Shown: in pieces, positions 1 through 64,000 of the stretch
How the letters are laid out: each line of letters begins with the position of its first letter
Position numbering within the stretch: the first letter of the stretch is position 1
Assembly: GCA_024276075.1 (NCBI GenBank)
Contig: JAJRXX010000070.1
Span: 1-64,000 of the forward strand
Length of the DNA: 64,000 bases
Origin: Planctomycetota bacterium
GTDB taxonomy: Bacteria > Planctomycetota > Phycisphaerae > Phycisphaerales > Phycisphaeraceae
Direction of reading: 5' to 3'
Notes under the pieces: generated by a model
Told to the model about the DNA's origin: nothing
The model's input: only the letters and a program-made list of their open reading frames with translations
The model's database searches: none
Translations under genes and position numbers: made by a program

Positions 1-307
1 ATGGTTCGCACCCCCCGCCCGCCAGACCGCCCCGAAATAGCCCCACCCCCCGCACCGCAATACGCCTCGATACCCACCCCCCACAACCTGCATAACCCGC
101 ACCAGCCCCGCGCTAAATCCGACGCAGCCATCCCAAGCACCAAATTTTACACCCACCTTAAAAATACTTGAATCCCCGCCTCAGACACCGAACCCGCCTC
201 ACCGATAACCAAACCGAGTACACGCGCTTCGCACACGCCCTCACGAGGGCACCCCAGCGAGTAAACGAGCCTGAGCGTGGACCGGAAAAACGAACGGACT
301 TGATCGC
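1..307. other. Unassigned left edge of window
   Basis: No gene can be supported here. A proline-rich frame runs on the plus strand from base 1 to a TGA at 169-171 (56 codons) and could be the 3' end of a gene cut by the window edge. A minus-strand frame is also open to the edge. Neither has a recognisable domain, and the base composition does not decide between them. Bases 172-307 hold no repeat that I could match elsewhere in the window. Confidence 0.2.
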
Positions 308-493
308 ATGCAACCCCGCATCCTCATCACATGCCTCGCCCTGACGATAGGACCGCTGATCGGCTGCTCCGCCAAACGCCCCGCACCCGTGACGCTCTCA
401 CCGACCTACTCATACATCCGAAACGCCCTGCACACGACCCCCTATCAAACCCCGCAGGACCCGCCTACAGGCCAGGCCGTCGCCGAGCGCTAG
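308..493 (+). CDS. Small putative lipoprotein, 61 aa
   Basis: The product starts with a typical lipoprotein signal: basic start (MQPR), hydrophobic stretch, and lipobox L-I-G-C with the acceptor cysteine at residue 20. The mature part would be only about 41 residues and proline-rich, with no known domain. A weak GGA lies upstream of the ATG. The TAG stop at 491-493 is the first three bases of a repeat element (491-615), so the present C terminus may have been set by insertion of that element. An envelope-anchored peptide is the only functional inference possible. It could also be a truncated remnant of a longer lipoprotein. Confidence 0.5.
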   Translation: MQPRILITCLALTIGPLIGCSAKRPAPVTLSPTYSYIRNALHTTPYQTPQDPPTGQAVAER

Positions 494-615
494 AGCAATT
501 GGCGTCATTAATTTCCGTTAGCCGGGTGGCACGGCTTGCTTGCAAGCCGTGAGATACAAATCCAAGTAATACCTACGATCCAACGGGATAGAGCATATTT
601 ATGCCCGTTGCTCTA
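491..615. mobile_element. MITE-like element A1 (TAGAGCAA ends) enclosing a REP hairpin
   Basis: A 125 bp element begins TAGAGCAATTGGCGTCA and ends with an imperfect inverted copy finishing TTGCTCTA. A second copy lies at 42611-42736 and a shorter, diverged one at 54706-54810. The centre (525-552) holds the REP hairpin with head GGTGGCAC and stem CACGGCTTGC/GCAAGCCGTG. There is no coding capacity. Its first bases form the stop codon of the upstream lipoprotein gene. Confidence 0.8.
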
Positions 616-640
616 AACACAGCGATCACCTCATAAATTC

Positions 641-690
641 GTGTGTCACCGCCACGAGCCGCACTCCGCCAGGCTGCGGACCTCTTCTTG
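641..690 (+). repeat. REP family C (GAGCCGC...GCGG) copy
   Basis: The sequence GTCACCGCCACGAGCCGC is followed by a spacer, a GCGGACC arm and a CTTCTTG tail. It matches copies near 3365, 13250, 18563, 19630, 23017, 28641, 47250 and, inverted, 59265 and 63472. Such a hairpin downstream of a gene could act in mRNA 3' end formation; that is inference. Confidence 0.6.
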
Positions 691-829
691 AAACGCGTAT
701 AAACCCGAAAAAAAAACGTCTTTTTTTGCCAATTGACGCGCCAAATAACGGGCTACTTCCTTATAATCAATCATTGGTGGGCGGCCCTTGCTGCTTCAAA
801 CCGTGATGAAGATTGAAGAGGAGATATCC

Positions 830-3310
830 ATGTTCATGCGTAGCGTTTTGCAAAGCGCCCTTGCCGGGGCTGTCGTATTCGGTCTATTATTATTAGGTCC
901 CGCCCAGCCCCACGCTCTGGCCCAGGGCGCCAGCCAGATCATCACCCGCACCGGCAACGCGCCGCCCGAAGGCAACGGCACGTTCTCCTTTTTCACCGAC
1001 CCCATACTCAACAACGCGGGTCAGATCGCGTTCCGCAGCGCGCTCACCGGCACCACCGGCGGGGCACTCGATGACTTTGGTATCTACCGCGCCGACGGGA
1101 CCACACTGACCCTGATCCAGCGGGAGTTCGCGTTCCTCGGTAGTCTCAGCAACCTGTCATTTCCTGCGAGGTTCAACGACGCCGGGCAGGTGCTCTACAC
1201 CGCCACCTTCACCCCACTTTTTTCTACGCCCATAGCCCAAATACGTCTGGGCTCAGACGGCGGCGCCACCACCGTAATCGCCGCCGAGGACGACGCCGCG
1301 CCCGACGGCAACGGCACGTTTTCAAGCTTCGATTCTGGCTCCGCACTGAACGCCTCGGGCCAAGTCGCGTTTTCCGCCCTCCTCACCGGCACCGCGGGCG
1401 GGACAACCGACAACGCAGGCATCTTTCTCGGCTCGGGTACGGCCGTCACCCAAGTCGCGCGGGCGGGACAGGCCGCGCCCGACGGCAACGGCTCGTTCTC
1501 AGGCTTTAATTTCGCCGAACTGAACGCCTCAGGCCAAGTCGCGTTCCAGGGGTTTTTCACCGGTACCACGGGCGGGATAACCGACAACGCAGGCATCTTC
1601 ATCGGCTCGGGTGCAGCCATCACCCAAATCGCACGTGCGGGCCAACCCGCGCCTGACGGCAACGGCTCACTCTCAGGCTTGGATAATCCCGTCTTGAACA
1701 CCTCGGGCCAAGTCGCGTTTTCCGCCCTCCTCACCGGCACCGCGGGCGGGACAAATGACGACTCGGGTATCTTCCTCGGATCGGGCGGAGTCGTCACCCA
1801 AATCGCACGCGAAGGTCAAGCCGCGCCCGACGGCAACGGCTTGTTCTCAAGCTTGGGTCAGATACCCGCACTGAACGCTGCGGGCCAAATCGCGTTTACC
1901 GCCTCCCTCACCGCCACCGCAGGCGGGACAACCGACGACCAAGGCCTCTTCATCGCCGACGGCTTCGACACCGTCCAGATCGCACGCAAGGGGAAAGCCT
2001 TCGCCGGCAGCACCATCTCCTTTTTGTCCATCGGCGATTCCACCACTAGTACGGCGCGCAACGGCATCAACGATGCCGGTCAAGTCGCGTACAGTACTTT
2101 CCTCACCGACGGCAGTACAATCATCACGCTGTGGACCCCGCCCTACGCGCACTGGGCCGCCGGCAGCGGGTCGTGGAACACCACCGCCAACTGGGCCCAA
2201 GGCATCACACCCAAGTCACTTTTCGACGTCTTCCTCGACCCCGCGTCAGGCGCCACCATCGAGGACGGCTTCGCCAACGAATACGTCAAGTCCCTGACCG
2301 TCGGCTCCACCACCGGCGCACAGGTCACACTCAACCAGGACACCAGCGACCTCACCGCCGTGCAAGGTCCTATCACGATCAACCCCGCCGGCAAGATCAA
2401 CCTCGGCAACAACCGCATCCTCAACGCACCCACGCTCACCAACCTCGGCATCATCACCGGCGATGGACAGGTCAACGCCACGCTAACCAACACCACCTCC
2501 GGCGAGATACGCGTTGGAGCCGGTGAGAACCTGCGGTTCACCGCAGCCAACAACACAAACGCAGGCCGCATCGAGGCCATCGGCGGGCAAGTCGAGTTCA
2601 CCCAGGACCTCACCAACGCCGCATCCACAGGCCTGATCTTCGCTCGCGACGCCACACTGCGGTTCAACGGCACCCTGACCAACGCCGGCGCCCTCGCGTT
2701 CAGCTTCGGCACCACAGACGTCTTCGGCGATATCAACAACACCGGCTCGATCACCGTCAGCGGCAACACCAACGTCACCTTCATCGACGACGTAACCGTC
2801 GCCGCCATGACAAATGACATCCACGTCAGCGTCGCTTCCACCGTGGTCTTCTTCGGCTCCTACAACGGCGGCTCCACCGGCACCGGCAACGTCTTCATCG
2901 AGGGCGACCTGCGACCCGGCAACAGCCCCGGCGAAGTCACCTATGGCGGCGACCTGGGTTTGGGCGCAGCAGCCACACTCACCATCGAACTCGCGGGCAC
3001 CACACTCGGCTCCGAATACGACCACCTCAACATCACAGGCTCCCTCGCCGCAAACGGCACACTCGACGTCCAACTACTCAACAACTTCGCCCCGCAACTC
3101 GGCGACACGTTCGACCTGCTCGACTTCGCATCCATCACCGGCTCGTTCAACGCGATCAATCTCCCCTCACTCGCAGGCGGGTTATCCTTCGACACAACCT
3201 CCCTGCTCACCACAGGCTCCATATCCGTTGTCCCCGAGCCAACCACCGCGATGCTCGTAACCTTCTTGAGCCTGATCGCGCTACAACGTCGGCCATCAAA
3301 GCGGGCTTGA
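830..3310 (+). CDS. PEP-CTERM sorted surface protein with 58-59 aa tandem repeats
   Basis: This is an 826-residue exported protein. The ATG at 830 is chosen because GAGGAG lies just upstream and a signal peptide follows at residues 1-31; an upstream TTG at 788 has no such support. Tandem units of 58-59 residues carrying APDGNG, LNASGQVAF and GIFLGSG motifs start near residues 44 (degenerate), 157, 216, 274 and 332. A beta-rich region with the SGSWNTTANW motif starts near 442. The tail is VVPEPTT (PEP at 802-804), a hydrophobic segment and RRPSKR, the classic PEP-CTERM signal for exosortase processing. No exosortase gene is in the window. The protein is presumably displayed on or released from the cell surface; the ligand is unknown. 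Confidence 0.85.
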   Translation: MFMRSVLQSALAGAVVFGLLLLGPAQPHALAQGASQIITRTGNAPPEGNGTFSFFTDPILNNAGQIAFRSALTGTTGGALDDFGIYRADGTTLTLIQREFAFLGSLSNLSFPARFNDAGQVLYTATFTPLFSTPIAQIRLGSDGGATTVIAAEDDAAPDGNGTFSSFDSGSALNASGQVAFSALLTGTAGGTTDNAGIFLGSGTAVTQVARAGQAAPDGNGSFSGFNFAELNASGQVAFQGFFTGTTGGITDNAGIFIGSGAAITQIARAGQPAPDGNGSLSGLDNPVLNTSGQVAFSALLTGTAGGTNDDSGIFLGSGGVVTQIAREGQAAPDGNGLFSSLGQIPALNAAGQIAFTASLTATAGGTTDDQGLFIADGFDTVQIARKGKAFAGSTISFLSIGDSTTSTARNGINDAGQVAYSTFLTDGSTIITLWTPPYAHWAAGSGSWNTTANWAQGITPKSLFDVFLDPASGATIEDGFANEYVKSLTVGSTTGAQVTLNQDTSDLTAVQGPITINPAGKINLGNNRILNAPTLTNLGIITGDGQVNATLTNTTSGEIRVGAGENLRFTAANNTNAGRIEAIGGQVEFTQDLTNAASTGLIFARDATLRFNGTLTNAGALAFSFGTTDVFGDINNTGSITVSGNTNVTFIDDVTVAAMTNDIHVSVASTVVFFGSYNGGSTGTGNVFIEGDLRPGNSPGEVTYGGDLGLGAAATLTIELAGTTLGSEYDHLNITGSLAANGTLDVQLLNNFAPQLGDTFDLLDFASITGSFNAINLPSLAGGLSFDTTSLLTTGSISVVPEPTTAMLVTFLSLIALQRRPSKRA

Positions 3311-3360
3311 CGTCTAAATTAGAGCGTTTTCGGTAATGGGTATAGGGTATTAGGAGACTT

Positions 3361-3412
3361 CACTACGAGCCGCGACCGTCATATACAAGGGAGCGGGCTT
3401 CTTCTTGGATTG
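3361..3412. repeat. REP family C copy between convergent genes
   Basis: CACTACGAGCCGCGACCGTC is followed by GGGAGCGGGCTTCTTCTTGG. It sits between the convergent stops of the PEP-CTERM gene and lpxD and could form a hairpin on either transcript. It matches the other GAGCCGC/GCGGGC repeats of the window. Confidence 0.55.
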
Positions 3413-3437
3413 CAATACGCTCAAAACGTACCGCAAC

Positions 3438-4508
3438 CTACTCCCCCGACCGCACCGCCGCCACCGATTCGAGCTGCTTCTCCAGTTCCGCTACGCGCTT
3501 CTGGAGCTTGCGGAACTCCTGGACCATCTCCGGGAGTTTCGTCATCGCCACGAACCCCCGCTTGGTCTGATTAAACGGCTGCGCAGGCTGACCGCCGTAC
3601 TCACCGCCCCCCGGCAAGTCGTCCGCCACACCCGCCTTCGCCGCGATCTTCGCCATGTCCCCGATCTTCAAGTGCCCCGCCACACCCACCTGACCACCCA
3701 CTACCACATACCGGCCTGTTTCCGAAGACCCACCGATACCCACCTGCGCCACGAGCAGGTTGTACGGACCGATGTTTGCGCCGTGCCCGATCGCCACCAG
3801 ATCGCTGAACTTCGTGCCATGACCGATCCGCGTCGACCCCACCGTTGCGCGATCCACCACGCAGCAAGCCCCCATCTCCACGTCGTCCTCCACCACCGCA
3901 TTGCCCACCTGAGGTATTTTGCAGTGCTCGCCCTCGTGCGTCGCATAGCCGAACCCGTCCTGCCCGATCACACACCCAGCGTGCAGCATCACCCGATTGC
4001 CCAACTCGCAACGATCGTACACCGTCACATTCGCAAACAGCACGCAATCGTCGCCCACCACCGCATCTGGCCCGACGAAGCAGAACGGGTAAATCACGCA
4101 GCGGTCGCCGATCTTCGCACCCGCAGCGATGTACGACATCGGGTAGACCGTGCAGTCCTTGCCGATCACCGCTGTCGGATCGATCACCGCCTCGCACCCT
4201 GATCCTGATATCGGCACAGGGTGTTCGCGGAACCCGTGCAGCACCACGACTGCCTGGCGAAACGCGAAATACGGGTCATCCGCCACCAACAGCGTCCGGT
4301 CCGGTGCCTGTTGCACGTCCGTGGGCGACACGATCACAGCACCCGCACCGCTGCTTGCCAATAGCTTGTTGTATTTGCGATTCGCCAAGAAGCTCACATC
4401 GCTAGAACCTGCCTGCTCCAGACCTGTGCACCGATCCACCACGCCACCCCCGTCGCCGTGCACCGTCGCGCCAATACGCTTGGCTAGTTGTTCGATCGTC
4501 ATTCCCAT
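3438..4508 (-). CDS. lpxD: UDP-3-O-acylglucosamine N-acyltransferase LpxD
   Basis: LpxD adds the N-linked acyl chain to UDP-3-O-acyl-glucosamine, the third step of lipid A synthesis, using acyl-ACP in the cytoplasm. The N-terminal uridine-binding region opens MTIEQLAKRIGA, followed by left-handed parallel beta-helix hexapeptide repeats. The conserved blocks IGQDGFGYA, AIGHGANIG (with the presumed catalytic histidine) and GGQVGVAGHLKIG are all present, and a coiled C-terminal tail (FRKLQKRVAELEKQLE) ends the protein. The length of about 356 residues is normal. An in-frame TTG at 4523 would add five residues; ATG codons at 4508 and 4502 are both possible starts. The gene lies 87 bp downstream of nuoG in the same direction, and no other lpx gene adjoins it. 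Confidence 0.93.
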   Translation of the reverse strand: MGMTIEQLAKRIGATVHGDGGGVVDRCTGLEQAGSSDVSFLANRKYNKLLASSGAGAVIVSPTDVQQAPDRTLLVADDPYFAFRQAVVVLHGFREHPVPISGSGCEAVIDPTAVIGKDCTVYPMSYIAAGAKIGDRCVIYPFCFVGPDAVVGDDCVLFANVTVYDRCELGNRVMLHAGCVIGQDGFGYATHEGEHCKIPQVGNAVVEDDVEMGACCVVDRATVGSTRIGHGTKFSDLVAIGHGANIGPYNLLVAQVGIGGSSETGRYVVVGGQVGVAGHLKIGDMAKIAAKAGVADDLPGGGEYGGQPAQPFNQTKRGFVAMTKLPEMVQEFRKLQKRVAELEKQLESVAAVRSGE

Positions 4509-4595
4509 TTTGCGTGCCCGCAAGCCGTCAAATCGATGTGTTCAAAGAGGGTCTAAGTAAACTGCCGTGCGATATCTATCGCCACTACTGGCCAG

Positions 4596-6236
4596 TCATA
4601 GCTCTACGTACTGCATGTCCGGTTCCTTGGCATCCTCGTCGACCGGGTGATGCACGTCAGCCACAAAGACCCCTCCCATTTCATGCCGAATCGCCTCTGC
4701 ATCATAGGCCGCCCAGTCCCCCAAGGAGCACGCCGACCACAGGTCCAGCCCGATTTGACCCTCGCTCCTAGCGCCATCGAGCACCGGGATCGCCTGACCA
4801 AAGCTCTGCAATCGCCCATCGGCGTTCTCAAACGTCCCGCCCTTCTCCACCCACGTCGCGCCCGGAAGCAGCACGTCTGCTTTCTCGCTCAACGCGGTCG
4901 GGAGCGTATCGATCAGCACCGCAAATTTGCCCTTGACCGCACCAGCCAGCTCTTTGGTCACCCAGTCGCTTGGGTAATTGCCCGTGAGCACCACGCCAGC
5001 CGTCTTGGCTCCCTTCTCCGCCAACGCCTTCGCAAAGTCGTCGTATCCGACCACACCGGTCCCGCCCAACAGCTCCAACGCCCGCCGCACACCCCGACTG
5101 TTCGGACATTTCTCCGCACGGATCGTGTAGCCACCCGGCAGCGTCTTATCCTCACCCTCGGTCGGCACCGGACCCACTGCCAACACCGCCTTACTGTCCA
5201 AGCCACGCACCCATTTGCCCAATAGATACGCCTCCTCGCACGCCAGCATCGGGCTGACCATCACCGCCAGGGTCCCTTGCCCTTTTTCTTTGACGATCTG
5301 CTTAAACTGATCACGCACATGGTCGTACGCGCGGGCCCAATCGGTATCGATCCCCGTGCCGTACTGCATCCGCCTGGGCACGTGCAGCCGATCCTCGCTG
5401 TGCACAAACTTCCAGCCGTACCGCACCTCGTCGCTGATCCACCACTTGTTCACCTGCTCGTTCGTGCGAGGCTTGACCCGGTAGACCTTGCCCTCGTTGT
5501 GCTCGACCGTGATGTTGTCACCCGAAGCGGTGATCCCGTCGATACTCGCAGTCTTCGTCAAGAACCACACCCGCTGCTCAAACAAAAAATCCTTGTCCAA
5601 CAGCGCACCCACCGGACAAATATCCACCACGTTCCCCGATAGCTCGTTATCCAAAGGCCTACCCGGGAACACGTCGATCTGCTCATGACTACCCCGACCA
5701 AACACGCCCAGCTCGCTCGTGCCCGTCACCTCCCGTGTAAACCGCACGCAACGCGAGCACATGATGCACCGGTCCGAGTACAGGTACACGTTTGGCCCAA
5801 CGTCCTTCTTAGGCTGCTTGATCTTCGCTTCCTCGAACCGCGACACCGCACGCCCATACTGGTAGCTGTAATCTTGCAGGTGACACTCACCCGCCTGATC
5901 GCACACCGGACAATCCAACGGGTGGTTGATCAGCAGGTATTCCATCACCGCCTTCTGATTCGCGATCGACTTGGGCGACTTCGTGTATACCTCCATCCCG
6001 TCCACCGCCATCGTTTGGCACGTCGGCAGCAGCTTCGGGATCATCTCCACCTTGTTGTCATTCCTCGGGTTCGGCTGCGCCACCTCCGCCAGACATATTC
6101 GGCAGCTCGCCACAATCGACAGCCCCGGGTGGTAACAGTAGTGCGGGATTTCCGACCCGTTCTCCAGCGCCACCTGGAGGATCATCGGCTTGCCCTCAAA
6201 TTCGACCGCTTTACCGTCTATCGTGATCTTCGCCAT
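4596..6236 (-). CDS. nuoG: NADH-quinone oxidoreductase subunit G (NuoG)
   Basis: This is the iron-sulfur subunit of the complex I electron-input arm. The N-terminal ferredoxin-like part shows the 2Fe-2S pattern YCYHPG...SCRICLAEV...C. It is followed by the His/Cys 4Fe-4S motif around CPVCDQAGECHLQDYSYQYG and the CIMCSRC and DICPVGAL cluster motifs. The C-terminal molybdopterin-oxidoreductase-like domain is short: 546 residues in all, against about 900 in E. coli. The gene runs opposite to nuoJKLMN, with about 280 bp between the nuoG and nuoJ starts. No nuoA-F, nuoH or nuoI is in the window, so the rest of the peripheral arm must be encoded elsewhere. Confidence 0.93.
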   Translation of the reverse strand: MAKITIDGKAVEFEGKPMILQVALENGSEIPHYCYHPGLSIVASCRICLAEVAQPNPRNDNKVEMIPKLLPTCQTMAVDGMEVYTKSPKSIANQKAVMEYLLINHPLDCPVCDQAGECHLQDYSYQYGRAVSRFEEAKIKQPKKDVGPNVYLYSDRCIMCSRCVRFTREVTGTSELGVFGRGSHEQIDVFPGRPLDNELSGNVVDICPVGALLDKDFLFEQRVWFLTKTASIDGITASGDNITVEHNEGKVYRVKPRTNEQVNKWWISDEVRYGWKFVHSEDRLHVPRRMQYGTGIDTDWARAYDHVRDQFKQIVKEKGQGTLAVMVSPMLACEEAYLLGKWVRGLDSKAVLAVGPVPTEGEDKTLPGGYTIRAEKCPNSRGVRRALELLGGTGVVGYDDFAKALAEKGAKTAGVVLTGNYPSDWVTKELAGAVKGKFAVLIDTLPTALSEKADVLLPGATWVEKGGTFENADGRLQSFGQAIPVLDGARSEGQIGLDLWSACSLGDWAAYDAEAIRHEMGGVFVADVHHPVDEDAKEPDMQYVEL

Positions 6237-6261
6237 GTCAATGCCCCGATCATGTCGTCAT

Positions 6262-6291
6262 TTAGTAATTCACGCTAAAACAAATTACTAA
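6262..6291. promoter_or_regulatory. Inverted repeat upstream of nuoG
   Basis: TTAGTAATT (6262-6270) and AATTACTAA (6283-6291) form a perfect 9 bp inverted repeat, 26 bp upstream of the nuoG start in the nuoG/nuoJ divergent region. It could be an operator or a 5' UTR hairpin. No regulator can be named. Confidence 0.35.
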
Positions 6292-6365
6292 CAGCAATCG
6301 TATCAGAAGCGTCCGCCCGGTCCAGCAGCCATATGACACCGCCCCCCTCGCCACCACCTGCTCTG

Positions 6366-6394
6366 TTGCATTCAACTATATAGACACTTATCCT
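6366..6394 (+). promoter_or_regulatory. Possible sigma70-like promoter for nuoJKLMN
   Basis: TTGCAT (6366-6371) is separated by 17 bp from TATCCT (6389-6394). The position, about 90-120 bp upstream of the likely nuoJ start, fits a promoter for the rightward complex I operon. The match to consensus is moderate. A decayed REP-like sequence follows at 6411-6455. Confidence 0.3.
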
Positions 6395-6513
6395 GCTGTC
6401 TCGTCTGACCCGTGGCAGCGCCGGGTACCCACCGCTTGCTTCCAAGCCGTGCGTCCCAAATTTTCGCCGCCGTGTCCGGGATGATCCAGTCATCGGGGAA
6501 CACCGCACTGCCC

Positions 6514-7344
6514 ATGCAATACGCACTCTACATCGCGTCCGCCTTCGGCGCCCTGGCACTGTTCATGATGATGCCACGCCAAGGCTACAACCCACGCAAA
6601 ATCGGCGCACTGATCGGCGCCATGACCCTCGGCGCACTGTGGCTATGCCTGGCCGAATACCTACCCGACACGCTGGGCATCGAGCGAGCCGCGTTCGCCT
6701 ACTATTACATCTTCAGCTTCCTGGCCATCGCCTGTGCCACGCGCGTCATCACCCACACTCAACCCGTGCACGCAGCGCTCTGGTTTGTCATGATGGTCAT
6801 CGCCTCGGTGGGCATCTTCCTGATCCTCGACGCCGAATTCATCGCATTCGCCACGCTGATCATCTATGGGGGTGCCATCCTCGTCACGTACCTGTTCGTC
6901 ATCATGCTCGCCTCCGAGACCAGCGACGCACAAGCCCCCCAGCACACACCGATCTACGACCGCATCGCTTACGAGCCGGTCGCCGCCGTCGCTGCGGGGT
7001 TCTTCCTCCTAGCTGTATTACTGACCGCCATTTTCACGCCCCTGCCGTCTAATCCCGACGCGCACAGCCCATCCGACAGCCAGATCATCGCGTCCACGCT
7101 CACCAACCGCGCCGCGCGGCGGCTAGCCCAACAAGCCGAATTTGACGAAATCGCCAACCTGCCCACCGCATTGGCAGATAACCGCTCACTCGATAACACT
7201 GAACACGTCGGACTCGACCTCTTCCGAAGCCACCCACTGGGACTAGAACTCACAGGCGTCATCTTGCTCGTCTCGCTCGTCGGAGCGGTCGTCATCGCCA
7301 AGCTACGCGTCGAACCCGACACCGCCGAGCCCGCGCCTGCTTAA
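6514..7344 (+). CDS. nuoJ: NADH-quinone oxidoreductase subunit J (NuoJ)
   Basis: This is a membrane subunit of complex I, with several hydrophobic helices beginning MQYALYIASAFGALALFMMM. The block IYGGAILVTYLFVIML is the diagnostic NuoJ helix, with the glycine pair that makes a pi-bulge in known structures. A longer loop (about residues 140-240) precedes the last helix ELTGVILLVSLVGAVVIAKL. I take the ATG at 6514 because the first helix starts there; ATG 6481 is possible. The extension back to GTG 6412 reads through a decayed REP sequence and is unlikely. nuoK follows after 47 bp. Confidence 0.88.
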   Translation: MQYALYIASAFGALALFMMMPRQGYNPRKIGALIGAMTLGALWLCLAEYLPDTLGIERAAFAYYYIFSFLAIACATRVITHTQPVHAALWFVMMVIASVGIFLILDAEFIAFATLIIYGGAILVTYLFVIMLASETSDAQAPQHTPIYDRIAYEPVAAVAAGFFLLAVLLTAIFTPLPSNPDAHSPSDSQIIASTLTNRAARRLAQQAEFDEIANLPTALADNRSLDNTEHVGLDLFRSHPLGLELTGVILLVSLVGAVVIAKLRVEPDTAEPAPA

Positions 7345-7391
7345 TAAAACAAGCTACCAACGACCCCCACACCACAGGAACACGCAAAAAC

Positions 7392-7712
7392 ATGCCCCAA
7401 CCGATCGACCCCCTAACACTCGCACACTTCCAGATGACCGCAGCCATCCTGTTCGTGATGGGTGTCATCGGCTTCCTCACCAGGAGGAACCTGATCATCA
7501 TGTTCCTGTGCACCGAGATGATGTTCCAAGGCATCGCGCTGTCGCTGCTGGCGTTTAGCAGGTTCCACCTCAACCACACCGGCCAAACCTTTGTCATCTT
7601 CCTGCTATCCATCGCCGCCGCCGAGGCCGCGCTCGCCTTGGCACTGGTGGTCTTGTTGTTCCGACGCAAACGCACACTCGACGCACAAGCATGGACCCAA
7701 CTCAGCGGGTAA
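7392..7712 (+). CDS. nuoK: NADH-quinone oxidoreductase subunit K (NuoK)
   Basis: This small three-helix subunit belongs to the proton-pumping arm of complex I; at 106 residues it has the usual length. The conserved membrane glutamates are present: E42 in the FLCTEMMFQG block of helix 2 and E78 in SIAAAEAALAL of helix 3. These lie on the charged axis that couples quinone chemistry to proton transfer in the family. The gene sits between nuoJ and nuoL with 47 and 41 bp gaps, as expected for a single transcript. Confidence 0.94.
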   Translation: MPQPIDPLTLAHFQMTAAILFVMGVIGFLTRRNLIIMFLCTEMMFQGIALSLLAFSRFHLNHTGQTFVIFLLSIAAAEAALALALVVLLFRRKRTLDAQAWTQLSG

Positions 7713-7753
7713 TACCAGCACCCTAAGATCACGACCGCTTCCGAGGATCGACC

Positions 7754-9772
7754 ATGACCCTACACACAGCCTCATGGATACCCTGGCTGCCCGCACTCGC
7801 AGCCGTGCTCTGCGGACTGTGCTGCATCTACCGACCCTTACGAATACTCGCAGCACCGATCTGCATCCTCTCGATCCTCGCCGCGTTTGTCATCACTTGC
7901 TGTACCTATTCAAACATCGTTGATACCGACCCCCACGCCACAGCCCACGTCGTCAAGCTCTTCACATGGATCAGCGTCGCGGGCTTTTCCGCCGACATGG
8001 CCTACTACCTCGACCCACTGACCATGATTATGCTCATCGTCGTCACCGGCGTGGGCACACTCGTGGCAATCTACGCAGCCGGGTACATGGCCGGCGACCG
8101 CGGATACGCGCGATTCTTCGCCGCCGTGAGCCTGTTCATCTTCGCCATGACCACGCTCGTCATGGCAGACAACCTACTGCTGCTCTACCTCGGCTGGGAG
8201 GGTGTCGGGCTGTGCTCATACCTCTTAATCGGCTTCTACTACCAAAAGCCCTCCGCCGTCGCCGCAGCTAAAAAAGCATTCATCGTCAACCGCATCGGCG
8301 ATCTCGGCTTCGCGCTGGGCATCATGCTCACCTACCAGCAGTTCGGCACCATCCAATACGCACCGCTGTTTGAAATCCTTAATACCCAAAGCCCCAGCAC
8401 AGCAAGCACCGCCGTCCAGGTCATCCCGTTCCTACTCATGCTCGGCGCGTTCGGAAAAAGTGCTCAACTACCGCTCTACGTTTGGCTCCCCGATGCCATG
8501 GAAGGCCCCACTCCCGTCTCCGCGCTCATACACGCCGCCACCATGGTCACCGCGGGCGTCTACATGATCGCTCGCCTATTCCCGCTCTTTGAGCTTTCGC
8601 CTTACGCCTTGCCCACCGTCGCCTGCGTCGGGGCCGCAACCGCGCTATTCGCAGGCACCATCGCACTGTGCCAATACGACATCAAACGCATCTACGCCTA
8701 CTCCACCATCTCGCAGCTCGGCTACATGTTCCTGGGTCTGGGCGTCCTCTCAACCACCGGAGCCATGTTCCACCTGTTCACCCACGCGTTCTTCAAAGCC
8801 CTCCTATTCCTCACCGCCGGGTCCGTCATGCACAGCCTCGCCGGGCAACTCGACCTGAGGCACATGTCAGGCATGAGACGCAAAATGCCCGTCACCTGTT
8901 GGCTCATGTTCGCGGGCTGTCTCGCACTAGCGGGCTTCCCGTTCACCGCGGGCTTCTACAGCAAAGACACCATCCTCGCCGACACACTTGCCAAAGGCCT
9001 CAACGAGCACAACCGCCTGTACATACTCCTAGCCGTCGTCGGACTCGTCACCGCGTTTCTCACCGCCTTCTACACCTTCCGCCTGTGGTTCCGCGTCTTC
9101 ATGGGACCCACCAAATATGACATGGGCGACGAGCACGCACACGCACACGCCGCGCAAGAAGCACACCCACCGGGTCACAGCGACATCACCGTCGAACACC
9201 ACCACGACGCCCACGAGGTCAATTGGCTCATGAACGCGCCGCTCGTCGTCCTCGCCACAGGTGCGCTCCTGGCAGGCTACCTCGCGCACAATTGGCTACC
9301 CGAGCTCGTCCTAAACTCCAGCGCCACGCCGGCACACCTCGGCGCTCAACACGCAGCCGAACACCAAACCACCCTTTTCGGCATCGACCTGCACTTGGCC
9401 ATGATGATCATCAGCAGCGGCATCGCCGTCCTGGGCATCGCGACCGCCGCCTACTACCACTGGCTCAATCGGCCCGCAGCCGACCGCGTCGCAGCACAAT
9501 GGCCAAGCCTCGTACGCATCCTCGCCAACAAATACTACGTCGACGAATTCAACAACCGCGTCATCGTCGAACCCCTACGGCTGCTGGGCTACCTCTGCTT
9601 TGTGTTCGATCGGCTGGTCATCGACGGCATCGTCAATTTGGTCGGATTCATCCCATCCTTATTCGGGTTGGCGATTCGGCCCACACAGCGAGGCAACCTA
9701 CAGGGCTACGGCCTGGGGATGGCCACCGGCACCGCGGTGCTCGTGCTGATCGTCCTCGTGGCGTATGCTTAA
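7754..9772 (+). CDS. nuoL: NADH-quinone oxidoreductase subunit L (NuoL)
   Basis: This is the distal antiporter-like proton-pumping subunit of complex I, 672 residues with about 16 membrane helices. The LYLGWEGVGLCSYLLIGFYY block carries the key helix-5 glutamate, and PLYVWLPDAMEGPTPVSALI and IKRIYAYSTISQLGYM are the other antiporter signatures. The long C terminus contains the lateral helix expected in NuoL. An unusual histidine-rich loop lies at about residues 461-487 (HAHAHA, then EHHHDAH). The neighbours nuoK (41 bp upstream) and nuoM (60 bp downstream) place it in one operon. Confidence 0.95.
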   Translation: MTLHTASWIPWLPALAAVLCGLCCIYRPLRILAAPICILSILAAFVITCCTYSNIVDTDPHATAHVVKLFTWISVAGFSADMAYYLDPLTMIMLIVVTGVGTLVAIYAAGYMAGDRGYARFFAAVSLFIFAMTTLVMADNLLLLYLGWEGVGLCSYLLIGFYYQKPSAVAAAKKAFIVNRIGDLGFALGIMLTYQQFGTIQYAPLFEILNTQSPSTASTAVQVIPFLLMLGAFGKSAQLPLYVWLPDAMEGPTPVSALIHAATMVTAGVYMIARLFPLFELSPYALPTVACVGAATALFAGTIALCQYDIKRIYAYSTISQLGYMFLGLGVLSTTGAMFHLFTHAFFKALLFLTAGSVMHSLAGQLDLRHMSGMRRKMPVTCWLMFAGCLALAGFPFTAGFYSKDTILADTLAKGLNEHNRLYILLAVVGLVTAFLTAFYTFRLWFRVFMGPTKYDMGDEHAHAHAAQEAHPPGHSDITVEHHHDAHEVNWLMNAPLVVLATGALLAGYLAHNWLPELVLNSSATPAHLGAQHAAEHQTTLFGIDLHLAMMIISSGIAVLGIATAAYYHWLNRPAADRVAAQWPSLVRILANKYYVDEFNNRVIVEPLRLLGYLCFVFDRLVIDGIVNLVGFIPSLFGLAIRPTQRGNLQGYGLGMATGTAVLVLIVLVAYA

Positions 9773-9832
9773 CACAAAATATACTTGACACAAAATCAGG
9801 AACCCTCACCACATAATTGCTAACCACACACC

Positions 9833-11569
9833 ATGACCATTGACCCCGCATCACTCCTGCCCCTGCTCGTGTTGATCCCGCTGCTGGGCGCCTTGGCGCT
9901 GGCGATACTGCCAAACCGTAGCCCCGTCGCCGCCCGAGGCCTGGCCATGCTCTGGTCACTGCTGACACTCACCGCTTCGCTTGTGCTCGCATACCAAGCC
10001 TGCCAACCCCTCGCGCACGACGCACCCACGACATACCTCGACACCGGCCAACTCTTCTTCCAGTCCGCACTCCCCTGGATAGACGCCTTCGGCCTGCAAT
10101 TCGCATTCGGCATCGACGCCATCTCACTCTGGCTCATACTCCTCTCAACCGCGCTCACGCCGCTGGTCATCCTTGGCTCCGTCTCAGCCGTCAACGACCG
10201 GGTTAAAGAATTTCACGTCTGGCTACTACTGCTCGAAGCCGCCATGATCGGCACCTTCGTCGCCTCAGACCTGATTTTCTTCTACATCTGCTTCGAGTTC
10301 ACACTCATCCCGCTCTACTTCCTGATCGGTATCTTCGGATCCACACAACGACTCAAAGCAGCCAAGGTCTTCTTCCTCTACACATTCACAGGCTCCATGC
10401 TCACCTTCGCAGGCGTCCTCTATGTAGCTTGGTTTAACGCAGCCCACACCGGCGTCTGGTCCTTCTCCATCGCTCAGCTTGTCCAGGCTGCACAGGCGAT
10501 GAGCGCACAGCAACAGACCTTCGTCCTGCTCGCGCTGCTCGCGGGGTTCGCCGTCAAAGTTCCGCTCTTCCCCGTACACACCTGGCTACCCCTGGCACAC
10601 ACCGAAGCGCCCACCGCAGGCTCCGTCATCCTCGCGGGCGTCCTATTAAAATTGGGCACCTATGGCCTGCTCCGATTCGCGCTGCCCATGACGCCCATCG
10701 CCACCGTCGCGTTCGCGCCCTACATCGGCGCCTTCGCCGTCGCGGGCATCCTCTACACCGCACTGATCTGCTGGGTCCAAAAAGACGTCAAAAAACTCAT
10801 CGCCTACTCCTCAGTCTCACACCTGGGCTTCTGCGTACTGGGCATGTTCGCGCTAAACGACATCGGCGCCAGCGGGGCTGTCATGTACATGATCAACCAC
10901 GGCCTATCCACCGGCGCCCTGTTCCTGTGCATCGGCATGATCTACGAACGCTTCCACACGCGAGAAATGGCACGCATGGGCGGCCTCGCAAGGGTCATAC
11001 CCATCTGGGCGTTCTTCATGGTCTTCTTCTGCCTCGCCAGCGTAGGACTACCGGGCCTCAACGGCTTCGTCGGTGAGTTCCTCACGCTCCTGGGCGCGTT
11101 CAATTCACACGACGTGCTGGGCATCGGTTACGCAGCCGTCGCCGGGCTGGGCATGATCCTCGCCGCCATCTACATCCTCTACATGGTTGGCAAGATCGTC
11201 TTCGGGCCCGTGCTCATCCCCCAGCACGACACCCACGACGACCCTCACCCCACACCCGCCGCCAGCAGCCACCCGCACGTACCCGACCTCAACGCCCGCG
11301 AGATCATCACCCTCACACCCCTGGCCGTCGGATGCCTGCTGCTAGGCCTGTTCCCCACGCCGCTTCTCCAAACCCTCGAAGCGCCCATCGCCACGCTCCT
11401 GCGACCCACCGGACTCGTCCTCGCCGACCGCGCCGACGAACTCACCAACGCCGACACAACCACCCTCATCGTCATCGACCCGACCGATCGATGGGACAAC
11501 CGCCACCCACAACAACTCGTGCCACCGTCCTCACACGAACCGCCCAAACCCCAACCACTCTTCCACTAA
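9833..11569 (+). CDS. nuoM: NADH-quinone oxidoreductase subunit M (NuoM)
   Basis: This is the second antiporter-like subunit of complex I, 578 residues. Diagnostic blocks are FYICFEFTLIPLYFLIGIFG (helix-5 glutamate), FPVHTWLPLAHTEAPTAGSV and VQKDVKKLIAYSSVSHLGF. A hydrophilic insert with histidines occurs at about residues 465-483 (QHDTHDDPHP, SSHPH). The C-terminal tail after the last helix is long and polar (about 60 residues) compared with E. coli NuoM. nuoN starts 10 bp after the stop, suggesting tight cotranscription. Confidence 0.95.
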   Translation: MTIDPASLLPLLVLIPLLGALALAILPNRSPVAARGLAMLWSLLTLTASLVLAYQACQPLAHDAPTTYLDTGQLFFQSALPWIDAFGLQFAFGIDAISLWLILLSTALTPLVILGSVSAVNDRVKEFHVWLLLLEAAMIGTFVASDLIFFYICFEFTLIPLYFLIGIFGSTQRLKAAKVFFLYTFTGSMLTFAGVLYVAWFNAAHTGVWSFSIAQLVQAAQAMSAQQQTFVLLALLAGFAVKVPLFPVHTWLPLAHTEAPTAGSVILAGVLLKLGTYGLLRFALPMTPIATVAFAPYIGAFAVAGILYTALICWVQKDVKKLIAYSSVSHLGFCVLGMFALNDIGASGAVMYMINHGLSTGALFLCIGMIYERFHTREMARMGGLARVIPIWAFFMVFFCLASVGLPGLNGFVGEFLTLLGAFNSHDVLGIGYAAVAGLGMILAAIYILYMVGKIVFGPVLIPQHDTHDDPHPTPAASSHPHVPDLNAREIITLTPLAVGCLLLGLFPTPLLQTLEAPIATLLRPTGLVLADRADELTNADTTTLIVIDPTDRWDNRHPQQLVPPSSHEPPKPQPLFH

Positions 11570-11579
11570 AGCCCCAACC

Positions 11580-13205
11580 ATGCACCAGATGACCGAAAAG
11601 CTCCTGACCCTTTGGCCCGAACTCGTCATGCTCATCGGCGCATGCGCGTGCCTGCTCGTGGGACTCTCGCCCTCCGCCTCCACCCGCAAGGGACCCGCGT
11701 GGGTCGCCGCACTGACCCTGATCACCGCTGCGCACCTGGTCATCTTCTCAAACGCCTTTAACCCCGACCCCCTCCACGGACACGGGGCTTTGGCTGTGCA
11801 GCTCGACACCGTCTCATTCATCAAGCTCGCCATCATCGCCGTCGGGTTGCTGCTGCTCATGGTCGCCAGCCAGGTCCCCGATCGCCTGCGCCAGACCATC
11901 GACGCCGAGCAACGCGCCCAACGCGGTGCCCCCTTCGAGACCGGCGACGCGCTGAACGGTGAGTTCTTCGCCTTTTTCCTATTCAGCCTCACCGGCGCCA
12001 TGCTCTGTGCCGGTGCGCGGGACCTCGTTTGGCTATTCCTCGCACTCGAGCTCACCAGCCTGCCCACCTACGTCATGGTCGCCATCGCCCGCGACCGCGC
12101 CGACGCCCAGGAAGCCGCTGTCAAGTACTTTTTCCTCGGCGCCATGGCCGCAGCCGTCTTCCTATATGGGTTCACCCTCATCTACGGCGCCACAGGCTAC
12201 ACCCAATACGACCAGATCATCACCTACATCCACACGCTCACCGCCCAAGGCACACCCGTATCACCCCTGTTCATCGCAGGAATCGTGCTGGCCATCGTGG
12301 GCGTCTCGTTCAAAATCGCAGCCGTGCCCATGCACTTCTACGCCGCCGACGTCTACCAAGGCGCCGCCACACCCGTCACCGCGTTCCTCGCATTCGTGCC
12401 CAAAACCGCGGGCTTCATCGCGCTCCTGGGCCTGCTCTCACTGGCCGCGCCGCTCGGCTACACCCAGTTACAACCGATCACCTGGCTGCTGTGGACCATG
12501 GCCGTCCTGACCATGACCGTTGGAAACATCCTGGGCCTCCTACAGAACAACGTCAAGCGCGTGCTCGCTTACAGTTCCATCGCACACTCGGGCTACATGC
12601 TCGTGGGCCTGATCGCCGCACACGCAGCAGCCACACACCCCGACGCCGCCCCTGCCCAAAACGCACTGGGCAACGGCACCGCGGCGCTGCTGTTCTACCT
12701 CGTCGCCTACGGCTTAGCCACACTCGGCGCGTTCGCCGTACTCGGATGCGTCACCCACAAAGGCGACGAAGCGCAGACCTTCGACGACATCGCGGGCCTG
12801 GGACGACGACACCCGATGCTCGGTGCCGTCATGCTGTTAAGCGTCCTGTCGCTGGTCGGCCTACCACCCATGGTCGGGTTCCTAGGCAAGATCTACCTGT
12901 TCGGCTCGGCATTTCAGCACGGGTTCGTTTGGCTCGTCGTCATCGCTGTGCTAAACAGCGCCGTCTCAGCAGTCTATTACTTGCGTATCATCGGCGCGTG
13001 CTACTTCAGTCAGCCCAACGACGACACCCAAGCCATCCCCGTACCCGCGCGGCGCATCGGCGCCGCCGTCGCAGCACTGGCAGCACTGGCGCTGGGCATC
13101 GCAGGCAACCAACTCGTCGACGCCGTTAATGACGCCACCATCACCACCACCGACGACACCCAAACCGTACCCGCACCCACTCGGCACGTCTCCACCAACT
13201 GGTAA
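11580..13205 (+). CDS. nuoN: NADH-quinone oxidoreductase subunit N (NuoN)
   Basis: This is the third antiporter-like subunit of complex I and closes the operon; 541 residues with about 14 helices. The blocks LVWLFLALELTSLPTYVMVA, YFFLGAMAAAVFLYG, PMHFYAADVYQGAATPVTAF and NNVKRVLAYSSIAHSGYMLV are typical of NuoN. A polar C-terminal tail with many threonines follows the last helix. After the stop there is no clear intrinsic terminator but a block of REP repeats, then feoB reading the other way, so transcripts from both sides converge here. Confidence 0.94.
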   Translation: MHQMTEKLLTLWPELVMLIGACACLLVGLSPSASTRKGPAWVAALTLITAAHLVIFSNAFNPDPLHGHGALAVQLDTVSFIKLAIIAVGLLLLMVASQVPDRLRQTIDAEQRAQRGAPFETGDALNGEFFAFFLFSLTGAMLCAGARDLVWLFLALELTSLPTYVMVAIARDRADAQEAAVKYFFLGAMAAAVFLYGFTLIYGATGYTQYDQIITYIHTLTAQGTPVSPLFIAGIVLAIVGVSFKIAAVPMHFYAADVYQGAATPVTAFLAFVPKTAGFIALLGLLSLAAPLGYTQLQPITWLLWTMAVLTMTVGNILGLLQNNVKRVLAYSSIAHSGYMLVGLIAAHAAATHPDAAPAQNALGNGTAALLFYLVAYGLATLGAFAVLGCVTHKGDEAQTFDDIAGLGRRHPMLGAVMLLSVLSLVGLPPMVGFLGKIYLFGSAFQHGFVWLVVIAVLNSAVSAVYYLRIIGACYFSQPNDDTQAIPVPARRIGAAVAALAALALGIAGNQLVDAVNDATITTTDDTQTVPAPTRHVSTNW

Positions 13206-13245
13206 ACAATCTTCAGAGCATGTTCCACTACACCTGTAGCGCCCG

Positions 13246-13353
13246 TGACGAGCCGCTCTCCGTCAGGGAGCGGGCCTGTCTTCAACCGAAGCCCACGCAT
13301 TGCAATGCGTGGGCCCCCACTTAGCCACAGGTCTAATCACACCCGTAGCATCA
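13246..13353. repeat. Composite REP block between nuoN and feoB
   Basis: Three repeat families abut: a GAGCCGC...GCGGGCC hairpin (about 13248-13278), a perfect 24 bp palindrome GCCCACGCATTG plus its reverse complement (13291-13314), and a CACTTAGCC...CACACCCGTAGCATC unit ending at 13352. The last unit overlaps the feoB stop codon (TCA on this strand, 13351-13353). The same order of units recurs at 47250-47365. Confidence 0.7.
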
Positions 13354-15372
13354 CCCCACCAACGCGCTCGTCACCTGATACGCCACGAACGCACCCGTGT
13401 ACGCCAGCACCGTCATGTACCCCCACTGAAACGCCGGCCACTTCCACCCGCCCGTCTCTCGCCGCGTCACCACCTGCGTCGGCAGGCACTGCATCGCCAA
13501 CACGTAAAACACCAGCAGACTCACGCACGTCGCCGTCGTGAACACAGGCGTGCCGTCCGACCGCTGCGCCGAAGCTAACGTCTCACGGAACGTATCCGGG
13601 TCACCCCCCGCCGTATCCGCACCCACGCCGTACACCACCGCCAGCGTCGACACAATCACCTCACGCGCCGCAAATGAACTCACCACGCCCACACCGATCT
13701 GCCAGTCAAACCCCAACGGCCGGATCGCCGGCTCAATCGCACGACCCAGCCGACCCGCAAACGAATGCGCCAGCGCGTGTCGGTTCGTGATCCGATCCGC
13801 CTGAGCCTTCAGCGTAACCGCCGCATCGATCTCGCCTGCCGCAGCCAGCACTTCCGCCTGCTGCGAAATCGTCACCGCCTCCATAGGCGCATCACTCTTC
13901 GGGTACGTCGCCAGCGCCCACAGCACAATCGAGATGACCAGGATCACCGTCCCCGCCTTGCGGACAAATATCCTCGCACGGTCGAACATCGTGATCACCG
14001 CATTACGCAAGCTCGGAATCTTGTACCCCGGCAACTCCAGCACCAACGGCCGACTCTCGCCCTTCAAGATCGTCCGCTTGAACACAAACGCCATCACCAG
14101 CGCCGCCGCGATCCCCAGACTGTACGCACACGTAAACAGCAGCGCGCCCATCATCGGTTCGTGCCAGAACAATAGCGCCGTCACCATCGCGTACACCGGA
14201 ATACGCGCCGAGCACGTCATCAGCGGCGCCACCAAAATCGTCACCAGCCGATCGCGACGGTCCTCGATCACACGCGCAGCCATGATCGCCGGGATCGCAC
14301 ACGCGTGCGCCGACAGCAGCGGCACAAACGCCTTGCCGGGCAAACCAACCCGCCTCATCAACCGGTCCATCACAAACGCCGCCCTCGCCAGATACCCCGT
14401 ATCCTCCAGCAGTGACAAGAAGAAAAACAAAATGCATATCTGAGGCAAAAACACCAGCATCCCGCCCACGCCACCGATCACACCCTCCACCAGCAAGCTC
14501 TGAAAGTCACCCTCCGGCACATACCGTGACACCAACACACCCGCCGTCGTGAACAACCCATCAATCCAATCCATCGGGTACTGCGCAATCCAGAAGATCA
14601 CCGCAAACACACCGAACATCACACCCAAAAACGCCGCCACTCCGATCACCGGGTGCGTCAGAAACTGATCGATCTTCTCCGTTTTGCTACCCCCGCTTGC
14701 CACCTGCCCCGACGTGCACCGCCCCCCCACGCCCTCAGCCCACTCGTACCTCGCCGAAAACGGGCAACCCGAACACGAACAGCCCCCCGCTGTAGGCAGA
14801 CTCACCGCGTCCGACGACGCAGGCGCCGACAACCCATCGATCACCAACTCCAGCTCACGACGCAAACCCTCCACGCCCCAACCCGTGCGTGCCGTGATCG
14901 GCACCACCGCGCAACCAAGTTCTTCACCCAGCTTCTTCGTATCAATGTGCAATCCCCGCTTCTGCGACAAGTCCCACATGTTCAGTGCCACCACCGTGGG
15001 CAAGCCCATTTCCAACACCTGACTCGCTAGATACAGATTCCGCTCCAGGTTCGTCGAGTCGACGATCAGCACGACCACCCCCGGCTTCGCCTGACCGGGA
15101 ACCTCGCCCAACAGCGACTGCTTCGCCAGCTTCTCCTCAGGCGTCGCCGCCGCCAAGCTATACAAGCCAGGCAGGTCCAGCAGCTCCACCACACGACCGC
15201 CCAGCATCACCCGCCCTTGACGACGCTCCACCGTCGTGCCCGGGAAGTTCGCCGTCTTCGCTCGCAGACCTGTCAGCGCGTTAAAAAGCGTCGTCTTACC
15301 CGCGTTTGGGTTGCCCACAAACGCCACGCACGCCGTACCGACACCCGCTACACCTGGTTTGGCCTGACGCAC
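13351..15372 (-). CDS. feoB: Ferrous iron transporter FeoB
   Basis: This is the inner-membrane Fe(II) importer, 673 residues. The cytosolic G domain has G1 GNPNAGKT (20-27), G3 DLPG (66-69), G4 NMWD (131-134) and the TARTG G5 region. A cysteine-rich linker follows (C198, C200, C203, C219), then the membrane domain with paired Gate blocks (FLPQICILFFFLSLLEDTGY, LSAHACAIPAIMAAR, APLMTCSARIPVYAM) and a C-terminal hydrophobic segment. No separate feoC is seen. It follows feoA by 45 bp. Its TGA stop overlaps a repeat unit, so the extreme C terminus may have been reshaped by insertion. Confidence 0.95.
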   Translation of the reverse strand: MRQAKPGVAGVGTACVAFVGNPNAGKTTLFNALTGLRAKTANFPGTTVERRQGRVMLGGRVVELLDLPGLYSLAAATPEEKLAKQSLLGEVPGQAKPGVVVLIVDSTNLERNLYLASQVLEMGLPTVVALNMWDLSQKRGLHIDTKKLGEELGCAVVPITARTGWGVEGLRRELELVIDGLSAPASSDAVSLPTAGGCSCSGCPFSARYEWAEGVGGRCTSGQVASGGSKTEKIDQFLTHPVIGVAAFLGVMFGVFAVIFWIAQYPMDWIDGLFTTAGVLVSRYVPEGDFQSLLVEGVIGGVGGMLVFLPQICILFFFLSLLEDTGYLARAAFVMDRLMRRVGLPGKAFVPLLSAHACAIPAIMAARVIEDRRDRLVTILVAPLMTCSARIPVYAMVTALLFWHEPMMGALLFTCAYSLGIAAALVMAFVFKRTILKGESRPLVLELPGYKIPSLRNAVITMFDRARIFVRKAGTVILVISIVLWALATYPKSDAPMEAVTISQQAEVLAAAGEIDAAVTLKAQADRITNRHALAHSFAGRLGRAIEPAIRPLGFDWQIGVGVVSSFAAREVIVSTLAVVYGVGADTAGGDPDTFRETLASAQRSDGTPVFTTATCVSLLVFYVLAMQCLPTQVVTRRETGGWKWPAFQWGYMTVLAYTGAFVAYQVTSALVG

Positions 15373-15417
15373 TTCCAGCGAGATCGTTGTAATGGCTTAG
15401 CCCTTTGTTATCGGTGT

Positions 15418-15750
15418 TCAGTTACGATCGGTTGGCCCATCGGTCGGACACGCCGTCGTCGTGCAAGGCTCGACCAACACCCCCCTCGCTAGCCTCGCCG
15501 ACAAACCGATCCGTGACCCTAGCACACGCAAAATTAATGGGTCGCCGCACTTCACCAGTTCCACCCGACGACCTTCGCACACGCCCATCGCCATCAACTG
15601 CCCTGCGCTGGCCTCGCTCACATCCACTTCGCACACCGTCGCACATTGGCCCGGCGCAAGCTCATCCACACGCACTCGCTCCAACAACGCATCAGCAGCA
15701 GAAACAAGCGACGAATCATCTATTGGCTTACAGTCATCTTGGCTTGGCAA
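15418..15750 (-). CDS. feoA: Ferrous iron transport accessory protein FeoA
   Basis: FeoA is a small cytosolic SH3-like protein needed for FeoB activity. The core LAPGQCATVCEVDVSEASAG, MAMGVCEGRRVELVKCGDP and the closing LRVLGSRIGLSARLA match the FeoA domain (about residues 31-96); an N-terminal extension and a Cys/Thr-rich tail are additions. The TTG start at 15750 is supported by a strong GGAGG about 10 bases upstream. An alternative ATG closer to GGAGG is out of frame. The gene heads the feoAB operon and has a good sigma70-like promoter with an overlapping palindrome. Confidence 0.85.
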   Translation of the reverse strand: MPSQDDCKPIDDSSLVSAADALLERVRVDELAPGQCATVCEVDVSEASAGQLMAMGVCEGRRVELVKCGDPLILRVLGSRIGLSARLARGVLVEPCTTTACPTDGPTDRN

Positions 15751-15770
15751 CAGAACATCGCCTCCTGCAA

Positions 15771-15816
15771 TTGATACACAGTATCAAAAACTACCCGCTG
15801 ACAAGACAATTGTCAA
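15771..15816 (-). promoter_or_regulatory. feoAB promoter with palindromic operator
   Basis: On the minus strand TTGACA (15816-15811), a 17 bp spacer and TAGTTT (15793-15788) form a good sigma70-like promoter. Immediately downstream lies TTGATACTGTGTATCAA (15787-15771), a palindrome with 7 bp arms overlapping the expected start of transcription. That placement fits repression of iron uptake. A Fur/DtxR-type repressor is inferred from gene function only, because the sequence is not a canonical Fur box. GACAATTGTC at 15805-15814 is a second short palindrome over the -35. Confidence 0.6.
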
Positions 15817-15928
15817 AATAAACCCTTACAACTATCCACTTAATGACATGACGTTAAAGGCAAAACTTAATAGCATTTATCACAGAATTTGATGATTTTA
15901 CAAGCCCCTCGCCGCCCAAGAAACTCTA

Positions 15929-16010
15929 GAAGCCTACACATTGCAACGCGCGGGCCGTTCCTCTACACCACATTTAGCCCCGGGTGTATTCACCCGGGGC
16001 ACCCGGCATC
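15929..16010. repeat. Composite REP block upstream of feoA
   Basis: A degenerate GCCCACGCATTG-type palindrome (about 15931-15957) is followed by TTTAGCCCCGGGTG-tatt-CACCCGGGGC (perfect 10 bp arms 15977-15986 and 15991-16000). The pair recurs at 13291-13352, 44498-44560 and 47290-47365. The remainder of the 15817-16073 gap, between feoA and the end of the TPR gene, shows nothing else. Confidence 0.65.
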
Positions 16011-16073
16011 TCAAATGGCTCTCCCTTGGTGGTCTCCACGCTCAACCGCCAACGCCCAACGGACCTCGACCCC

Positions 16074-18458
16074 CTATGGGTCAACCACCTGTTTTGCTTC
16101 CCGTTCCGCCACCAACCCCACACGCAGCGCCCTGCCAAACGACGAGATCACCGGGTCTCTATGGCGCAGCATCGCATTGATCGCCGCCGAGTCCGGATCG
16201 TCAATCTGCGTCGTACCGTAAACGATCCGTAACACCGGGTCGTCGCTGCGCTGCGCTGCTTCGTGTATCGCCCCGAATAAGTTCTTACCCTTCTCACCAC
16301 CGGGCATAAACCGCACCGCCCACGCGGGCCCCGTGCCGGTCAGCCGAGCATAGCCCACGTTCACCGCTCGGGTGATCTTTTCAACCAGCGCCTTAGCCTT
16401 CTCGTCTTCCGACTCGTCCAACAGTTTCGCCACACCCTCCAGCCACGCCACACCGTGCATCTGTCCCACCGGATCGTCGCTGTTTAACATCTCGATCCGC
16501 TGCTCGATCGTGTCCGCGTTCACAAGCGTCCCGTACCGTTCGATCAGATACACCGACGCCACACCCCCCATCATCCCCGCCGTCACCTCGCCACCCTGCT
16601 TAATCCGTGGATCGAGCACCGCTGTCAGGTCAAATCCGATCTCCTGCGACACGTTGAGCCCCAGCAACGACCCCAGCTGCGACCTATCAAGACGAACCCC
16701 GACTTCGATCGTCTCCCGAGGCTCGAGCCGTAGCCTTCGCCCCATGTCCACCACAATCGGTGGCAGGCTCGCCGGTTTACCCCCGCCACCGCCACGCAGC
16801 GACACATACAACACCAGCCGTGACGGGGCCGTTCCCCCCAGCCCAGCGGACAACGCCATGCTGCTCTTGTTCTGCAACTTCAGCTTCGCCGATATCGGCT
16901 CCAGATACCGGTACCGCGTCGGCTCTACTTTTAGGTCCAAGCTCACCCAATCTTCCAACGCAGGGTCCGGTTCTCTCATTTGCCTAGACCAACCATCAAT
17001 CTGATCAACCAACAACCCCCCAGCAGCCGTCGGCTTGGGATGCACGCCCACCTCCAGCAGATCGCACGCCGCCAGCACACCCGCCAAATCCGCGCTGCCC
17101 ATCGCCACCACACCCGCAAGCCGTGCAAGACGATTCGGGTCTCGGTCATCCTTGTACGTCTTCGTCACGCCATACGCACCAAAAGGATCGTTCGGCACAT
17201 ATGCAAACGCCTTCACCGCCTCCTCGAATTGACCATCCCTCAAATATATCCAACCCACCAGCCGCGCCGAGTACGGATCGTGTTCGAGCCGACCCGTCTT
17301 CCCCTTCGCCAACATCTCGGCATCGGGCTTCTCATCACGCAACAACAAACGCACCCACATCAAATCATTTTTCGCCTGCTCATCGCCACCTTGCGCCCTC
17401 TCTTGGAGCAATTGCTGCACCTGCCCGTAAGCACGCTGCGCCATCGTCGGCTTACCCGACTTTTCCAGGACCACCAGCCGAAGCATCTCCAGATCGACAG
17501 GCAGCATCGTTTTGCCGCTTGGTTCCGCGTCAGTGGGCTGCGTGCCCACCACCATCGCCGACTCGTACTGCGATAGCAGGTCCAACGCCTTCTCGTACTC
17601 CCCACCACAGATCATGCTCCGCGCCCAGTTGTAGACAAACTGGTCATCACCAGCCCCGCCGCTTAACCGGTGCACCGCTTCGTATTGCTGCGCCGCAGCC
17701 ACAAAAGCGCCCTGCGACAACAGCAACTGTCCCAACTGCCGCCGAGCCAACACATCGACCGGGTCCGATTCGACCACACGGAGCATCGCCTGGCCGATAC
17801 GCTCCATCGACGCACCCTCACCAATCAGCCAGTCGAGCGTCATTCTCGCCGCTTCCTTGTTCGATCTATCCAGACGCGCCGCCTCACCGAGCCAACGGGT
17901 GAACCCCACCGTGTCACCCAGTTCCATCGACCACCGCGCCACCGACGACGCCACCCGCGACCGCAACGCTTTGCTGAGCTTCGACGACACCTTCCCGGTT
18001 AGCAGACGCTTCGCCTTAACCGTCCGGTCTTCGAGCGTTTGACCCGACTCGAATGTGCTCATGATCCACGCCAACTGCGCCGCGTCGTCGGTCGGGCGCA
18101 GCGTGCAATATCGTCGTAGCGCGTCACGCCGACCCTTCTGATCACCCACGCGCCCAGCCAGCTCCACACGCAGACGCCAAGCCCCAGCATCCTGAGGGTC
18201 TAGCTCAAGCGCCAAATCCAACAACACACCCGCTCGCGTTAGTTGATCCTTACGGGGATCGTCGCCCACGCCCAAGCTCTGTTTCGCCAATAGCACAAGC
18301 TGATCCGCCATTAGGCTCTGAGCCGTCAACCGATCAGAAGCCCCCGCGTCAGGCACACATAATCCAACCGCCGCCCACACCACAACCACACCGACCCACA
18401 CCGTCGAGCCCACGCGCAGCCCAACCAACCACCGATGAATCAGCCTCTCCACTGACAT
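16074..18458 (-). CDS. Exported TPR-containing protein of unknown function
   Basis: The product is about 794 residues. The ATG at 18458 is preferred because a signal peptide follows directly (basic start, VWVGVVVVWAAVGLCVPDAGA); the reading frame continues upstream without support. Helical repeats resembling tetratricopeptide repeats cover roughly residues 35-470 (for example ALELDPQDAGAWRLRVELAG, YNWARSMICGGEYEKALDLL, VGWIYLRDGQFEEAVKAFAY). A beta-rich part (RYRYLEPISAKLKLQNKSSM) and a helical C terminus follow. It is probably periplasmic and mediates protein contacts, but I do not recognise a named family. It stands alone between feoA and trpA. Confidence 0.8.
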   Translation of the reverse strand: MSVERLIHRWLVGLRVGSTVWVGVVVVWAAVGLCVPDAGASDRLTAQSLMADQLVLLAKQSLGVGDDPRKDQLTRAGVLLDLALELDPQDAGAWRLRVELAGRVGDQKGRRDALRRYCTLRPTDDAAQLAWIMSTFESGQTLEDRTVKAKRLLTGKVSSKLSKALRSRVASSVARWSMELGDTVGFTRWLGEAARLDRSNKEAARMTLDWLIGEGASMERIGQAMLRVVESDPVDVLARRQLGQLLLSQGAFVAAAQQYEAVHRLSGGAGDDQFVYNWARSMICGGEYEKALDLLSQYESAMVVGTQPTDAEPSGKTMLPVDLEMLRLVVLEKSGKPTMAQRAYGQVQQLLQERAQGGDEQAKNDLMWVRLLLRDEKPDAEMLAKGKTGRLEHDPYSARLVGWIYLRDGQFEEAVKAFAYVPNDPFGAYGVTKTYKDDRDPNRLARLAGVVAMGSADLAGVLAACDLLEVGVHPKPTAAGGLLVDQIDGWSRQMREPDPALEDWVSLDLKVEPTRYRYLEPISAKLKLQNKSSMALSAGLGGTAPSRLVLYVSLRGGGGGKPASLPPIVVDMGRRLRLEPRETIEVGVRLDRSQLGSLLGLNVSQEIGFDLTAVLDPRIKQGGEVTAGMMGGVASVYLIERYGTLVNADTIEQRIEMLNSDDPVGQMHGVAWLEGVAKLLDESEDEKAKALVEKITRAVNVGYARLTGTGPAWAVRFMPGGEKGKNLFGAIHEAAQRSDDPVLRIVYGTTQIDDPDSAAINAMLRHRDPVISSFGRALRVGLVAEREAKQVVDP

Positions 18459-18559
18459 TCGTTTCAGACTTCTCAAAGCTCGCACGATACACATCATATC
18501 AACCACACCAATCCAATTCAGCATAAACAGGTAGTGGTTCACTTTGAATCCGAACGTCA

Positions 18560-18604
18560 CCGCGACGAGCCGCGCTCCGCCACGAAGCGGTCTTCTTCTT
18601 GCTT
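18560..18604. repeat. REP family C copy upstream of the TPR gene
   Basis: GTCACCGCGACGAGCCGC, GCTCCGCCACGAAGCGGTC and CTTCTTCTTGC form a well-preserved family C unit whose arms GAGCCGC and GCGGTC can pair. It lies about 100 bp upstream of the TPR protein start. Confidence 0.6.
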
Positions 18605-18710
18605 GAACCCGCTTCGAAAAAAATTCTTGCCACCGTATTTTGGATGGTACCGCTTGCCAAAATATTCAAAGTAAACCACTACCCATAAACACCGCTGTTA
18701 AAAACACTTC

Positions 18711-19526
18711 TTACAACGATACCCCAGTGATGAGCCCCTCGCCCAGCTCACTCATAAATTCAACTACCTCTTCGACCACCGCGTCCTGCCCGTCGTCTCG
18801 ACGCGCCGCGACACGCCGCATGATCGCAGACCCCACGATCGCAGCGTCCGCCACCTCCAGCACCCGTCGCACCTGATCCCGACTTGAAACGCCAAACCCC
18901 ACCGCGATCGGCAAGTCCGTCACTGATCGTAGCCCCTCGATCCGTCCCCCCAGCCCAGCCGGCAATTCCATCTGCTCACCCGTCAAACCCCCTCGCGACA
19001 ACACGTACACAAACCCGCTCGACGCACCAGCGATTTGCGCCGCTCGATCCGTAGGCGTGGTCGGCGCGATCAAAAAACTACACGCCAAACCCGCGCCCGC
19101 CACCGCGTCACACGCTTCGCCCGATTCCTCGATCGGCAAATCAGGAAATATACACCCGTCGATACCCGCCTGCTCCGCGTCACGGACAAACGCCCCCACG
19201 CCCAACCGATGCACGATCGAGTAGCTGACCATCGCCACCAGCCCCATCTTCAGCTTCGGTCGCACTCGCGCCACCATCTCCAGCACACGCCCAGGACTCG
19301 CTCCCCCACCCAACGCATGCGCCATCGACGCCTGGATCACCGGGCCGTCAGCAATCGGGTCAGAAAATGCGATCCCCAACTCGCAGACACTCGCACCCGC
19401 ACGCTGCGCCACCTCCAGCAGCCGCTCGGTCGTTTCAAGGTCCGGATCACCCGCGGTCAGGAACGGCATCAACGCCTTCTCACCGCGACTGCGATGGCCC
19501 GCAAATATGCGATCGATTCGGTTCAT
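18711..19526 (-). CDS. trpA: Tryptophan synthase alpha subunit
   Basis: TrpA cleaves indole-3-glycerol phosphate to indole and glyceraldehyde 3-phosphate; indole passes to TrpB. The TIM-barrel protein has 271 residues, the usual length. The catalytic pair falls at E49 and D60 in the block CELGIAFSDPIADGP, the same numbering as in Salmonella TrpA. LIAPTTPTDRAAQIA and FVYVLSRGGLTG (phosphate-binding region) are also present. The ATG at 19526 has AGGGGA upstream. trpB is not adjacent, so the trp genes appear dispersed in this genome. Confidence 0.94.
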   Translation of the reverse strand: MNRIDRIFAGHRSRGEKALMPFLTAGDPDLETTERLLEVAQRAGASVCELGIAFSDPIADGPVIQASMAHALGGGASPGRVLEMVARVRPKLKMGLVAMVSYSIVHRLGVGAFVRDAEQAGIDGCIFPDLPIEESGEACDAVAGAGLACSFLIAPTTPTDRAAQIAGASSGFVYVLSRGGLTGEQMELPAGLGGRIEGLRSVTDLPIAVGFGVSSRDQVRRVLEVADAAIVGSAIMRRVAARRDDGQDAVVEEVVEFMSELGEGLITGVSL

Positions 19527-19627
19527 TAAATCCCCTGAAGCTCAACCATGAAGGATAGACCCCCGTATTCACACCAGCAACCACGCGACCCTTCCCACCA
19601 TCCCCATCCATACACTTTCAGATACAC

Positions 19628-19850
19628 CCGAGCGTCACCGCTACGAGCCGCGACCGTTAGGACATTATGCACGAGCAGAAGTGTAGGGTCCGCTGTGCGG
19701 ACCGCTCTAGTCGCTCATCCAACGACGGGGGTAGCACTGGTTGCTTGCAACCAGTGAGTCACGGCCCAACCACAGCTTGCAAGCAAACCGTGATTGACGC
19801 AACGGGTTACAAACTTTTGTGCATAATGTCCGTAAAGGAGCAAGCCTTTT
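19628..19850. repeat. Composite REP block upstream of trpA
   Basis: Units in order: family C GAGCCGCGACCGTTAGG (19630-19660); TAGGGTCCGCTGTGCGGACC palindrome (about 19684-19703); GCTCATCCAACGACGGG; a REP hairpin with head GGTAGCAC and stem CACTGGTTGC/GCAACCAGTG (19730-19758); an inverted decayed REP (about 19773-19795); and AAGGAGCAAGCC near 19833. An inverted trace of the ATACCAAT/GCGTAT family lies near 19868-19890. The block fills the trpA-lptG gap. Confidence 0.7.
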
Positions 19851-19905
19851 CTTAAACGACAATACGTACAAATTAATCTAAACGCATATCACCCGACCCC
19901 ACCCA

Positions 19906-21030
19906 TTACGTTCGCACCGCGCCCAGTCCTATCGCGCTGATGGGCAGAAATATCACCACCGGCAACCACGCAGACGCCACCGGGTTCATGTACGACATCG
20001 CCACCTCAGGCAGAATCACACCCACGCCCCACACACCCACGCACACACCCGCAGCGCTCATACCCTGTCCCAGCATGTTCCCAGGCTCACGCTTCAAAAA
20101 AAACGGCAACCCAATCACCAACACAAGCACATTGAGCACCCACAAGCTAAATCGGCTGTGCATGATCTGACGCAACGGCCCGTCGTTCACCGCGGCGTTC
20201 GACGCCAACTCACGAAGCTCCGCAAAACTCAACAACCGTGGATACAAACCCGCCCGGTGCGCCAGCAACACCTTCGGCGACAGGTCCGTCGCAAAATACC
20301 TCACAGACTCCGCATCACCACCAACCGCGTCACCCAGCCGCTCATCAGCCTCCACAGGCCTGACCGCGAAACCACCCACCAGCTCCCAGCCCTGGTACGA
20401 CTCACGCCAAAACGCCTGCTCCGCGGTGATACGACGCACCGCCCGACCGCTCTCGCTACGCTCGAGAATCGTCACACCCGTGAGCATCGGATCGTCCAAG
20501 CTCGCGTCGAACTGCGCCGCGCTCAGCAGGTGTCCCTTGCTGTCCACCGCGTACCGTACCTCAAAACTACGCGCCGCCGTGGCTCGAAGCTGCGACTTCG
20601 ACCGCGTCAGCTTGTACGCCAACCGCGGGATGACAAACTCCTGACTCAGAAGCGTCAACGCACTCAAAAAACAGCCTATGATCACAATCGGCGCCGCCAC
20701 ACGGTGCATGCTAATTCCACTACTGACCATCGCTACTAATTCTCGCGACCGCCCCAGCCCCGCAAACGTAAAACCCATCGCGCCCACCACCAGCAGCCCC
20801 GAGACAAACACATACAACAACACCAGCACCGGGCCGTAATAGTCAAACACCGTCCACAGCGTCGCCCATACAGGACCGCCGAACTGCGCCGCCCGTTCAC
20901 GCCCAGCCTTCACAAACTCGTCCATATCCACGATCAGATCAACCAACACAAACAGCATCGTGAACACGCACAGCAGGATCAGAAAATTGATCAAGAAATA
21001 CCGGATGATGTAACGGTCAAGCGTCTTCAT
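19906..21030 (-). CDS. lptG: LPS export permease, LptF/LptG family (second of pair)
   Basis: This inner-membrane permease works with the LptB ATPase to extract LPS for transport to the outer membrane. The N terminus MKTLDRYIIRYFLINFLILL is the typical first helix of the family, and further helices cover about residues 55-130 and 290-370 around a periplasmic jellyroll-like region. The 374-residue length is standard. Because it is the second of two adjacent family members I call it lptG; the F/G assignment is inference. No Shine-Dalgarno is evident at the ATG, and a repeat element separates it from the upstream lptF. Confidence 0.82.
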   Translation of the reverse strand: MKTLDRYIIRYFLINFLILLCVFTMLFVLVDLIVDMDEFVKAGRERAAQFGGPVWATLWTVFDYYGPVLVLLYVFVSGLLVVGAMGFTFAGLGRSRELVAMVSSGISMHRVAAPIVIIGCFLSALTLLSQEFVIPRLAYKLTRSKSQLRATAARSFEVRYAVDSKGHLLSAAQFDASLDDPMLTGVTILERSESGRAVRRITAEQAFWRESYQGWELVGGFAVRPVEADERLGDAVGGDAESVRYFATDLSPKVLLAHRAGLYPRLLSFAELRELASNAAVNDGPLRQIMHSRFSLWVLNVLVLVIGLPFFLKREPGNMLGQGMSAAGVCVGVWGVGVILPEVAMSYMNPVASAWLPVVIFLPISAIGLGAVRT

Positions 21031-21049
21031 CGTTTAATACTTATCAAAA

Positions 21050-21156
21050 CCCCTCTCCCCTCAGGGGAGAGGTTGGGTGAGGGGTGAAAGCCTCGAAAAT
21101 CACAGACGTTCGCCCCTCCCCCTGTTCCTCCCTGAAAGGCGGGGCGGGGTTATGAA
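21050..21156. repeat. About 107 bp repeat family G inside the lptF-lptG pair
   Basis: CCCCTCTCCCCTCAGGGGAGAG, then GTTGGGTGAGGGGTGAAA, an ATCACAGACGTTCG segment and a second pyrimidine/purine hairpin ending GGTTATGAAA. The same order of segments occurs at 36785-36890, and the first half at 28513-28578. It lies in the 162 bp between lptF and lptG, which are probably cotranscribed. Confidence 0.65.
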
Positions 21157-21192
21157 AACAACTATAAATATTCTTAACACCAACGACACGCC

Positions 21193-22851
21193 TCAATTCT
21201 TCGCTAGCTTCAGATACGCCGTGCTCAACGCCACCAAGAGCAACAGGTTGCCCATCCATATCACGCTCAGCCCGACAGACCGTGGCAGGTCCGGATGACC
21301 CGCCAGATTTTCGCCGCTGTGACAGATCATCACCACCACGATCGCCGACAGAAAGCTCCAAAAATATATCACCAACGGCATACCCCCACCCATCGCCATG
21401 CTCATCACCGCACCCAGCGACAACACCAACAAACACGCCACCGACAACGCCGCTCGTTCGTGCAGCTGCGCTACCACCTGCCTCGACAAATCGACTATCT
21501 GGTGCCGAAGCATCCACCCCGCCGACATGACAGACTCCGCGTCGCCATACTCCCGCGCCGCCTCCGCCAACAACGGGCCACTGCCCAACTGCGACAACGG
21601 CTCCAGGACAGGCTCGGGCCAGCGACTACGTGGCAGCGTCATCCGGGTGTGCTCGCTACCGTGACGCTCACGACCCACGTCATACACACTCGCATTTTTC
21701 AACTCGATACGCACCCAAGGCTCCGGCTGCGGGTCACCCGCCTCGGTCCACACCAAGCCGCTCTGCGCCTCGATCCGACGCACAGGCTCACCACGACGCT
21801 CATACTCCACACGCACAGGCTCCGCGCCACGCGACGACAGCTTCAGCCACCGACCCGATTGCTCCGCTACAGGCGACCTCAATATATATCGCTCCTGACC
21901 GTGCACACCCAGCAGCACCATCCCGTCGCGGCCCTTGGCCTGCAAACTCGATTCCCGAAGCTCCCGTAGCAACCGCTCCGTCGCCATCGCCTCAGCCAAC
22001 ACCTGCTTGTGTTCCCGGATACGGTCGTACCGCTCAGGCTCGTCTCGTAATTCCCGAATCTCAGGCCAACTCAAAAAACTCGGGTCGTCCTTCACCGGGC
22101 TCGGCAGCAAAATCTGTGGCAGCAACCATTCCTCGATCAAAAATAAATCGCCTCGCACCGCATCGTAAAACGCCACGTTCTCCAGCCGCATCGTCGCCCA
22201 CGTCTGGTCGCCCACACGGTACAGCAACACGTCCGCAGCCTCGGCGGTGCTGTCATTGCGTAGCCGACCCGTTTCATCCAACTGACCCACCGCCACGCCA
22301 CGCAGCCGGATCAGCTTCGTCGGCTGAACCTTATCACCAGGAATCACCGGCGCCTCACGTGAGTCGTCCGCAGCATCCGCGTACAACACCATGTTCCCCA
22401 GCTTTACCGGACGCAACTGCTGCACCTGGTTCACCACCACCTGCATCACGTCCTTTTCCAACATATGTGCCGCACGCTTGTAAAACGAAGGCACCACCCA
22501 ATTACCCAGATAAAACAACCCCAGCGTCAGCCCCAAGCCCAAAAACACCACCGGCACCAGCATCGCGCGGTAGCTGATACCACCCGCCCTGCACACCAAC
22601 AGTTCGTTGTCGTTCACCAGGCGCGTATACACCAACGTGCTCGCAAACGCACCGGCAAACGGCAGCACAAAGCCCAGCATCGACGGGGCCATGTACAGCA
22701 CGTACTTCACCAACGCGCCGGGACCCAACAGACCCTCACTCAACGGCTTGATCGCAGCGGCAAAACTAATCACCAACACCAACACCGCCGCCGACGTCGC
22801 CAGCAGCTTCAGCATGTCCTTAAATATGTAACGGTAGATCGTCCAGGGCAT
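21193..22851 (-). CDS. lptF: LPS export permease, LptF/LptG family, with enlarged periplasmic region
   Basis: This is the first of two adjacent YjgP/YjgQ permeases. The N terminus MPWTIYRYIFKDMLKLLATS and the block YMAPSMLGFVLPFAGAFAST, followed by RLVNDNELLVCRAGGISY, are family hallmarks; the last 100 residues hold the final helices. At 552 residues it is about 190 longer than E. coli LptF. The extra length lies in the periplasmic part between roughly residues 130 and 440, with charged stretches such as ERLLRELRESSLQAKGRDG. It presumably pairs with lptG downstream. A 101 bp repeat element begins 6 bp upstream of the start codon. Confidence 0.85.
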   Translation of the reverse strand: MPWTIYRYIFKDMLKLLATSAAVLVLVISFAAAIKPLSEGLLGPGALVKYVLYMAPSMLGFVLPFAGAFASTLVYTRLVNDNELLVCRAGGISYRAMLVPVVFLGLGLTLGLFYLGNWVVPSFYKRAAHMLEKDVMQVVVNQVQQLRPVKLGNMVLYADAADDSREAPVIPGDKVQPTKLIRLRGVAVGQLDETGRLRNDSTAEAADVLLYRVGDQTWATMRLENVAFYDAVRGDLFLIEEWLLPQILLPSPVKDDPSFLSWPEIRELRDEPERYDRIREHKQVLAEAMATERLLRELRESSLQAKGRDGMVLLGVHGQERYILRSPVAEQSGRWLKLSSRGAEPVRVEYERRGEPVRRIEAQSGLVWTEAGDPQPEPWVRIELKNASVYDVGRERHGSEHTRMTLPRSRWPEPVLEPLSQLGSGPLLAEAAREYGDAESVMSAGWMLRHQIVDLSRQVVAQLHERAALSVACLLVLSLGAVMSMAMGGGMPLVIYFWSFLSAIVVVMICHSGENLAGHPDLPRSVGLSVIWMGNLLLLVALSTAYLKLAKN

Positions 22852-22856
22852 CTGCT

Positions 22857-22957
22857 ATACCAATCCATTCAAACCTGATGCGTGTTTACGAACGCGGAAA
22901 CATGGGGTCAATAACTTACGACATCTCCGACGCGCTAAAAACATACGCAATGCGTAT
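22857..22957. repeat. Family B element, copy 1
   Basis: A 101 bp element from ATACCAAT (22857) to ATACGCAATGCGTAT (22943-22957), with internal TTTACGAACGCGG and CGACGCGCTAAAAA motifs. It lies 6 bp upstream of the lptF start codon. Confidence 0.8.
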
Positions 22958-23009
22958 TACTTAGCCGCTAACCATGTAACAGAGTATTTTCGTTTTTGAT
23001 CGCAACAGA

Positions 23010-23160
23010 TTCCCACGACGAGCCGCTCTCCGCCACGAGACGGGCATTTGTTTTGCCCCTCTCCCTCACAGGGAGAGGGTTGGGGTGAGGGTTGAGTCAA
23101 CGACAACCATCCCGTACCCATTTTGTTAGACGCTCTCAAGGAGCGGGCCTCTTTTTCGTC
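23010..23160. repeat. Composite REP block upstream of lptF
   Basis: Family C GAGCCGCTCTCCGCCACGAG, a CCCCTCTCCCTC/GAGAGGG hairpin with GTTGGGGTGAGGG (family G-like), and a second family C arm GCTCTCAAGGAGCGGGCCTC. No coding capacity is seen in the 22958-23400 region. Confidence 0.6.
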
Positions 23161-23199
23161 TTCACATCAACTACGGATCAGCCGCGCAGGTCCGACCCC

Positions 23200-23275
23200 T
23201 CGACACTTAGCCTTGGGTGAACACACCCAGGACGCAATGATCGTTTAATTCACATTCAAATTAATCCTTGTACGT
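23200..23275. repeat. Family H composite repeat, copy 1
   Basis: ACACTTAGCCTTGGGTGAAC, ACACCC, then CAATGATCGTTTAATTCA and ATTCAAATTAATCCTTG closely match 32862-32940 over about 75 bp. The second half resembles the left part of the family B element. Confidence 0.65.
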
Positions 23276-23400
23276 CCGCTACAAACCGCTGTTTTCAAAT
23301 TCCATTAATTTAGGCGCCACGCACGTCATGTGTTCACTCAACCACCGCCCCGGACCTGAAAAAACCACTCCCAGTCCTCACTGATCCTCAATTATATCAC

Positions 23401-24108
23401 CTACCCCTTGATCGCACGACGCTGCACACGCACCAGCTTCTTCACGCCACCCGCAGCCAGCTTGAGCATCTTGTCCAACTCACCCCGTGTATACGACCGC
23501 TGCTCTCCCGTGCCCTGCACCTCGATATACCTGCCCCGGTGGTCCATCACCACGTTCATATCCACCTGGGCACACACATCCAGCTCATAGTCCAGGTCCA
23601 GACGCACCACCCCATCGACGACACCCACACTCACCGCCGCCACCAGCCCTCGGATCGGATTTTTTGTAATCAACCCCCGCCGCTTCGCCACGCCCAACGC
23701 CTGACTCAACGCCACCCACGCGCCCGTGATCGCCGCCGTACGCGTCCCGCCGTCTGCCACTAGAACATCACAGTCACACGTCACCGCCACGCCAGGCATC
23801 TTCGACAAGTCCACGCCAGCCCGCAGGCTTCGCCCGATCAACCGTTGTATCTCCGTGCCCCGACCGTCAGGCCCGCGACGCTTGCGGTCAGGTGTCGACC
23901 CCGGCAGCATCGAGTACTCAGCCGTCACCCAACCCCGCTGTGCCTGACCCGACTTGTCGAGCAACCACCGTGGCACATCCTTCGCAATGCTCGCCGTGCA
24001 CAGCACCCGCGTCTTGCCCATCGCAATGACAACACCGCCCGCCGCAGCCGTCGGGTGTTTCTCGATCTTCACCGCCCGCATCTGATCCGCTCGTCGTTTC
24101 TTACTCAT
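23401..24108 (-). CDS. rph: Ribonuclease PH
   Basis: RNase PH is a phosphate-dependent 3'-5' exonuclease that trims tRNA 3' ends. The 235-residue protein covers the full RNase PH fold. The motif GRGTEIQRLIGRSLRAGVDL with its arginines (substrate and phosphate binding) is present, as are CDVLVADGGTRTAAITGA and the C-terminal VQGTGEQRSYTRGELDKML. It starts MSKKRRADQMRAVKIEKHPT, slightly degenerate against the usual RPxxR form. A family B repeat begins 8 bp upstream of the ATG, so the untranslated leader lies inside the repeat. Neighbouring genes are not related in function. Confidence 0.94.
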   Translation of the reverse strand: MSKKRRADQMRAVKIEKHPTAAAGGVVIAMGKTRVLCTASIAKDVPRWLLDKSGQAQRGWVTAEYSMLPGSTPDRKRRGPDGRGTEIQRLIGRSLRAGVDLSKMPGVAVTCDCDVLVADGGTRTAAITGAWVALSQALGVAKRRGLITKNPIRGLVAAVSVGVVDGVVRLDLDYELDVCAQVDMNVVMDHRGRYIEVQGTGEQRSYTRGELDKMLKLAAGGVKKLVRVQRRAIKG

Positions 24109-24115
24109 AGCTCTG

Positions 24116-24217
24116 ATACCAATCGGAAAAATTCACAGCCAGATCGTTCGATCGCGGGCATTGAGATACAACGACTTACCGCTTCTACGCCGCGTTAAAA
24201 ATATACGCAATGCGTAT
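24116..24217. repeat. Family B element, copy 3
   Basis: A 102 bp element from ATACCAAT (24116) to ATACGCAATGCGTAT (24203-24217), more diverged in the middle (GATCGCGGGC, GCCGCGTTAAAAAT). It begins 8 bp upstream of the rph start codon. Confidence 0.75.
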
Positions 24218-24289
24218 GACTTGGTAACAGCAACATCACGGTGCCGCAAGCCACATCACCAAATACAACTACCACGACCCGGATCACAG

Positions 24290-24328
24290 CACTTAGCCAC
24301 GGGTGATGACACCCGTAGCTCGTCAAAC
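24290..24328. repeat. Family D palindrome (CACTTAGCCACGGGTG)
   Basis: CACTTAGCCACGGGTG-atga-CACCCGTAGC: arms CGGGTG and CACCCG with a four-base loop. It matches 13316-13352, 46987-47013 and 47327-47357. Confidence 0.6.
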
Positions 24329-24383
24329 CATCCCTCGACCTCCAACACCCAAAATTTTGAATTTAATACAACCGACTTGCCCC

Positions 24384-25964
24384 TCACCCCGCCGCCGACG
24401 CCACCATCTCAGGCACCGCCACACGCAGTGCCGCAATGATCGACGCCCTGCTCGCTCCCTGCCAATCACCGCCACTCGACACATCGCTATCCCCACCAAG
24501 CCCGATCGTCTTCACCACCCCCGCCGTACCCTGGGCGCTCACACCCTTCAATCGCAAACGCTCAAACGTTGTGACAATCTGCTCCATCCGCTTCGCGTCG
24601 GGTCGGCCCGTGCGCCACAACCGCACCGACTCGTGCGGCGTGGGCATCATGTCTTCACCGTCGTACGCCAGTTCCTCGTGCAGCTTCTCGCCAGGCCGCG
24701 CACCCATGAACTCGATCGCCACGTCCACACCAGGCTCCAGACCGTGACTACGCACAAACCGCTCCGCTAGGTCCAACACACGCACCGGCTCGCCCATATC
24801 CAGCAGGAACACCTCACCACCACCCGACACACCCGAAAACGTCGCCGACTGAAGCACCAGCCCCGCCGCCTCGGGGATCGTCATGAAGTACCTGCTCATC
24901 TGGGGATCCGTCACCGTAATAGGCCCGCCCCGTGATAACTGCTCTCGCCAGATCGGAAGTACGCTGCACGCCGAGCCTAGCACGTTCCCGAACCGCACCA
25001 TCGAAAACACGCACCCACCCCGACCGTTTATATGCTGGATGTAAAGCTCCGCCAGCCGTTTCGTCGCGCCCATCACCGAGCTGGGGTTCACCGCTTTATC
25101 CGTCGAGATCATCACAAACCGTTCCACGCCGCCCGCCACAGCCGCGTCAGCGATCGACTTCGTCCCGAAAAAATTGTTCTCTACCGCAGCCGCCGGGTGG
25201 TCTTCCATCATGGGCACGTGCTTGTGCGCCGCCGCGTGAAACACCACCGCAGGCCCGTGCTCGCGCACCACACGCAGCGTCCCCGCCGTGTCCGCCACGT
25301 CGTGCAATACAGCCGCCCGTTCCACGCCCGGATACAGCGACCCCATCATCCGATCCACTTCAAACAGCGCGTTCTCGCTCCGCTCGACCATCACCAGCTT
25401 CGCCGGGCCGAACCCACACACCAGCCTCGCCAGCTCCGACCCGATCGACCCGCCAGCACCCGTGACCAGCACGCATCGGCCCGACAGCGTTTGCCGAATC
25501 GCATCCTCATCCAACGGCCTGGCACGACGACCGATCAATTCATTCAAGTCCAGCCCCGACTCGATACCACCCCACAGACCAATCCGTCCCGCCAACTGAT
25601 CCGCCAGCGTAGGCATAAAACGCCACGCGATTTCCCGTTCATCTAATTCTCGCGCCAACCTCCCCACCCGACCCCGCATCGCCGTCGGCAAGCTGATCAA
25701 AACCTCATCGATCCGCCCCTGCCCGTCCACCACCGACCCCACGTCATCGAGTCCCCCCAACACCCGCACCGCCGAGTCGTCCCGGTTATCGGCACCCCCT
25801 CCACTCTCATGATTCAATACCAACGCTCCCACCACCTCGTAGCCCACCCGAGCCTTCTCCAGCACATTGCACAACTGCTCGACGCTCTGCGCCGTACCCA
25901 CCACCAACACACAGCGTTCGCCCTTCTCCATATCCGTATGCTCTTGGTTATTGTGTTCGACCAT
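24384..25964 (-). CDS. CapD/FlaA1-type UDP-sugar 4,6-dehydratase or epimerase
   Basis: This polysaccharide biosynthesis enzyme of the extended SDR family acts on UDP-HexNAc. An N-terminal Rossmann-like domain (about 17-125) resembles that of PglF/WbpM, but the usual four membrane helices before it are missing, so the enzyme is likely cytosolic. The catalytic domain has the nucleotide-binding GAGGSIGS (169-176), HAAAHKHVPMMEDHP, STDKAVNPS (287-295) and MGATK (298-302); methionine replaces the usual SDR tyrosine, as is normal in this subfamily. GARPGEKLHEEL near the C terminus is also typical. The ATG at 25964 has GAGGT six bases upstream. It probably feeds an O-antigen, capsule or glycosylation pathway located elsewhere. 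Confidence 0.88.
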   Translation of the reverse strand: MVEHNNQEHTDMEKGERCVLVVGTAQSVEQLCNVLEKARVGYEVVGALVLNHESGGGADNRDDSAVRVLGGLDDVGSVVDGQGRIDEVLISLPTAMRGRVGRLARELDEREIAWRFMPTLADQLAGRIGLWGGIESGLDLNELIGRRARPLDEDAIRQTLSGRCVLVTGAGGSIGSELARLVCGFGPAKLVMVERSENALFEVDRMMGSLYPGVERAAVLHDVADTAGTLRVVREHGPAVVFHAAAHKHVPMMEDHPAAAVENNFFGTKSIADAAVAGGVERFVMISTDKAVNPSSVMGATKRLAELYIQHINGRGGCVFSMVRFGNVLGSACSVLPIWREQLSRGGPITVTDPQMSRYFMTIPEAAGLVLQSATFSGVSGGGEVFLLDMGEPVRVLDLAERFVRSHGLEPGVDVAIEFMGARPGEKLHEELAYDGEDMMPTPHESVRLWRTGRPDAKRMEQIVTTFERLRLKGVSAQGTAGVVKTIGLGGDSDVSSGGDWQGASRASIIAALRVAVPEMVASAAG

Positions 25965-26155
25965 AGCGACACCTCGCGCAGACCTGCTGCGCCTCTCGTC
26001 CCATTATCGGCACGCGCCGCTTCCGTCTATGAAAATACGATCCCCAACCCCCACGCCATCCAAGTAAACCATGCCGCCCCGTGCGTCGATACCCTTAAAG
26101 AGGGGAGTCGACGGCCCTCGCCGTATACGCCCCGCTGCAAAAAGGACCCGCAGCC

Positions 26156-26542
26156 ATGTCAAATGGGCAGTTACCCACCCACGACGCCAGGCTCCACCCA
26201 CGCCTGACCCTACCGCCCATGTACACCGTCTTCCGCGCCAGGCCCCAAGGCGCAAAACGATTCTGCTGGACAGGACACATCTACGACATCAGTGCAGGCG
26301 GCATCCGATTCGAGCTCGACGCACCCATTAAGCCAGGCACCACCATCGAGTTCCGCGCCACACTACCAAGCCCAAACCCCACAACGATCAACGCACAAGG
26401 CCACGTCGTTCGCTTCCACGACGACCCCTCCGAGCTCGGCCCCGTACGCATGGCATTGACCATCGACGATTTCCCTAACGACACCGACAAGCTCCGCCTG
26501 CAGTCCTACCTCCGCGACCACGGCCTGCCCCACGCCGCGTGA
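26156..26542 (+). CDS. PilZ domain protein (putative c-di-GMP receptor)
   Basis: This is a single-domain cytosolic protein of 128 residues. Both c-di-GMP contact motifs are visible: RxxxR at R12-R16 (RLHPR) and DxSxxG at residues 44-49 (DISAGG), followed by the beta-barrel strands IRFELDAPIKPGTTIEF and INAQGHVVRF. AAGGA-like bases lie upstream of the ATG. It is flanked by genes on the opposite strand, so its partner process (motility, exopolysaccharide or other) cannot be told from context, though a sugar-nucleotide dehydratase is next door. Confidence 0.85.
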   Translation: MSNGQLPTHDARLHPRLTLPPMYTVFRARPQGAKRFCWTGHIYDISAGGIRFELDAPIKPGTTIEFRATLPSPNPTTINAQGHVVRFHDDPSELGPVRMALTIDDFPNDTDKLRLQSYLRDHGLPHAA

Positions 26543-26743
26543 TAACCGCTTACCCCCCCCCCGCAGCTTCGCGCAGCGACCCCATCACCGCCATCTCCAC
26601 CTCCAAAAAAACTCGTGAAAGTTCACTCGGCTGTGGCATGGGTTCTTTTAATTCTCTTAACCCGGACATTTAACGCGGGTATGCAAACAAACGACCCTCG
26701 ACGTGTGAACCGAGGGCTGGGCAGTTATCGAGTTGTGGTTCCT

Positions 26744-27385
26744 TTACGTTACGCGGCGTCGCGCCGCTACACCCAGCAGACCGAGGCCCAGAAGCATCGC
26801 CGTGGTCGGCTCGGGGATAATGTCAAAATATACTTCGTCGAATCCCATGCCATCTAGAGTACTGCTTGTGAAGGTGACAGCGTTAAATGCCTGGTCTTCG
26901 TTAATCACACCGAAGAATCGGGCCACCCCGTTAGGTTCATTGGCCAGAAATGACGGGAAGCTGTCCCCGGCACTGGTGGACACGGAAAGCGTTGTGGCCG
27001 GGTTGTCTGCCGCATCTGTCAGGGTCACGCCAAATACGTTGATCGGATTATCAAAAACAAACAATACGGTTCCTACCTTACGAAGATACTTTACCCCTTC
27101 AGTCGCAAACGAACCTAAACTCGGTGTGTTTTTAATCTCAAGGCTCGTAGACGCATTGACGGTGAAGCCAGTTGCGCTGCTGGTCGGATTCGAGGTGTCG
27201 CCAGTCACATGCGACTCAAAACCCTCGAACGACGCAGAAAAGGAAACATGCGGATTCGCCAAAAATACTGCTTGATCTGTGAATAATATCGTCGCGGCAT
27301 TGGCGTGATGGGCCAAGGCCAAGAGGAGGGCGGTAGAGAAAATGGAGACAAAAGAACATCTGAAAGTTATCTGGTGTAATCGCAA
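26744..27385 (-). CDS. PEP-CTERM sorted exported protein
   Basis: The product has 213 residues: a signal peptide (SIFSTALLLALAHHANA, cleavage near residue 30), a beta-rich domain beginning TILFTDQAVFLAN and including GFESHVTGDTSNPTS and GFDEVYFD, and the PEP-CTERM tail IIPEPTTAMLLGLGLLGVAARRR. This layout resembles small planctomycete and proteobacterial exosortase substrates. The start is TTG at 27385 with GAGG about 14 bases upstream. The tail begins with the same PEPTTAM as the 826-residue protein at the left end, suggesting the same exosortase. Ligand and role are unknown. Confidence 0.82.
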   Translation of the reverse strand: MRLHQITFRCSFVSIFSTALLLALAHHANAATILFTDQAVFLANPHVSFSASFEGFESHVTGDTSNPTSSATGFTVNASTSLEIKNTPSLGSFATEGVKYLRKVGTVLFVFDNPINVFGVTLTDAADNPATTLSVSTSAGDSFPSFLANEPNGVARFFGVINEDQAFNAVTFTSSTLDGMGFDEVYFDIIPEPTTAMLLGLGLLGVAARRRVT

Positions 27386-27602
27386 GATGCCACATCCTCA
27401 GTTGAACCGACATTCCCGATATGATCCGCGCCAACAACAACACGAATTGATCGCTTGCCATACTACTGGCAACCCAAGACGGCGCCTAGGTCTTTCTCAT
27501 TATTTTTGACATTTTCTTCTCAATCTAGCTCTTTCACCGCAACCATCACGCCCAAGACTACCCAGCTTAACATCCAGGCTCCATGCCCACCCGCGATCAC
27601 TC
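27386..27602. other. Gap upstream of the PEP-CTERM gene, no feature
   Basis: About 220 bp with no coding potential. A T-rich stretch (27493-27530) lies in the middle. No repeat was matched until the family B element that begins at 27603. Confidence 0.4.
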
Positions 27603-27705
27603 ATACCAATCTCACTTGAAACTCGTGTATGTTTACGAACGCGGGATCATGACAAACAATAAGTCACAACACCTCCGACGCGCAAAAACATACGCAGATG
27701 CGTAT
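27603..27705. repeat. Family B element, copy 2, touching the tatD stop codon
   Basis: A 103 bp element from ATACCAAT (27603) to ATACGCAGATGCGTAT (27690-27705), with TTTACGAACGCGGG and CGACGCGCAAAAA inside. Its last base is part of the tatD stop codon, read TCA at 27705-27707 on this strand. Confidence 0.8.
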
Positions 27706-28478
27706 CACACCAACCCGAAAAACCTTTCCGTATTACCATCCACCGCCGACACAAACTCGCCCTCGTCCATGCCCCGCACACCCGCGATAAACTTCGCCAC
27801 CCAAGGCACATAACAAGGCTCGTTGGGCCGGACCTTACGATACGGCTCCGGGGTCAAATACGGCGAGTCCGTTTCGATCATCAGCCTCTCAATAGGCACA
27901 CGAACCGCGCATTCCGCCAACGCCTTTGAATTCTTAAACGTCACGACACCCGTGAAGCTCACCATCGCTCCCGTCTCCAGGATCGCGTCGAGTTCCGCAC
28001 CGCTGCCCGTAAAGCAGTGAAACACAAACCGCTCACCACCAATCCCGCTGTCACCGATCATCCCAAGCACCTCGTCCGTCGCCTGGCGATTATGAATCAC
28101 AATCGGCTTCGTTAGCTCACGCGCCGCATCGAGCTGCCACGCGAACACGCGTCGTTGATCCTCTATCGGTGGGTCGTTGTAGTGCTTGTCGAGTCCCATC
28201 TCACCCACCGCCACCACCCGCGGATCACCCGCTAACTCGTGCACCACGCCCATCACCCGCCCACGGTCATTGCATCCCTGCGCATAGTGCGGGTGCACAC
28301 CCACCGTCGCGTACACACCCTCGTACCGCTCCGTTAGCCCCACCGCCACCCGCGCATCGTCAAGCGACGTACCCACGCTGATCATCCGATCCACGCCCGC
28401 ACCACGCGCACGCGCCACCACCGCGTCCACCCGCTCCAACAATGGCTTATACGTCAGATGACAATGCGTATCGATCAT
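27705..28478 (-). CDS. tatD: TatD family metal-dependent hydrolase
   Basis: This is a TIM-barrel nuclease/hydrolase of the TatD family, about 257 residues from ATG 28478. Metal-binding signatures are MIDTHCHL (HxH at 5 and 7), VGEMGLDKHY (metal-binding glutamate), PIVIHNRQA, VFHCFTGS and the closing IETDSPYLTPEPYRKVRPNEP. Family members act as 3'-5' exonucleases or D-aminoacyl-tRNA deacylases; the exact activity is open. Four more N-terminal residues would be added by the upstream ATG at 28490. The TGA stop overlaps a family B repeat end. Confidence 0.9.
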   Translation of the reverse strand: MIDTHCHLTYKPLLERVDAVVARARGAGVDRMISVGTSLDDARVAVGLTERYEGVYATVGVHPHYAQGCNDRGRVMGVVHELAGDPRVVAVGEMGLDKHYNDPPIEDQRRVFAWQLDAARELTKPIVIHNRQATDEVLGMIGDSGIGGERFVFHCFTGSGAELDAILETGAMVSFTGVVTFKNSKALAECAVRVPIERLMIETDSPYLTPEPYRKVRPNEPCYVPWVAKFIAGVRGMDEGEFVSAVDGNTERFFGLV

Positions 28479-28512
28479 GACCACACACAACTACCGTTTT
28501 GTATTTTTAAAA

Positions 28513-28673
28513 ATCCCTCTCCCCTCCAGGGGAAAGGCTAGGTGAGGGGTAAAATCCTCGAACATCACGGACTCTCGATTCTTATTCAACCCTCCCCGTA
28601 ACGAGCCCCGACCGTCAGGGAGGAGGTAATGTTCGCTCCTCAACGAGCCGCGCGCGTCAGCAAGCGGTCTTAC
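28513..28673. repeat. Family G repeat plus REP family C block
   Basis: CCCTCTCCCCTCCAGGGG, GGTGAGGGGTAAAA, then an ATCACGGACTCTCG segment match the family G copies at 21050 and 36785. They are followed by two family C units, GAGCCCCGACCGTCAGGGAG (28604-28623) and GAGCCGCGCGCGTCAGCAAG (28644-28663). The second is the exact complement of the unit at 63472-63499. Confidence 0.65.
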
Positions 28674-28680
28674 CACACGT

Positions 28681-31251
28681 CTACCGCACACCCTCGATCA
28701 TCACCGGCAACGCCACCTCCTTCACCTCCAAGCACGCCGTCTGCGTACACGCTTGATACCGCAACACCAACCGAGGATCGCCCACACCACCCACCCCTTC
28801 CTTGTGAATCAGTCTCGCCTCCAACACCACCGTCCCCTCGTACACCGCCAGTTCATCCTCAGCCAGCGCGTAACGCTTCCTCACACCCGCCGGGTAGTCC
28901 ACTTTTAACGTCAAACCCTTCCCGCCCACCAATTCCAACCGCGTCGCGATTAACCAATCCAAACCCACCTCCGACGCGTTCAAGTGATACCCTTCCGCAA
29001 TTTCCACCGTCACCCGCACACGCGCTTCCCCCGACGACACGTCCACCACCCCAGGCTCCACCGACACCGTCACCGCCTCGTCACCCACAGCCAACCCATC
29101 ACCCCCGTCATCCTCCACCCCGCCAAACCGCCCCGACGAAGCCCCCATCGCCCGCAGCAACGCATGCTGCATGTGCACCATCGACGCGCCCCGCTTCGAT
29201 AGCACCCCGCTAAACGCACGCAGGTCCGCCACCGCTCGATCCAGATACTCCGCCTGACCCGTCAGTTCGTACAGGTCCAACAAATTGTGGATCATTTGGC
29301 TATTCCCGCTGGGCAACGCCCCGTCATACGTCGACACCGTGCGCACAAACAGGTCCGACTGCCCCGCCAGCGTGTCGTAATAACCACCTCTCCCCTCACT
29401 CCCCTCACTCCCCTCGCCTCTCCCCTCATTACTCCCCTCGCCGCGCGCACCGAACCGCGCCGCCGCCACTCCCATCAATTCCTCCGCCGCCTCAAGCCAA
29501 CGCCCGTCACCCGTCGCCCTGCTCAACTCCAACAGCCCATGCACCAAAAACGCGTAGTCCTCCAAAAACGCATCCACCTTTGCCACACCGCCGCGCATCG
29601 TCCGGTACAAACCACGCCCCGCATCGACACCACCATCAGCGCTACCGCCACGCCCAGACGACCCATGCTCACCCTCACGCATTCGATCCAGCACCGCTCC
29701 CGCCGCCGCCACTGCCGCCTCCACATACCTCGCCTCGTCTAGCGCCTTGCCCGCCCGCGCCAGACCCGCGATCATCATCCCGTTCCACGACGCGATCACC
29801 TTGTCGTCAGTCCGAGGCTGCTTGCGACCATCACGCACAGCCAGCATCCGCTCGTTGATCTGACGCCGCTTCGCCGTCAATTCACCCAGCCCCACCCCCT
29901 CGCGCCTAGCCAACTCATCGAGCCGCATCGGCAGGTACAGCACATTGCTCGCAGGCTCATCGTCGTGGTGCGGGTCCTGAAAATTAGTCCCCTGATCCAG
30001 TCCGTACATCCGCCCCGCCAGCGCCGTCAATTCTTCATCCCCGATCGCCCCCCTCACCTCCCTCGGCGTCCACAGGTAATTGCTCCCCTCACGCGCATCG
30101 ACCTCCGCATCCTGTGCCGACCAGAACGCACCCGTCGCGTCCGTCATCTCACGCAGCACATAGTCACACGTCTCTCGCACCACCCGCTCGTAAAGCCCAG
30201 CGTCCGCCACGTCCGTACGGATCGCACCCGCCGTCACGTACGCCTCCACGAGCTGCGCGTTGTCGTACAGCATCTTCTCAAAGTGTGGCACCAACCACCG
30301 ATCATCCGTCGAGTAACGGTGAAACCCACCACCCACCTGGTCGTACATCCCACCCCGTGCCATCCGTTCGAGCGTATACGCCAACGCCCCCCACAGGTCT
30401 TCGTCCGGATCGTTCCGATACACCCGCATCAGAAACAACAAATTCGTAGGCTGCGGAAACTTCGGTGCACCGCCAAACCCACCGTGACGCGCGTCGTACA
30501 TCCGCATTAACTGATCCGCCGCCGCGCTCACCGAACCCTCGCTCAGCCTCACCACCGCTTCACGCTCACCCAGGTGACTCACCACCGCCGCCGCCACACG
30601 CTCCGCTTGCCCAAGCACCTGCTCACGCTGCGTTTCCCACGCACCCGAGATGCCCGTTACCACCCGCTCAAACCCAGGCAGCCCGTGCCGCGCCTCGGGC
30701 GGGATATACGTACCCGCCCAGATCGGTTTCAAGCCCGGATCATCCTCACCCCCAGCACCGGGTGGCGTCAGGAACACGCTCATAGGCCAGCCGCCACGAC
30801 CCGTCATCATCTGCACCGCCGCCATGTAAATATCATCAACATCAGGCCGCTCCTCGCGGTCCACCTTAATACTCACGCAATGCTCGTTGAGAATCCCCGC
30901 CAACCGCTCGTTCTCAAACACCTCACGCTCCATCACGTGACACCAGTAGCACGTCGAGTACCCCACACTCAGGAAGATCACCTTCCCCGTCCGCCGCGCC
31001 AACTCAAACGCCTCAGCCCCCCACGGGTACCACTTCACCGGGTTGTGCGCGTGCTGAAGCAGATACGGGCTCGTCTGACCCGCCAGTGCGTTCGTGTACT
31101 TCCACGACCCATCCGCGTTCTTCAAACCCCGCGCATGCCCCTCAACCCCCGCCTGCACAGGCGTGCTCCGCTGCGACATCAACAAGCCCCCTATTAAAAA
31201 CAGGACGACCACCACCACAACCGTGACATATGGAATTTTTACACGCACCAC
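28681..31251 (-). CDS. YyaL/DUF255 thioredoxin-fold protein with DsbD-like C-terminal domain
   Basis: An N-terminal membrane anchor ([19 protein letters not shown]) is followed by the DUF255 thioredoxin-like domain with [39 protein letters not shown] (C101-x-x-C104) and [14 protein letters not shown] long (alpha/alpha)6-type region comes next, with [20 protein letters not shown]. Unlike typical YyaL proteins (about 700 residues) this one has 856: the last 110 or so residues resemble the periplasmic N-terminal domain of DsbD (GYHLNASE..., [14 protein letters not shown] with two cysteines). The anchor and the redox domains suggest thiol-disulfide work in the periplasm; the reaction is unknown. 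A Gly/Glu/Ser low-complexity insert lies near residues 604-620. Confidence 0.87.
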
Positions 31252-31452
31252 ACTTCATCCTAGACCCCCTCCTGTCCACTGCCAAATAATCTGTCCGACA
31301 CCCCTCACGCGCAAAACGGAACAACCCACCTGCGCTGCAAGTAGGTTGCGGAATCGTCGATCAAGTTGTCAGATTAAAAAAATAAACACCCCGCCCAGAT
31401 CGGACCTCTTCGAGCCAAGCGGCAGCGCACACTCAGCCCGATCAATCCCAAC

Positions 31453-31707
31453 TTAATCTTTGGCATCCTGTTCCGTTCTTCCCTCCAAGGAATCTATGTA
31501 ATACCGCTTGTCCTCTCGGCCATTACGACCGTTACGGGTAAATGTCCCAGCCTCCACCCCCACCACAACCTCTGTGCCCACAGCTTCGACCCTCGCCGTG
31601 TGCACACCCTCTACATAACCCTCACCCGTACCGCTCAGCGCCCAGATCACACCCGACCCAAACCCCAGCACATACAGAAGCAGACAACCCACACCAATCT
31701 CTTTCAC
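31453..31707 (-). CDS. Small membrane-anchored protein, 84 aa
   Basis: The product begins MKEIGVGCLLLYVLGFGSGVIW..., one hydrophobic helix or uncleaved signal, followed by a valine-rich stretch and a highly charged C terminus (NGRNGREDKRYY). The GTG start at 31707 has a strong Shine-Dalgarno (GGAAGGGGA) six bases upstream, which is the main reason to accept it. No family is recognised. It follows the direction of the YyaL-like gene but is separated from it by about 200 bp. Confidence 0.55.
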   Translation of the reverse strand: MKEIGVGCLLLYVLGFGSGVIWALSGTGEGYVEGVHTARVEAVGTEVVVGVEAGTFTRNGRNGREDKRYYIDSLEGRTEQDAKD

Positions 31708-32091
31708 CGCTGTCCCCTTCCTGTCGTGCCTCGCTTGCTTACGGTCCCGTGGCCGGCGCCACGACTCCTGTTCAACGCAAACCTACACCGACCCCCGCAC
31801 CCCGCCAGCCAACCTCACGCGCAATGAAAAAATCACGACAGCCTGTACCAACACGATAAGCTGCGCAAAGATGCACACCTCGCGCAGCCCCTGCCTGTGA
31901 CAACAAGTTAAAATGGGGAAAAACGGCCCGCCCTACACCGCGTAGGGTTCGCTATGTGGACCGCTCCGGTTGCTCATCCAACGATGGGTTGAAACGGGTT
32001 GCCTGCAACCTGTATGTCTGTGGCCTTCCCCACATTTGGCGAACACCATTCCACCAAGGACTTTTTGATATTTTTCGCTAACATAGCCGCC
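31708..32091. repeat. Gap with a family F REP remnant (about 31938-32012)
   Basis: The only structure seen is a decayed copy of the TAGGGTCCGCTGTGCGGACC palindrome (here TAGGGTTCGCTATGTGGACC), then GTTGCTCATCCAACGATGGG and a REP-like hairpin ACGGGTTGCCTGCAACCTGT. The same order occurs at 19684-19758 and 56368-56438. The rest of the gap shows nothing. Confidence 0.55.
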
Positions 32092-32499
32092 ATGCCACCA
32101 CGCCGACTCATCCCTCACGCCACACCAATCCTCGCCGCCGTCCTCCTGCTAGGCTGCGTCGAACGCACCATCACCGTCACCTCAGACCCCCCAGGTTCGC
32201 TGGTTTACCTAAATGACCGCGAAATTGGCCGCACACCCGTGACCGTGCCCTTCCTCTTCTATGGCAAATATGATGTACGCCTCGAGCACGAGGACTACAA
32301 GCCCCTTTGGACCCAAAAAGAAGCCGTCGCACCCTGGTGGGAAGCCCCAGGTCCCGACCTCATCGCAGAAATGATTCCCAACGCCAAAGCCCCCCAAAAT
32401 TGGCACTTCGTACTCGAGATCGCGCCCCTGTCCGATGATAGAGCGCTCATCGACCGCGCCATGCAGCTACGCGCCGCCACCGCTCAACCCAATAAATAA
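32092..32499 (+). CDS. PEGA-domain lipoprotein
   Basis: About 135 residues from the ATG at 32092; in-frame codons upstream lack support. The signal HATPILAAVLLLGC carries a lipobox (L-L-G-C, C21). A PEGA domain follows: ITVTSDPPGSLVYLNDREIG, with RTPVTVPFLFYGKYDVRLEH and the downstream DYKPLW. PEGA domains are small beta folds found in surface and envelope proteins. The lipoprotein presumably sits in the outer membrane or periplasm. The next gene starts 24 bp after the stop, so the two are likely cotranscribed. Confidence 0.83.
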   Translation: MPPRRLIPHATPILAAVLLLGCVERTITVTSDPPGSLVYLNDREIGRTPVTVPFLFYGKYDVRLEHEDYKPLWTQKEAVAPWWEAPGPDLIAEMIPNAKAPQNWHFVLEIAPLSDDRALIDRAMQLRAATAQPNK

Positions 32500-32523
32500 C
32501 GCATACTCTCACCCACCAACCCC

Positions 32524-32877
32524 ATGCACCTCGCCACTCCACCACCACCGCCGCCCAAGCACCTCGACCTCAAAAAAGACCGAGGCCTGACCGTCCATTG
32601 GCACGACGACACCACAACCTTCTACCCCATCGAATACCTCCGACGCATGTCGCCCTCCGCCGAGACGCGCACACTCCGTGAACAGCTCGCCAAAAATCCG
32701 CTGACCGTGCTCCCACCTTCCGCCGTTTCCGACCCCGCCAAGCCCCTGACCGCCACCAACATCGAACCCGTAGGCAACTACGCCATCTGCATCACCTTCT
32801 CCGATGGCCACAACACAGGCATCTACTCCTGGCAATACCTCCGTGAAATCGACCCAAACCTCAACACTTTGCCTTAG
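32524..32877 (+). CDS. DUF971 family protein
   Basis: The protein has 117 residues and covers the DUF971 (gamma-butyrobetaine hydroxylase N-terminal-like) fold: LTVHWHDDTTTFYPIEYLRR, NIEPVGNYAICITFSDGHNT and GIYSWQYLREI. The domain is associated with iron-sulfur protein maturation and with Mrp in other bacteria; no such partner adjoins here. A proline run (PPPPPPK) follows the start. The C terminus is odd: the last codons and the TAG stop fall in the beginning of a family H repeat that also occurs at 23200. Confidence 0.85.
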   Translation: MHLATPPPPPPKHLDLKKDRGLTVHWHDDTTTFYPIEYLRRMSPSAETRTLREQLAKNPLTVLPPSAVSDPAKPLTATNIEPVGNYAICITFSDGHNTGIYSWQYLREIDPNLNTLP

Positions 32878-32945
32878 GTGAACACACCCGGAGCACAATG
32901 ATCGTTTAATTCATATTCAAATTATTCCTTGTGCGTACACAACGA
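32862..32945. repeat. Family H composite repeat, copy 2
   Basis: AACACTTTGCCTTAGGTGAA, ACACCCGGAG, CAATGATCGTTTAATTCA and ATTCAAATTATTCCTTG match 23200-23275. The repeat supplies the stop codon of the DUF971 gene (TAG 32875-32877) and lies at the left edge of the GC-skew switch. Confidence 0.65.
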
Positions 32946-33087
32946 AACGCTCCTTTGTATCTATCTGTAAATATAGTCTGATCTGGTTTATCGGTCAGCG
33001 TGGCTGGGCGACAGCGCCTACGACAACAACCCGTTGTACGACGCCGCGTGCTCACGGCCATCATCATGCATAGCGCGTTTGATGAGC

Positions 33088-33192
33088 GCAAAAAAAACCT
33101 CCGCCACAGGGCTCCGATTCCTGTGTGCGGAGGCGCGCCACGGCTAACAAATTTGTTAAACCATGCTCCGGCTGGGTACCCCAACCGGATCG
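33088..33192 (-). ncRNA. Candidate small RNA, about 105 nt
   Basis: On the minus strand TTGACA (33228-33223), an 18 bp spacer and TACGAT (33204-33199) give a promoter with expected start near 33192. The predicted RNA carries a CCGG...CCGG hairpin containing GGGGTACCC, the perfect palindrome TAACAAATTTGTTA, and an intrinsic terminator. There is no open reading frame of note. I cannot assign it to a known RNA family. It lies in a 550 bp gap between two plus-strand genes. Confidence 0.5.
33090..33133 (-). terminator. Intrinsic terminator (minus strand)
   Basis: Arms 33098-33110 and 33120-33133 (CCTCCGCCACAGG / CCTGTGTGCGGAGG on the plus strand, one bulged base) enclose a 9 nt loop. They are followed on the minus strand by eight T residues (33097-33090). 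This is the strongest terminator in the window and has no protein gene upstream of it, which is why a small RNA is proposed. Confidence 0.75.
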
Positions 33193-33429
33193 ACATAGAT
33201 CGTATCGGTAGATTTCCATGGCTGTCAATGAGAGAATGATGTTCTTTTGAAAATCGCATAAACTAATTATCTGCAATGGATTACGTCAAGTCGTGGTGGT
33301 TTTCCCGGGCCGGTTATGCTGTAACTCGTCGTGACGCGGGTGCTTGCATCAATAGTTGTGTAAAATGAGCGACGTAAACGAATTACGCCAACATAAGAAA
33401 AATTCACCTTTTCAAAGGTGTCGATTGAG

Positions 33430-33867
33430 ATGAAATTGGCCATTGAAGTCGCCATCGGGGTGCTGATCGAACAGATCGACGGGGCCCCGCACATCCTGAT
33501 CGCCAAGCGTCCCAAGCAGGCGGTGCTGGGTGGGTACTGGGAATTTCCCGGTGGCAAGCTCGAAGACGGCGAGAGTGCCTCGCAATGTCTCGTGCGTGAG
33601 TTCAAGGAAGAGTTGGGGATCGAGGTGCGCGTGGGGCAAGCATTGCTGAGTGTCGAGCACGAGTACCCTCACGGACGCATACGGCTAAACCCGTTTGTCT
33701 GCACTCGTTTGGCGGGTGAGCCTCGGAACATCAAGGTAACCGAACACCGGTGGGTGCGTCCCGATGAGTTAGGCAGCTACACATTTCCACCAGCCAACGA
33801 CACGCTGCTACAACAACTGACGGCTGTGATGGACGATATCGTCAATCACACGCCGGTTAGTGAGTAG
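33430..33867 (+). CDS. Nudix hydrolase, MutT-like
   Basis: The product is 145 residues from ATG 33430 (GTG 33418 is also in frame but coincides with the likely Shine-Dalgarno AAAGG). The Nudix box fits at residues 41-64: GGKLEDGESASQCLVREFKE then ELGI, preceded by LGGYWEFP as in 8-oxo-dGTP-cleaving MutT proteins. The ALLSVEHEYPHGRIRLNPF region is also MutT-like. It probably sanitises oxidised nucleotides. A short inverted repeat CACCTTT/AAAGGTG (33405-33420) covers the presumed ribosome site and could affect initiation. Confidence 0.87.
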   Translation: MKLAIEVAIGVLIEQIDGAPHILIAKRPKQAVLGGYWEFPGGKLEDGESASQCLVREFKEELGIEVRVGQALLSVEHEYPHGRIRLNPFVCTRLAGEPRNIKVTEHRWVRPDELGSYTFPPANDTLLQQLTAVMDDIVNHTPVSE

Positions 33868-33893
33868 GCGTTATATGCGAGGCTGTGCGATAT

Positions 33894-33976
33894 AGGTGTA
33901 TTCACCCGTGACTAAATGGTGTAGTTATCCCCACACATTGTGATGCGTGGGCTTCGGGGAGGGTGGTTATGAAACC
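33894..33976. repeat. Inverted composite REP (families D and E)
   Basis: GGTGTATTCACCCGTGACTAAATGG, followed by CCCCACACATTGTGATGCGTGGGCTTCGG, is the reverse complement arrangement of the pair seen at 13291-13352 and 47290-47365. It sits between convergent genes. Confidence 0.6.
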
Positions 33977-33989
33977 GACTCTAGACGCT

Positions 33990-34961
33990 CTACGCTGCGC
34001 GGGCTAGGGGTTGCTCGCCTCGCAGCACGCGCAGGAGGTTTTCGGTCGCCATCAGTGCTTGACGCTGGACGCTCTCAGAAGTGCGAGCGGCGATGTGCGG
34101 GGTCAGCAGGATGTTGCTGATCTCCTGGAACGGGTGGGGTGTTCGGATCGGTTCGTGCTCGAGCGCATCGGCGGCGTATCCGGCGAGCTTGCCGGTGACG
34201 CAAGCGTCGGCGACGTCGGCTTCGTTAATCAGCCCCCCGCGAGCGCAATTAATGATCATAGCTCCGTCTTTCATTAGGCTTAGCAGTTTTTTGCCCAGGA
34301 AATGACGGTTATCCGCGGTCAGATGCACGTGCAGTGAGAGGATGTCGGCTTTGCGAAAGATGTCCTCGACGCTCTTGGCCTTGGTGATGCCGTACTGCTT
34401 GACCCGGGCTTCGTCCCAGTAGAGGTCGTATGCAAGGACGTTCATTTCAAATGCCGCAGCGCGTTTGGCGACCGCCATGCCCGTGCGTCCCAGGCCGAGG
34501 ATTCCCAGTGTCTTGCCTGCTAGTTCGATTCCCGTGATGCGGTTCCACTTACCCGCTTTGGTCTGCGTGATGTGGGTGGTCAGATCCTTGGCCATGGTGA
34601 TCATCAGTCCGAAGACGTGTTCGGCCATGCTGGTGTGGTTTACCCCGGGTGTGTTGAGTACGGGTATGTCGTGCTCCTGTGCTGCGATGACGTCGACCGT
34701 GTCGAGCCCGACGCCGTATTTGCTGAGGCACTTGAGCTGAGGCAGTGCAGCTTCGATGACTTGGCGTGTGATCTGGTCGTTGCCGTGGAGGATGGCGTCG
34801 ACGCCGCCTTTGCCTTGGAGGTTACACGCAGCGAGTTGTAGCATCTGCTCTTCGGACAGCGGGCCGCGTGCGTGGATGATCTCGTGGCCCGAATCTTTGA
34901 GCAATTGGTGGTGTTGGCCCGGCGTGTCTTGGAAGCTGGTGGTGGTGAGCAGAATACGCAT
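33990..34961 (-). CDS. D-2-hydroxyacid dehydrogenase (phosphoglycerate dehydrogenase-like)
   Basis: This is an NAD-dependent oxidoreductase of the SerA/D-isomer 2-hydroxyacid dehydrogenase family, 323 residues without the C-terminal ACT domain of full SerA. The nucleotide-binding GxGxxG lies at 156-161 (GLGRTG). Catalytic residues fit R241 (INCARGG), E270 (LEHEP) and H289 (LLTPHIAARTS). KYGVGLDTVD and NTPGVNHTSMAEHVFGLMI are typical of phosphoglycerate dehydrogenases. The substrate is not certain; glyoxylate/hydroxypyruvate or phosphoglycerate are possible. It stands alone, with a repeat cluster at its 3' end. Confidence 0.9.
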   Translation of the reverse strand: MRILLTTTSFQDTPGQHHQLLKDSGHEIIHARGPLSEEQMLQLAACNLQGKGGVDAILHGNDQITRQVIEAALPQLKCLSKYGVGLDTVDVIAAQEHDIPVLNTPGVNHTSMAEHVFGLMITMAKDLTTHITQTKAGKWNRITGIELAGKTLGILGLGRTGMAVAKRAAAFEMNVLAYDLYWDEARVKQYGITKAKSVEDIFRKADILSLHVHLTADNRHFLGKKLLSLMKDGAMIINCARGGLINEADVADACVTGKLAGYAADALEHEPIRTPHPFQEISNILLTPHIAARTSESVQRQALMATENLLRVLRGEQPLARAA

Positions 34962-35131
34962 GGTAGAACCTCGCTTGTCTTTGATTAGCGGTCTGGGATC
35001 ACTCGTGTCGGATCAGCCGGTTTTGGATGATCCACCCTTGTGATCCGGCGAAAGGCCCTTAATGACTATCGGCTCTTATTGGACGCAACCTAACCAAGGG
35101 GCATCTATTTCAATGGCTATATGAACACCTG
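34962..35131. other. Gap upstream of the dehydrogenase gene, no feature
   Basis: No gene, palindrome or matched repeat was recognised before the family B element starting at 35132. The 35237-35384 stretch after that element is likewise featureless. Confidence 0.4.
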
Positions 35132-35236
35132 ATACGCATTGCGTATATTTTTAGCGCGTCGTAAATGATGTTCAGTTATTGTCTGTTGGGTCCCCGCGTT
35201 CGCAGATATCGCGCTAAAATTTATCTCGATTGGTAT
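35132..35236. repeat. Family B element, copy 6 (inverted)
   Basis: The only copy in the opposite orientation: ATACGCATTGCGTAT (35132-35146) to ATTGGTAT (35229-35236), 105 bp. Its ends can pair further through TTTTTAGCGCG and CGCGCTAAAA, so the element can fold as one long hairpin. Confidence 0.8.
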
Positions 35237-35384
35237 GACAGGTTCCAATAATGGGCGGGTACAGCGGTTTGTGGTATGTGGTTACACTGGATTGAGCCTT
35301 TTCAGCGTGGGGCAACTGGGTATCAACCGTCGAGAGGGGTGAACCGATGTTAATAACAACAACCCGTGTGGTTTTGAGTGTCGG

Positions 35385-36641
35385 GTGGGTGACGAGGTCA
35401 TTTCTTTAACCTGGGGTGGTTCGGTGGCAGCAGATCAAGAGCCAGAGGGCGGGACGTTCCGCATCGAGCAATTTAGCTCTGTGTCGGACGCGGATACAGC
35501 GGTGCCGACAGTCCCACAACTTGAGGGCGAAGCTGAAGACCAGGAGCCGAATGTCGCGCTGTGGCTGTGGTATTTGTTCTTTGCACCCAAGCGATTTTTT
35601 CGTCATTTTGTAATCGACTCGATGCCGTTTTTGACGGTCCTGTGCGCGTGGGCGTACGGGATGACCAACGTAATCGATCAGATCGAGACGCGGTATATAA
35701 CGGGGCGACTCGATACGATGGCGGTGCATCTGTCGAAGGATTGGGGGTTTTATTTTGGTATTGTGCTTGGCATGGGTGCGTTTAGCGGGTTGATGTACTA
35801 CGCAATCGGGGGTTGGTGGTACCGCAAACGTCTGGATTGGAGCGGTGCGGATACGTCGGATCGTCGGCTGGTTCGGCGGGTGTATCTATATGCTTCGCAG
35901 GTGATAGCTATACCGGTTGTATTTATGATGTTGGCGCAGAGCACGATGCACAAAAATCCGATCGACATGTTTGAGTCGCCCAGCGTGTGGCCGATGTTGA
36001 TCCTGGTTTTTCCGTTCTGGTCGATCTGGACGAGTTACCGAGGTGTGACGACGGTGTACGAGGGCGCGGCGCGAAAGAAGTTGCGGTTGTGGTTTTTGAT
36101 CTTGCCGATGCTCGTGATGGGGATTTTTGTGGGAGGGACATTTGCCGCGGGTGTGGTGATCGAGGTGGGGAATCTCAACGAGCCGCCTGACCTGTCGAAG
36201 ACGAACGTGTATCAGAGCGGGACGATGGGGTTTGAGTATCCGGGTAACTGGAGCATCGATACCGATGAGGGGATCGACCCCGACATGTATGTCGGGATTG
36301 AGGCGATGCAAGACGCATTCGTGAACCTGATCATTTACGAATCGCCTGCGATGGCGGAAGAAGAACTGGCACAGACCGTGGCGTCGTTTCAGCAGGGAGC
36401 TACGAGGTGGCGAGATCAGTTCCCGATGTCGCGGTGGGGGTCACTATCGGGCACGGGAGTGACGGCTGTGGCGGACTTAGACGGCAAGCCGTATCGGTAC
36501 ACGCTGTTTGTCAGTGAGGTGATTCCGGGTTGGTACATCGAGACACGAGAGATATGCTTGGCGGAACAAGAGAATACAGTGGACCCTGGTTTTGACCTGA
36601 TCCGGTCGACATTCAAAATCCGTAGCCGATCGAGACGGTAG
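35385..36641 (+). CDS. Membrane protein with Yip1-like domain and PsbP/DUF1795-like C terminus
   Basis: The product is about 418 residues. After a polar N terminus of about 60 residues, FFAPKRFFRHFVID and five or so membrane helices (for example FPFWSIWTSYRGV, LPMLVMGIFVGGTFAAGVVI) resemble Yip1 family proteins. The last 140 residues form a soluble domain starting YQSGTMGFEYPGNWSIDTDE that resembles DUF1795/PsbP-like folds, presumably extracytoplasmic. The start is uncertain: GTG 35385 gives the longest frame, while GTG 35424 has a G-rich sequence upstream. Function is unknown, and the neighbours are unrelated. Confidence 0.75.
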   Translation: MGDEVISLTWGGSVAADQEPEGGTFRIEQFSSVSDADTAVPTVPQLEGEAEDQEPNVALWLWYLFFAPKRFFRHFVIDSMPFLTVLCAWAYGMTNVIDQIETRYITGRLDTMAVHLSKDWGFYFGIVLGMGAFSGLMYYAIGGWWYRKRLDWSGADTSDRRLVRRVYLYASQVIAIPVVFMMLAQSTMHKNPIDMFESPSVWPMLILVFPFWSIWTSYRGVTTVYEGAARKKLRLWFLILPMLVMGIFVGGTFAAGVVIEVGNLNEPPDLSKTNVYQSGTMGFEYPGNWSIDTDEGIDPDMYVGIEAMQDAFVNLIIYESPAMAEEELAQTVASFQQGATRWRDQFPMSRWGSLSGTGVTAVADLDGKPYRYTLFVSEVIPGWYIETREICLAEQENTVDPGFDLIRSTFKIRSRSRR

Positions 36642-36744
36642 CGTGATAGCGGCCCGATGGGGTACGAGTATCTAGACCCCATCCCAAAACCCAAACAATA
36701 AGATCACCGATAACGACTCTGCCGGTGTAAACCTTTGTCATTTA

Positions 36745-36896
36745 CACTGGCGGGCAAGCCCCCAGTGGCACCCGATCAAACCGCATCTCCCCTCCAGGGG
36801 AGAGGTTGGGTGAGGGGTGAAAACCCCGTAAATCATGGGCATACGACCCTCCCCCTACCCCCTCCCTGACAGGGAGGGGAGTTATGAAACTAGTTG
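36745..36896. repeat. REP hairpin followed by family G repeat
   Basis: An inverted REP with stem CACTGGCGG...CCCAGTG and tail GGCACC (36745-36772, same type as those flanking the RAYT gene) is followed by a family G unit (36785-36890) ending GTTATGAAAC. The rest of the 36642-37157 gap shows no feature. Confidence 0.7.
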
Positions 36897-37157
36897 TAGT
36901 CATCCAAAACGTCCACCATCGCTTATATCGCGATGGTCATGTCGCATCTAAGCATAGTGCAAAAAGTAGCTTCCGGGATCAGCCGATACAAGCGGTATGA
37001 ACGGGCGATCGCTGTAGGTGCGACGACTGTTATCGGGGGCGTGAGCGTTGCAGGGGGTACAGGCTGCGCCGGCGTGATGATCGGCGCAGTGGGAGCAAAG
37101 GTCACGCACCTGTCGTCGACAGCGCGATTGTTAGGACTGCGGGATCGGGAGGGTGTC

Positions 37158-38192
37158 GTGAAAGCCGCGAGGGCTGTTAGTGCAATAAGAGTCGTGGCAG
37201 GGATTCTGGCGTCCCTGTTGTTGGGCGCGCAGGCGTCGGCGGTTAGCACCACTCGTGGTGTGTGGAATTTCGACGTGACCAACCACCCGGTGGCGTCGAG
37301 TACGGTGGTGGGCAACAGCGCGCTGGAGACCACGGTCCTCGCAAAGTACAGCCAATTTGGCATCAATCGGTCGTACGACTCGTTCAGGGCACCGGTGCCT
37401 CCGCCATCGGCGAGCGACAACGCGGCGTGGCACGTAAAGCTGAACGCGGCGGGTGTTACGCCTTATTTTCTGGTTAGCGATGCCGCGGCGACAATCGATC
37501 TGAGTGTGATCCAGGCGCAGGTGATTGATTTTAATAACGGCCGCCCGGCCAACGAGCAGTACGCGGGGGTGAAGCTGGACCTGGAGCCTCAAGCGGACCC
37601 GGCGTGGAACGCTGCCGACACGTCGCTTGCGGCATCGATCAACCGCCGCGACATGTTGAACACACTGGAAAATTCATTTTCGTCGGTGCGGTCGCTGCTG
37701 GACGGTGCGGGTCTAAATTCAATGCCGATCTTCGCGGATTTGCCGGTATTTTTCGATAACCTGGATGGCTTCATCGGCTGGGGCGAGGGTACGGGCCTGA
37801 CGGCTACGCAGGAGCGGGACCAGTGGTTTACCGATCTCGCGTCGTCGCTGGACGGTATCACACTGATGGCGTTTGGCACGCCGTTTATCAACGTGATCGA
37901 ATCGAACGTGAGTTGGGAGATCAGCAACTTCACAAAGGACGTGCGGGTCGCGCTGGAGGTGAACATACCCGGAACGTGGACGGACTTGGCTGACTTCTTG
38001 GCGGCGGCGGATCAGATCGAGGCGTTCTACAACATCCCGGCGAACAACCCGTCGGGGCACTCGATCGGGATCGACATTCAGGACTTCGCGCAGCTATTTG
38101 ACGCTGCTGCACCCGAACCGATGACCGCGGTGCTCAGCTTTATGGGACTGGGCGCGCTGCTGACGCAACTGCGACGGCGGTCGATGGTGTGA
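37158..38192 (+). CDS. PEP-CTERM sorted exported protein, possibly glycosidase-like
   Basis: The GTG at 37158 is chosen because GGGAGGG lies four bases upstream and the product then begins with a signal peptide (basic start, VVAGILASLLLGAQASA). The open frame continues upstream to 36933 without support. The 344-residue product has alternating strand/helix segments with YAGVKLDLEPQ and DGITLMAFGTPF, reminiscent of TIM-barrel glycoside hydrolase-like proteins, then the tail APEPMTAVLSFMGLGALL and RRRS, a PEP-CTERM signal. The glycosidase link rests on fold-like motifs only. A surface location after exosortase processing is likely. Confidence 0.78.
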   Translation: MKAARAVSAIRVVAGILASLLLGAQASAVSTTRGVWNFDVTNHPVASSTVVGNSALETTVLAKYSQFGINRSYDSFRAPVPPPSASDNAAWHVKLNAAGVTPYFLVSDAAATIDLSVIQAQVIDFNNGRPANEQYAGVKLDLEPQADPAWNAADTSLAASINRRDMLNTLENSFSSVRSLLDGAGLNSMPIFADLPVFFDNLDGFIGWGEGTGLTATQERDQWFTDLASSLDGITLMAFGTPFINVIESNVSWEISNFTKDVRVALEVNIPGTWTDLADFLAAADQIEAFYNIPANNPSGHSIGIDIQDFAQLFDAAAPEPMTAVLSFMGLGALLTQLRRRSMV

Positions 38193-38269
38193 TCAATCGG
38201 GGCGGTTTGCGTGCGACGCGCTTCCGGGATCGGGTAGGTTGTCGAGGCAGTGCAAAGCGCGGCGTGGCC

Positions 38270-38356
38270 CCGGGTGTGTTCACCCGGGGCTAAATAGTGG
38301 TGTGGGGAGGTGTAAGGTTGCGCGTGGGGGTGCCACTGGCGGCTTGCCCGCCAGTG
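38270..38356. repeat. Family D palindrome and REP at the 3' side of the RAYT gene
   Basis: GCCCCGGGTG-tgtt-CACCCGGGGC (family D) is followed by a REP with head GGTGCCAC and stem CACTGGCGG/CCGCCAGTG (38329-38356), 9 bp before the RAYT stop codon. The REP is an inverted, almost identical copy of 38969-38996 on the other side of the gene. Confidence 0.8.
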
Positions 38357-38364
38357 CGGATGAG

Positions 38365-38946
38365 TCAGAGCAAAAGTTCTGCAGCAGGCATGCCTTGCAC
38401 CTGGGGCAGGTCGGCGTCATGACGATCCGTTGCGTTGAAATAATGGTGCCAACTGGACCACCTCCATTGGTCGGGCCGATCGCACAAGCCTCGGTGAACC
38501 GGATTGGCATGGATGTATTGAAGGGATGACGCCAGGACTTTGCCTGATTCGATGTGGCGGTCGTAACCCGAACCCTCCTGCCAGAAGCGGAACACTTGTT
38601 TACCCGGTCGCTCTTGGATGAAAATCTGATGAAATCGGGCGTTGTGGTTTTCTTGCAACCATTGCTTGGCTCGATATGAATGTGGTCGTTTGATGGCATA
38701 AAGCAACGAAGAAACACGAGCTTCGGGGGTGATTGGGAAAACAACGAGGTGGACGTGTTCGGGCATGTAGACAAAGCCCACCACTGTGAAACCATATAGG
38801 GTTGCGGCGGCATCGATGGCTCTGGAAAGCATGATCTTGATGGGGTCGGGTTCGAGCAGTGGGAGACGACGGTAACAGGAGAAAGTCAATTCGCGGGCGT
38901 GCCCGGGTAGGTCGATGTGCTTAACAGTCTTCCGGTGTCTGTGCAT
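38365..38946 (-). CDS. REP-associated tyrosine transposase (RAYT, IS200/IS605-like Y1 HUH)
   Basis: This is a single-strand DNA transposase-like protein of 193 residues. The HUH motif is H64-V-H66 in GFVYMPEHVHLVVF, the catalytic tyrosine fits Y144 in SLQYIHANPVHRGL, and the typical RAYT ending WRWSSWHHYF (161-170) is present. RAYTs bind REP hairpins through a conserved head next to the stem and are thought to disperse them. Here the gene is bracketed by two inverted REPs (38329-38356 and 38969-38996), with at least ten related hairpins elsewhere in the window. There are no IS-type flanks or second gene, so it looks like a domesticated RAYT rather than an active insertion sequence. Confidence 0.92.
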   Translation of the reverse strand: MHRHRKTVKHIDLPGHARELTFSCYRRLPLLEPDPIKIMLSRAIDAAATLYGFTVVGFVYMPEHVHLVVFPITPEARVSSLLYAIKRPHSYRAKQWLQENHNARFHQIFIQERPGKQVFRFWQEGSGYDRHIESGKVLASSLQYIHANPVHRGLCDRPDQWRWSSWHHYFNATDRHDADLPQVQGMPAAELLL

Positions 38947-38968
38947 ATGGGTTTATTACGTGAGAACA

Positions 38969-39046
38969 CACTGGCGGGCAAGCCACCAGTGGCACCCTGC
39001 CAGGGAGAGGGGGAAGAATGCCCGGCAGGATGCCGGGCCTACAAAA
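38969..39046. repeat. REP and GC-rich palindromes at the 5' side of the RAYT gene
   Basis: A REP in inverted orientation (CACTGGCGG...CCACCAGTG, tail GGCACC, 38969-38996) is followed by CCAGGGAGAGGGGG and a GCCCGGCA/TGCCGGGC hairpin (about 39018-39038). The REP ends 23 bp upstream of the RAYT start codon. Confidence 0.75.
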
Positions 39047-39050
39047 CTAT

Positions 39051-40280
39051 TCATTCAAGGATGAGCAGCTTGACTGGTATGCCACTAGCTGTAGGCATCA
39101 CCTGATTCAGAACGGTAGCGTTTAGTGGGAGCGTTTCTGGAACAAGAAAAACATCGAAGTTTTCTGGGATTTCTCGTTCGGAAGGCAGTTGTAAGCTCAG
39201 AGCGTCTCCTAACAATGAAAGCTGTGTCTCCAAATCGTCTAACGTATTCTGAGGTAGTTGGCTAAGTGCGGAAACGATTCGGGTCCGAACTTCTTCTGCA
39301 AAATTCCCGTAAACCACGATCCTCGGTAGGTTATCTGGCGGGGTGGTTGCACCTGTAAAACTGAACGGGTCCATCCTGACGCGGTAAAACCCCGGTAGAG
39401 AGGTGTCGGGCTCAAACAATATTGAAAGGGGGATGTGTACATCGGTTTTCCCGACTCGGACTGGGCCCACGAAAAGATCGATCGAAAAAGAAAAGATATA
39501 CCCAAACCCTTTGACGTTTCTATTCGGTGGTGACAATTGTGTGTGTGTGATATGTGGAACGAAATACATGCGGAACTGTCCGGCACCATCATTGCCCCCA
39601 AGCCGAACCCGGCTGTCACCGGCAAGTGCCTCGCTGATGCCGTTTGACAGGGTGTTGAAAATTTGACGGGTCAACCGAGACATGTCAATGAGCGATGCTG
39701 GGTCCGAGTTAGTAAAGGGGATGGCGAAATCGTTTTCTTCAAATCGTGCTAGGAAACTTGCGCCGGGATGTCGAACTCCTTGGAGTCCGCCGAGAGAAGG
39801 TGCCGGTAGGAAGTTAGAAAAATTTTGCTCGAGTGGCGAGTCAATTAAGTCGGCCCTGACTCGGACGGCGGCTAGATCACCGATGTGGTTGTTAACGAAA
39901 GAGATCGGATCGGATCCGGTGGCGATGGCCAAATCCAGATCGTTGCTCTCTGGATGAATCGTTCCTCGTGAGATGCTCAGGAAGATGTAGGTTTCGCTGA
40001 GGGGGATTCCCGTGCGGTTCACCGACAGAGTAAGCCCGGCTAAGTTTTGTGCGTTTGCTAGGGGCACAGAGGCGACACGGGGTGAGGAATCTGTGTTTGA
40101 CGACCGCGAGACGGTGAGTGTTATCTGCCCGGTTGGGTCACCTAAGCCGTCGGTTGTGTTAAGTGCTCCGGTTGCGGTTGCTGATTGTGATTGCAAGCTG
40201 CGGTTGCATCCAAAGTTCAGGAAGCTTGTAAGTAACACAAAAGCGGAGGTCGTAATGCGTAGGGTATTGTGTTCTTTCAC
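39051..40280 (-). CDS. Putative lipoprotein of unknown function, 409 aa
   Basis: The signal TSAFVLLTSFLNFGC has a lipobox (N-F-G-C) with the acceptor cysteine at residue 25. The mature part is rich in Ser/Asn/Asp and beta-prone, with no recognised domain; it ends PVKLLILE. The GTG start at 40280 has AAGGA nine bases upstream. Its base composition is visibly more AT-rich than the neighbours, and it lies directly beside the RAYT gene, so horizontal acquisition is possible. An outer-membrane anchored lipoprotein is the only functional inference. Confidence 0.75.
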   Translation of the reverse strand: MKEHNTLRITTSAFVLLTSFLNFGCNRSLQSQSATATGALNTTDGLGDPTGQITLTVSRSSNTDSSPRVASVPLANAQNLAGLTLSVNRTGIPLSETYIFLSISRGTIHPESNDLDLAIATGSDPISFVNNHIGDLAAVRVRADLIDSPLEQNFSNFLPAPSLGGLQGVRHPGASFLARFEENDFAIPFTNSDPASLIDMSRLTRQIFNTLSNGISEALAGDSRVRLGGNDGAGQFRMYFVPHITHTQLSPPNRNVKGFGYIFSFSIDLFVGPVRVGKTDVHIPLSILFEPDTSLPGFYRVRMDPFSFTGATTPPDNLPRIVVYGNFAEEVRTRIVSALSQLPQNTLDDLETQLSLLGDALSLQLPSEREIPENFDVFLVPETLPLNATVLNQVMPTASGIPVKLLILE

Positions 40281-40447
40281 CTTGTTTATCCTTTCGAGAG
40301 TCTAGCCATCCATGGCTTGCTATAGCACATGCCAAAGCAAATAAAAGTAGGAATGTTCAATGTTTCAATCAATCCCGACCGTGTGGCTTGGCATCAGGAT
40401 ATCGTAATTTCCGGTCGGGTGAGGGCCTGCGGAAAGATTAGTTGCGA

Positions 40448-42535
40448 TTACTTGATCCGGTGGCGGTGGTGCTGCTTGCGTTTCTTGTAGCTGGTGCCTG
40501 GGGTGCCGGGCTTGGGTTTCTTGGGTTTGGCATCAGAGGCGGTGCCCGTCGTGAGCTCGGGGGTGTCGTTCAATTCTTTAATGCGGTCGCGCAGCGCAGC
40601 GGCTTTCTCAAACTCTAAATTGTCGGCGGCTTCGAGCATCTGCTTCTCGAGCAGTGCGATCAGCTCGGTGCGGTCGTAAGTGTCTTCGTCAGGTGCGATG
40701 GCTTTGCGCACGGTGTCGAAGGCTCGCAGCTCCTGCTCGATGCCATGGCGGATGGCTTTGCGGATGGTCTGGGGTGTGATGTTGTGCTTTTCGTTGTGTG
40801 CGAGCTGTAATTCGCGGCGGCGGTTGGTCTCGTCGATGGCTTGGCGCATGGCGGGGGTGATGGTGTCGGCGTAGAGGATGACGGCGGCGTTGACATTTCG
40901 CGCGGCACGACCAATTTGCTGGATGAGGCTGGTGGCGGAGCGTAGGAAACCGGCTTTGTCGGCGTCCATGATGGCGACGAGTGAGACCTCGGGCAGGTCG
41001 AGTCCTTCGCGGAGGAGGTTTACGCCTACGAGTACGTCGTAGTCGCCCTGTCGCAGCTCGCGGAGGATGGCGATGCGGTCGAGGGTCTCGATCTCGCTGT
41101 GCAGGTATCGGCAGCATAGGCCTTGGTCGGCGAGGTATGCGGAGAGGTCTTCGGCGAGTCGCTTGGTGAGTGTGGTGACGATTGTGCGTTCGCCTGCTTG
41201 GGTGCGTTGTCGTGCGGAGTTAAGCAGGTCTTCGACCTGGCCTGTGGCGGGTCGGATGTGGATGGCAGGGTCGACGAGGCCTGTGGGCCGAATGATTTGC
41301 TCGACGACGGCGCCGCCTGATTGCTCTAGTTCGTAGGGGCTGGGGGTTGCGCTGACGAAGACGACCTGCGGCCAGGCGCTTTCAATTTCCTCGAAACGCA
41401 TGGGCCGGTTGTCCATGGCACTGGGTAGACGGAAGCCGTGGTCGACCAGGACAAGCTTGCGGTGATGATCGGAGTGGTACATGGCACGTAGCTGCGGGAT
41501 GGTGACGTGGCTCTCGTCGATCATGATCAGCCAATCGTCGGGCGGGAAGTAGTCCAGGAGCGTGTAAGGCTTCGAGCCTGGGGATCGGCCGTCGAGGTGT
41601 CGGCTGTAGTTTTCGATGCCTGCGCAGTAGCCGATTTCCTGCATCATCTCGAGGTCGTACTTGGTGCGAGCTTGAAGGCGTTGCGCTTCGAGGAGTTTGC
41701 CTTGGCTTCGCAGTTCGAGTGTGCGTTTTTTCAATTCGCTGCTGATGGATTCGACGGCTTGCTCGAGTTGGCCTTGGGGCAGGACGTAGTGGACGGCGGG
41801 GTAGATGAACAGGTGGTCGTGGTCGGAGATAACGTCTGCGGTGAGCGGGTGGATGATCTGGAGTGCGTCGATCTGGTCGCCGAAAAGTTCGATGCGGTAG
41901 GCGTGCTCCTCAGTGGCGGGGAATAGCTCGACGACGTCGCCACGGACACGGAACGAGCCACGGGTGAGTTCGATGTCGCAGCGCGTGTACTGGAGGTCGG
42001 TCAGTGCGGTGAGCAGGTCGCGGCGGGGTATGGTCTGGTCACGGGCGAGGCTGATGACGGAGTTTTTGTATTGGTCGGGTGAACCTAACCCGAAGATGCA
42101 CGAGACTGAGGCGACAACGACGACGTCGCGACGCGAGACGAGGTTGCTGGTGGTGGCCAGCCGCAGGCGGTCGAGGTCGTCGTTGCGCGAGGAGTCTTTC
42201 TCTATATAGATGTCACGCTGGGGGATGTAGGCTTCGGGCTGATAGTAGTCGTAGTAGGAGACGAAGTAGGAGACGGCGTTGTGCGAGAGCAGTTCTTTGA
42301 ACTCTTCGTAGAGTTGTGCTGCGAGCGTTTTGTTGTGGCTGATGACGAGGGTGGGTTTGGCGACGCGTGCGATGGTGTGCGCCATGGTGAAGGTCTTGCC
42401 CGAGCCGGTGACGCCCATGAGGGTTTGATACTTTTGGCCTTCGGCGATGGCTTGGACGAGTGTGTCGATGGCTTGGGGTTGATCGCCTAGCGGCTCGAAC
42501 TCGCTGACGACCTGGAATGGCGTGGCGGACGGCAT
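40448..42535 (-). CDS. uvrB: Excinuclease ABC subunit B
   Basis: UvrB is the damage-verifying helicase-like subunit of nucleotide excision repair. The protein has 695 residues with Walker A GVTGSGKT (41-48), the beta-hairpin region SYYDYYQPEAYIPQRDIYIE, DESHVTIPQLRAMY (Walker B), NLLREGLDLPEVSLVAIMDA and IQQIGRAARN (helicase motif VI). A C-terminal UVR motif binds UvrC (LLEKQMLEAADNLEFEKAAA). A basic, lysine-rich tail (KPKKPKPGTPG) is an extra. uvrA and uvrC are not in the window. The gene stands alone, followed downstream by the RAYT/lipoprotein region. Confidence 0.96.
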   Translation of the reverse strand: MPSATPFQVVSEFEPLGDQPQAIDTLVQAIAEGQKYQTLMGVTGSGKTFTMAHTIARVAKPTLVISHNKTLAAQLYEEFKELLSHNAVSYFVSYYDYYQPEAYIPQRDIYIEKDSSRNDDLDRLRLATTSNLVSRRDVVVVASVSCIFGLGSPDQYKNSVISLARDQTIPRRDLLTALTDLQYTRCDIELTRGSFRVRGDVVELFPATEEHAYRIELFGDQIDALQIIHPLTADVISDHDHLFIYPAVHYVLPQGQLEQAVESISSELKKRTLELRSQGKLLEAQRLQARTKYDLEMMQEIGYCAGIENYSRHLDGRSPGSKPYTLLDYFPPDDWLIMIDESHVTIPQLRAMYHSDHHRKLVLVDHGFRLPSAMDNRPMRFEEIESAWPQVVFVSATPSPYELEQSGGAVVEQIIRPTGLVDPAIHIRPATGQVEDLLNSARQRTQAGERTIVTTLTKRLAEDLSAYLADQGLCCRYLHSEIETLDRIAILRELRQGDYDVLVGVNLLREGLDLPEVSLVAIMDADKAGFLRSATSLIQQIGRAARNVNAAVILYADTITPAMRQAIDETNRRRELQLAHNEKHNITPQTIRKAIRHGIEQELRAFDTVRKAIAPDEDTYDRTELIALLEKQMLEAADNLEFEKAAALRDRIKELNDTPELTTGTASDAKPKKPKPGTPGTSYKKRKQHHRHRIK

Positions 42536-42559
42536 GGTGGTGAATTATATGCGGTGGGA

Positions 42560-42610
42560 TGTGCTTCGGGTGTGTTTACCGGTTATGCCCTGGGTATATT
42601 CACCCGGAGC
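42560..42610. repeat. Family D repeats upstream of uvrB
   Basis: CTTCGGGTGTGTTTACCGG and CCTGGGTATATTCACCCGGAGC are two partial family D units directly adjoining MITE-like element A2. Confidence 0.5.
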
Positions 42611-42736
42611 TAGAGCAACTGGCGTCATTAATCTTCATTGACCGGGTGGCACGGCTTGCTTGCAAGCCGTGAAATACAGATGTTTGTTACACCTACGATC
42701 CAATCAAGATGGAAAATATTGACGCCAGTTGCTCTA
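42611..42736. mobile_element. MITE-like element A2 (TAGAGCAA ends) enclosing a REP hairpin
   Basis: A 126 bp element with perfect 17 bp terminal inverted repeats TAGAGCAACTGGCGTCA. It encloses the REP hairpin at 42645-42672 (GGTGGCAC head, stem CACGGCTTGC/GCAAGCCGTG). It is about 75-80% identical to A1 (491-615), including ACACCTACGATCCAA. It sits in the gap between trmD and uvrB, where the strand GC skew reverses. Confidence 0.85.
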
Positions 42737-42766
42737 AGGGGGCCGCTCACTGACCGTCGCGACTCG

Positions 42767-43507
42767 CTACTGCGCCGATGCGCCGTCAATCAAATCCGGT
42801 CGCCGTTGCGCGGTGCGATGCTGTGATTGCTCACGCCGCCACGCATCGATCTTTGCGTGATCGCCACTCAGCAGAACGTCTGGAACTTCCATCCCCTGCC
42901 AAACTTGTGGACGCGTGTAATGGGAGTGATCCAATAGACCGCCTATTTGTTGCGAAAAGCTTTCGTGACACGCGGATTGCTCATCACCCAACACACCCGG
43001 CAGCAACCGCACGATAGCGTCGATCAAAACCATCGCCGGCAACTCACCCCCGGTAAGCACATAATCACCGATGCTGATCTCGTCGATGGGGTCTAGCCTG
43101 CGGACGACGCGCTCGTCGATACCCTCGTAGTGACCCGCGATAATCATTAACCGCTGCTCTCGCGCCAACTCCTCGACAAGCCTCTGATCAAGCCTGCGCC
43201 CCTGAGGCGTCATGACAATGCGCCGCGGCACGCGCGGGTCCTGCTTCTCGACCGCCCCGACAGCATCCCAGATCGGCTGACACTGCATGACCATGCCAGG
43301 CCCGCCACCGAACGGACGCTGGTCGACGTTCCCGTGCTTGTCAGCGGTGTATTGACGGATATCGGTCAGGTGGTAGCTAACCGCAGGCGACCTGTGGCGC
43401 GTGGGGTCTTTGGGGTCGGGCGTCTGCTCGCTGGCGCGCTTGAGGATGCTCGACGTCAATACGCCACCGAACATCTCAGGAAATAGCGTAAGCACATCGA
43501 TGCGCAC
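42767..43507 (-). CDS. trmD: tRNA (guanine37-N1)-methyltransferase TrmD
   Basis: TrmD methylates G37 of tRNAs next to the anticodon, using S-adenosylmethionine. The N terminus MRIDVLTLFPEMFGGVL, PFGGGPGMVMQ, and the trefoil-knot segment SIGDYVLTGGELPAMVLIDA are all canonical, with SFSQQIGGLLDHSHYTRPQVWQG beyond the knot. The length of 246 residues is usual. It follows rpsP by 86 bp. The rimM and rplS genes that often share this operon are not present; downstream there is a repeat element and then uvrB. Confidence 0.95.
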   Translation of the reverse strand: MRIDVLTLFPEMFGGVLTSSILKRASEQTPDPKDPTRHRSPAVSYHLTDIRQYTADKHGNVDQRPFGGGPGMVMQCQPIWDAVGAVEKQDPRVPRRIVMTPQGRRLDQRLVEELAREQRLMIIAGHYEGIDERVVRRLDPIDEISIGDYVLTGGELPAMVLIDAIVRLLPGVLGDEQSACHESFSQQIGGLLDHSHYTRPQVWQGMEVPDVLLSGDHAKIDAWRREQSQHRTAQRRPDLIDGASAQ

Positions 43508-43593
43508 GGAAATACCATCTCCCTGGGCCCATCATCCTTGGCCCGGACAGAAACGAACGGAATACCTGATTGCCAATGGCGGTCGATCTAATA

Positions 43594-43866
43594 CTAGCTA
43601 ACCGGCTTGCCCGGCGTCGGGTCGATGCCGATCTTCTTGAGCAGGTCGCGCACGGTATCACTGGGCTGTGCGCCGACGCTCAGCCAGTACTTGATCCGCT
43701 CCTGATTGAAGTTGATCGCCTTGTCCTGCTTCGCCTCGACCGGGTCGAAGTAGCCCAGTTCCTCAATGGCTTTGCTGTTGCGCGCGAGGCGTGATTCCAT
43801 CGCACTGAGTCGGTAAAACGGGCGATGACGCCGGCCAAAACGCTTGAGTCGTAGCTTCACGGACAC
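43594..43866 (-). CDS. rpsP: 30S ribosomal protein S16
   Basis: This is a small ribosomal subunit protein of about 90 residues. The sequence MSVKLRLKRFGRRHRPFYRL is the canonical start, and ELGYFDP and ERIKYWLSVGAQPSDTVRDL the canonical middle and end. I choose GTG 43866 because it aligns with other S16 proteins and has AAGGGAG eight bases upstream; the TTG at 43872 is too close to that site. It is followed by trmD in the same direction and preceded by the kdsC/kdsD genes. Confidence 0.95.
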   Translation of the reverse strand: MSVKLRLKRFGRRHRPFYRLSAMESRLARNSKAIEELGYFDPVEAKQDKAINFNQERIKYWLSVGAQPSDTVRDLLKKIGIDPTPGKPVS

Positions 43867-43958
43867 GGGCAAGGCTCCCTTGGGTTCTCAAATCAAACAG
43901 AGCAACAAATCACAACCGCCCCAGATCATAGCCGATCCCCAGCGGACATCAATCCTAA

Positions 43959-44471
43959 TTATATCGCATACCGCTCGACCAGCTCGTCCCATCGGCCCTG
44001 AGCCTTGAGGATATGCTCGACAGCATCGCGTGCCGCACCCCTGCCTCCGGGGACCGCCGTGACATATTTCGCCTCACCGCGTACCTCAGCCACCCCATCC
44101 GCGACAGCCATCGGGTACCCACAGATCAGCATGGCCGGAAGATCAACCAAATCGTCGCCCAGATACGCCGTCTCCTCAAGCCCGACCCCCGCCATTTGGC
44201 AGATGGTCTCGATACCCACAGCCTTATTATGTGAACCCTGGATCAGGTACTCGACGCCCAACTCGGTTAACCGCACCGCGACAGCACGGGTCGATCGACC
44301 GGTCAGCACCGCCACCTTCAAGCCCATGGACATCGCAGCCTTGATCGCAAAGCCGTCACGCACGTAAAACCGCTTCGACTCGGTGCCTTGGTCGTCGACG
44401 ATGATCGTGCCGTCGGTGAGTACACCGTCGACGTCGAAAACGATCAATTTAATATCAGCAAGGTTACTCAC
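43959..44471 (-). CDS. kdsC: KdsC-like 3-deoxy-D-manno-octulosonate 8-phosphate phosphatase
   Basis: This HAD-family phosphatase releases Kdo from Kdo-8-phosphate for the LPS inner core. From GTG 44471 it has 170 residues: motif I DVDGVLTDG (nucleophile D13, D15), LTGRST (motif II), and YLGDDLVDLPAM (motif IV). An open frame reaches 44573, but those extra codons translate repeat DNA (a CACGTG palindrome reads PHVVHVG), so I reject that start. No clear Shine-Dalgarno precedes the GTG. The upstream gene kdsD encodes the first enzyme of the same pathway. Confidence 0.88.
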   Translation of the reverse strand: MSNLADIKLIVFDVDGVLTDGTIIVDDQGTESKRFYVRDGFAIKAAMSMGLKVAVLTGRSTRAVAVRLTELGVEYLIQGSHNKAVGIETICQMAGVGLEETAYLGDDLVDLPAMLICGYPMAVADGVAEVRGEAKYVTAVPGGRGAARDAVEHILKAQGRWDELVERYAI

Positions 44472-44497
44472 AGCGTGTCCGGTTGGTACATATTTCG

Positions 44498-44765
44498 AAG
44501 CCCACACATTCCAATACGTGGGACCACCATTTAGCCCCACGTGTACCACGTGGGGCATTCCATTCGTACCCATGCAGGGTCCGCTGTGCGAACCGTCCCA
44601 GCTAGTTCTACCTCAACTTGTAGGTCCGACGGGTGGCACAGCTTGCTTGCAAGCTGTGATTCCGCCAGCCCCCACAGTTTGTAGGTCCGGGCCTGCCCGG
44701 ACACATCCATTACGAGTGATCACACCCATGGCATCTTATTACATGTAGGGTCCGCTGTGCGGACC
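44498..44765. repeat. Long composite REP block between kdsD and kdsC
   Basis: Units in order: family E GCCCACACATTCC (44502); family D CCCCACGTG-tac-CACGTGGGG; GGGTCCGCTGTGCG; REP with head GGTGGCAC and stem CACAGCTTGC/GCAAGCTGTG (44632-44659); GTAGGTCCGGGCCTGCCCGG; TGATCACACCCATGGCATC; and TAGGGTCCGCTGTGCGGACC (44746-44765). It separates two genes of one pathway that would otherwise be adjacent. Confidence 0.75.
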
Positions 44766-44777
44766 ACACAAAGGCTA

Positions 44778-45932
44778 TCAATCCTCAATCACCTTCAGCG
44801 CGATCAGGTCCTGCACGTCGATCATACCCAATGGCTTGCCGTCTTCGTCCACCACAGGGACCTCGTCGATGCGGAACTCCCTGACGAGTTGCACCGCATC
44901 GCGCACGAGGCTCGTACTCACGAGGCGGCGTGGGTTAGCGGTCATCACCGACTCGACGGGTATGTTCAGCGCATCGTGCCCGTGCTCGATCAACAGCCGC
45001 CGCAGGTCGCCGTCGGTAAATATCCCCGCCAGCCGACCAGCCGTATCAACCACCAGCACAGCACCTGCTCGCCGCGTCGATCGAGCAGTCGTGTCCGCCT
45101 CGATCGCCTGCCCCACGGTGCTATCCCGCGTGACCAACGGCAGGTTCTGATCGACACGAAATCGCATCGCATCAACGACGGACATGAGCTGTTTGCCCAA
45201 CGCCCCACCGGGGTGGACCTTTCGGAAATCATCGACGCCGAAGCTACGTCGCCTGCTAACAGTCAGTGCCAACGCGTCACCCAGCGCGAGCATAGCCGTG
45301 GTGCTAGCCGTCGGCGCGAGGTTCAGCGGACACGCCTCAGCCACATCGCCAATACTCAGCGACACGGTGGCCAGCCGCGCCAAGTCGCAATCAGGCTTAC
45401 CCACGATAGCAATCGCAGGCACCTCATCCTGCCGAAGCACCGCTGCTAACGAGACCACCTCGTCGGTGTTACCGCCAAACGACAGGATCACGACCACGTC
45501 ACCGCGTCGGACCTTGCCCAAGTCGCCGTGCATCGCCTCGGTCGGATGCAGAAAATGGCTGGGTGTGCCGGTGGACGTAAGCGTAGCGGAGATCTTTTGA
45601 CCGATCAGCCCGCTCTTGCCCAAGCCGCTCACGACGACGGACCCCTGACCAAAAGTCCGCAGCGTAACCTTCAACTTATCACCATCTGCGGTGCCAGCCG
45701 GGGTACCCGTGGCAGCGAGGATCAGGTCCACCGCTCGATGAAATTCGGGTGTAATCCCGACCCGCTCGATGGCCTGGGCTTCGGTACGCAACACCTGACG
45801 GGCAAACTGCGCATCGTCGTCCCGCAGCGAAGACACAGGCTCACTGCCAGCCTCGCTGGGTGTGACAGGCCGGGCGGGTACCCCGCGGCGCGGGGCACGG
45901 GACGATGCTGCATGTTCGTGGGCTTGGTTCAT
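44778..45932 (-). CDS. kdsD: Arabinose-5-phosphate isomerase (KdsD/KpsF family)
   Basis: This enzyme converts ribulose 5-phosphate to arabinose 5-phosphate, the first step of Kdo synthesis. The SIS domain shows VVVSGLGKSGLIGQKISATL, HPTEAMHGDLGKV, ILSFGGNTDEV and the NLAPTASTTAMLALGDALAL block. Two CBS domains follow (VGQAIEADTTARSTRRAGAV with IFTDGDLRRLL, and VSTSLVRDAVQLVREFRIDE with DVQDLIAL). At 384 residues it is longer than E. coli KdsD (328) because of an N-terminal extension with prolines and alanines. kdsC lies downstream beyond a REP block. A family B element lies 22 bp upstream of the ATG. Confidence 0.93.
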   Translation of the reverse strand: MNQAHEHAASSRAPRRGVPARPVTPSEAGSEPVSSLRDDDAQFARQVLRTEAQAIERVGITPEFHRAVDLILAATGTPAGTADGDKLKVTLRTFGQGSVVVSGLGKSGLIGQKISATLTSTGTPSHFLHPTEAMHGDLGKVRRGDVVVILSFGGNTDEVVSLAAVLRQDEVPAIAIVGKPDCDLARLATVSLSIGDVAEACPLNLAPTASTTAMLALGDALALTVSRRRSFGVDDFRKVHPGGALGKQLMSVVDAMRFRVDQNLPLVTRDSTVGQAIEADTTARSTRRAGAVLVVDTAGRLAGIFTDGDLRRLLIEHGHDALNIPVESVMTANPRRLVSTSLVRDAVQLVREFRIDEVPVVDEDGKPLGMIDVQDLIALKVIED

Positions 45933-45953
45933 CGGGCGTAGGCCGGTAAGCTT

Positions 45954-46056
45954 ATACCAATCGCAGTAAGGATTTTCGTACGATCCGTGTACGCGGGTCA
46001 GATGTCACAAAAACTTATGCATACACGATGCGGTCACAACATACGCAGATGCGTAT
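45954..46056. repeat. Family B element, copy 4
   Basis: A 103 bp element from ATACCAAT (45954) to ATACGCAGATGCGTAT (46041-46056), diverged in the middle. It lies in the divergent gap between kdsD and scpA. Confidence 0.75.
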
Positions 46057-46124
46057 AGATGATTATTGTAGCACCCACCCCGTGCAGGCAAGCCGGCACC
46101 CCCAATTGAACTGACTGATCGGTT

Positions 46125-46994
46125 ATGACCCAAGACTACCGAGTAGAACTCGACGCCTACAGCGGACCCCTGGACCTGCTGCTGCACTTGGTGCGTCGTC
46201 ACGAAATCGACCTGCACGATATCCCCATCACCCAGCTAACCCAGCAATACCTCGAACACCTCAACCTCCTCGAACAGATCGACGTCGAGTTGGTAGGCGA
46301 GTTCCTGGTGATGGCCGCGACGCTCCTGGAAATCAAGAGCGCCATGCTCCTGCCCCAGCCCGACGCTCAAAGTGACGCCGAAACCGATTCGACTAACGCC
46401 GCCCTGTCCGACCCCCGGTACGAGCTTGTTCAACAATTGCTGGCCTATAAACGGTTCAAGGACGCCGCCAGCGAATTGGCACGCCGCAAGGACGCATGGT
46501 CGCTGCGATACCCTCTGATGCCTTTGCAAACGCAATATCTAACCGGGTCTGCTGACAATGGCGATCCCGACGAATCAGACCAAGCGATCGAGATCGACCT
46601 CGAAGACACCGACGTGATGGAGCTGCTCAAAGCCTACTGCCGCGTAATGGAATCAGCAGGTCAACAGCCAACCACCCACGAGGTGCTCTACGACGACACA
46701 CCCATCTCGCTGCACGCCGCGGACATCGCCGATCGCCTGCGGCGCGAAGGCCCGTTGACCCTCCAGGAAGTCTTTGTAGGCCGAGAAAGCCGAAGCGAAA
46801 AGATAGGCCTGTTCCTAGCCATGCTCGAACTGGTGCGTCAGTCGAAGATCGCGATCTGCCAAGACCGTACCGACAGCGAAATCCGCCTGGAACTGCGCCA
46901 AGAAGATGAAGATGCTCAAACGCAAAACACAGACGCCCCACCAAGCAACGATCAATCGTCGGAAATCCACGCACCTACCACCGCCACCACTTAA
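46125..46994 (+). CDS. scpA: Segregation and condensation protein A
   Basis: ScpA is the kleisin subunit of the SMC-ScpAB condensin that organises the chromosome. The N terminus YRVELDAYSGPLDLLLHLVR and the HEIDLHDIPITQLTQQYLEH block are canonical and contact the SMC neck; VGEFLVMAATLLEIKSAMLL follows. A winged-helix region at the C-terminal side (about 200-260: GPLTLQEVFVGRESRSEKIG, FLAMLELVRQSKIAI) contacts the SMC head. scpB and smc are not nearby. The TAA stop lies within a REP unit (CCACTTAACCACGGGTG), so the last residues TTATT are repeat-derived. Confidence 0.93.
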   Translation: MTQDYRVELDAYSGPLDLLLHLVRRHEIDLHDIPITQLTQQYLEHLNLLEQIDVELVGEFLVMAATLLEIKSAMLLPQPDAQSDAETDSTNAALSDPRYELVQQLLAYKRFKDAASELARRKDAWSLRYPLMPLQTQYLTGSADNGDPDESDQAIEIDLEDTDVMELLKAYCRVMESAGQQPTTHEVLYDDTPISLHAADIADRLRREGPLTLQEVFVGRESRSEKIGLFLAMLELVRQSKIAICQDRTDSEIRLELRQEDEDAQTQNTDAPPSNDQSSEIHAPTTATT

Positions 46995-47366
46995 CCACGG
47001 GTGATGACACCCGCTCCACCACTTAGCCCCACGTGTACCACGTGGGGCATTCCATTCGTACCCGCGTAGGGTCCGCTGTGCGGACCTTGAATCTCGACGT
47101 CCCCGCGAGCCGCGACCCGTCAAGACGTGATGCACGAAAAAAATATGTGGGGTCCCACCCGCTCCACCATTTAGCCCCACGTGTACCACGTGGGGTATCC
47201 CATTCGTACCCGTGTAGAGTCCGCTGTGCGGACCTTAAATCCGAATGTCACCGCCACGAGCCGCGACCGCGACCGTCAGGGAGCGGGCCTCCCGAAGCCC
47301 ACGCATTGCAATGTGTGGGGCCACCACTTAGCCACGGGTGATTACACCCGTGGCATCCAGCTACAG
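46987..47366. repeat. Tandem composite REP cluster
   Basis: Two successive copies of a composite unit with a period of 148 bp (AGCCCC at 47025 and 47173): CCCCACGTG-tac-CACGTGGGG, CATTCGTACCCG, TAG(G/A)GTCCGCTGTGCGGACC and a family C GAGCCGCGACC segment. A TGATGCACGAAAAAAATATG linker lies between them. After the second copy come GAGCGGGCC, the GCCCACGCATTG palindrome and CTTAGCCACGGGTG-atta-CACCCGTGGC. A third, partial copy is at 48430-48617. Confidence 0.8.
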
Positions 47367-47382
47367 ATGCGTTGAGAACGCC

Positions 47383-48303
47383 CTAAGCCTTGGCTTGCGC
47401 CGTTTCGGCAGCCGCTTTGCACGCCGGGTCGTAGCCGTACGCGCGCATCGAATCAGCGATCGGGTCACAACACCGCTGCGCCAAGTCGTAGGGGATATGG
47501 TTTACCCAATCGCCAGCGACACCTTTGCGCAGGAACGCATCAGCCTTTTCATCACCGCGTGTTCGACCACCCGAATTCTTTTCGAAGCTACCGTTTTCGA
47601 TGCACTTCCCCATAGCCGCGTCGGATGCGTCGACCCCCAGGTGCTCCAACACGCGCCTGACCTGCTTGACTTCTTCGACCAACAGGTCTTCGTAACGCAA
47701 TTCGATGAAACTTTCGCCGAGGGTCGGACCAATTGTCCGAGCATGGTCGACGTGCAGCAGCCAGACCTTGTTCATGAAATAGGCGATGAAATCGTCAAAC
47801 GAACGCTCCCCGTTTATCCCCTCGTGAAACCACGCACTCGTAGCCACGTCACGCGGGTCACGCACGATGTTTATAAAACGCCCATCGGGGTAAACCTGGC
47901 CCAGCATCTCAAGCGTCGCAGCGTGCTGCGGGGTTTTGTCACCGATGACACGAAGCCCCATGATATCGCGTCCCGATTCTTGCAGATAATGCACCAAGAT
48001 GCTGTCGACGGTTGCACGGGTCACAAAAAGCTGATCCGAAGGCTGGAGAAACGTGCAAGGCGACTTTTTAAACCGCTCCTGATGGTTGTTGAAGTGCTCA
48101 AACGCCTGTTTCAAAGCGGGCACCAGTTGATAGGCAAAGCTACCCTCACCGCGGATCACGATCTCGTCGTGGCCGTTCAAGATATTCATCAGCCATGTGG
48201 TACCCGACTTGCCGCACCCGAAAACAAACGCCTTCGTGAGCGTGCTCAACAAATCTTGCTGATGCTGCCAGTGTCTGCGGAACTTTTGGAATTCAATCGA
48301 CAT
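47383..48303 (-). CDS. Sulfotransferase family protein
   Basis: This is a PAPS-dependent sulfotransferase-like protein of 306 residues. The 5'-phosphosulfate loop fits residues 29-38 (GCGKSGTTWL), and the 3'-phosphate binding part fits INIVRDPRDVATSAWFHEG. The region ELRYEDLLVEEVKQVRRVLEHLG is also typical. Such enzymes in planctomycetes modify polysaccharides or other acceptors; the acceptor cannot be told here. It stands between two REP clusters, with scpA convergent and the gspE cluster upstream of the second cluster. Confidence 0.88.
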   Translation of the reverse strand: MSIEFQKFRRHWQHQQDLLSTLTKAFVFGCGKSGTTWLMNILNGHDEIVIRGEGSFAYQLVPALKQAFEHFNNHQERFKKSPCTFLQPSDQLFVTRATVDSILVHYLQESGRDIMGLRVIGDKTPQHAATLEMLGQVYPDGRFINIVRDPRDVATSAWFHEGINGERSFDDFIAYFMNKVWLLHVDHARTIGPTLGESFIELRYEDLLVEEVKQVRRVLEHLGVDASDAAMGKCIENGSFEKNSGGRTRGDEKADAFLRKGVAGDWVNHIPYDLAQRCCDPIADSMRAYGYDPACKAAAETAQAKA

Positions 48304-48429
48304 GGATTAGTCACCACGAAGCTTGGCAGGGTCTCTAATATAGGCCGCACTTCTACGATTCAAAGCCATACTAACCGCTTTGCGAATCAAAGACCAAATC
48401 AGTGAAATGCAGGTCGTATCCTAGTTTGA

Positions 48430-48617
48430 AACCAAGCGTCACCGCCACGAACCGCTATCCGTCAAAACGTGATGCACGAAAAAAATGTGTGGGACCCCAC
48501 CCGTTCCACCACTTAGCCCCACGTGTACCACGTGGGGCATCCCATATATGGGGTCCGTGCGGACCACCCCAGTCGATCATCCAACGACAGGTGCCACGGG
48601 CTGCTTGTCAGCCAGTG
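48430..48617. repeat. Composite REP cluster, third copy
   Basis: GTCACCGCCACGAACCGC, the GTCAAAACGTGATGCACG linker with seven A residues, a GTGGGACCCCAC palindrome, CCCCACGTG-tac-CACGTGGGG, GGGTCCGTGCGGACC, ATCATCCAACGACAG, and a REP hairpin with head GGTGCCAC (48590-48617). It matches the 47100-47240 segment closely. Confidence 0.75.
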
Positions 48618-48653
48618 TAAACAGCGAAGATTTACACCGGTGGATCAGTTGTC

Positions 48654-48763
48654 ATACCAATTCAAATTAATACTTGCGCGGTGTCTACGAACGCGAAAAC
48701 AGGGCAGACAATAACTTAAACTTACATCACTTACGACGCGCTAGAATGATACGCAATGCGTAT
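48654..48763. repeat. Family B element, copy 5
   Basis: The longest copy, 110 bp: ATACCAAT (48654) to ATACGCAATGCGTAT (48749-48763), with CTACGAACGCG, GACAATAAC and TACGACGCGCTAGAA inside. These core motifs match copy 6 best. It lies 34 bp downstream of the gspE stop codon (minus strand). Confidence 0.8.
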
Positions 48764-48797
48764 CAATGGTCTATTGTTTGAGTTTTGGGAATGGGCG

Positions 48798-50630
48798 CTA
48801 GATCGTGTTCTCGGTCACGCGCAGCACCTCGTCAACGGTGGTCCTGCCGTTTTGGACCTTGCGGAAGCCGTCGGTGCGTAGTGTGACCATGCCGCGCTCG
48901 ACGCAGATCCTGCGAAACTCGGTCACGCTGGGGTTCGACACGATCTTGTCGCGCAAGGTATCGTCGAGAATAAGCAACTCGTAAAGCCCGACTCGGCCCG
49001 CGTAGCCCGTGTTGCGACACTTATCGCACCCCTGCCCCGCCCAGACCTCATCCAGCGCGATACCTTGCATAGCTAGGTGCTCAGCCACGTCGGAGGTGGG
49101 TGGTTTTTGGATTTTGCAATTATCACAAATCCGTCGCACCAGCCGCTGCGCCAATGTCGCATTGACAGAAGCACCTATCAAAAACGGTTCGACGCCGATG
49201 TTGATCAACCGGGTAATAGAACTCGGCGCGTCGTTTGTGTGCAGCGTGGACAAAACAAGGTGGCCCGTCAGCGATGCCTGAATAGCGATACGCGCCGTCT
49301 CACCGTCGCGAATCTCACCGACCATCACCACGTCGGGGTCCTGCCGCAACAGGCTTCGTAGCGCTGCCGCAAATGTCATACCGATACGCTCGTGGGTCTG
49401 CACCTGTGTGATCCCACCTAGGTGGTACTCGACGGGGTCCTCGACGGTGGAGACATTTAGCCTGTCCTTATCCATCTGCCGAAGCGAAGAATAAAGGGTC
49501 GTGGTCTTACCGCTGCCCGTGGGACCAGTGACAAGAACAATACCGTGTGGCTGATCGATCTGATGCTTCCAGATCAATAGCGTATCCTCGTCCATACCCA
49601 GATCATCAAGTGAAACCTGGATAGACCGCGTGTCGAGGATACGCATGACCGCTTTTTCACCCGACGCTGTGGGCAACGTCGACAGACGCAGGTCGAGCTT
49701 GCGACCGTGGACCATCGCACGGATGCGCCCGTCTTGAGGCAGGCGCCGCTCTGAAATGTCGAGATTCGACATGATCTTCAGCCGAGAAATGATCGCCGCG
49801 TGCATGTGGTGAGGCGGATTCATCATCTCAAATAGGACACCGTCGATACGGTAGCGGATACGCAGCCGCTTCTCCTGTGGCTCAACGTGGATATCGCTGG
49901 CGCCTTCCTTGACCGCATTAAAAATAAGGTAATTGACCAAACGAATCACCGGCGACTCGCCCGCAACCTTCTCAAGGTCGACCTCCTCGTCCTCAGTCTT
50001 GACGACCTCGACGTCGTCTTCCTCGATACCCGCGATGATGTCATCGACCTCAGCACCGTTATCCTCATCTTCCTTGAGCGCCTCGATAGCAGCAGCGATA
50101 TCCTTCCGACAAACGACGACGGGCTTGATCGCGACACCGAGCTTGTGCCGAACCTCGTCGATGATCAGCAGGTTCTCGGGATACGTCACACCGAGTGTCA
50201 TTCGATTGCCGGAACTCACCAGTGGCATGACGCCGTGGGTCTTGCAAAAATCATGTGTTAGGCGGGCCAGACGCTTTTCATCTACATCGTCAGTCTCAAA
50301 CCTTCTAAATGCCAGGCTGTTCAGCGACGCCACAGCACCCTGGATCGCCAGCTCGTCTGCCCCCATGTCGAAAAATATGTCCGCCAACAATCTCCCCGGC
50401 GTCTTGGAGGTGATGCTGCGAGCATTGTCGAGTTGGGCAGCAGTGACGGCACCGACGTCGACCAACATCTGTCCCAAATCTCGTGCCCCTGAGGCTTCTG
50501 CAGGCTCGTCGTCCGGACTCCACAACTCACTGAGCGACTTACCCATACCGCTCATTGACGCGGGTGGCACGGAGGGGCCATCAGCGTCAACTGACTTGAA
50601 CCACTTGTTGATCTCGTCTTTGCTCATCAC
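48798..50630 (-). CDS. gspE: Type II secretion / type IV pilus assembly ATPase (GspE/PilB family)
   Basis: This hexameric ATPase powers pilus or pseudopilus assembly from the cytoplasmic face. The 610-residue protein has an N-terminal MshEN-like region (LGQMLVDVGAVTAAQLDNAR onward). The ATPase core carries Walker A GPTGSGKTTT (about 370), VEDPVEY (Asp box), VGEIRDGETARIA (Walker B) and HLVLSTLHTNDA (His box). A zinc tetracysteine follows (CDNC near 498, CDKC near 535). The preceding pilM/N/O/P-like genes read the same way and end 36 bp upstream, so this is the last gene of the operon. PilB and GspE cannot be told apart without the pilin genes. Confidence 0.93.
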   Translation of the reverse strand: MMSKDEINKWFKSVDADGPSVPPASMSGMGKSLSELWSPDDEPAEASGARDLGQMLVDVGAVTAAQLDNARSITSKTPGRLLADIFFDMGADELAIQGAVASLNSLAFRRFETDDVDEKRLARLTHDFCKTHGVMPLVSSGNRMTLGVTYPENLLIIDEVRHKLGVAIKPVVVCRKDIAAAIEALKEDEDNGAEVDDIIAGIEEDDVEVVKTEDEEVDLEKVAGESPVIRLVNYLIFNAVKEGASDIHVEPQEKRLRIRYRIDGVLFEMMNPPHHMHAAIISRLKIMSNLDISERRLPQDGRIRAMVHGRKLDLRLSTLPTASGEKAVMRILDTRSIQVSLDDLGMDEDTLLIWKHQIDQPHGIVLVTGPTGSGKTTTLYSSLRQMDKDRLNVSTVEDPVEYHLGGITQVQTHERIGMTFAAALRSLLRQDPDVVMVGEIRDGETARIAIQASLTGHLVLSTLHTNDAPSSITRLINIGVEPFLIGASVNATLAQRLVRRICDNCKIQKPPTSDVAEHLAMQGIALDEVWAGQGCDKCRNTGYAGRVGLYELLILDDTLRDKIVSNPSVTEFRRICVERGMVTLRTDGFRKVQNGRTTVDEVLRVTENTI

Positions 50631-50666
50631 GTGTGAACCGCTGTAAATACCCTATCAAACACATCA

Positions 50667-51452
50667 CTACCTGTAGCTACGCCCGTTCCTACCCGATCGT
50701 TTGTTTGTTTTATCCTGCATCTCGAGCATGAAGACCATGCCACCCCGACTTTCCAATTTAACCGAGACGTCGTTGATGGCTTTGATCGTAAAGCTGCCAA
50801 TCTCCTGGCCAGGCTGCAACAAATCGTTGTTGATAATGGCAACCGGCATCGCGCCATTCATGACACTCTGAAGATCGAAACCTTCGAGTTCACGCTCGAG
50901 CTTTTCGCGGTGTTTGCGATCCGCTTCTTGGCTACGCCTGGCGTCGAATCCCGCATCGACAGTCGACGTCGACTGGAACAAAGGCAACACAAACGGATTC
51001 TTCTTGATCTTATCGATCGGAACCTGCTGCTTCGTCGGATCCGTCGAGAACATTGAAACGATGCTGTCGGTATCCTTGAACAGCTTCTTAATATTCGCGG
51101 GATTGATCGGGTCATCATGCGCTGGACCCGACGCGGAGCTTAGCCTTTTCAAAGCGTTATCTATCTTGGCTTCATGTTCTTGGGTCAGTTTAGAGGGCCC
51201 CTCAGACCGCTGCGAAACACGCATCCCCCAGATCGTGCCCGCGGCAATTACGAAAATAACAAGAATGAGCATGGTCCCCTGAGTGAGGACTTTCCGCTTT
51301 ATTTTTTGCTCTTCAAACTGAAACTCTTCAGCTTCGGGCAATCCTTCAGGCCGAACGATACCGCCCATCAACGACAAGGTCTTGGCACTATCATCGATTT
51401 CACCGATTGGCGCGCCTTCGGGAGCCACAGCCGAGTCTTTGGTAACACTCAT
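50667..51452 (-). CDS. PilP/GspC-like inner-membrane protein of the secretion/pilus complex
   Basis: The product has 261 residues: a cytosolic N terminus of about 57 residues, one membrane helix (GTMLILVIFVIAAGTIWGM), a charged periplasmic linker, then a small beta-domain (AIINNDLLQPGQEIGSF, DVSVKLESRGGMVFMLEM) like the homology region of GspC/PilP. Its start overlaps the stop of the pilO-like gene by 4 bp, and gspE follows after 36 bp. The role is inferred from position and topology: a periplasmic connector between the inner-membrane ring and the secretin. Confidence 0.7.
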   Translation of the reverse strand: MSVTKDSAVAPEGAPIGEIDDSAKTLSLMGGIVRPEGLPEAEEFQFEEQKIKRKVLTQGTMLILVIFVIAAGTIWGMRVSQRSEGPSKLTQEHEAKIDNALKRLSSASGPAHDDPINPANIKKLFKDTDSIVSMFSTDPTKQQVPIDKIKKNPFVLPLFQSTSTVDAGFDARRSQEADRKHREKLERELEGFDLQSVMNGAMPVAIINNDLLQPGQEIGSFTIKAINDVSVKLESRGGMVFMLEMQDKTNKRSGRNGRSYR

Positions 51453-52027
51453 AAACGACCTCTTTCTGGTTCCTCTTCATCCGCCTTGCCATCCGGGTCA
51501 AAATAAATGCTCAATACGACGTTCGCCTCCATCTGTCCTTCGGTGTCCGCCTTTATCTTCTCGAGTTTCATCTGAGGCATCTGCGTGATCCGTCGCAGCT
51601 TTTCGAGGTCCAACAAAAAACTATAAAAACCATCAAAATCGCCGTGGATGGTCATCTTGATCGGCTGCTCCGCCGCAAAGTTTGCCGCTGCCGTGACAGG
51701 CTTATCGGTGCGCACGCTCTTAGGCGTCAGGCGGTGCTTCGCGGCCAACTCCCATACCTGCTTGAGTATCACCTCGACCTCGCGCTGCGCGGGTAACTTC
51801 TGCTCGAACAACTCGATCGTCTCGGACAGCTTCTCGATTTCATCGCCCAGATCAACGATGTTCTTACTGGCTTTGCGCAGCTGCTCGAGCTTGGCCTGCT
51901 TCTTGTGAATCTCAGTTGTGACCTCAGCGATCTGAGTATTGCGTGGCCGAAAAACAAAAAAGTACGCCGCCACCGGCATCGCCAACAGCAGCAAAACAAA
52001 AACAGATTCTCGGGTACCGAATCGCAT
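51449..52027 (-). CDS. pilO: PilO/GspM-like inner-membrane alignment protein
   Basis: This is a bitopic protein of 192 residues: short cytosolic start (MRFGTRES), one helix (VFVLLLLAMPVAAYFFVF), a coiled coil (about 35-80, EIHKKQAKLEQLRKASKNIV with EIEKLSETIELFEQKLP), and a ferredoxin-like periplasmic domain (IKMTIHGDFDGFYSFLLDLE). That is the standard PilO architecture. It lies 6 bp downstream of the pilN-like gene and overlaps the next gene by 4 bp (ATGA), so the three are translationally linked. Confidence 0.85.
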   Translation of the reverse strand: MRFGTRESVFVLLLLAMPVAAYFFVFRPRNTQIAEVTTEIHKKQAKLEQLRKASKNIVDLGDEIEKLSETIELFEQKLPAQREVEVILKQVWELAAKHRLTPKSVRTDKPVTAAANFAAEQPIKMTIHGDFDGFYSFLLDLEKLRRITQMPQMKLEKIKADTEGQMEANVVLSIYFDPDGKADEEEPERGRL

Positions 52028-52033
52028 GACGCG

Positions 52034-52897
52034 TTATTCCTTTAACGAAGGCCTAGAAGGGTTGTCTGCCGCGGGTAAAACATCGCGATCCGATGAACCG
52101 CGTTGACCAGGAATCATCACCGGCTCGTCGGGGATGACCAGCTTGCCACCCGCGTCGATCTGGATCGTGTTGCTCATCGGGTCCTGCTTGAGCGATCTGC
52201 CTGCGTGTTTCGGGTCTATTTCACGGATGTCGACGTCTTGGTTAATCGTCATATCAACCCGGAACTTGCGCATCAGATTGTCGCCGGCTAATTTGATCTC
52301 TTCGCTGTACGACAGATTCACATCTTGAAACATCTTCGACCTGCTCAGCGAAGTCATGTACTGGGCAACCTGAATGTCTGTGGGCGCGACGCCAACCAAC
52401 TTCAGCGTGGATTTCACCTTCCGGACCTGCTGATCGGAATCCTTATCGTTCTTTTTCTTCGCATTCTTCTTGGCTTTGTCCAATGCCGTCGTGGTATGTT
52501 TTCGTTTCTTTTGCCTGACAACCTTGGTCTCGAGGTCAAGCTCAAGCAGGCTCAACGTGCCGGGCATGTTGTTGATCAATTCAGCAAGAATCAAGCTCCG
52601 TGGAATCCGCTCGATGAGCATCGAGGTAACCTTCGCCTTACGGAGCATCTCCTGTTTTTTCTCTTGGAGCTGCTCGAGCTTTTCGAGATTATTCGCAGCC
52701 TCTTCGAACTGAGCGTTTACCTGCTGACGTTTCTTGGCGATATCGATCCGCTGACGATCCGTGACGAGAAACGCCCCGATGATGCTGGCCATGACGACAA
52801 TGAATAGCGACAAACTGATGACATTTGTACGCCGCTGCGTCTTCTTCTCGACGTAGTCTTCGGGTAAGAAATTAGTATTGGCCATAACCTGCTCCAA
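52034..52897 (-). CDS. pilN: PilN-like (fimbrial assembly) inner-membrane protein
   Basis: The 287-residue protein has a conserved N-terminal tail NFLPEDYVEKK, which in PilN contacts PilM, then a membrane helix (VISLSLFIVVMASIIGAFLV), a coiled coil (about 55-90) and a periplasmic fold with LAELINNMPGTLSLLELDLE and VGVAPTDIQVAQYMTSLSRS. The C-terminal 70 residues are longer and polar compared with usual PilN. It lies about 110 bp downstream of pilM. A lysine-rich insert (KKRKHTTTALDKAKKNAKKK) is unusual for a periplasmic region. Confidence 0.87.
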   Translation of the reverse strand: MEQVMANTNFLPEDYVEKKTQRRTNVISLSLFIVVMASIIGAFLVTDRQRIDIAKKRQQVNAQFEEAANNLEKLEQLQEKKQEMLRKAKVTSMLIERIPRSLILAELINNMPGTLSLLELDLETKVVRQKKRKHTTTALDKAKKNAKKKNDKDSDQQVRKVKSTLKLVGVAPTDIQVAQYMTSLSRSKMFQDVNLSYSEEIKLAGDNLMRKFRVDMTINQDVDIREIDPKHAGRSLKQDPMSNTIQIDAGGKLVIPDEPVMIPGQRGSSDRDVLPAADNPSRPSLKE

Positions 52898-53005
52898 GCT
52901 GTCGGAATGATTCGCGTTCGAAACGCATGCTCGCTTTCACGCCTGTGCTCCGTTCGTTCGTATCCCGCGCATCTCTCCCACTACATAACGAGCCGCGTCG
53001 GAGGC

Positions 53006-54235
53006 TCAAAGGTTCGCCTCGCTAAGACACAAGCCCATGGGCACCGCCCAGCCCGGCTGGGGCTGACGCATATCGACCCCAATCGCCCCGGTAGGACGAT
53101 TAAGACCAACCAACCGCGCCAAGGGATCGCCCAACTGCGCGCCAATACGCAGCGCGCGAGCGATCTTCTGACAAAGCCATACGTGCCTCGATTCTCCGCC
53201 CAGAAAGATCAGCTTCTCGATCTTACGTTCGGGGAATAGGCTTTGGTGATAGCGGATGCTCAACTGCAATTCGTCGATCAGGCAATCGAGCGTCTCGCCG
53301 AAGTCGGCTTGTGTTGTTTGAGTCGCGCCCCTCTGTACCTCGTCGGAAGCTTGATCTGCCACAGCGGTCGCCTGCATCGGCTGATCGTCATTAATCGCAC
53401 GCATCCCGGCATTGGCACGCGGGGGCTGTACATCACCAGCCACTCCGGGAGACGGCGCGTCGTGAGCACGCATATTGTCAACCCCACCGCCCGCCTGGTG
53501 TATACGTGTCAGCCTGGCATCAGAAAAACTCGTGCCCGCTGCGTGCGCCACCTGCCTGGTAAAGTAGTCACCACCGACGTGGATCGTCTTCGCAAATGCC
53601 ATCTCGATCCCGTGGGCAATGATCACTTTGGTCGTTGCGCCGCCCAGATCGATAAAACACGTCGATCGCTCTGTATCACTATCACGCCGATACAGGTGAG
53701 CAAACGCCTTGAGAATCGCCAAAGGCTCGCTGTGCATACCGACCACTTCGAGCTTTGCACGGTGGGCGAGTTGGATATACCCCATCGCAGCATCGCGGCT
53801 CACGGCAAAACAAATTACCTCCTGCTTGGCGCCCCCTTCTCCCATCACCTGCCCGACGGGGCAGTGCCGCACAACCATGCGTGACGGATCAACGTTTAGG
53901 CGATGCCGCAGGTGCTCATTGATTTGGCCTTCGATTTCGATGGGGTCATCCGAACGTGTGATCTTCAGGTGCTGCACAAGCGTCTGGTACGCGGGGATCG
54001 AGCAGATAGCCCGTTTTGATTTGAACTTGCTACCGCTCAAAACCTCTTTGAGCGCGTCGGCGAAAAACGCCTGCCTCGCTGCCGGGTCCGCCCGCGCGTG
54101 CTCGGGCACATCGATCGAGCCCGCTGCCACCAACTGAGGCGGATCGCTGGGAATAATTTGCAACAACTTCAGGCTGTCCGCCCCGAAGTCGATCGCGATC
54201 GGGGAATAACGGGTCCTGGACCAGCCCCAAACCAT
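53006..54235 (-). CDS. pilM: PilM-like actin-fold protein of the pilus/secretion complex
   Basis: PilM is a cytosolic actin-like ATP-binding protein that docks on PilN. From ATG 54235 (GGAGGG seven bases upstream) it has 409 residues. It starts MVWGWSRTRYSPIAIDFGAD, with the first phosphate-binding strand SPIAIDFGADSLKLLQI, then TCFIDLGGATTKVIIAHGIE (second phosphate loop) and KLIFLGGESRHVW. An insert of about 70 polar residues (VDNMRAHDAPSPG to TQTTQAD) separates the last two. The open frame continues to 54322 without a ribosome site. It heads the pilM-N-O-P-gspE operon. Confidence 0.88.
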   Translation of the reverse strand: MVWGWSRTRYSPIAIDFGADSLKLLQIIPSDPPQLVAAGSIDVPEHARADPAARQAFFADALKEVLSGSKFKSKRAICSIPAYQTLVQHLKITRSDDPIEIEGQINEHLRHRLNVDPSRMVVRHCPVGQVMGEGGAKQEVICFAVSRDAAMGYIQLAHRAKLEVVGMHSEPLAILKAFAHLYRRDSDTERSTCFIDLGGATTKVIIAHGIEMAFAKTIHVGGDYFTRQVAHAAGTSFSDARLTRIHQAGGGVDNMRAHDAPSPGVAGDVQPPRANAGMRAINDDQPMQATAVADQASDEVQRGATQTTQADFGETLDCLIDELQLSIRYHQSLFPERKIEKLIFLGGESRHVWLCQKIARALRIGAQLGDPLARLVGLNRPTGAIGVDMRQPQPGWAVPMGLCLSEANL

Positions 54236-54435
54236 TTCCAACCCTCCAAAAACCACGCCAAGTTCCGATATAGACCACACGCCCCGCCATGGCCATGGAT
54301 AGACCGGGTCTGCGGGTATCAAACCGGGGGTACCTCGTTCAAAGATCGACCTGATCTCATGCCCGGTTTAGCCAATGAACAGTGATCCGGGGATCGATAA
54401 CACGATCAAAACGACTGGCGCAACAACAAAACTGG

Positions 54436-54479
54436 CCGTTATCGGACGATATCGCTACGCCAGAGACCCGTTATCGGAC
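54436..54479 (-). promoter_or_regulatory. Direct repeats CCGTTATCGGAC upstream of pilM
   Basis: Perfect 12 bp direct repeats at 54436-54447 and 54468-54479 (CCGTTATCGGAC on the plus strand), start to start 32 bp or three helical turns. They lie about 200-245 bp upstream of the pilM start and just past the terminator of the candidate small RNA. Such spacing is typical of activator or repressor sites; the regulator is unknown. Confidence 0.45.
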
Positions 54480-54487
54480 TTTTTAAG

Positions 54488-54641
54488 ACGCAAAAAACCC
54501 CAGGCAGCATCGGGGGGGAGGTCTGCCTGGGGCGAGTTCTCAGGCCGATCATTTGAATGACGATCAACCTGAGGTTGGGGTTTTTAGGCGCTCGACATGC
54601 CCTTCTCGACCTACGAAGCCCGGTATTATCGGGCTTACGCG
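54488..54641 (-). ncRNA. Candidate small RNA with C-rich terminator loop, about 154 nt
   Basis: On the minus strand TTGAAA (54675-54670), a 16 bp spacer and TAGAAT (54653-54648) predict a start near 54641. The transcript has an AAGCCCG/CGGGCTT hairpin, an AACCTCAGGTT hairpin, and ends in an intrinsic terminator. The terminator loop reads ACCTCCCCCCC, which includes the anti-Shine-Dalgarno sequence ACCUCC, as in some C-rich regulatory RNAs. No protein frame fits. It could also be a leader or attenuator for pilM. I cannot match it to a named RNA. Confidence 0.5.
54492..54532 (-). terminator. Intrinsic terminator (minus strand)
   Basis: Perfect 10 bp stem CCCCAGGCAG/CTGCCTGGGG (54498-54507 with 54523-54532), a 15 nt loop, then six T residues on the minus strand (54497-54492). 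No protein gene lies directly upstream on that strand. Confidence 0.75.
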
Positions 54642-54705
54642 AAATCTATTCTACACAGCCTCTCTGGATTTTCAATAGTTTTCTGGGCTGTCTACCGTCT
54701 TTCAT

Positions 54706-54810
54706 TAGAGCAACTTGCGTAATTATTCTCCATCTCCCCAAGAAGAAGGCAGGTCAATGACCTGCCCTACTCCAGAACTAACATGGCGATTATTTATGCA
54801 AGGTGCTCTA
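54706..54810. mobile_element. MITE-like element A3 (diverged, TAGAGCAA ends)
   Basis: A 105 bp element with imperfect terminal inverted repeats TAGAGCAACTTGCGTAATTA / TAGAGCACCTTGCATAAATA. The centre holds a GGCAGGTCA/TGACCTGCC palindrome in place of the REP hairpin of A1 and A2. The remaining 54811-54940 sequence before hslU shows no feature. Confidence 0.7.
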
Positions 54811-54940
54811 ATCCACTTATTCGCTCACTTTGTATCGCTCGAACCTCGACACACAGATACCCAAGCCGGGGCTGGCAGGATCGTCACACGTGTTATGGAG
54901 GTCCAAGCAGCGTGCGAAACACCCGCTACCATAGTGAGCC

Positions 54941-56338
54941 ATGCAGGACCTGACGCCTCAACAAATTGTCTCGGAATTGGACCGCTACATCATTGGTCAG
55001 CGTGCCGCCAAACGCGCGGTGGCGGTGGCGATCCGCAACCGCTGGCGTCGACAACAGCTCGACCCGGAAATGGCTCGTGAGGTATACCCAAAGAATATCG
55101 TCATGATCGGACCGACCGGCGTGGGTAAGACCGAGATCGCTCGCCGATTGGCAAACCTCACCGGCGCACCGTTCATCAAGGTCGAAGCCAGTAAGTTCAC
55201 AGAAGTCGGCTACCACGGCCGCGACGTCGAGTCGATGGTGCGCGACCTGGTTGACCAAGCGGTGAGCATGGTGCGTCAGGAGCAAGCAAAACTGGTGGAG
55301 GACCGTGCCGCGGAAACCGCAACACAGCGTCTAATCGATCTGCTGCTACCGCCCGCATCACCATCGTCGTCGCAATCACCATCGACCGGCTACGTCGAAA
55401 CCGAACAATCCGAAGAACGCCGCGACCACACGCGCCAGCGTCTGCGTGAACAACTCGACGCCGGCAAGCTCGACAACCGTGAAGTAGAGCTAACGATCAA
55501 CCAAAAACCCACCGCATCGGTCATGTTTGCAAACATGGGCGTGGAGCAGATGGACCCGGATATGGCCAATATGTTTGAACGGCTAATCCCCGAACAAACA
55601 AAACACCGCCGGGTAACGGTGACGCAAGCAAAACAAATACTGATCGAACAGGAAACCGACAAGCTCATCGACCCCGATAAGATGACCACCGAAGCAATCA
55701 CCCGGACGCAGGAGAGCGGCATCGTCTTCCTCGACGAGATCGACAAAATCGCAACGCCCGGAGGCCGCGGCGAGGGTGCCGGAGGCGCCGGTGGCGGGGG
55801 TTCGCCCGACGTATCGAGGCAGGGTGTACAACGCGATCTGCTGCCCATCGTCGAGGGCTCAGCCGTGACCACCCGGTACGGCGTCGTGCACACGGACCAC
55901 ATCCTCTTCATCGCAGCGGGAGCGTTTCACACAGCATCGGTCAGCGACCTGATGCCAGAATTACAAGGACGGTTCCCGATCCGCGTGGAACTCTCGTCGC
56001 TGACGCGCGACGACTTTGTGCGCATACTCACCGAACCCAGCAACGCCCTGACGAAACAACAGCAAGCCCTCTTAGCAGTCGAAAAGTTGGCAGTCGAATT
56101 CGAGCCCACCGCGATCGAAACGATCGCCGACCTGGCGGCAAAAGCAAACGACATGATGGAAAACATCGGCGCACGTCGCCTGATGACCATCATTGAAAGG
56201 GTGTTCGAGGAGATCAATTTCGACGCGCCTCAGCGTGTCGAACAAGGCCAAACCCAACTGACGATCACCGAATCGTTTGTGCGTGAACAGGTGTCGTCGA
56301 TTGTCAAAGACGAGGACCTGAGCCGGTTTGTGCTGTAG
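54941..56338 (+). CDS. hslU: ATP-dependent protease ATPase subunit HslU
   Basis: HslU is an AAA+ unfoldase that feeds substrates to the HslV peptidase. The 465-residue protein has the N-terminal block TPQQIVSELDRYIIGQ, Walker A GPTGVGKT (57-64), the GYHGRDVE pore loop, an intermediate domain (about 110-240), Walker B IVFLDEIDKIA (near 262), sensor HTDHILFIAAGAF, and the C-terminal GARRLMTIIERVFEEI and SRFVL, whose last residues activate HslV. hslV usually precedes hslU but is not in the window. The gene is bounded upstream by a MITE-like element. Confidence 0.95.
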   Translation: MQDLTPQQIVSELDRYIIGQRAAKRAVAVAIRNRWRRQQLDPEMAREVYPKNIVMIGPTGVGKTEIARRLANLTGAPFIKVEASKFTEVGYHGRDVESMVRDLVDQAVSMVRQEQAKLVEDRAAETATQRLIDLLLPPASPSSSQSPSTGYVETEQSEERRDHTRQRLREQLDAGKLDNREVELTINQKPTASVMFANMGVEQMDPDMANMFERLIPEQTKHRRVTVTQAKQILIEQETDKLIDPDKMTTEAITRTQESGIVFLDEIDKIATPGGRGEGAGGAGGGGSPDVSRQGVQRDLLPIVEGSAVTTRYGVVHTDHILFIAAGAFHTASVSDLMPELQGRFPIRVELSSLTRDDFVRILTEPSNALTKQQQALLAVEKLAVEFEPTAIETIADLAAKANDMMENIGARRLMTIIERVFEEINFDAPQRVEQGQTQLTITESFVREQVSSIVKDEDLSRFVL

Positions 56339-56365
56339 CCACACAGTGATACAGGATGCCGAGAT

Positions 56366-56475
56366 TGTAGGGTCCGCTGTGCGGACCGTTCCAGTTGCTC
56401 ATCCAACGCCGGTGGCACGGGTTGCTTGCAACCAGTGAGCCGCGTAGGTCCGCCCCTGCCCGGGCCGCCAAGGCG
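56366..56475. repeat. Composite REP block (family F) downstream of hslU
   Basis: TAGGGTCCGCTGTGCGGACC (56370-56389), GTTGCTCATCCAACGCC, a REP hairpin with head GGTGGCAC and loop TTGCTTGCAA (56411-56438), and GTAGGTCCGCCCCTGCCCGG. It repeats the order seen at 19684-19758. The remaining 56476-56661 stretch shows no feature. Confidence 0.7.
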
Positions 56476-56661
56476 TCTGGGGTTAAAGCAACGGACCTCT
56501 TTTCACTACCGGAATGATCGCAGCATATACGCTCAACCCGACCATGGGTAAGATATACCCCTCAATCGCGGGCAGTGTTCGCTAATAGGCCACTGAATTT
56601 TTGTAACAAACGCAACAACCCCGACCCCCAGGCAGGCCGCACGCCCGAGGCACAGCAGAGC

Positions 56662-57954
56662 ATGGCCAAAGTTCCCGATATAGCTGACATGTCCAGTCAA
56701 CAACGGCTATCGCACGTGGTGGAGATGATGCGCGAGATGAGCCGTCACACGGACCCGCAGCAAATGGTGCTGGCATACGGCGAGCGGGTGCGTCACCTGA
56801 TGCCATACGATCGACTGGTAGCTGTGAGCCGACGCGGACTCGAAGAACCTTGGTACCGCGTGACGCGCAGCACCACATGGGGCCTCGACCGAAATCCGTG
56901 GAAGGAACACGATCGCCTGCCGGTGCTACAGAGCGGATTACTTGGCGAATTGCTCTACGGCGACGAGCCCCGCGTGGTGGACGAGCTAAATGTAGCAGCA
57001 GACGATCCGGGTGCGGAATTTTTAGCCGACATGGGTAGCGCGATCGCCGTACCGGTATACGACCAGGGCATGGCGCTGAACATGGTGGTGGTCATGCGTC
57101 GCGAAGCACATGCGTTTGACTCGGATCAACTCGCCGACCAGGTGTGGACAAGTAATCTGTTTGGCCGTTCGACGCAGACCCTCGTTCTAGCGGGCGAGAT
57201 CGAGCGCGCGTCAAAAGCGATCGACCAAGAGCTAAAAACAATCGGCGATTTGCAGCGGTCGCTGCTGCCGTGGCGCTTGCCTCAGATACCCACAATGAAC
57301 CTTGCGGTGCACTACCAGCCCGCAGCGAAGTGTGGCGGGGACTATTACGATTTCTTCCCGATGCACGACGACAAGTGGGGCATCCTGATCGCTGACGTAA
57401 GCGGACACGGCAGCCCCGCAGCCGTGCTCATGGCGATCACACACGTGCTGGCGCACGCGGCATCGAGGATAGCCACCACGCCGTCACACGTGCTCAACTA
57501 TATAAACCACCACCTGACGCAGCGGTATACCGTGGGCACGGGTCGATTCGTCACAGCGTTCTGCGGGGTGTACGACCCGTCGAAGCATGAACTGATATAC
57601 GCCAGCGCCGGTCACAACGCGCCGCGGGTCAAGCGGTGTACTGATGGATCAACGTTCTTCCTGGACGCGGTGGGCAACCCGCCATTGGGCATCGATGCCG
57701 AGATACTGTACGATGAGACGACGCAGACATTCGAGACGGGCGATCAGATCATCTTTTACACCGATGGCATCACCGAGGCGTTCAACAGCCAAGGCGATAT
57801 GTTCGGCACCGATCGGCTCGATGAGGTGCTGCACACTTGCATGATCGACGCGACGGGCCTGATCGACGCGGTGCTAATGGCGCTAGACGATTTCACAGCC
57901 GGCCACCCAGCGGACGACGACCGGACGATGCTCGTGGCCAAGGTCACGGGGTGA
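56662..57954 (+). CDS. GAF-domain SpoIIE/RsbU-type PP2C serine phosphatase
   Basis: From ATG 56662 the product has 430 residues. An N-terminal GAF-like sensor domain (about 10-175: YDRLVAVSRRGLEEPWYRVT, AIAVPVYDQGMALNMVVVMR) is joined by a helix (ASKAIDQELKTIGDLQRSLL) to a PPM phosphatase domain. The latter has CGGDYYDFFP and GILIADVSGHGSPAAVLMA (metal-binding aspartates), YASAGHNAPR and FYTDGITEAFN, and ends GHPADDDRTMLVAKV. Such proteins usually dephosphorylate anti-sigma-factor antagonists in stress or partner-switching pathways; no partner genes are adjacent. The frame is open back to GTG 56575 without clear support. Confidence 0.9.
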   Translation: MAKVPDIADMSSQQRLSHVVEMMREMSRHTDPQQMVLAYGERVRHLMPYDRLVAVSRRGLEEPWYRVTRSTTWGLDRNPWKEHDRLPVLQSGLLGELLYGDEPRVVDELNVAADDPGAEFLADMGSAIAVPVYDQGMALNMVVVMRREAHAFDSDQLADQVWTSNLFGRSTQTLVLAGEIERASKAIDQELKTIGDLQRSLLPWRLPQIPTMNLAVHYQPAAKCGGDYYDFFPMHDDKWGILIADVSGHGSPAAVLMAITHVLAHAASRIATTPSHVLNYINHHLTQRYTVGTGRFVTAFCGVYDPSKHELIYASAGHNAPRVKRCTDGSTFFLDAVGNPPLGIDAEILYDETTQTFETGDQIIFYTDGITEAFNSQGDMFGTDRLDEVLHTCMIDATGLIDAVLMALDDFTAGHPADDDRTMLVAKVTG

Positions 57955-58072
57955 TCCGCACCCGATCAGGACGCACTCCCAGTCGCCTGGCTAAATACCA
58001 ATACAACAAATAGAGCTATCGCGATTGGGTTTTAGGCTACGCCATGCGACGGGTGAACCCCGCCACAAGCTA

Positions 58073-58831
58073 TCACGCCACGCATCGACGGCGGGCGAAC
58101 ATCAGTCCACTTCCTAGAACAAGCAACGTCAGGGACGCGGGCTCGGGGACGACGCTGTTGACGCTGTTAACGGTGCCGACAGCGAGAAAGATGGTATTGC
58201 CAGCGTCATCGGCCTCTTCAATGACGAAGACGGTGATGTCGGCATCAGAGATGCTCGGGGCCATGGGCTGATAGGTCAAATCGTTGAACAGCGTAGGAGG
58301 GGACGTCGTCGTACCTAGTTTTAGGAACGCCAATTCGAATTCTATTCCGTTAATGAGGTTGTCACTGACATCGAAGGAAGCTCCGGTGGAGAGTGCATTG
58401 GCAGACCAAACATCGACGGGGTCACCCGCCACGACGCCAGGCAAGAGCAAGTTAATCAGGGCGACACTATCGCTATCAAGGGGGAAGTCGTTTTCGATGT
58501 TGATGCTCGCCTCGTTGCTGCTCGTGGTGGTGGAGCCTTGGGTGATGAAGGCATTGAAGGGCGCGCCGTTGAACTCCCAGTCGCGTTCGTCGTTGGTGGG
58601 TTCGGTAAAGATCGCCGTGGCTTGAGCTTCCGTGTCGCCGTAGGTAAAGCTGCCGGTAAATAACGCGCCGGGGGTAACGCCGGTGTAGACGCCGGTCCCG
58701 GTGTCGGTCAGAACACTCAGGACGTTGCCGGTAAAGGATGTGGTAGCAGCAAATGTGCTGGCGTTGAGTGCCAACAATACCGACAGCGCCAAGGTTGTTG
58801 TGAAAGCGGCTTTGAGTGAAATTTTGGACAA
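58073..58831 (-). CDS. PEP-CTERM sorted exported protein
   Basis: The TTG at 58831 is chosen because GGAAGG precedes it by eight bases and a signal peptide follows (SKISLKAAFTTTLALSVLLA, then LNASTFA). An ATG at 58870 is in frame but lacks a ribosome site. The product is 252 residues: a beta-rich domain with GVTPGALFTGSFTYGD, typical of small exported planctomycete proteins, then NSVVPEPASLTLLVLGSGLM and ARRR, a clear PEP-CTERM tail. Its function is unknown. This is the fourth such protein in the window, and its tail reads PEPAS rather than PEPTTAM. Confidence 0.82.
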   Translation of the reverse strand: MSKISLKAAFTTTLALSVLLALNASTFAATTSFTGNVLSVLTDTGTGVYTGVTPGALFTGSFTYGDTEAQATAIFTEPTNDERDWEFNGAPFNAFITQGSTTTSSNEASINIENDFPLDSDSVALINLLLPGVVAGDPVDVWSANALSTGASFDVSDNLINGIEFELAFLKLGTTTSPPTLFNDLTYQPMAPSISDADITVFVIEEADDAGNTIFLAVGTVNSVNSVVPEPASLTLLVLGSGLMFARRRCVA

Positions 58832-58993
58832 GGTCTTTCCCTTCCGGTTGCTGAAAATACAACGGGTCATTTCAAGTCGTAATCAGATGAGATATTGTAC
58901 GCAAGTATCGCTCTCAAAGCAAGGTATGTGAAAATAGATAGTTTAGGGTGGGGAGGCGGTGACATAGCTCTATGAAGGTGTATTGTGAAAAGA

Positions 58994-59055
58994 AACGCCG
59001 GGGCAGTGAGTGAGGGCTGTAGTCATGCCCTGTGCGCACCGCGACCGGCGTTTTT
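58994..59055. promoter_or_regulatory. Nested inverted repeats upstream of the PEP-CTERM gene
   Basis: Outer arms ACGCCGG (58994-59000) and CCGGCGT (59045-59051) enclose an AGGGC/GCCCT hairpin. The outer stem is followed by TTTTT on the plus strand and by TTTCTTTT on the minus strand. It could be a bidirectional terminator or a structured leader for the PEP-CTERM gene. The part from 58871 to 58993 shows no other feature. Confidence 0.35.
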
Positions 59056-59173
59056 AGGTAACACGAAATGTAAACCGTCCGTGGCGTTCTGTCGGCTGGC
59101 TTGGCCCCAAATCGCTCTTGCCGGGAGAGGTCGGCCGATCGCGCAGAGTCGCTGGTGTCGGGATGGGTCACAC

Positions 59174-59300
59174 CACTGGCGGACAAGCCGCCAGTGGCAC
59201 CCGAAGCCCACGCATAATTAGATGCGTGGGCTTCGAATCATCCGTGTAGTCGAGAAGAGGACCGCTTGCTAACGCGCGCGGCTCGTGACGGCTACACACG
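59174..59300. repeat. Composite REP block (REP, palindrome E, family C)
   Basis: An inverted REP with stem CACTGGCGG/CCGCCAGTG and tail GGCACC (59174-59201) is followed at once by the palindrome GAAGCCCACGCAT/ATGCGTGGGCTTC (about 59202-59236). Next comes an inverted family C unit GACCGCTTGCTAACGCGCGC with GGCTCGT (about 59261-59288). A trace of the family B end (AATGCGTATTAC) lies at 59308-59319, and a GGCCCTGCGAGGGAGAGG family G-like piece near 59355. Confidence 0.7.
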
Positions 59301-59389
59301 AATTAATCTGAATGCGTATTACTTTGGTTGTTGGTGACTCGACCCTCACCCCGGCCCTGGCCCTGCGAGGGAGAGGGGGAATCGTCGAA

Positions 59390-60190
59390 TTACACGGTCG
59401 CTTCGCAGGGCTCGTTGGGTTGGGCTTCGAGCTCGGCGCAGAGGTCTGCGATGGAGTCGACGACGAGGTCGGGCTGATAGGCGAAGTTGACGAGGTCCTC
59501 GCGTTTGGTTCCGCCTGAGAGGACGAGGATGGTGCGGTAACCCATCTGCACGCCGCCGAGGATGTCGGTGTCCATGGTGTCGCCTATGACGGTGACCTCT
59601 GCGGTGCGAAGCCCAAACTCTTTACGAGCCATACGCATCATGACAGGGCTGGGCTTGCCGACGGAGAACGCTTTGGTGCCGGTGGCTTTTTCTAGCATTG
59701 AGACGATGGCACCGCAGCCTGGCTTGAGGCCCTCTTCGGTCGGTGCGTGAGGGTCCATATTGGTAGCGACGAGCTTGGCACCGTCTTTGACCATGCGTAC
59801 GCCTCGCTCGACCATCTCGAATGTGAGGGTGCGTCCCTCGCCCACGACGACGTAATCGGGGTCCTGATCGACGATGGCGTAGTGTGCACTGTGTAGTGAA
59901 TTGAGCAAGCCGCCCTCGCCGATGACGAACGCGGTGCCGTTGGGTTTTTGCATGGCTAGGAATCGAGCGGTGGCGACGGCGCAGGTGAAGATGTGGGCTG
60001 CGTCGGTGTCGATGCCCATACGCTGTAGCTTCGTGGCGATGTCGCGGCGTGTGCGTTGACTGTTATTGGTTAGGAAAAGGTATGGGATGTTTTTTTTGCG
60101 TAGTAGTTGGATGAACCGATCGGCTCCGGGGATCAGTTGACTGCCACGGTAGATCACGCCATCCATGTCGATGAGGTAGCCCTGTTTCAT
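59390..60190 (-). CDS. HAD-IIA family sugar/nucleotide phosphatase (NagD-like)
   Basis: This is a cytosolic HAD-superfamily phosphatase with a C2B cap, 266 residues. Motif I LIDMDGVIYRG contains the nucleophile D8 and D10; LFLTNNSQRTRRDI is motif II, GKPSPVMM carries the motif III lysine, and VIGDTMDTDILGGVQMGY is motif IV. DPHAPTEEGLKPGCGAIVSM matches the NagD cap. Family members dephosphorylate nucleotides and sugar phosphates; the exact substrate is open. The gene is alone between a REP block and comM. Confidence 0.9.
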   Translation of the reverse strand: MKQGYLIDMDGVIYRGSQLIPGADRFIQLLRKKNIPYLFLTNNSQRTRRDIATKLQRMGIDTDAAHIFTCAVATARFLAMQKPNGTAFVIGEGGLLNSLHSAHYAIVDQDPDYVVVGEGRTLTFEMVERGVRMVKDGAKLVATNMDPHAPTEEGLKPGCGAIVSMLEKATGTKAFSVGKPSPVMMRMARKEFGLRTAEVTVIGDTMDTDILGGVQMGYRTILVLSGGTKREDLVNFAYQPDLVVDSIADLCAELEAQPNEPCEATV

Positions 60191-60509
60191 GACTCGTATT
60201 GTACCCTTGAGGTCAATGCGACCTGGTTAAAACCTTGTTAAACCCAACGCTAAACTTGGTTGCCTGAGATGTGTCAGAGCCACTGAGCAGGTCTTGGCTG
60301 GGCGTCTGGGCTATGTGAACCTTGTCCGCAGAGTTTATCGGCCGATTGTGCTGCGATATCCATCGATGGCATCCGTGCGGAGACCGTTATCCGGACGTGC
60401 CAGCCGTGGCGGGCCCTGTGCCTAAGAGAGCAATCATACGATTCAAATCGTAGAAGTCAAAGTGCAATTATTTAAACTATTGCAAAACAATGCCTTACGC
60501 CGTGATTTT
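60191..60509. other. Gap upstream of the HAD gene; one short palindrome
   Basis: No coding potential. The palindrome TACGATTCAAATCGTA (60437-60452, 7 bp arms) lies about 250 bp upstream of the HAD gene start and about 60 bp past the comM stop. An AT-rich stretch follows it to 60516. No dispersed repeat was matched. Confidence 0.35.
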
Positions 60510-62024
60510 TTAAATGTCACGGTCGAGCAGACGGTATTGGACGGCTTCGGCGACGTGGTGGGCTTGGACGTCCGAGACGGCTTCGAGGTCGGCGACAGTG
60601 CGAGCGATGCGACGGATTTTGTCGTAGGCACGGGCACTGAGGCCCAGCTCGGTCATGGCTTGACGGAGCAACTCCTGGCCTGCGGGGTCGAAGGGTGCGA
60701 GCTGATCGAGCTGCCTACCGGTGAGTGAGCTGTTGGGGTGGAGGGGTCCGCCGTTGCGGTCGATCTGGATGCGACGGGCGGCGATGACGCGGTGGCGCAT
60801 GGTGGCGGAATCGGTGCCATCGGGGGCGGCGGCAAGCTGCTTGTAAGGAACAGCGTTTACCTCGACGTGGATGTCGATCCGGTCGATCAGGGGTCCGCTG
60901 ATCCTGGCGAGGTAGCGGTCCATCTCTCGTTGGCCGGCTTGGTCGGTGGGCTTGGCACCCTTGGGCGTGGGGTTCATGGCGGCGACGAGCATGAAGCGTG
61001 CGGGAAACTGAAGCGAGCTGTGGGCGCGTGCAATGGTGACGTGGCCGTCTTCGAGCGGTTGACGGAGCGTCTCCAAAACGGTGCGGGGGAACTCGGGCAT
61101 CTCGTCGAGGAATAGGACGCCGTGGTGCGCGAGGCTGACCTCTCCGGGCCTGGGCACCATGCCGCCGCCGATCATGGCGACGCTCGAAGCGGTGTGATGG
61201 GGCGTGCGGATGGGTCGGTGTGTGACGAGTGGTTGGCCCTTGGGTATCTGCCCGACGCAGGAGAATATGCGGGTGACGTCGAGTGCTTCGTCGCGCGAGA
61301 GTCGAGGCAGTACGCCGGCCAGTGCGCGTGACATCATGGTCTTGCCGGTGCCTGCGGGGCCGATCATGAGTATGTTGTGCGCGCCGGCTGCGGCGATGGT
61401 CATTGCGCGTTTTGCGGCTTCCTGGCCACGGATGTCGCGGAAGTCGACTTGCGGCGGCTGATCGGAGAGTATCGATTCGACGTCGATATCTGGGTGCGGC
61501 TCAATGTCGTGTTGCTCGTTTAGGAATGAGACGACGCTGGCAAGCGAATCGGCGGGGTAGACGTCGATGTCGCCTACTGCTGCGGCTTCGCTGGCATTGT
61601 CTGCGGGGACGACGACGCCTTGCATGCCCATAGAACGTGCGAGTATGGCGAGGTTAATCACGCCGTTAACAGAACGAAGCCTCCCGTCGAGTGCAAGCTC
61701 GCCTGCGAACAAGAGGCGTTTGTGGCGCTGCGTCTCGATGGCTTGCTGAGCGAGCAATAGGCCAATCGCGATGGGCAGGTCGAAGATCGGGCCTTCCTTG
61801 CGTATGTCGGCGGGTGCGAGGTTTACGAGCAGGCGCGAAATAGGGAATGGGTATCCGCTGTTGCTGATCGCGGAACGGACGCGCTCGATCGATTCCTTGA
61901 CGGCGGCATCGGGCAGGCCAACGATCGTGGTCTTCGCCAGGCCACGGTCGGCGACGTCGACCTCGACCTCGCAAGCGATGGGGTCGATGCCCTGGAGCAC
62001 AAAGCTATGAACCTGAGCGAGCAT
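60510..62024 (-). CDS. comM: YifB/ComM family Mg-chelatase-like AAA+ ATPase
   Basis: This is an AAA+ helicase-like protein; ComM promotes branch migration during natural transformation in other bacteria. From ATG 62024 it has 504 residues, starting MLAQVHSFVLQGIDP. The N-terminal Lon-like fold contains VEVDVADRGLAKTTIVGLPD and KEGPIFDLPIAIGLL. Walker A GPAGTGKTMMSRALAGVLP lies near residue 225, followed by RPIRTPHHTASSVAMIGGG, FLDEMPEFPRTVLETLRQPL (Walker B) and the C-terminal LSARAYDKIRRIARTVADLE. The frame extends upstream to 62120 with no ribosome site. The wecB gene is divergent. Confidence 0.93.
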   Translation of the reverse strand: MLAQVHSFVLQGIDPIACEVEVDVADRGLAKTTIVGLPDAAVKESIERVRSAISNSGYPFPISRLLVNLAPADIRKEGPIFDLPIAIGLLLAQQAIETQRHKRLLFAGELALDGRLRSVNGVINLAILARSMGMQGVVVPADNASEAAAVGDIDVYPADSLASVVSFLNEQHDIEPHPDIDVESILSDQPPQVDFRDIRGQEAAKRAMTIAAAGAHNILMIGPAGTGKTMMSRALAGVLPRLSRDEALDVTRIFSCVGQIPKGQPLVTHRPIRTPHHTASSVAMIGGGMVPRPGEVSLAHHGVLFLDEMPEFPRTVLETLRQPLEDGHVTIARAHSSLQFPARFMLVAAMNPTPKGAKPTDQAGQREMDRYLARISGPLIDRIDIHVEVNAVPYKQLAAAPDGTDSATMRHRVIAARRIQIDRNGGPLHPNSSLTGRQLDQLAPFDPAGQELLRQAMTELGLSARAYDKIRRIARTVADLEAVSDVQAHHVAEAVQYRLLDRDI

Positions 62025-62327
62025 AATATGATCTGAGAGTGTAGCAAAGGGTGTGGCCCGGTCGTGGCGGGAGGTGGGGTACAGTGCCACAAATGGGCTG
62101 GGTAGGACGGCGAAAGCCATCGTGGGTGGGTGTCGCAGTGATTTGAGTGGGAAGCCGCTGGGGGCAAGTGGCCGATACTACGATATCAGTCGGGGTGTTA
62201 GATTACTCGACGAGTGGGCATAAAGGCTTAAAATCAAAGCAGATGACGAGCGGGCGGGCACTGGAGTAACCACGAAGATGGGATCGATCAGGTGAACCGC
62301 GGGCTAGGCCATTTCTGGAGCAGTGAA

Positions 62328-63455
62328 TTGAAAAAAATCCTGGTGGTGTTCGGCACTCGTCCCGAAGCGATCAAGATGGCGCCGGTGGTCAAGGTGTTGG
62401 CACAAACCGAGGATGTCGAGACGCGTGTGTGCGTGACGGCTCAACACCGGCAGATGCTCGATCAGGTGCTGGCGCTGTTTGGCATTGAGCCGGCGTACGA
62501 CCTGAACCTAATGCAGCCCAACCAAGACCTGTCGGACCTGACCGCGCGGGTGCTCACGTCGGTGCGAGGTGTGCTTCGTGAGTGGAAGCCGGACTGGGTG
62601 CTGGTGCAGGGCGACACGACGACGACGTTTGTGTCGGGGCTGGCGGCGTTCTACCAGCGCGTGCGAGTGGGTCATATCGAAGCGGGTCTGCGCACGGGTG
62701 ATATCAATGCGCCGTGGCCTGAGGAGATGAACCGGAGGCTGACCACGCACTTGGCAACGTTGCACTTCCCGCCTACCGAGGGTGCTCGCAATAACTTGCT
62801 TCGTGAGGGCGTGGACGCAGCGCACATCTGTGTGACAGGTAATACGGTGATCGATGCGCTGTTTGAGGTGGTGGCGCGTATCCGTGGGGACAAATCGCTC
62901 GAAACGTCGCTTGCGGGGTGTTTCCCATTCCTGCAACCGGACAAAAAGCTGATCCTCGTGACCGGGCATCGTCGTGAGAGCTTTGGCGAAGGTTTTGAGC
63001 GGATCTGTCGTGCACTGGTACGGCTGGGTGGGCGGGACGACGTGCAGATTGTCTACCCGGTACATCTGAACCCAAACGTGCAATCGCCTGTGAACGAAAT
63101 CCTTGCGGGACACGAAAACATCCACCTGCTCGATCCGCAGGATTATTTGCCGTTTGTGTACCTAATGAGCTGTAGCTACTTGATTATTACGGATTCGGGC
63201 GGGGTCCAGGAGGAGGCTCCGTCACTGGGGAAGCCTGTGCTGGTCATGCGCGATACGACGGAACGCCCCGAAGCTGTGGAGGCGGGCACGGTCGCACTGG
63301 TGGGCACGGACGAAGAGGTGATCGTGACGCAGGCGAGCCGACTACTGGACGACGTGCAGGCGTATGCTGAGTTTGCGAGGGCGCACAACCCGTACGGCGA
63401 CGGCGACGCATCGGAGCGCATCGTGAAACGGTTGCTCGATGAGGGTGATGATTAA
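62328..63455 (+). CDS. wecB: UDP-N-acetylglucosamine 2-epimerase (non-hydrolysing)
   Basis: This enzyme interconverts UDP-GlcNAc and UDP-ManNAc for surface polysaccharides. The start is probably TTG 62328, with GGAG seven bases upstream, giving [20 protein letters not shown] right at the N terminus; GTG 62292 would add 12 residues. Blocks [88 protein letters not shown] and [11 protein letters not shown] are those of WecB/MnaA. The length of 375-387 residues is normal. With the CapD-type dehydratase at 24.4 kb it suggests surface glycan synthesis, but the genes are scattered. Confidence 0.94.
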
Positions 63456-63471
63456 GATTGAATATGAAGAA

Positions 63472-63535
63472 GACCGCTTGCTGACGCGCGCGGCTCGTTA
63501 AGAGGGCGCAAAGATTAAAATGGAATGCGTATCAC
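63472..63535. repeat. Inverted family C unit and family B end
   Basis: GACCGCTTGCTGACGCGCGC followed by GGCTCGT is the exact complement of the unit at 28644. It is followed by AATGCGTATCA (63524-63534), a remnant of the family B end, which overlaps the stop codon of the metallophosphoesterase gene. Confidence 0.6.
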
Positions 63536-64000
63536 CAGGGTCTGACGTTTACCACGCGGTCGGTGGGCTGTCCGGGCATGGCCCCGAGACGGAGTGTGTA
63601 AACCGGCAGGTGCGGTGGGCAGAATGTGCGGATAGGTAATTCGCCCGCTTCGCCCAGGCCCCGGGAGACGACGCACTGGGTGTGGCGGTGTCGGAGGATG
63701 CCTGAGGTGAGCGGTGCGGGTAGGTCGGTTGAATTATAGAACGGGCCAAAGCCTGGGATGCGAAACTGTCCGCCATGCGTGTGGCCCGAGAACATCAGAT
63801 CGACGCCGAGGTCGGCTGCGGTGGGCAGGTAGGTCGGGAAGTGCGATAGTAGGATGCGGATCGGAGGTGCATCGTGATCGGGGCGAACGTGGTCGTTCTG
63901 GACGTCCTGCATTGCTTCGACGGCCGCCAGGGCATCGGGGCGTCGGGTCAGGCCCGCGTCAAAACCGACGATCTCCAACGGTAGGTCGGGCAGTTGACAG
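63532..64000 (-). CDS. Metallophosphoesterase (calcineurin-like), 3' part, cut by the window end
   Basis: The frame is open through the right edge, so the N terminus and the first metal-binding motifs are missing; about 155 codons are present. RILLSHFPTYLPTAADLGVD followed by LMFSGHTHGGQFRIPGFGPF is the C-terminal metal-site signature of YkuE/YaeI-type phosphoesterases, and VSRGLGEAGELPIRTFCPPH (usually RxGxxGxxPxRxxxPPE) completes it. Members hydrolyse phosphodiesters or the lipid A precursor analogue in other bacteria; the substrate is not known here. The TGA stop at 63534-63532 coincides with a repeat end. Confidence 0.9.
   Translation of the reverse strand, partial: CQLPDLPLEIVGFDAGLTRRPDALAAVEAMQDVQNDHVRPDHDAPPIRILLSHFPTYLPTAADLGVDLMFSGHTHGGQFRIPGFGPFYNSTDLPAPLTSGILRHRHTQCVVSRGLGEAGELPIRTFCPPHLPVYTLRLGAMPGQPTDRVVNVRPW

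Follow-up and report, generated by a model that had tools for sequence, protein, structure and literature searches.

The window, by which the whole 64,000-nucleotide stretch analysed is meant, most probably (about 0.78) contains a REPtron in which a RAYT gene lies between two cognate REPs with outward-directed feet; the gene belongs to a mostly planctomycete clade with GTGC feet, its REPs (family B) are probably dormant in this genome, and the other hairpins of the window come mostly from paralogous RAYTs or from MITEs.

The gene (positions 38365–38946, minus strand) is an intact ORF of 193 aa encoding a putative Y1 HUH single-strand endonuclease (RAYT or TnpAREP). The protein possesses HVH at positions 64–66, the catalytic Y144, N148, WQ and WxWSS, and ends in WRWSSW; HVH, Y144, N148, WQ and WxWSS were retained in the alignment of its relatives, and the ORF is intact and the catalytic residues kept despite protein divergence of ~50 %. 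It matched Pfam Y1_Tnp with 26.2 bits (cut-off 23) and the NCBIfam RAYT model NF047646 over its full length (5–146 of 146) with 71.8 bits, below a cut-off of 80 that is a curated naming threshold and not a biological feature. On these sequence matches, a full-length alignment with a sub-cut-off score, it is a divergent member of the RAYT family. A profile built from 12 relatives retrieved the Escherichia coli RAYT structure 4er8 (E=3.7e-10), and 4er8, a RAYT–REP complex, was also the top Foldseek match among PDB chains for the AlphaFold model of the protein (pLDDT 89; E=3.2e-7, TM 0.63/0.73), with the IS608 and ISDra2 transposases ranking behind it. In the profile alignment E. coli Y115, N119, E100 and H101 corresponded to Y144, N148, D129 and R130 of the window protein, whilst W122-Q123 and W94-Q95 were paired by motif in the comparison of the two RAYTs. 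Neither Pfam nor NCBIfam gave a match to a C-terminal HTH in the 193 residues. The first-pass annotation, which had described a Y1/HUH protein with H64-V-H66, Y144 and a WRWSSW ending, and a RAYT with REPs in a planctomycete-like genome, agrees with the ORF, the NF047646 and 4er8 matches and the planctomycete relatives.

The left REP (GGTGCCACTGGCGGCTTGCCCGCCAGTG, 38329–38356, plus strand) consists of the foot GGTGC and the stem CACTGGCGG with the loop CTTGC, and its foot points away from the gene. The right REP (GGTGCCACTGGTGGCTTGCCCGCCAGTG, 38969–38996, minus strand) is an inverted copy identical at 27 of 28 positions, confirming the earlier description of two nearly identical, inverted REPs around the gene, and the feet of both are unpaired and directed outward. 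Further family-B REPs were found at 36745–36772 (minus strand), within the remnant of a TIR element with the end TAGACCCCATCCCAAAACCC at ~36672, and at 59174–59201 (minus strand), a free copy with the exact consensus; a diverged hairpin with three mismatches lies at 48590–48617 (plus strand). The family-B pattern had eight matches in the window, representing four hairpins read on both strands (0.07 expected per shuffled window), and a pattern search identified 34 copies in the 2.88 Mb window genome (G000). The reversed-pattern control had no match in any of the 121 genomes. Adjoining the right REP is a GTAG-foot hairpin (39018–39040, minus strand) of the type that flanks a third RAYT in this genome.

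The relatives of the window RAYT came mainly from Planctomycetota (Phycisphaerae, Pirellulales, Planctomycetaceae and Isosphaeraceae), with a minority from Thermodesulfobacteriota, Armatimonadota and others, and the window protein fell in a mostly planctomycete clade of 37 rows in the RAYT tree (support 98/100). Bracketing exceeded chance: an inverted flank pair scoring at least 16 was found at 73 of 90 homologous RAYT loci (both flanks present), compared with 38 of 1500 (2.5 %) control pairs taken from different loci. Foot orientation is defined only for asymmetric hairpins: since GTGCCAC is the reverse complement of GTGGCAC, counting GTGSCAY without a hairpin requirement does not distinguish orientations, and foot counts were therefore based on hairpins. 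Near 106 RAYT genes, outward-facing CAY-stem hairpins gave GTGC in 94/174 and GTGG in 21/174, the inward-facing values being 37/174 and 4/174, and GTAG was absent from the common feet of these hairpins. The foot was mostly preceded by G[G/T], giving G[G/T]GTGC, with GTGG in a minority; at the window gene it is GTGC, which is not the canonical REP foot GT[AG]G. With GTGC feet the base after the stem was enriched in C (55/94), which fits a GC cleavage site, yet stem geometry could also cause this enrichment.

The first six stem bases required 18 changes on the RAYT tree; when labels were shuffled 300 times the mean was 34.1 and the lowest value 28. The stem sequence tracks the tree, an agreement that partly reflects co-inheritance because flank and gene stay linked at homologous loci. 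A role as co-evolving specificity switch was considered for the last foot base, S (C or G), and rejected, as this base did not cluster on the tree (nine changes, 8.6 when shuffled). The GTGC foot class is possibly new; no report of GTGC-foot REPs was found in the open-access full-text literature, and the published survey of TnpAY1 proteins used an automatic search for GT[AG]G and would therefore miss a GTGC foot (PMC6006769).

At least 18 family-B copies were present in each of the five genomes that have a close RAYT homologue, compared with 4 of 116 genomes without one that carried at least 10 (Fisher p=6e-7, ignoring phylogeny). Family-B doublets (REPINs) with a spacer of ~20 nt were detected in G024 (28), G027 (27), G063 (10), G071 (3), G018 (2) and G033 (1), of which G027 possesses a RAYT of the clade; the doublet search found none in the window genome. 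No RAYT of the window clade was detected in G024, G033 or G071 despite their many family-B-like hairpins. Equal REP density in relatives lacking any RAYT, named beforehand as evidence against the proposed system, was thus encountered in part: G024 (95 % complete) has 95 family-B matches, its 28 doublets included, without a clade RAYT, but it holds two more distant NF047646 matches. More distant RAYT matches are also present in G071, a single contig in which the family-B-like doublets mostly have a GTGG-type foot base. In G024 and G033 a clade gene may have been missed, because these assemblies are fragmented and several of the REP-bracketed RAYTs of relatives sit near contig ends.

In the sampled doublets of G024 the sequence was unique right up to the GGGTG foot. 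The loop base was identical in both arms of 25 of the 28 doublets when the arms were transcribed by eye (Fisher p=7e-5), and in 12 of 15 in a smaller automatic set (p=0.15). The 20-nt spacer of these REPINs (L311–L330) is weakly palindromic, with a consensus around GCCGTACGGC. The unique sequence up to the foot and the matching loop bases fit the copying of doublets as a unit. Separately, inverted hairpins headed by (GT)TTAGC, which may represent an additional foot class, flank the more distant RAYTs of G024 and G071 (L146, L155, L157 and L158) on both sides.

Family B is probably dormant in the window genome because it has few copies there and forms no REPIN doublets. The same two observations, together with the REPINs of G024 that lack a clade RAYT, would also suit a RAYT that is domesticated or dead, with another cellular role or none, the bracketing REPs being relics kept by linkage. 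This explanation is rather unlikely given the intact ORF and the catalytic residues conserved across ~50 % divergence, the nearly intact state of both flanking hairpins and the stems that follow the RAYT tree.

The window genome contains several RAYTs and several REP families. The genome-wide hairpin count proposed in the first-pass annotation resolved two distinct families, with 183 copies of family A (GGTGGCAC) and 34 of family B, and the GGTGGCAC-like head suggested for that count belongs to a different family from the pair that brackets the gene (GGTGCCAC). Family A, as inverted GGTGG-CACGGCTTGC hairpins, brackets a RAYT paralogue (on contig C7) that shares 43 % identity with the window RAYT. 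It follows that the window RAYT does not have the abundant GGTGGCAC hairpins as its cognates; one of these hairpins, at 44632–44658 (plus strand), lies outside any MITE. The third RAYT (C8:10140–10588, L021) is apparently frameshifted and has GTAG-GCCCGGC hairpins and a GTAG-cored MITE alongside. All RAYTs of this genome are single, diverged copies, and no identical transposase-plus-ends copies were found at several sites. One REP per RAYT is already known in other bacteria (PMC6006769). Two more dispersed hairpin families were observed in the window: one with a CA[CT]TTA head followed by GCC(A/C)CGGGTG or GCCCCACGTG stems (15977, 24295, 38265, 44534, 47026, 47175, 47331 and 48516), for which this genome yielded no cognate gene, and one of the CCTCTCCCC/GGGGAGAGG type with conserved CACCCCTCACCC flanks (21052, 23057, 36859 and elsewhere).

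Many hairpins of the window ride as passengers inside TIR MITEs. A 125-bp MITE with the TIR TAGAGCA...TGCTCTA (491–615, plus strand) has a family-A REP core (GGTGGCACGGCTTGC..., 525–551) and did not arise from the window RAYT, a 126-bp MITE of the TAGAGCA type (42611–42736, plus strand) has a family-A core at 42645–42671, and a 105-bp MITE (54706–54810, minus strand) has a GTAG-foot REP core (GTAGGGCAGGTCATTGACCTGCC). Among these 105–126-bp elements one end type carries family-A, GTAG or GTGC-foot REPs (also at L007–L026 and L291–L310). Approximately 15 % of the window genome (429 kb) was read directly, the rest being covered by whole-genome pattern searches. In the 429 kb, at least one end of a 105–126-bp TAGAGCA MITE accompanied 21 of 34 family-A copies and all 12 GTAG copies (GTAGGGCAGG); of the 33 family-B copies viewed in context across the whole genome, 12 had beside them an end belonging to a second MITE (TAGAACTCATCCCAAAACC, ~138 bp). 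The TAGAGCA end pattern had 328 matches in the genome and none in the control. Complete elements, sorted by eye after removal of reverse-strand duplicates, had ~17 family-A cores, 12 GTAG cores and one degenerate GTGC-foot hairpin, and no complete copy without a REP core was seen in the sampled genome sequence. In G012, the MITE right arm was retained beside all 21 sampled family-A copies.

These data bear on the earlier proposal, read as holding the single window RAYT responsible for both the origin and the continued upkeep of the window's many REP hairpins. That proposal proved mostly wrong as to their source and is now improbable, being largely refuted: the general foot is shared (GTG then C or G), the gene is intact and REPs bracket it, but distinct stem families bracket distinct RAYTs (family A at C7, GTAG hairpins at C8), MITE ends are present on at least the fractions of family-A, GTAG and family-B copies given above, the family-A copies of G012 keep their MITE arm, and REPINs of family B are missing from the window genome.

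An IS630-like gene at L286:1401–2418 (C45 of the window genome) matches DDE_3, is split over two frames and has ends related to the MITE TIRs on both sides, which makes it a candidate parent of the TAGAGCA MITEs. IS630 machinery may move these MITEs, to judge from their IS630-like ends; the link to such a transposase is confined to the TAGAGCA elements, and the second family (TAGAACTCATCCCAAAACC) was linked to no transposase. The MITEs resemble IS630-derived MITEs in their TA-ended TIRs, in being short non-autonomous units and in their many copies, whereas here an entire REP hairpin, belonging to any one of three foot classes, forms the core. We tentatively suggest that REP hairpins might be functional core modules of IS630-type MITEs, one TIR pair carrying three RAYT foot classes (GTGG, GTAG and GTGC), although we hold this to be somewhat doubtful. 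REP hairpins as MITE cores are possibly new, no report of REP-cored MITEs having been found in the open-access full-text literature, and they are a more unusual find than the RAYT variant.

It is very improbable that the hairpins are mere TIRs of an IS200/IS605-like or TIRYT element moving as a unit, with the dispersed hairpins as solo ends, for whilst inverted repeats bracket the gene closely and TIR-flanked RAYT relatives (TIRYTs) have been described (PMC3733652), near-identical RAYT-plus-flank copies were not found among the single, diverged RAYTs of the window genome, the dispersed copies of relatives include REPIN doublets ~20 nt apart, unlike element ends, and the C-terminal HTH typical of most TIRYTs is unmatched in the protein. 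In TIRYTs and TIRtrons (PMC3733652), too, inverted repeats enclose a RAYT-like gene, and certain of these repeats form repeated families; many of their TIRs share GGGGWSAS and often are not hairpins, and subclass 2.1, with its HTH tail, accounts for most TIRYTs (PMC6006769), whereas the window has the foot GGGTGC and hairpin REPs. IS200/IS605 insertion sequences, unlike the RAYTs of the window genome, occur as identical copies at multiple sites.

The window system is instead a divergent RAYT with cognate REPs, a variant of the known RAYT/REP kind. It resembles the RAYTs of E. coli (TnpAREP, 4er8), Pseudomonas and Stenotrophomonas in its Y1/HUH fold, its catalytic residues, the cognate REPs on either side of the gene, the pairing of each RAYT with a single REP family and, in relatives, REPIN doublets. 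It differs in the foot, which is GTAG in those systems, whereas in the window clade a CA[C/T] stem follows G[G/T]GTGC or GTGG, and in the foot-contact residues E100 and H101 of E. coli, which are replaced by D and R, the position aligned with R104 not being arginine (alignment read with PMC6006769). In the published survey TnpAY1 subclasses 2.2, 2.4, 2.5, 2.7 and 2.8 have GT[AG]G REPs, and atypical hairpins and feet are confined to subclass 2.6 and class 3, the latter largely planctomycete with CnGA feet (PMC6006769). Class 3 thus shares non-canonical feet and planctomycete hosts with the window clade, but its CnGA feet differ from GTGS.

By analogy with the E. coli enzyme, the RAYT protein would bind the REP hairpin once the DNA is single-stranded, read the unpaired foot and cut beside it via Tyr144 (PMC8266576), and cleavage would allow REP doublets to be copied. 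Applied to the GTGC foot, the guide rule of PMC8266576 gives GC or GA as the predicted cleavage site; applied to GTGG, it gives CC or CA. Most of the other window hairpins would be cognates of paralogous RAYTs, or would have spread as cores of TIR MITEs.

Combining GTGC and GTGG feet with multiple cognate pairs in each genome and with REPINs in relatives, the clade offers a direct test of how the foot is read and the cleavage site chosen. The MITE passengers are a caution, in that the number of REPs is no measure of how active a RAYT is. REP-cored MITEs raise the question of whether REPs aid MITE spread, and if REP hairpins do act as core modules, single-stranded-DNA HUH and DDE transposition systems would share one composite mobile unit.
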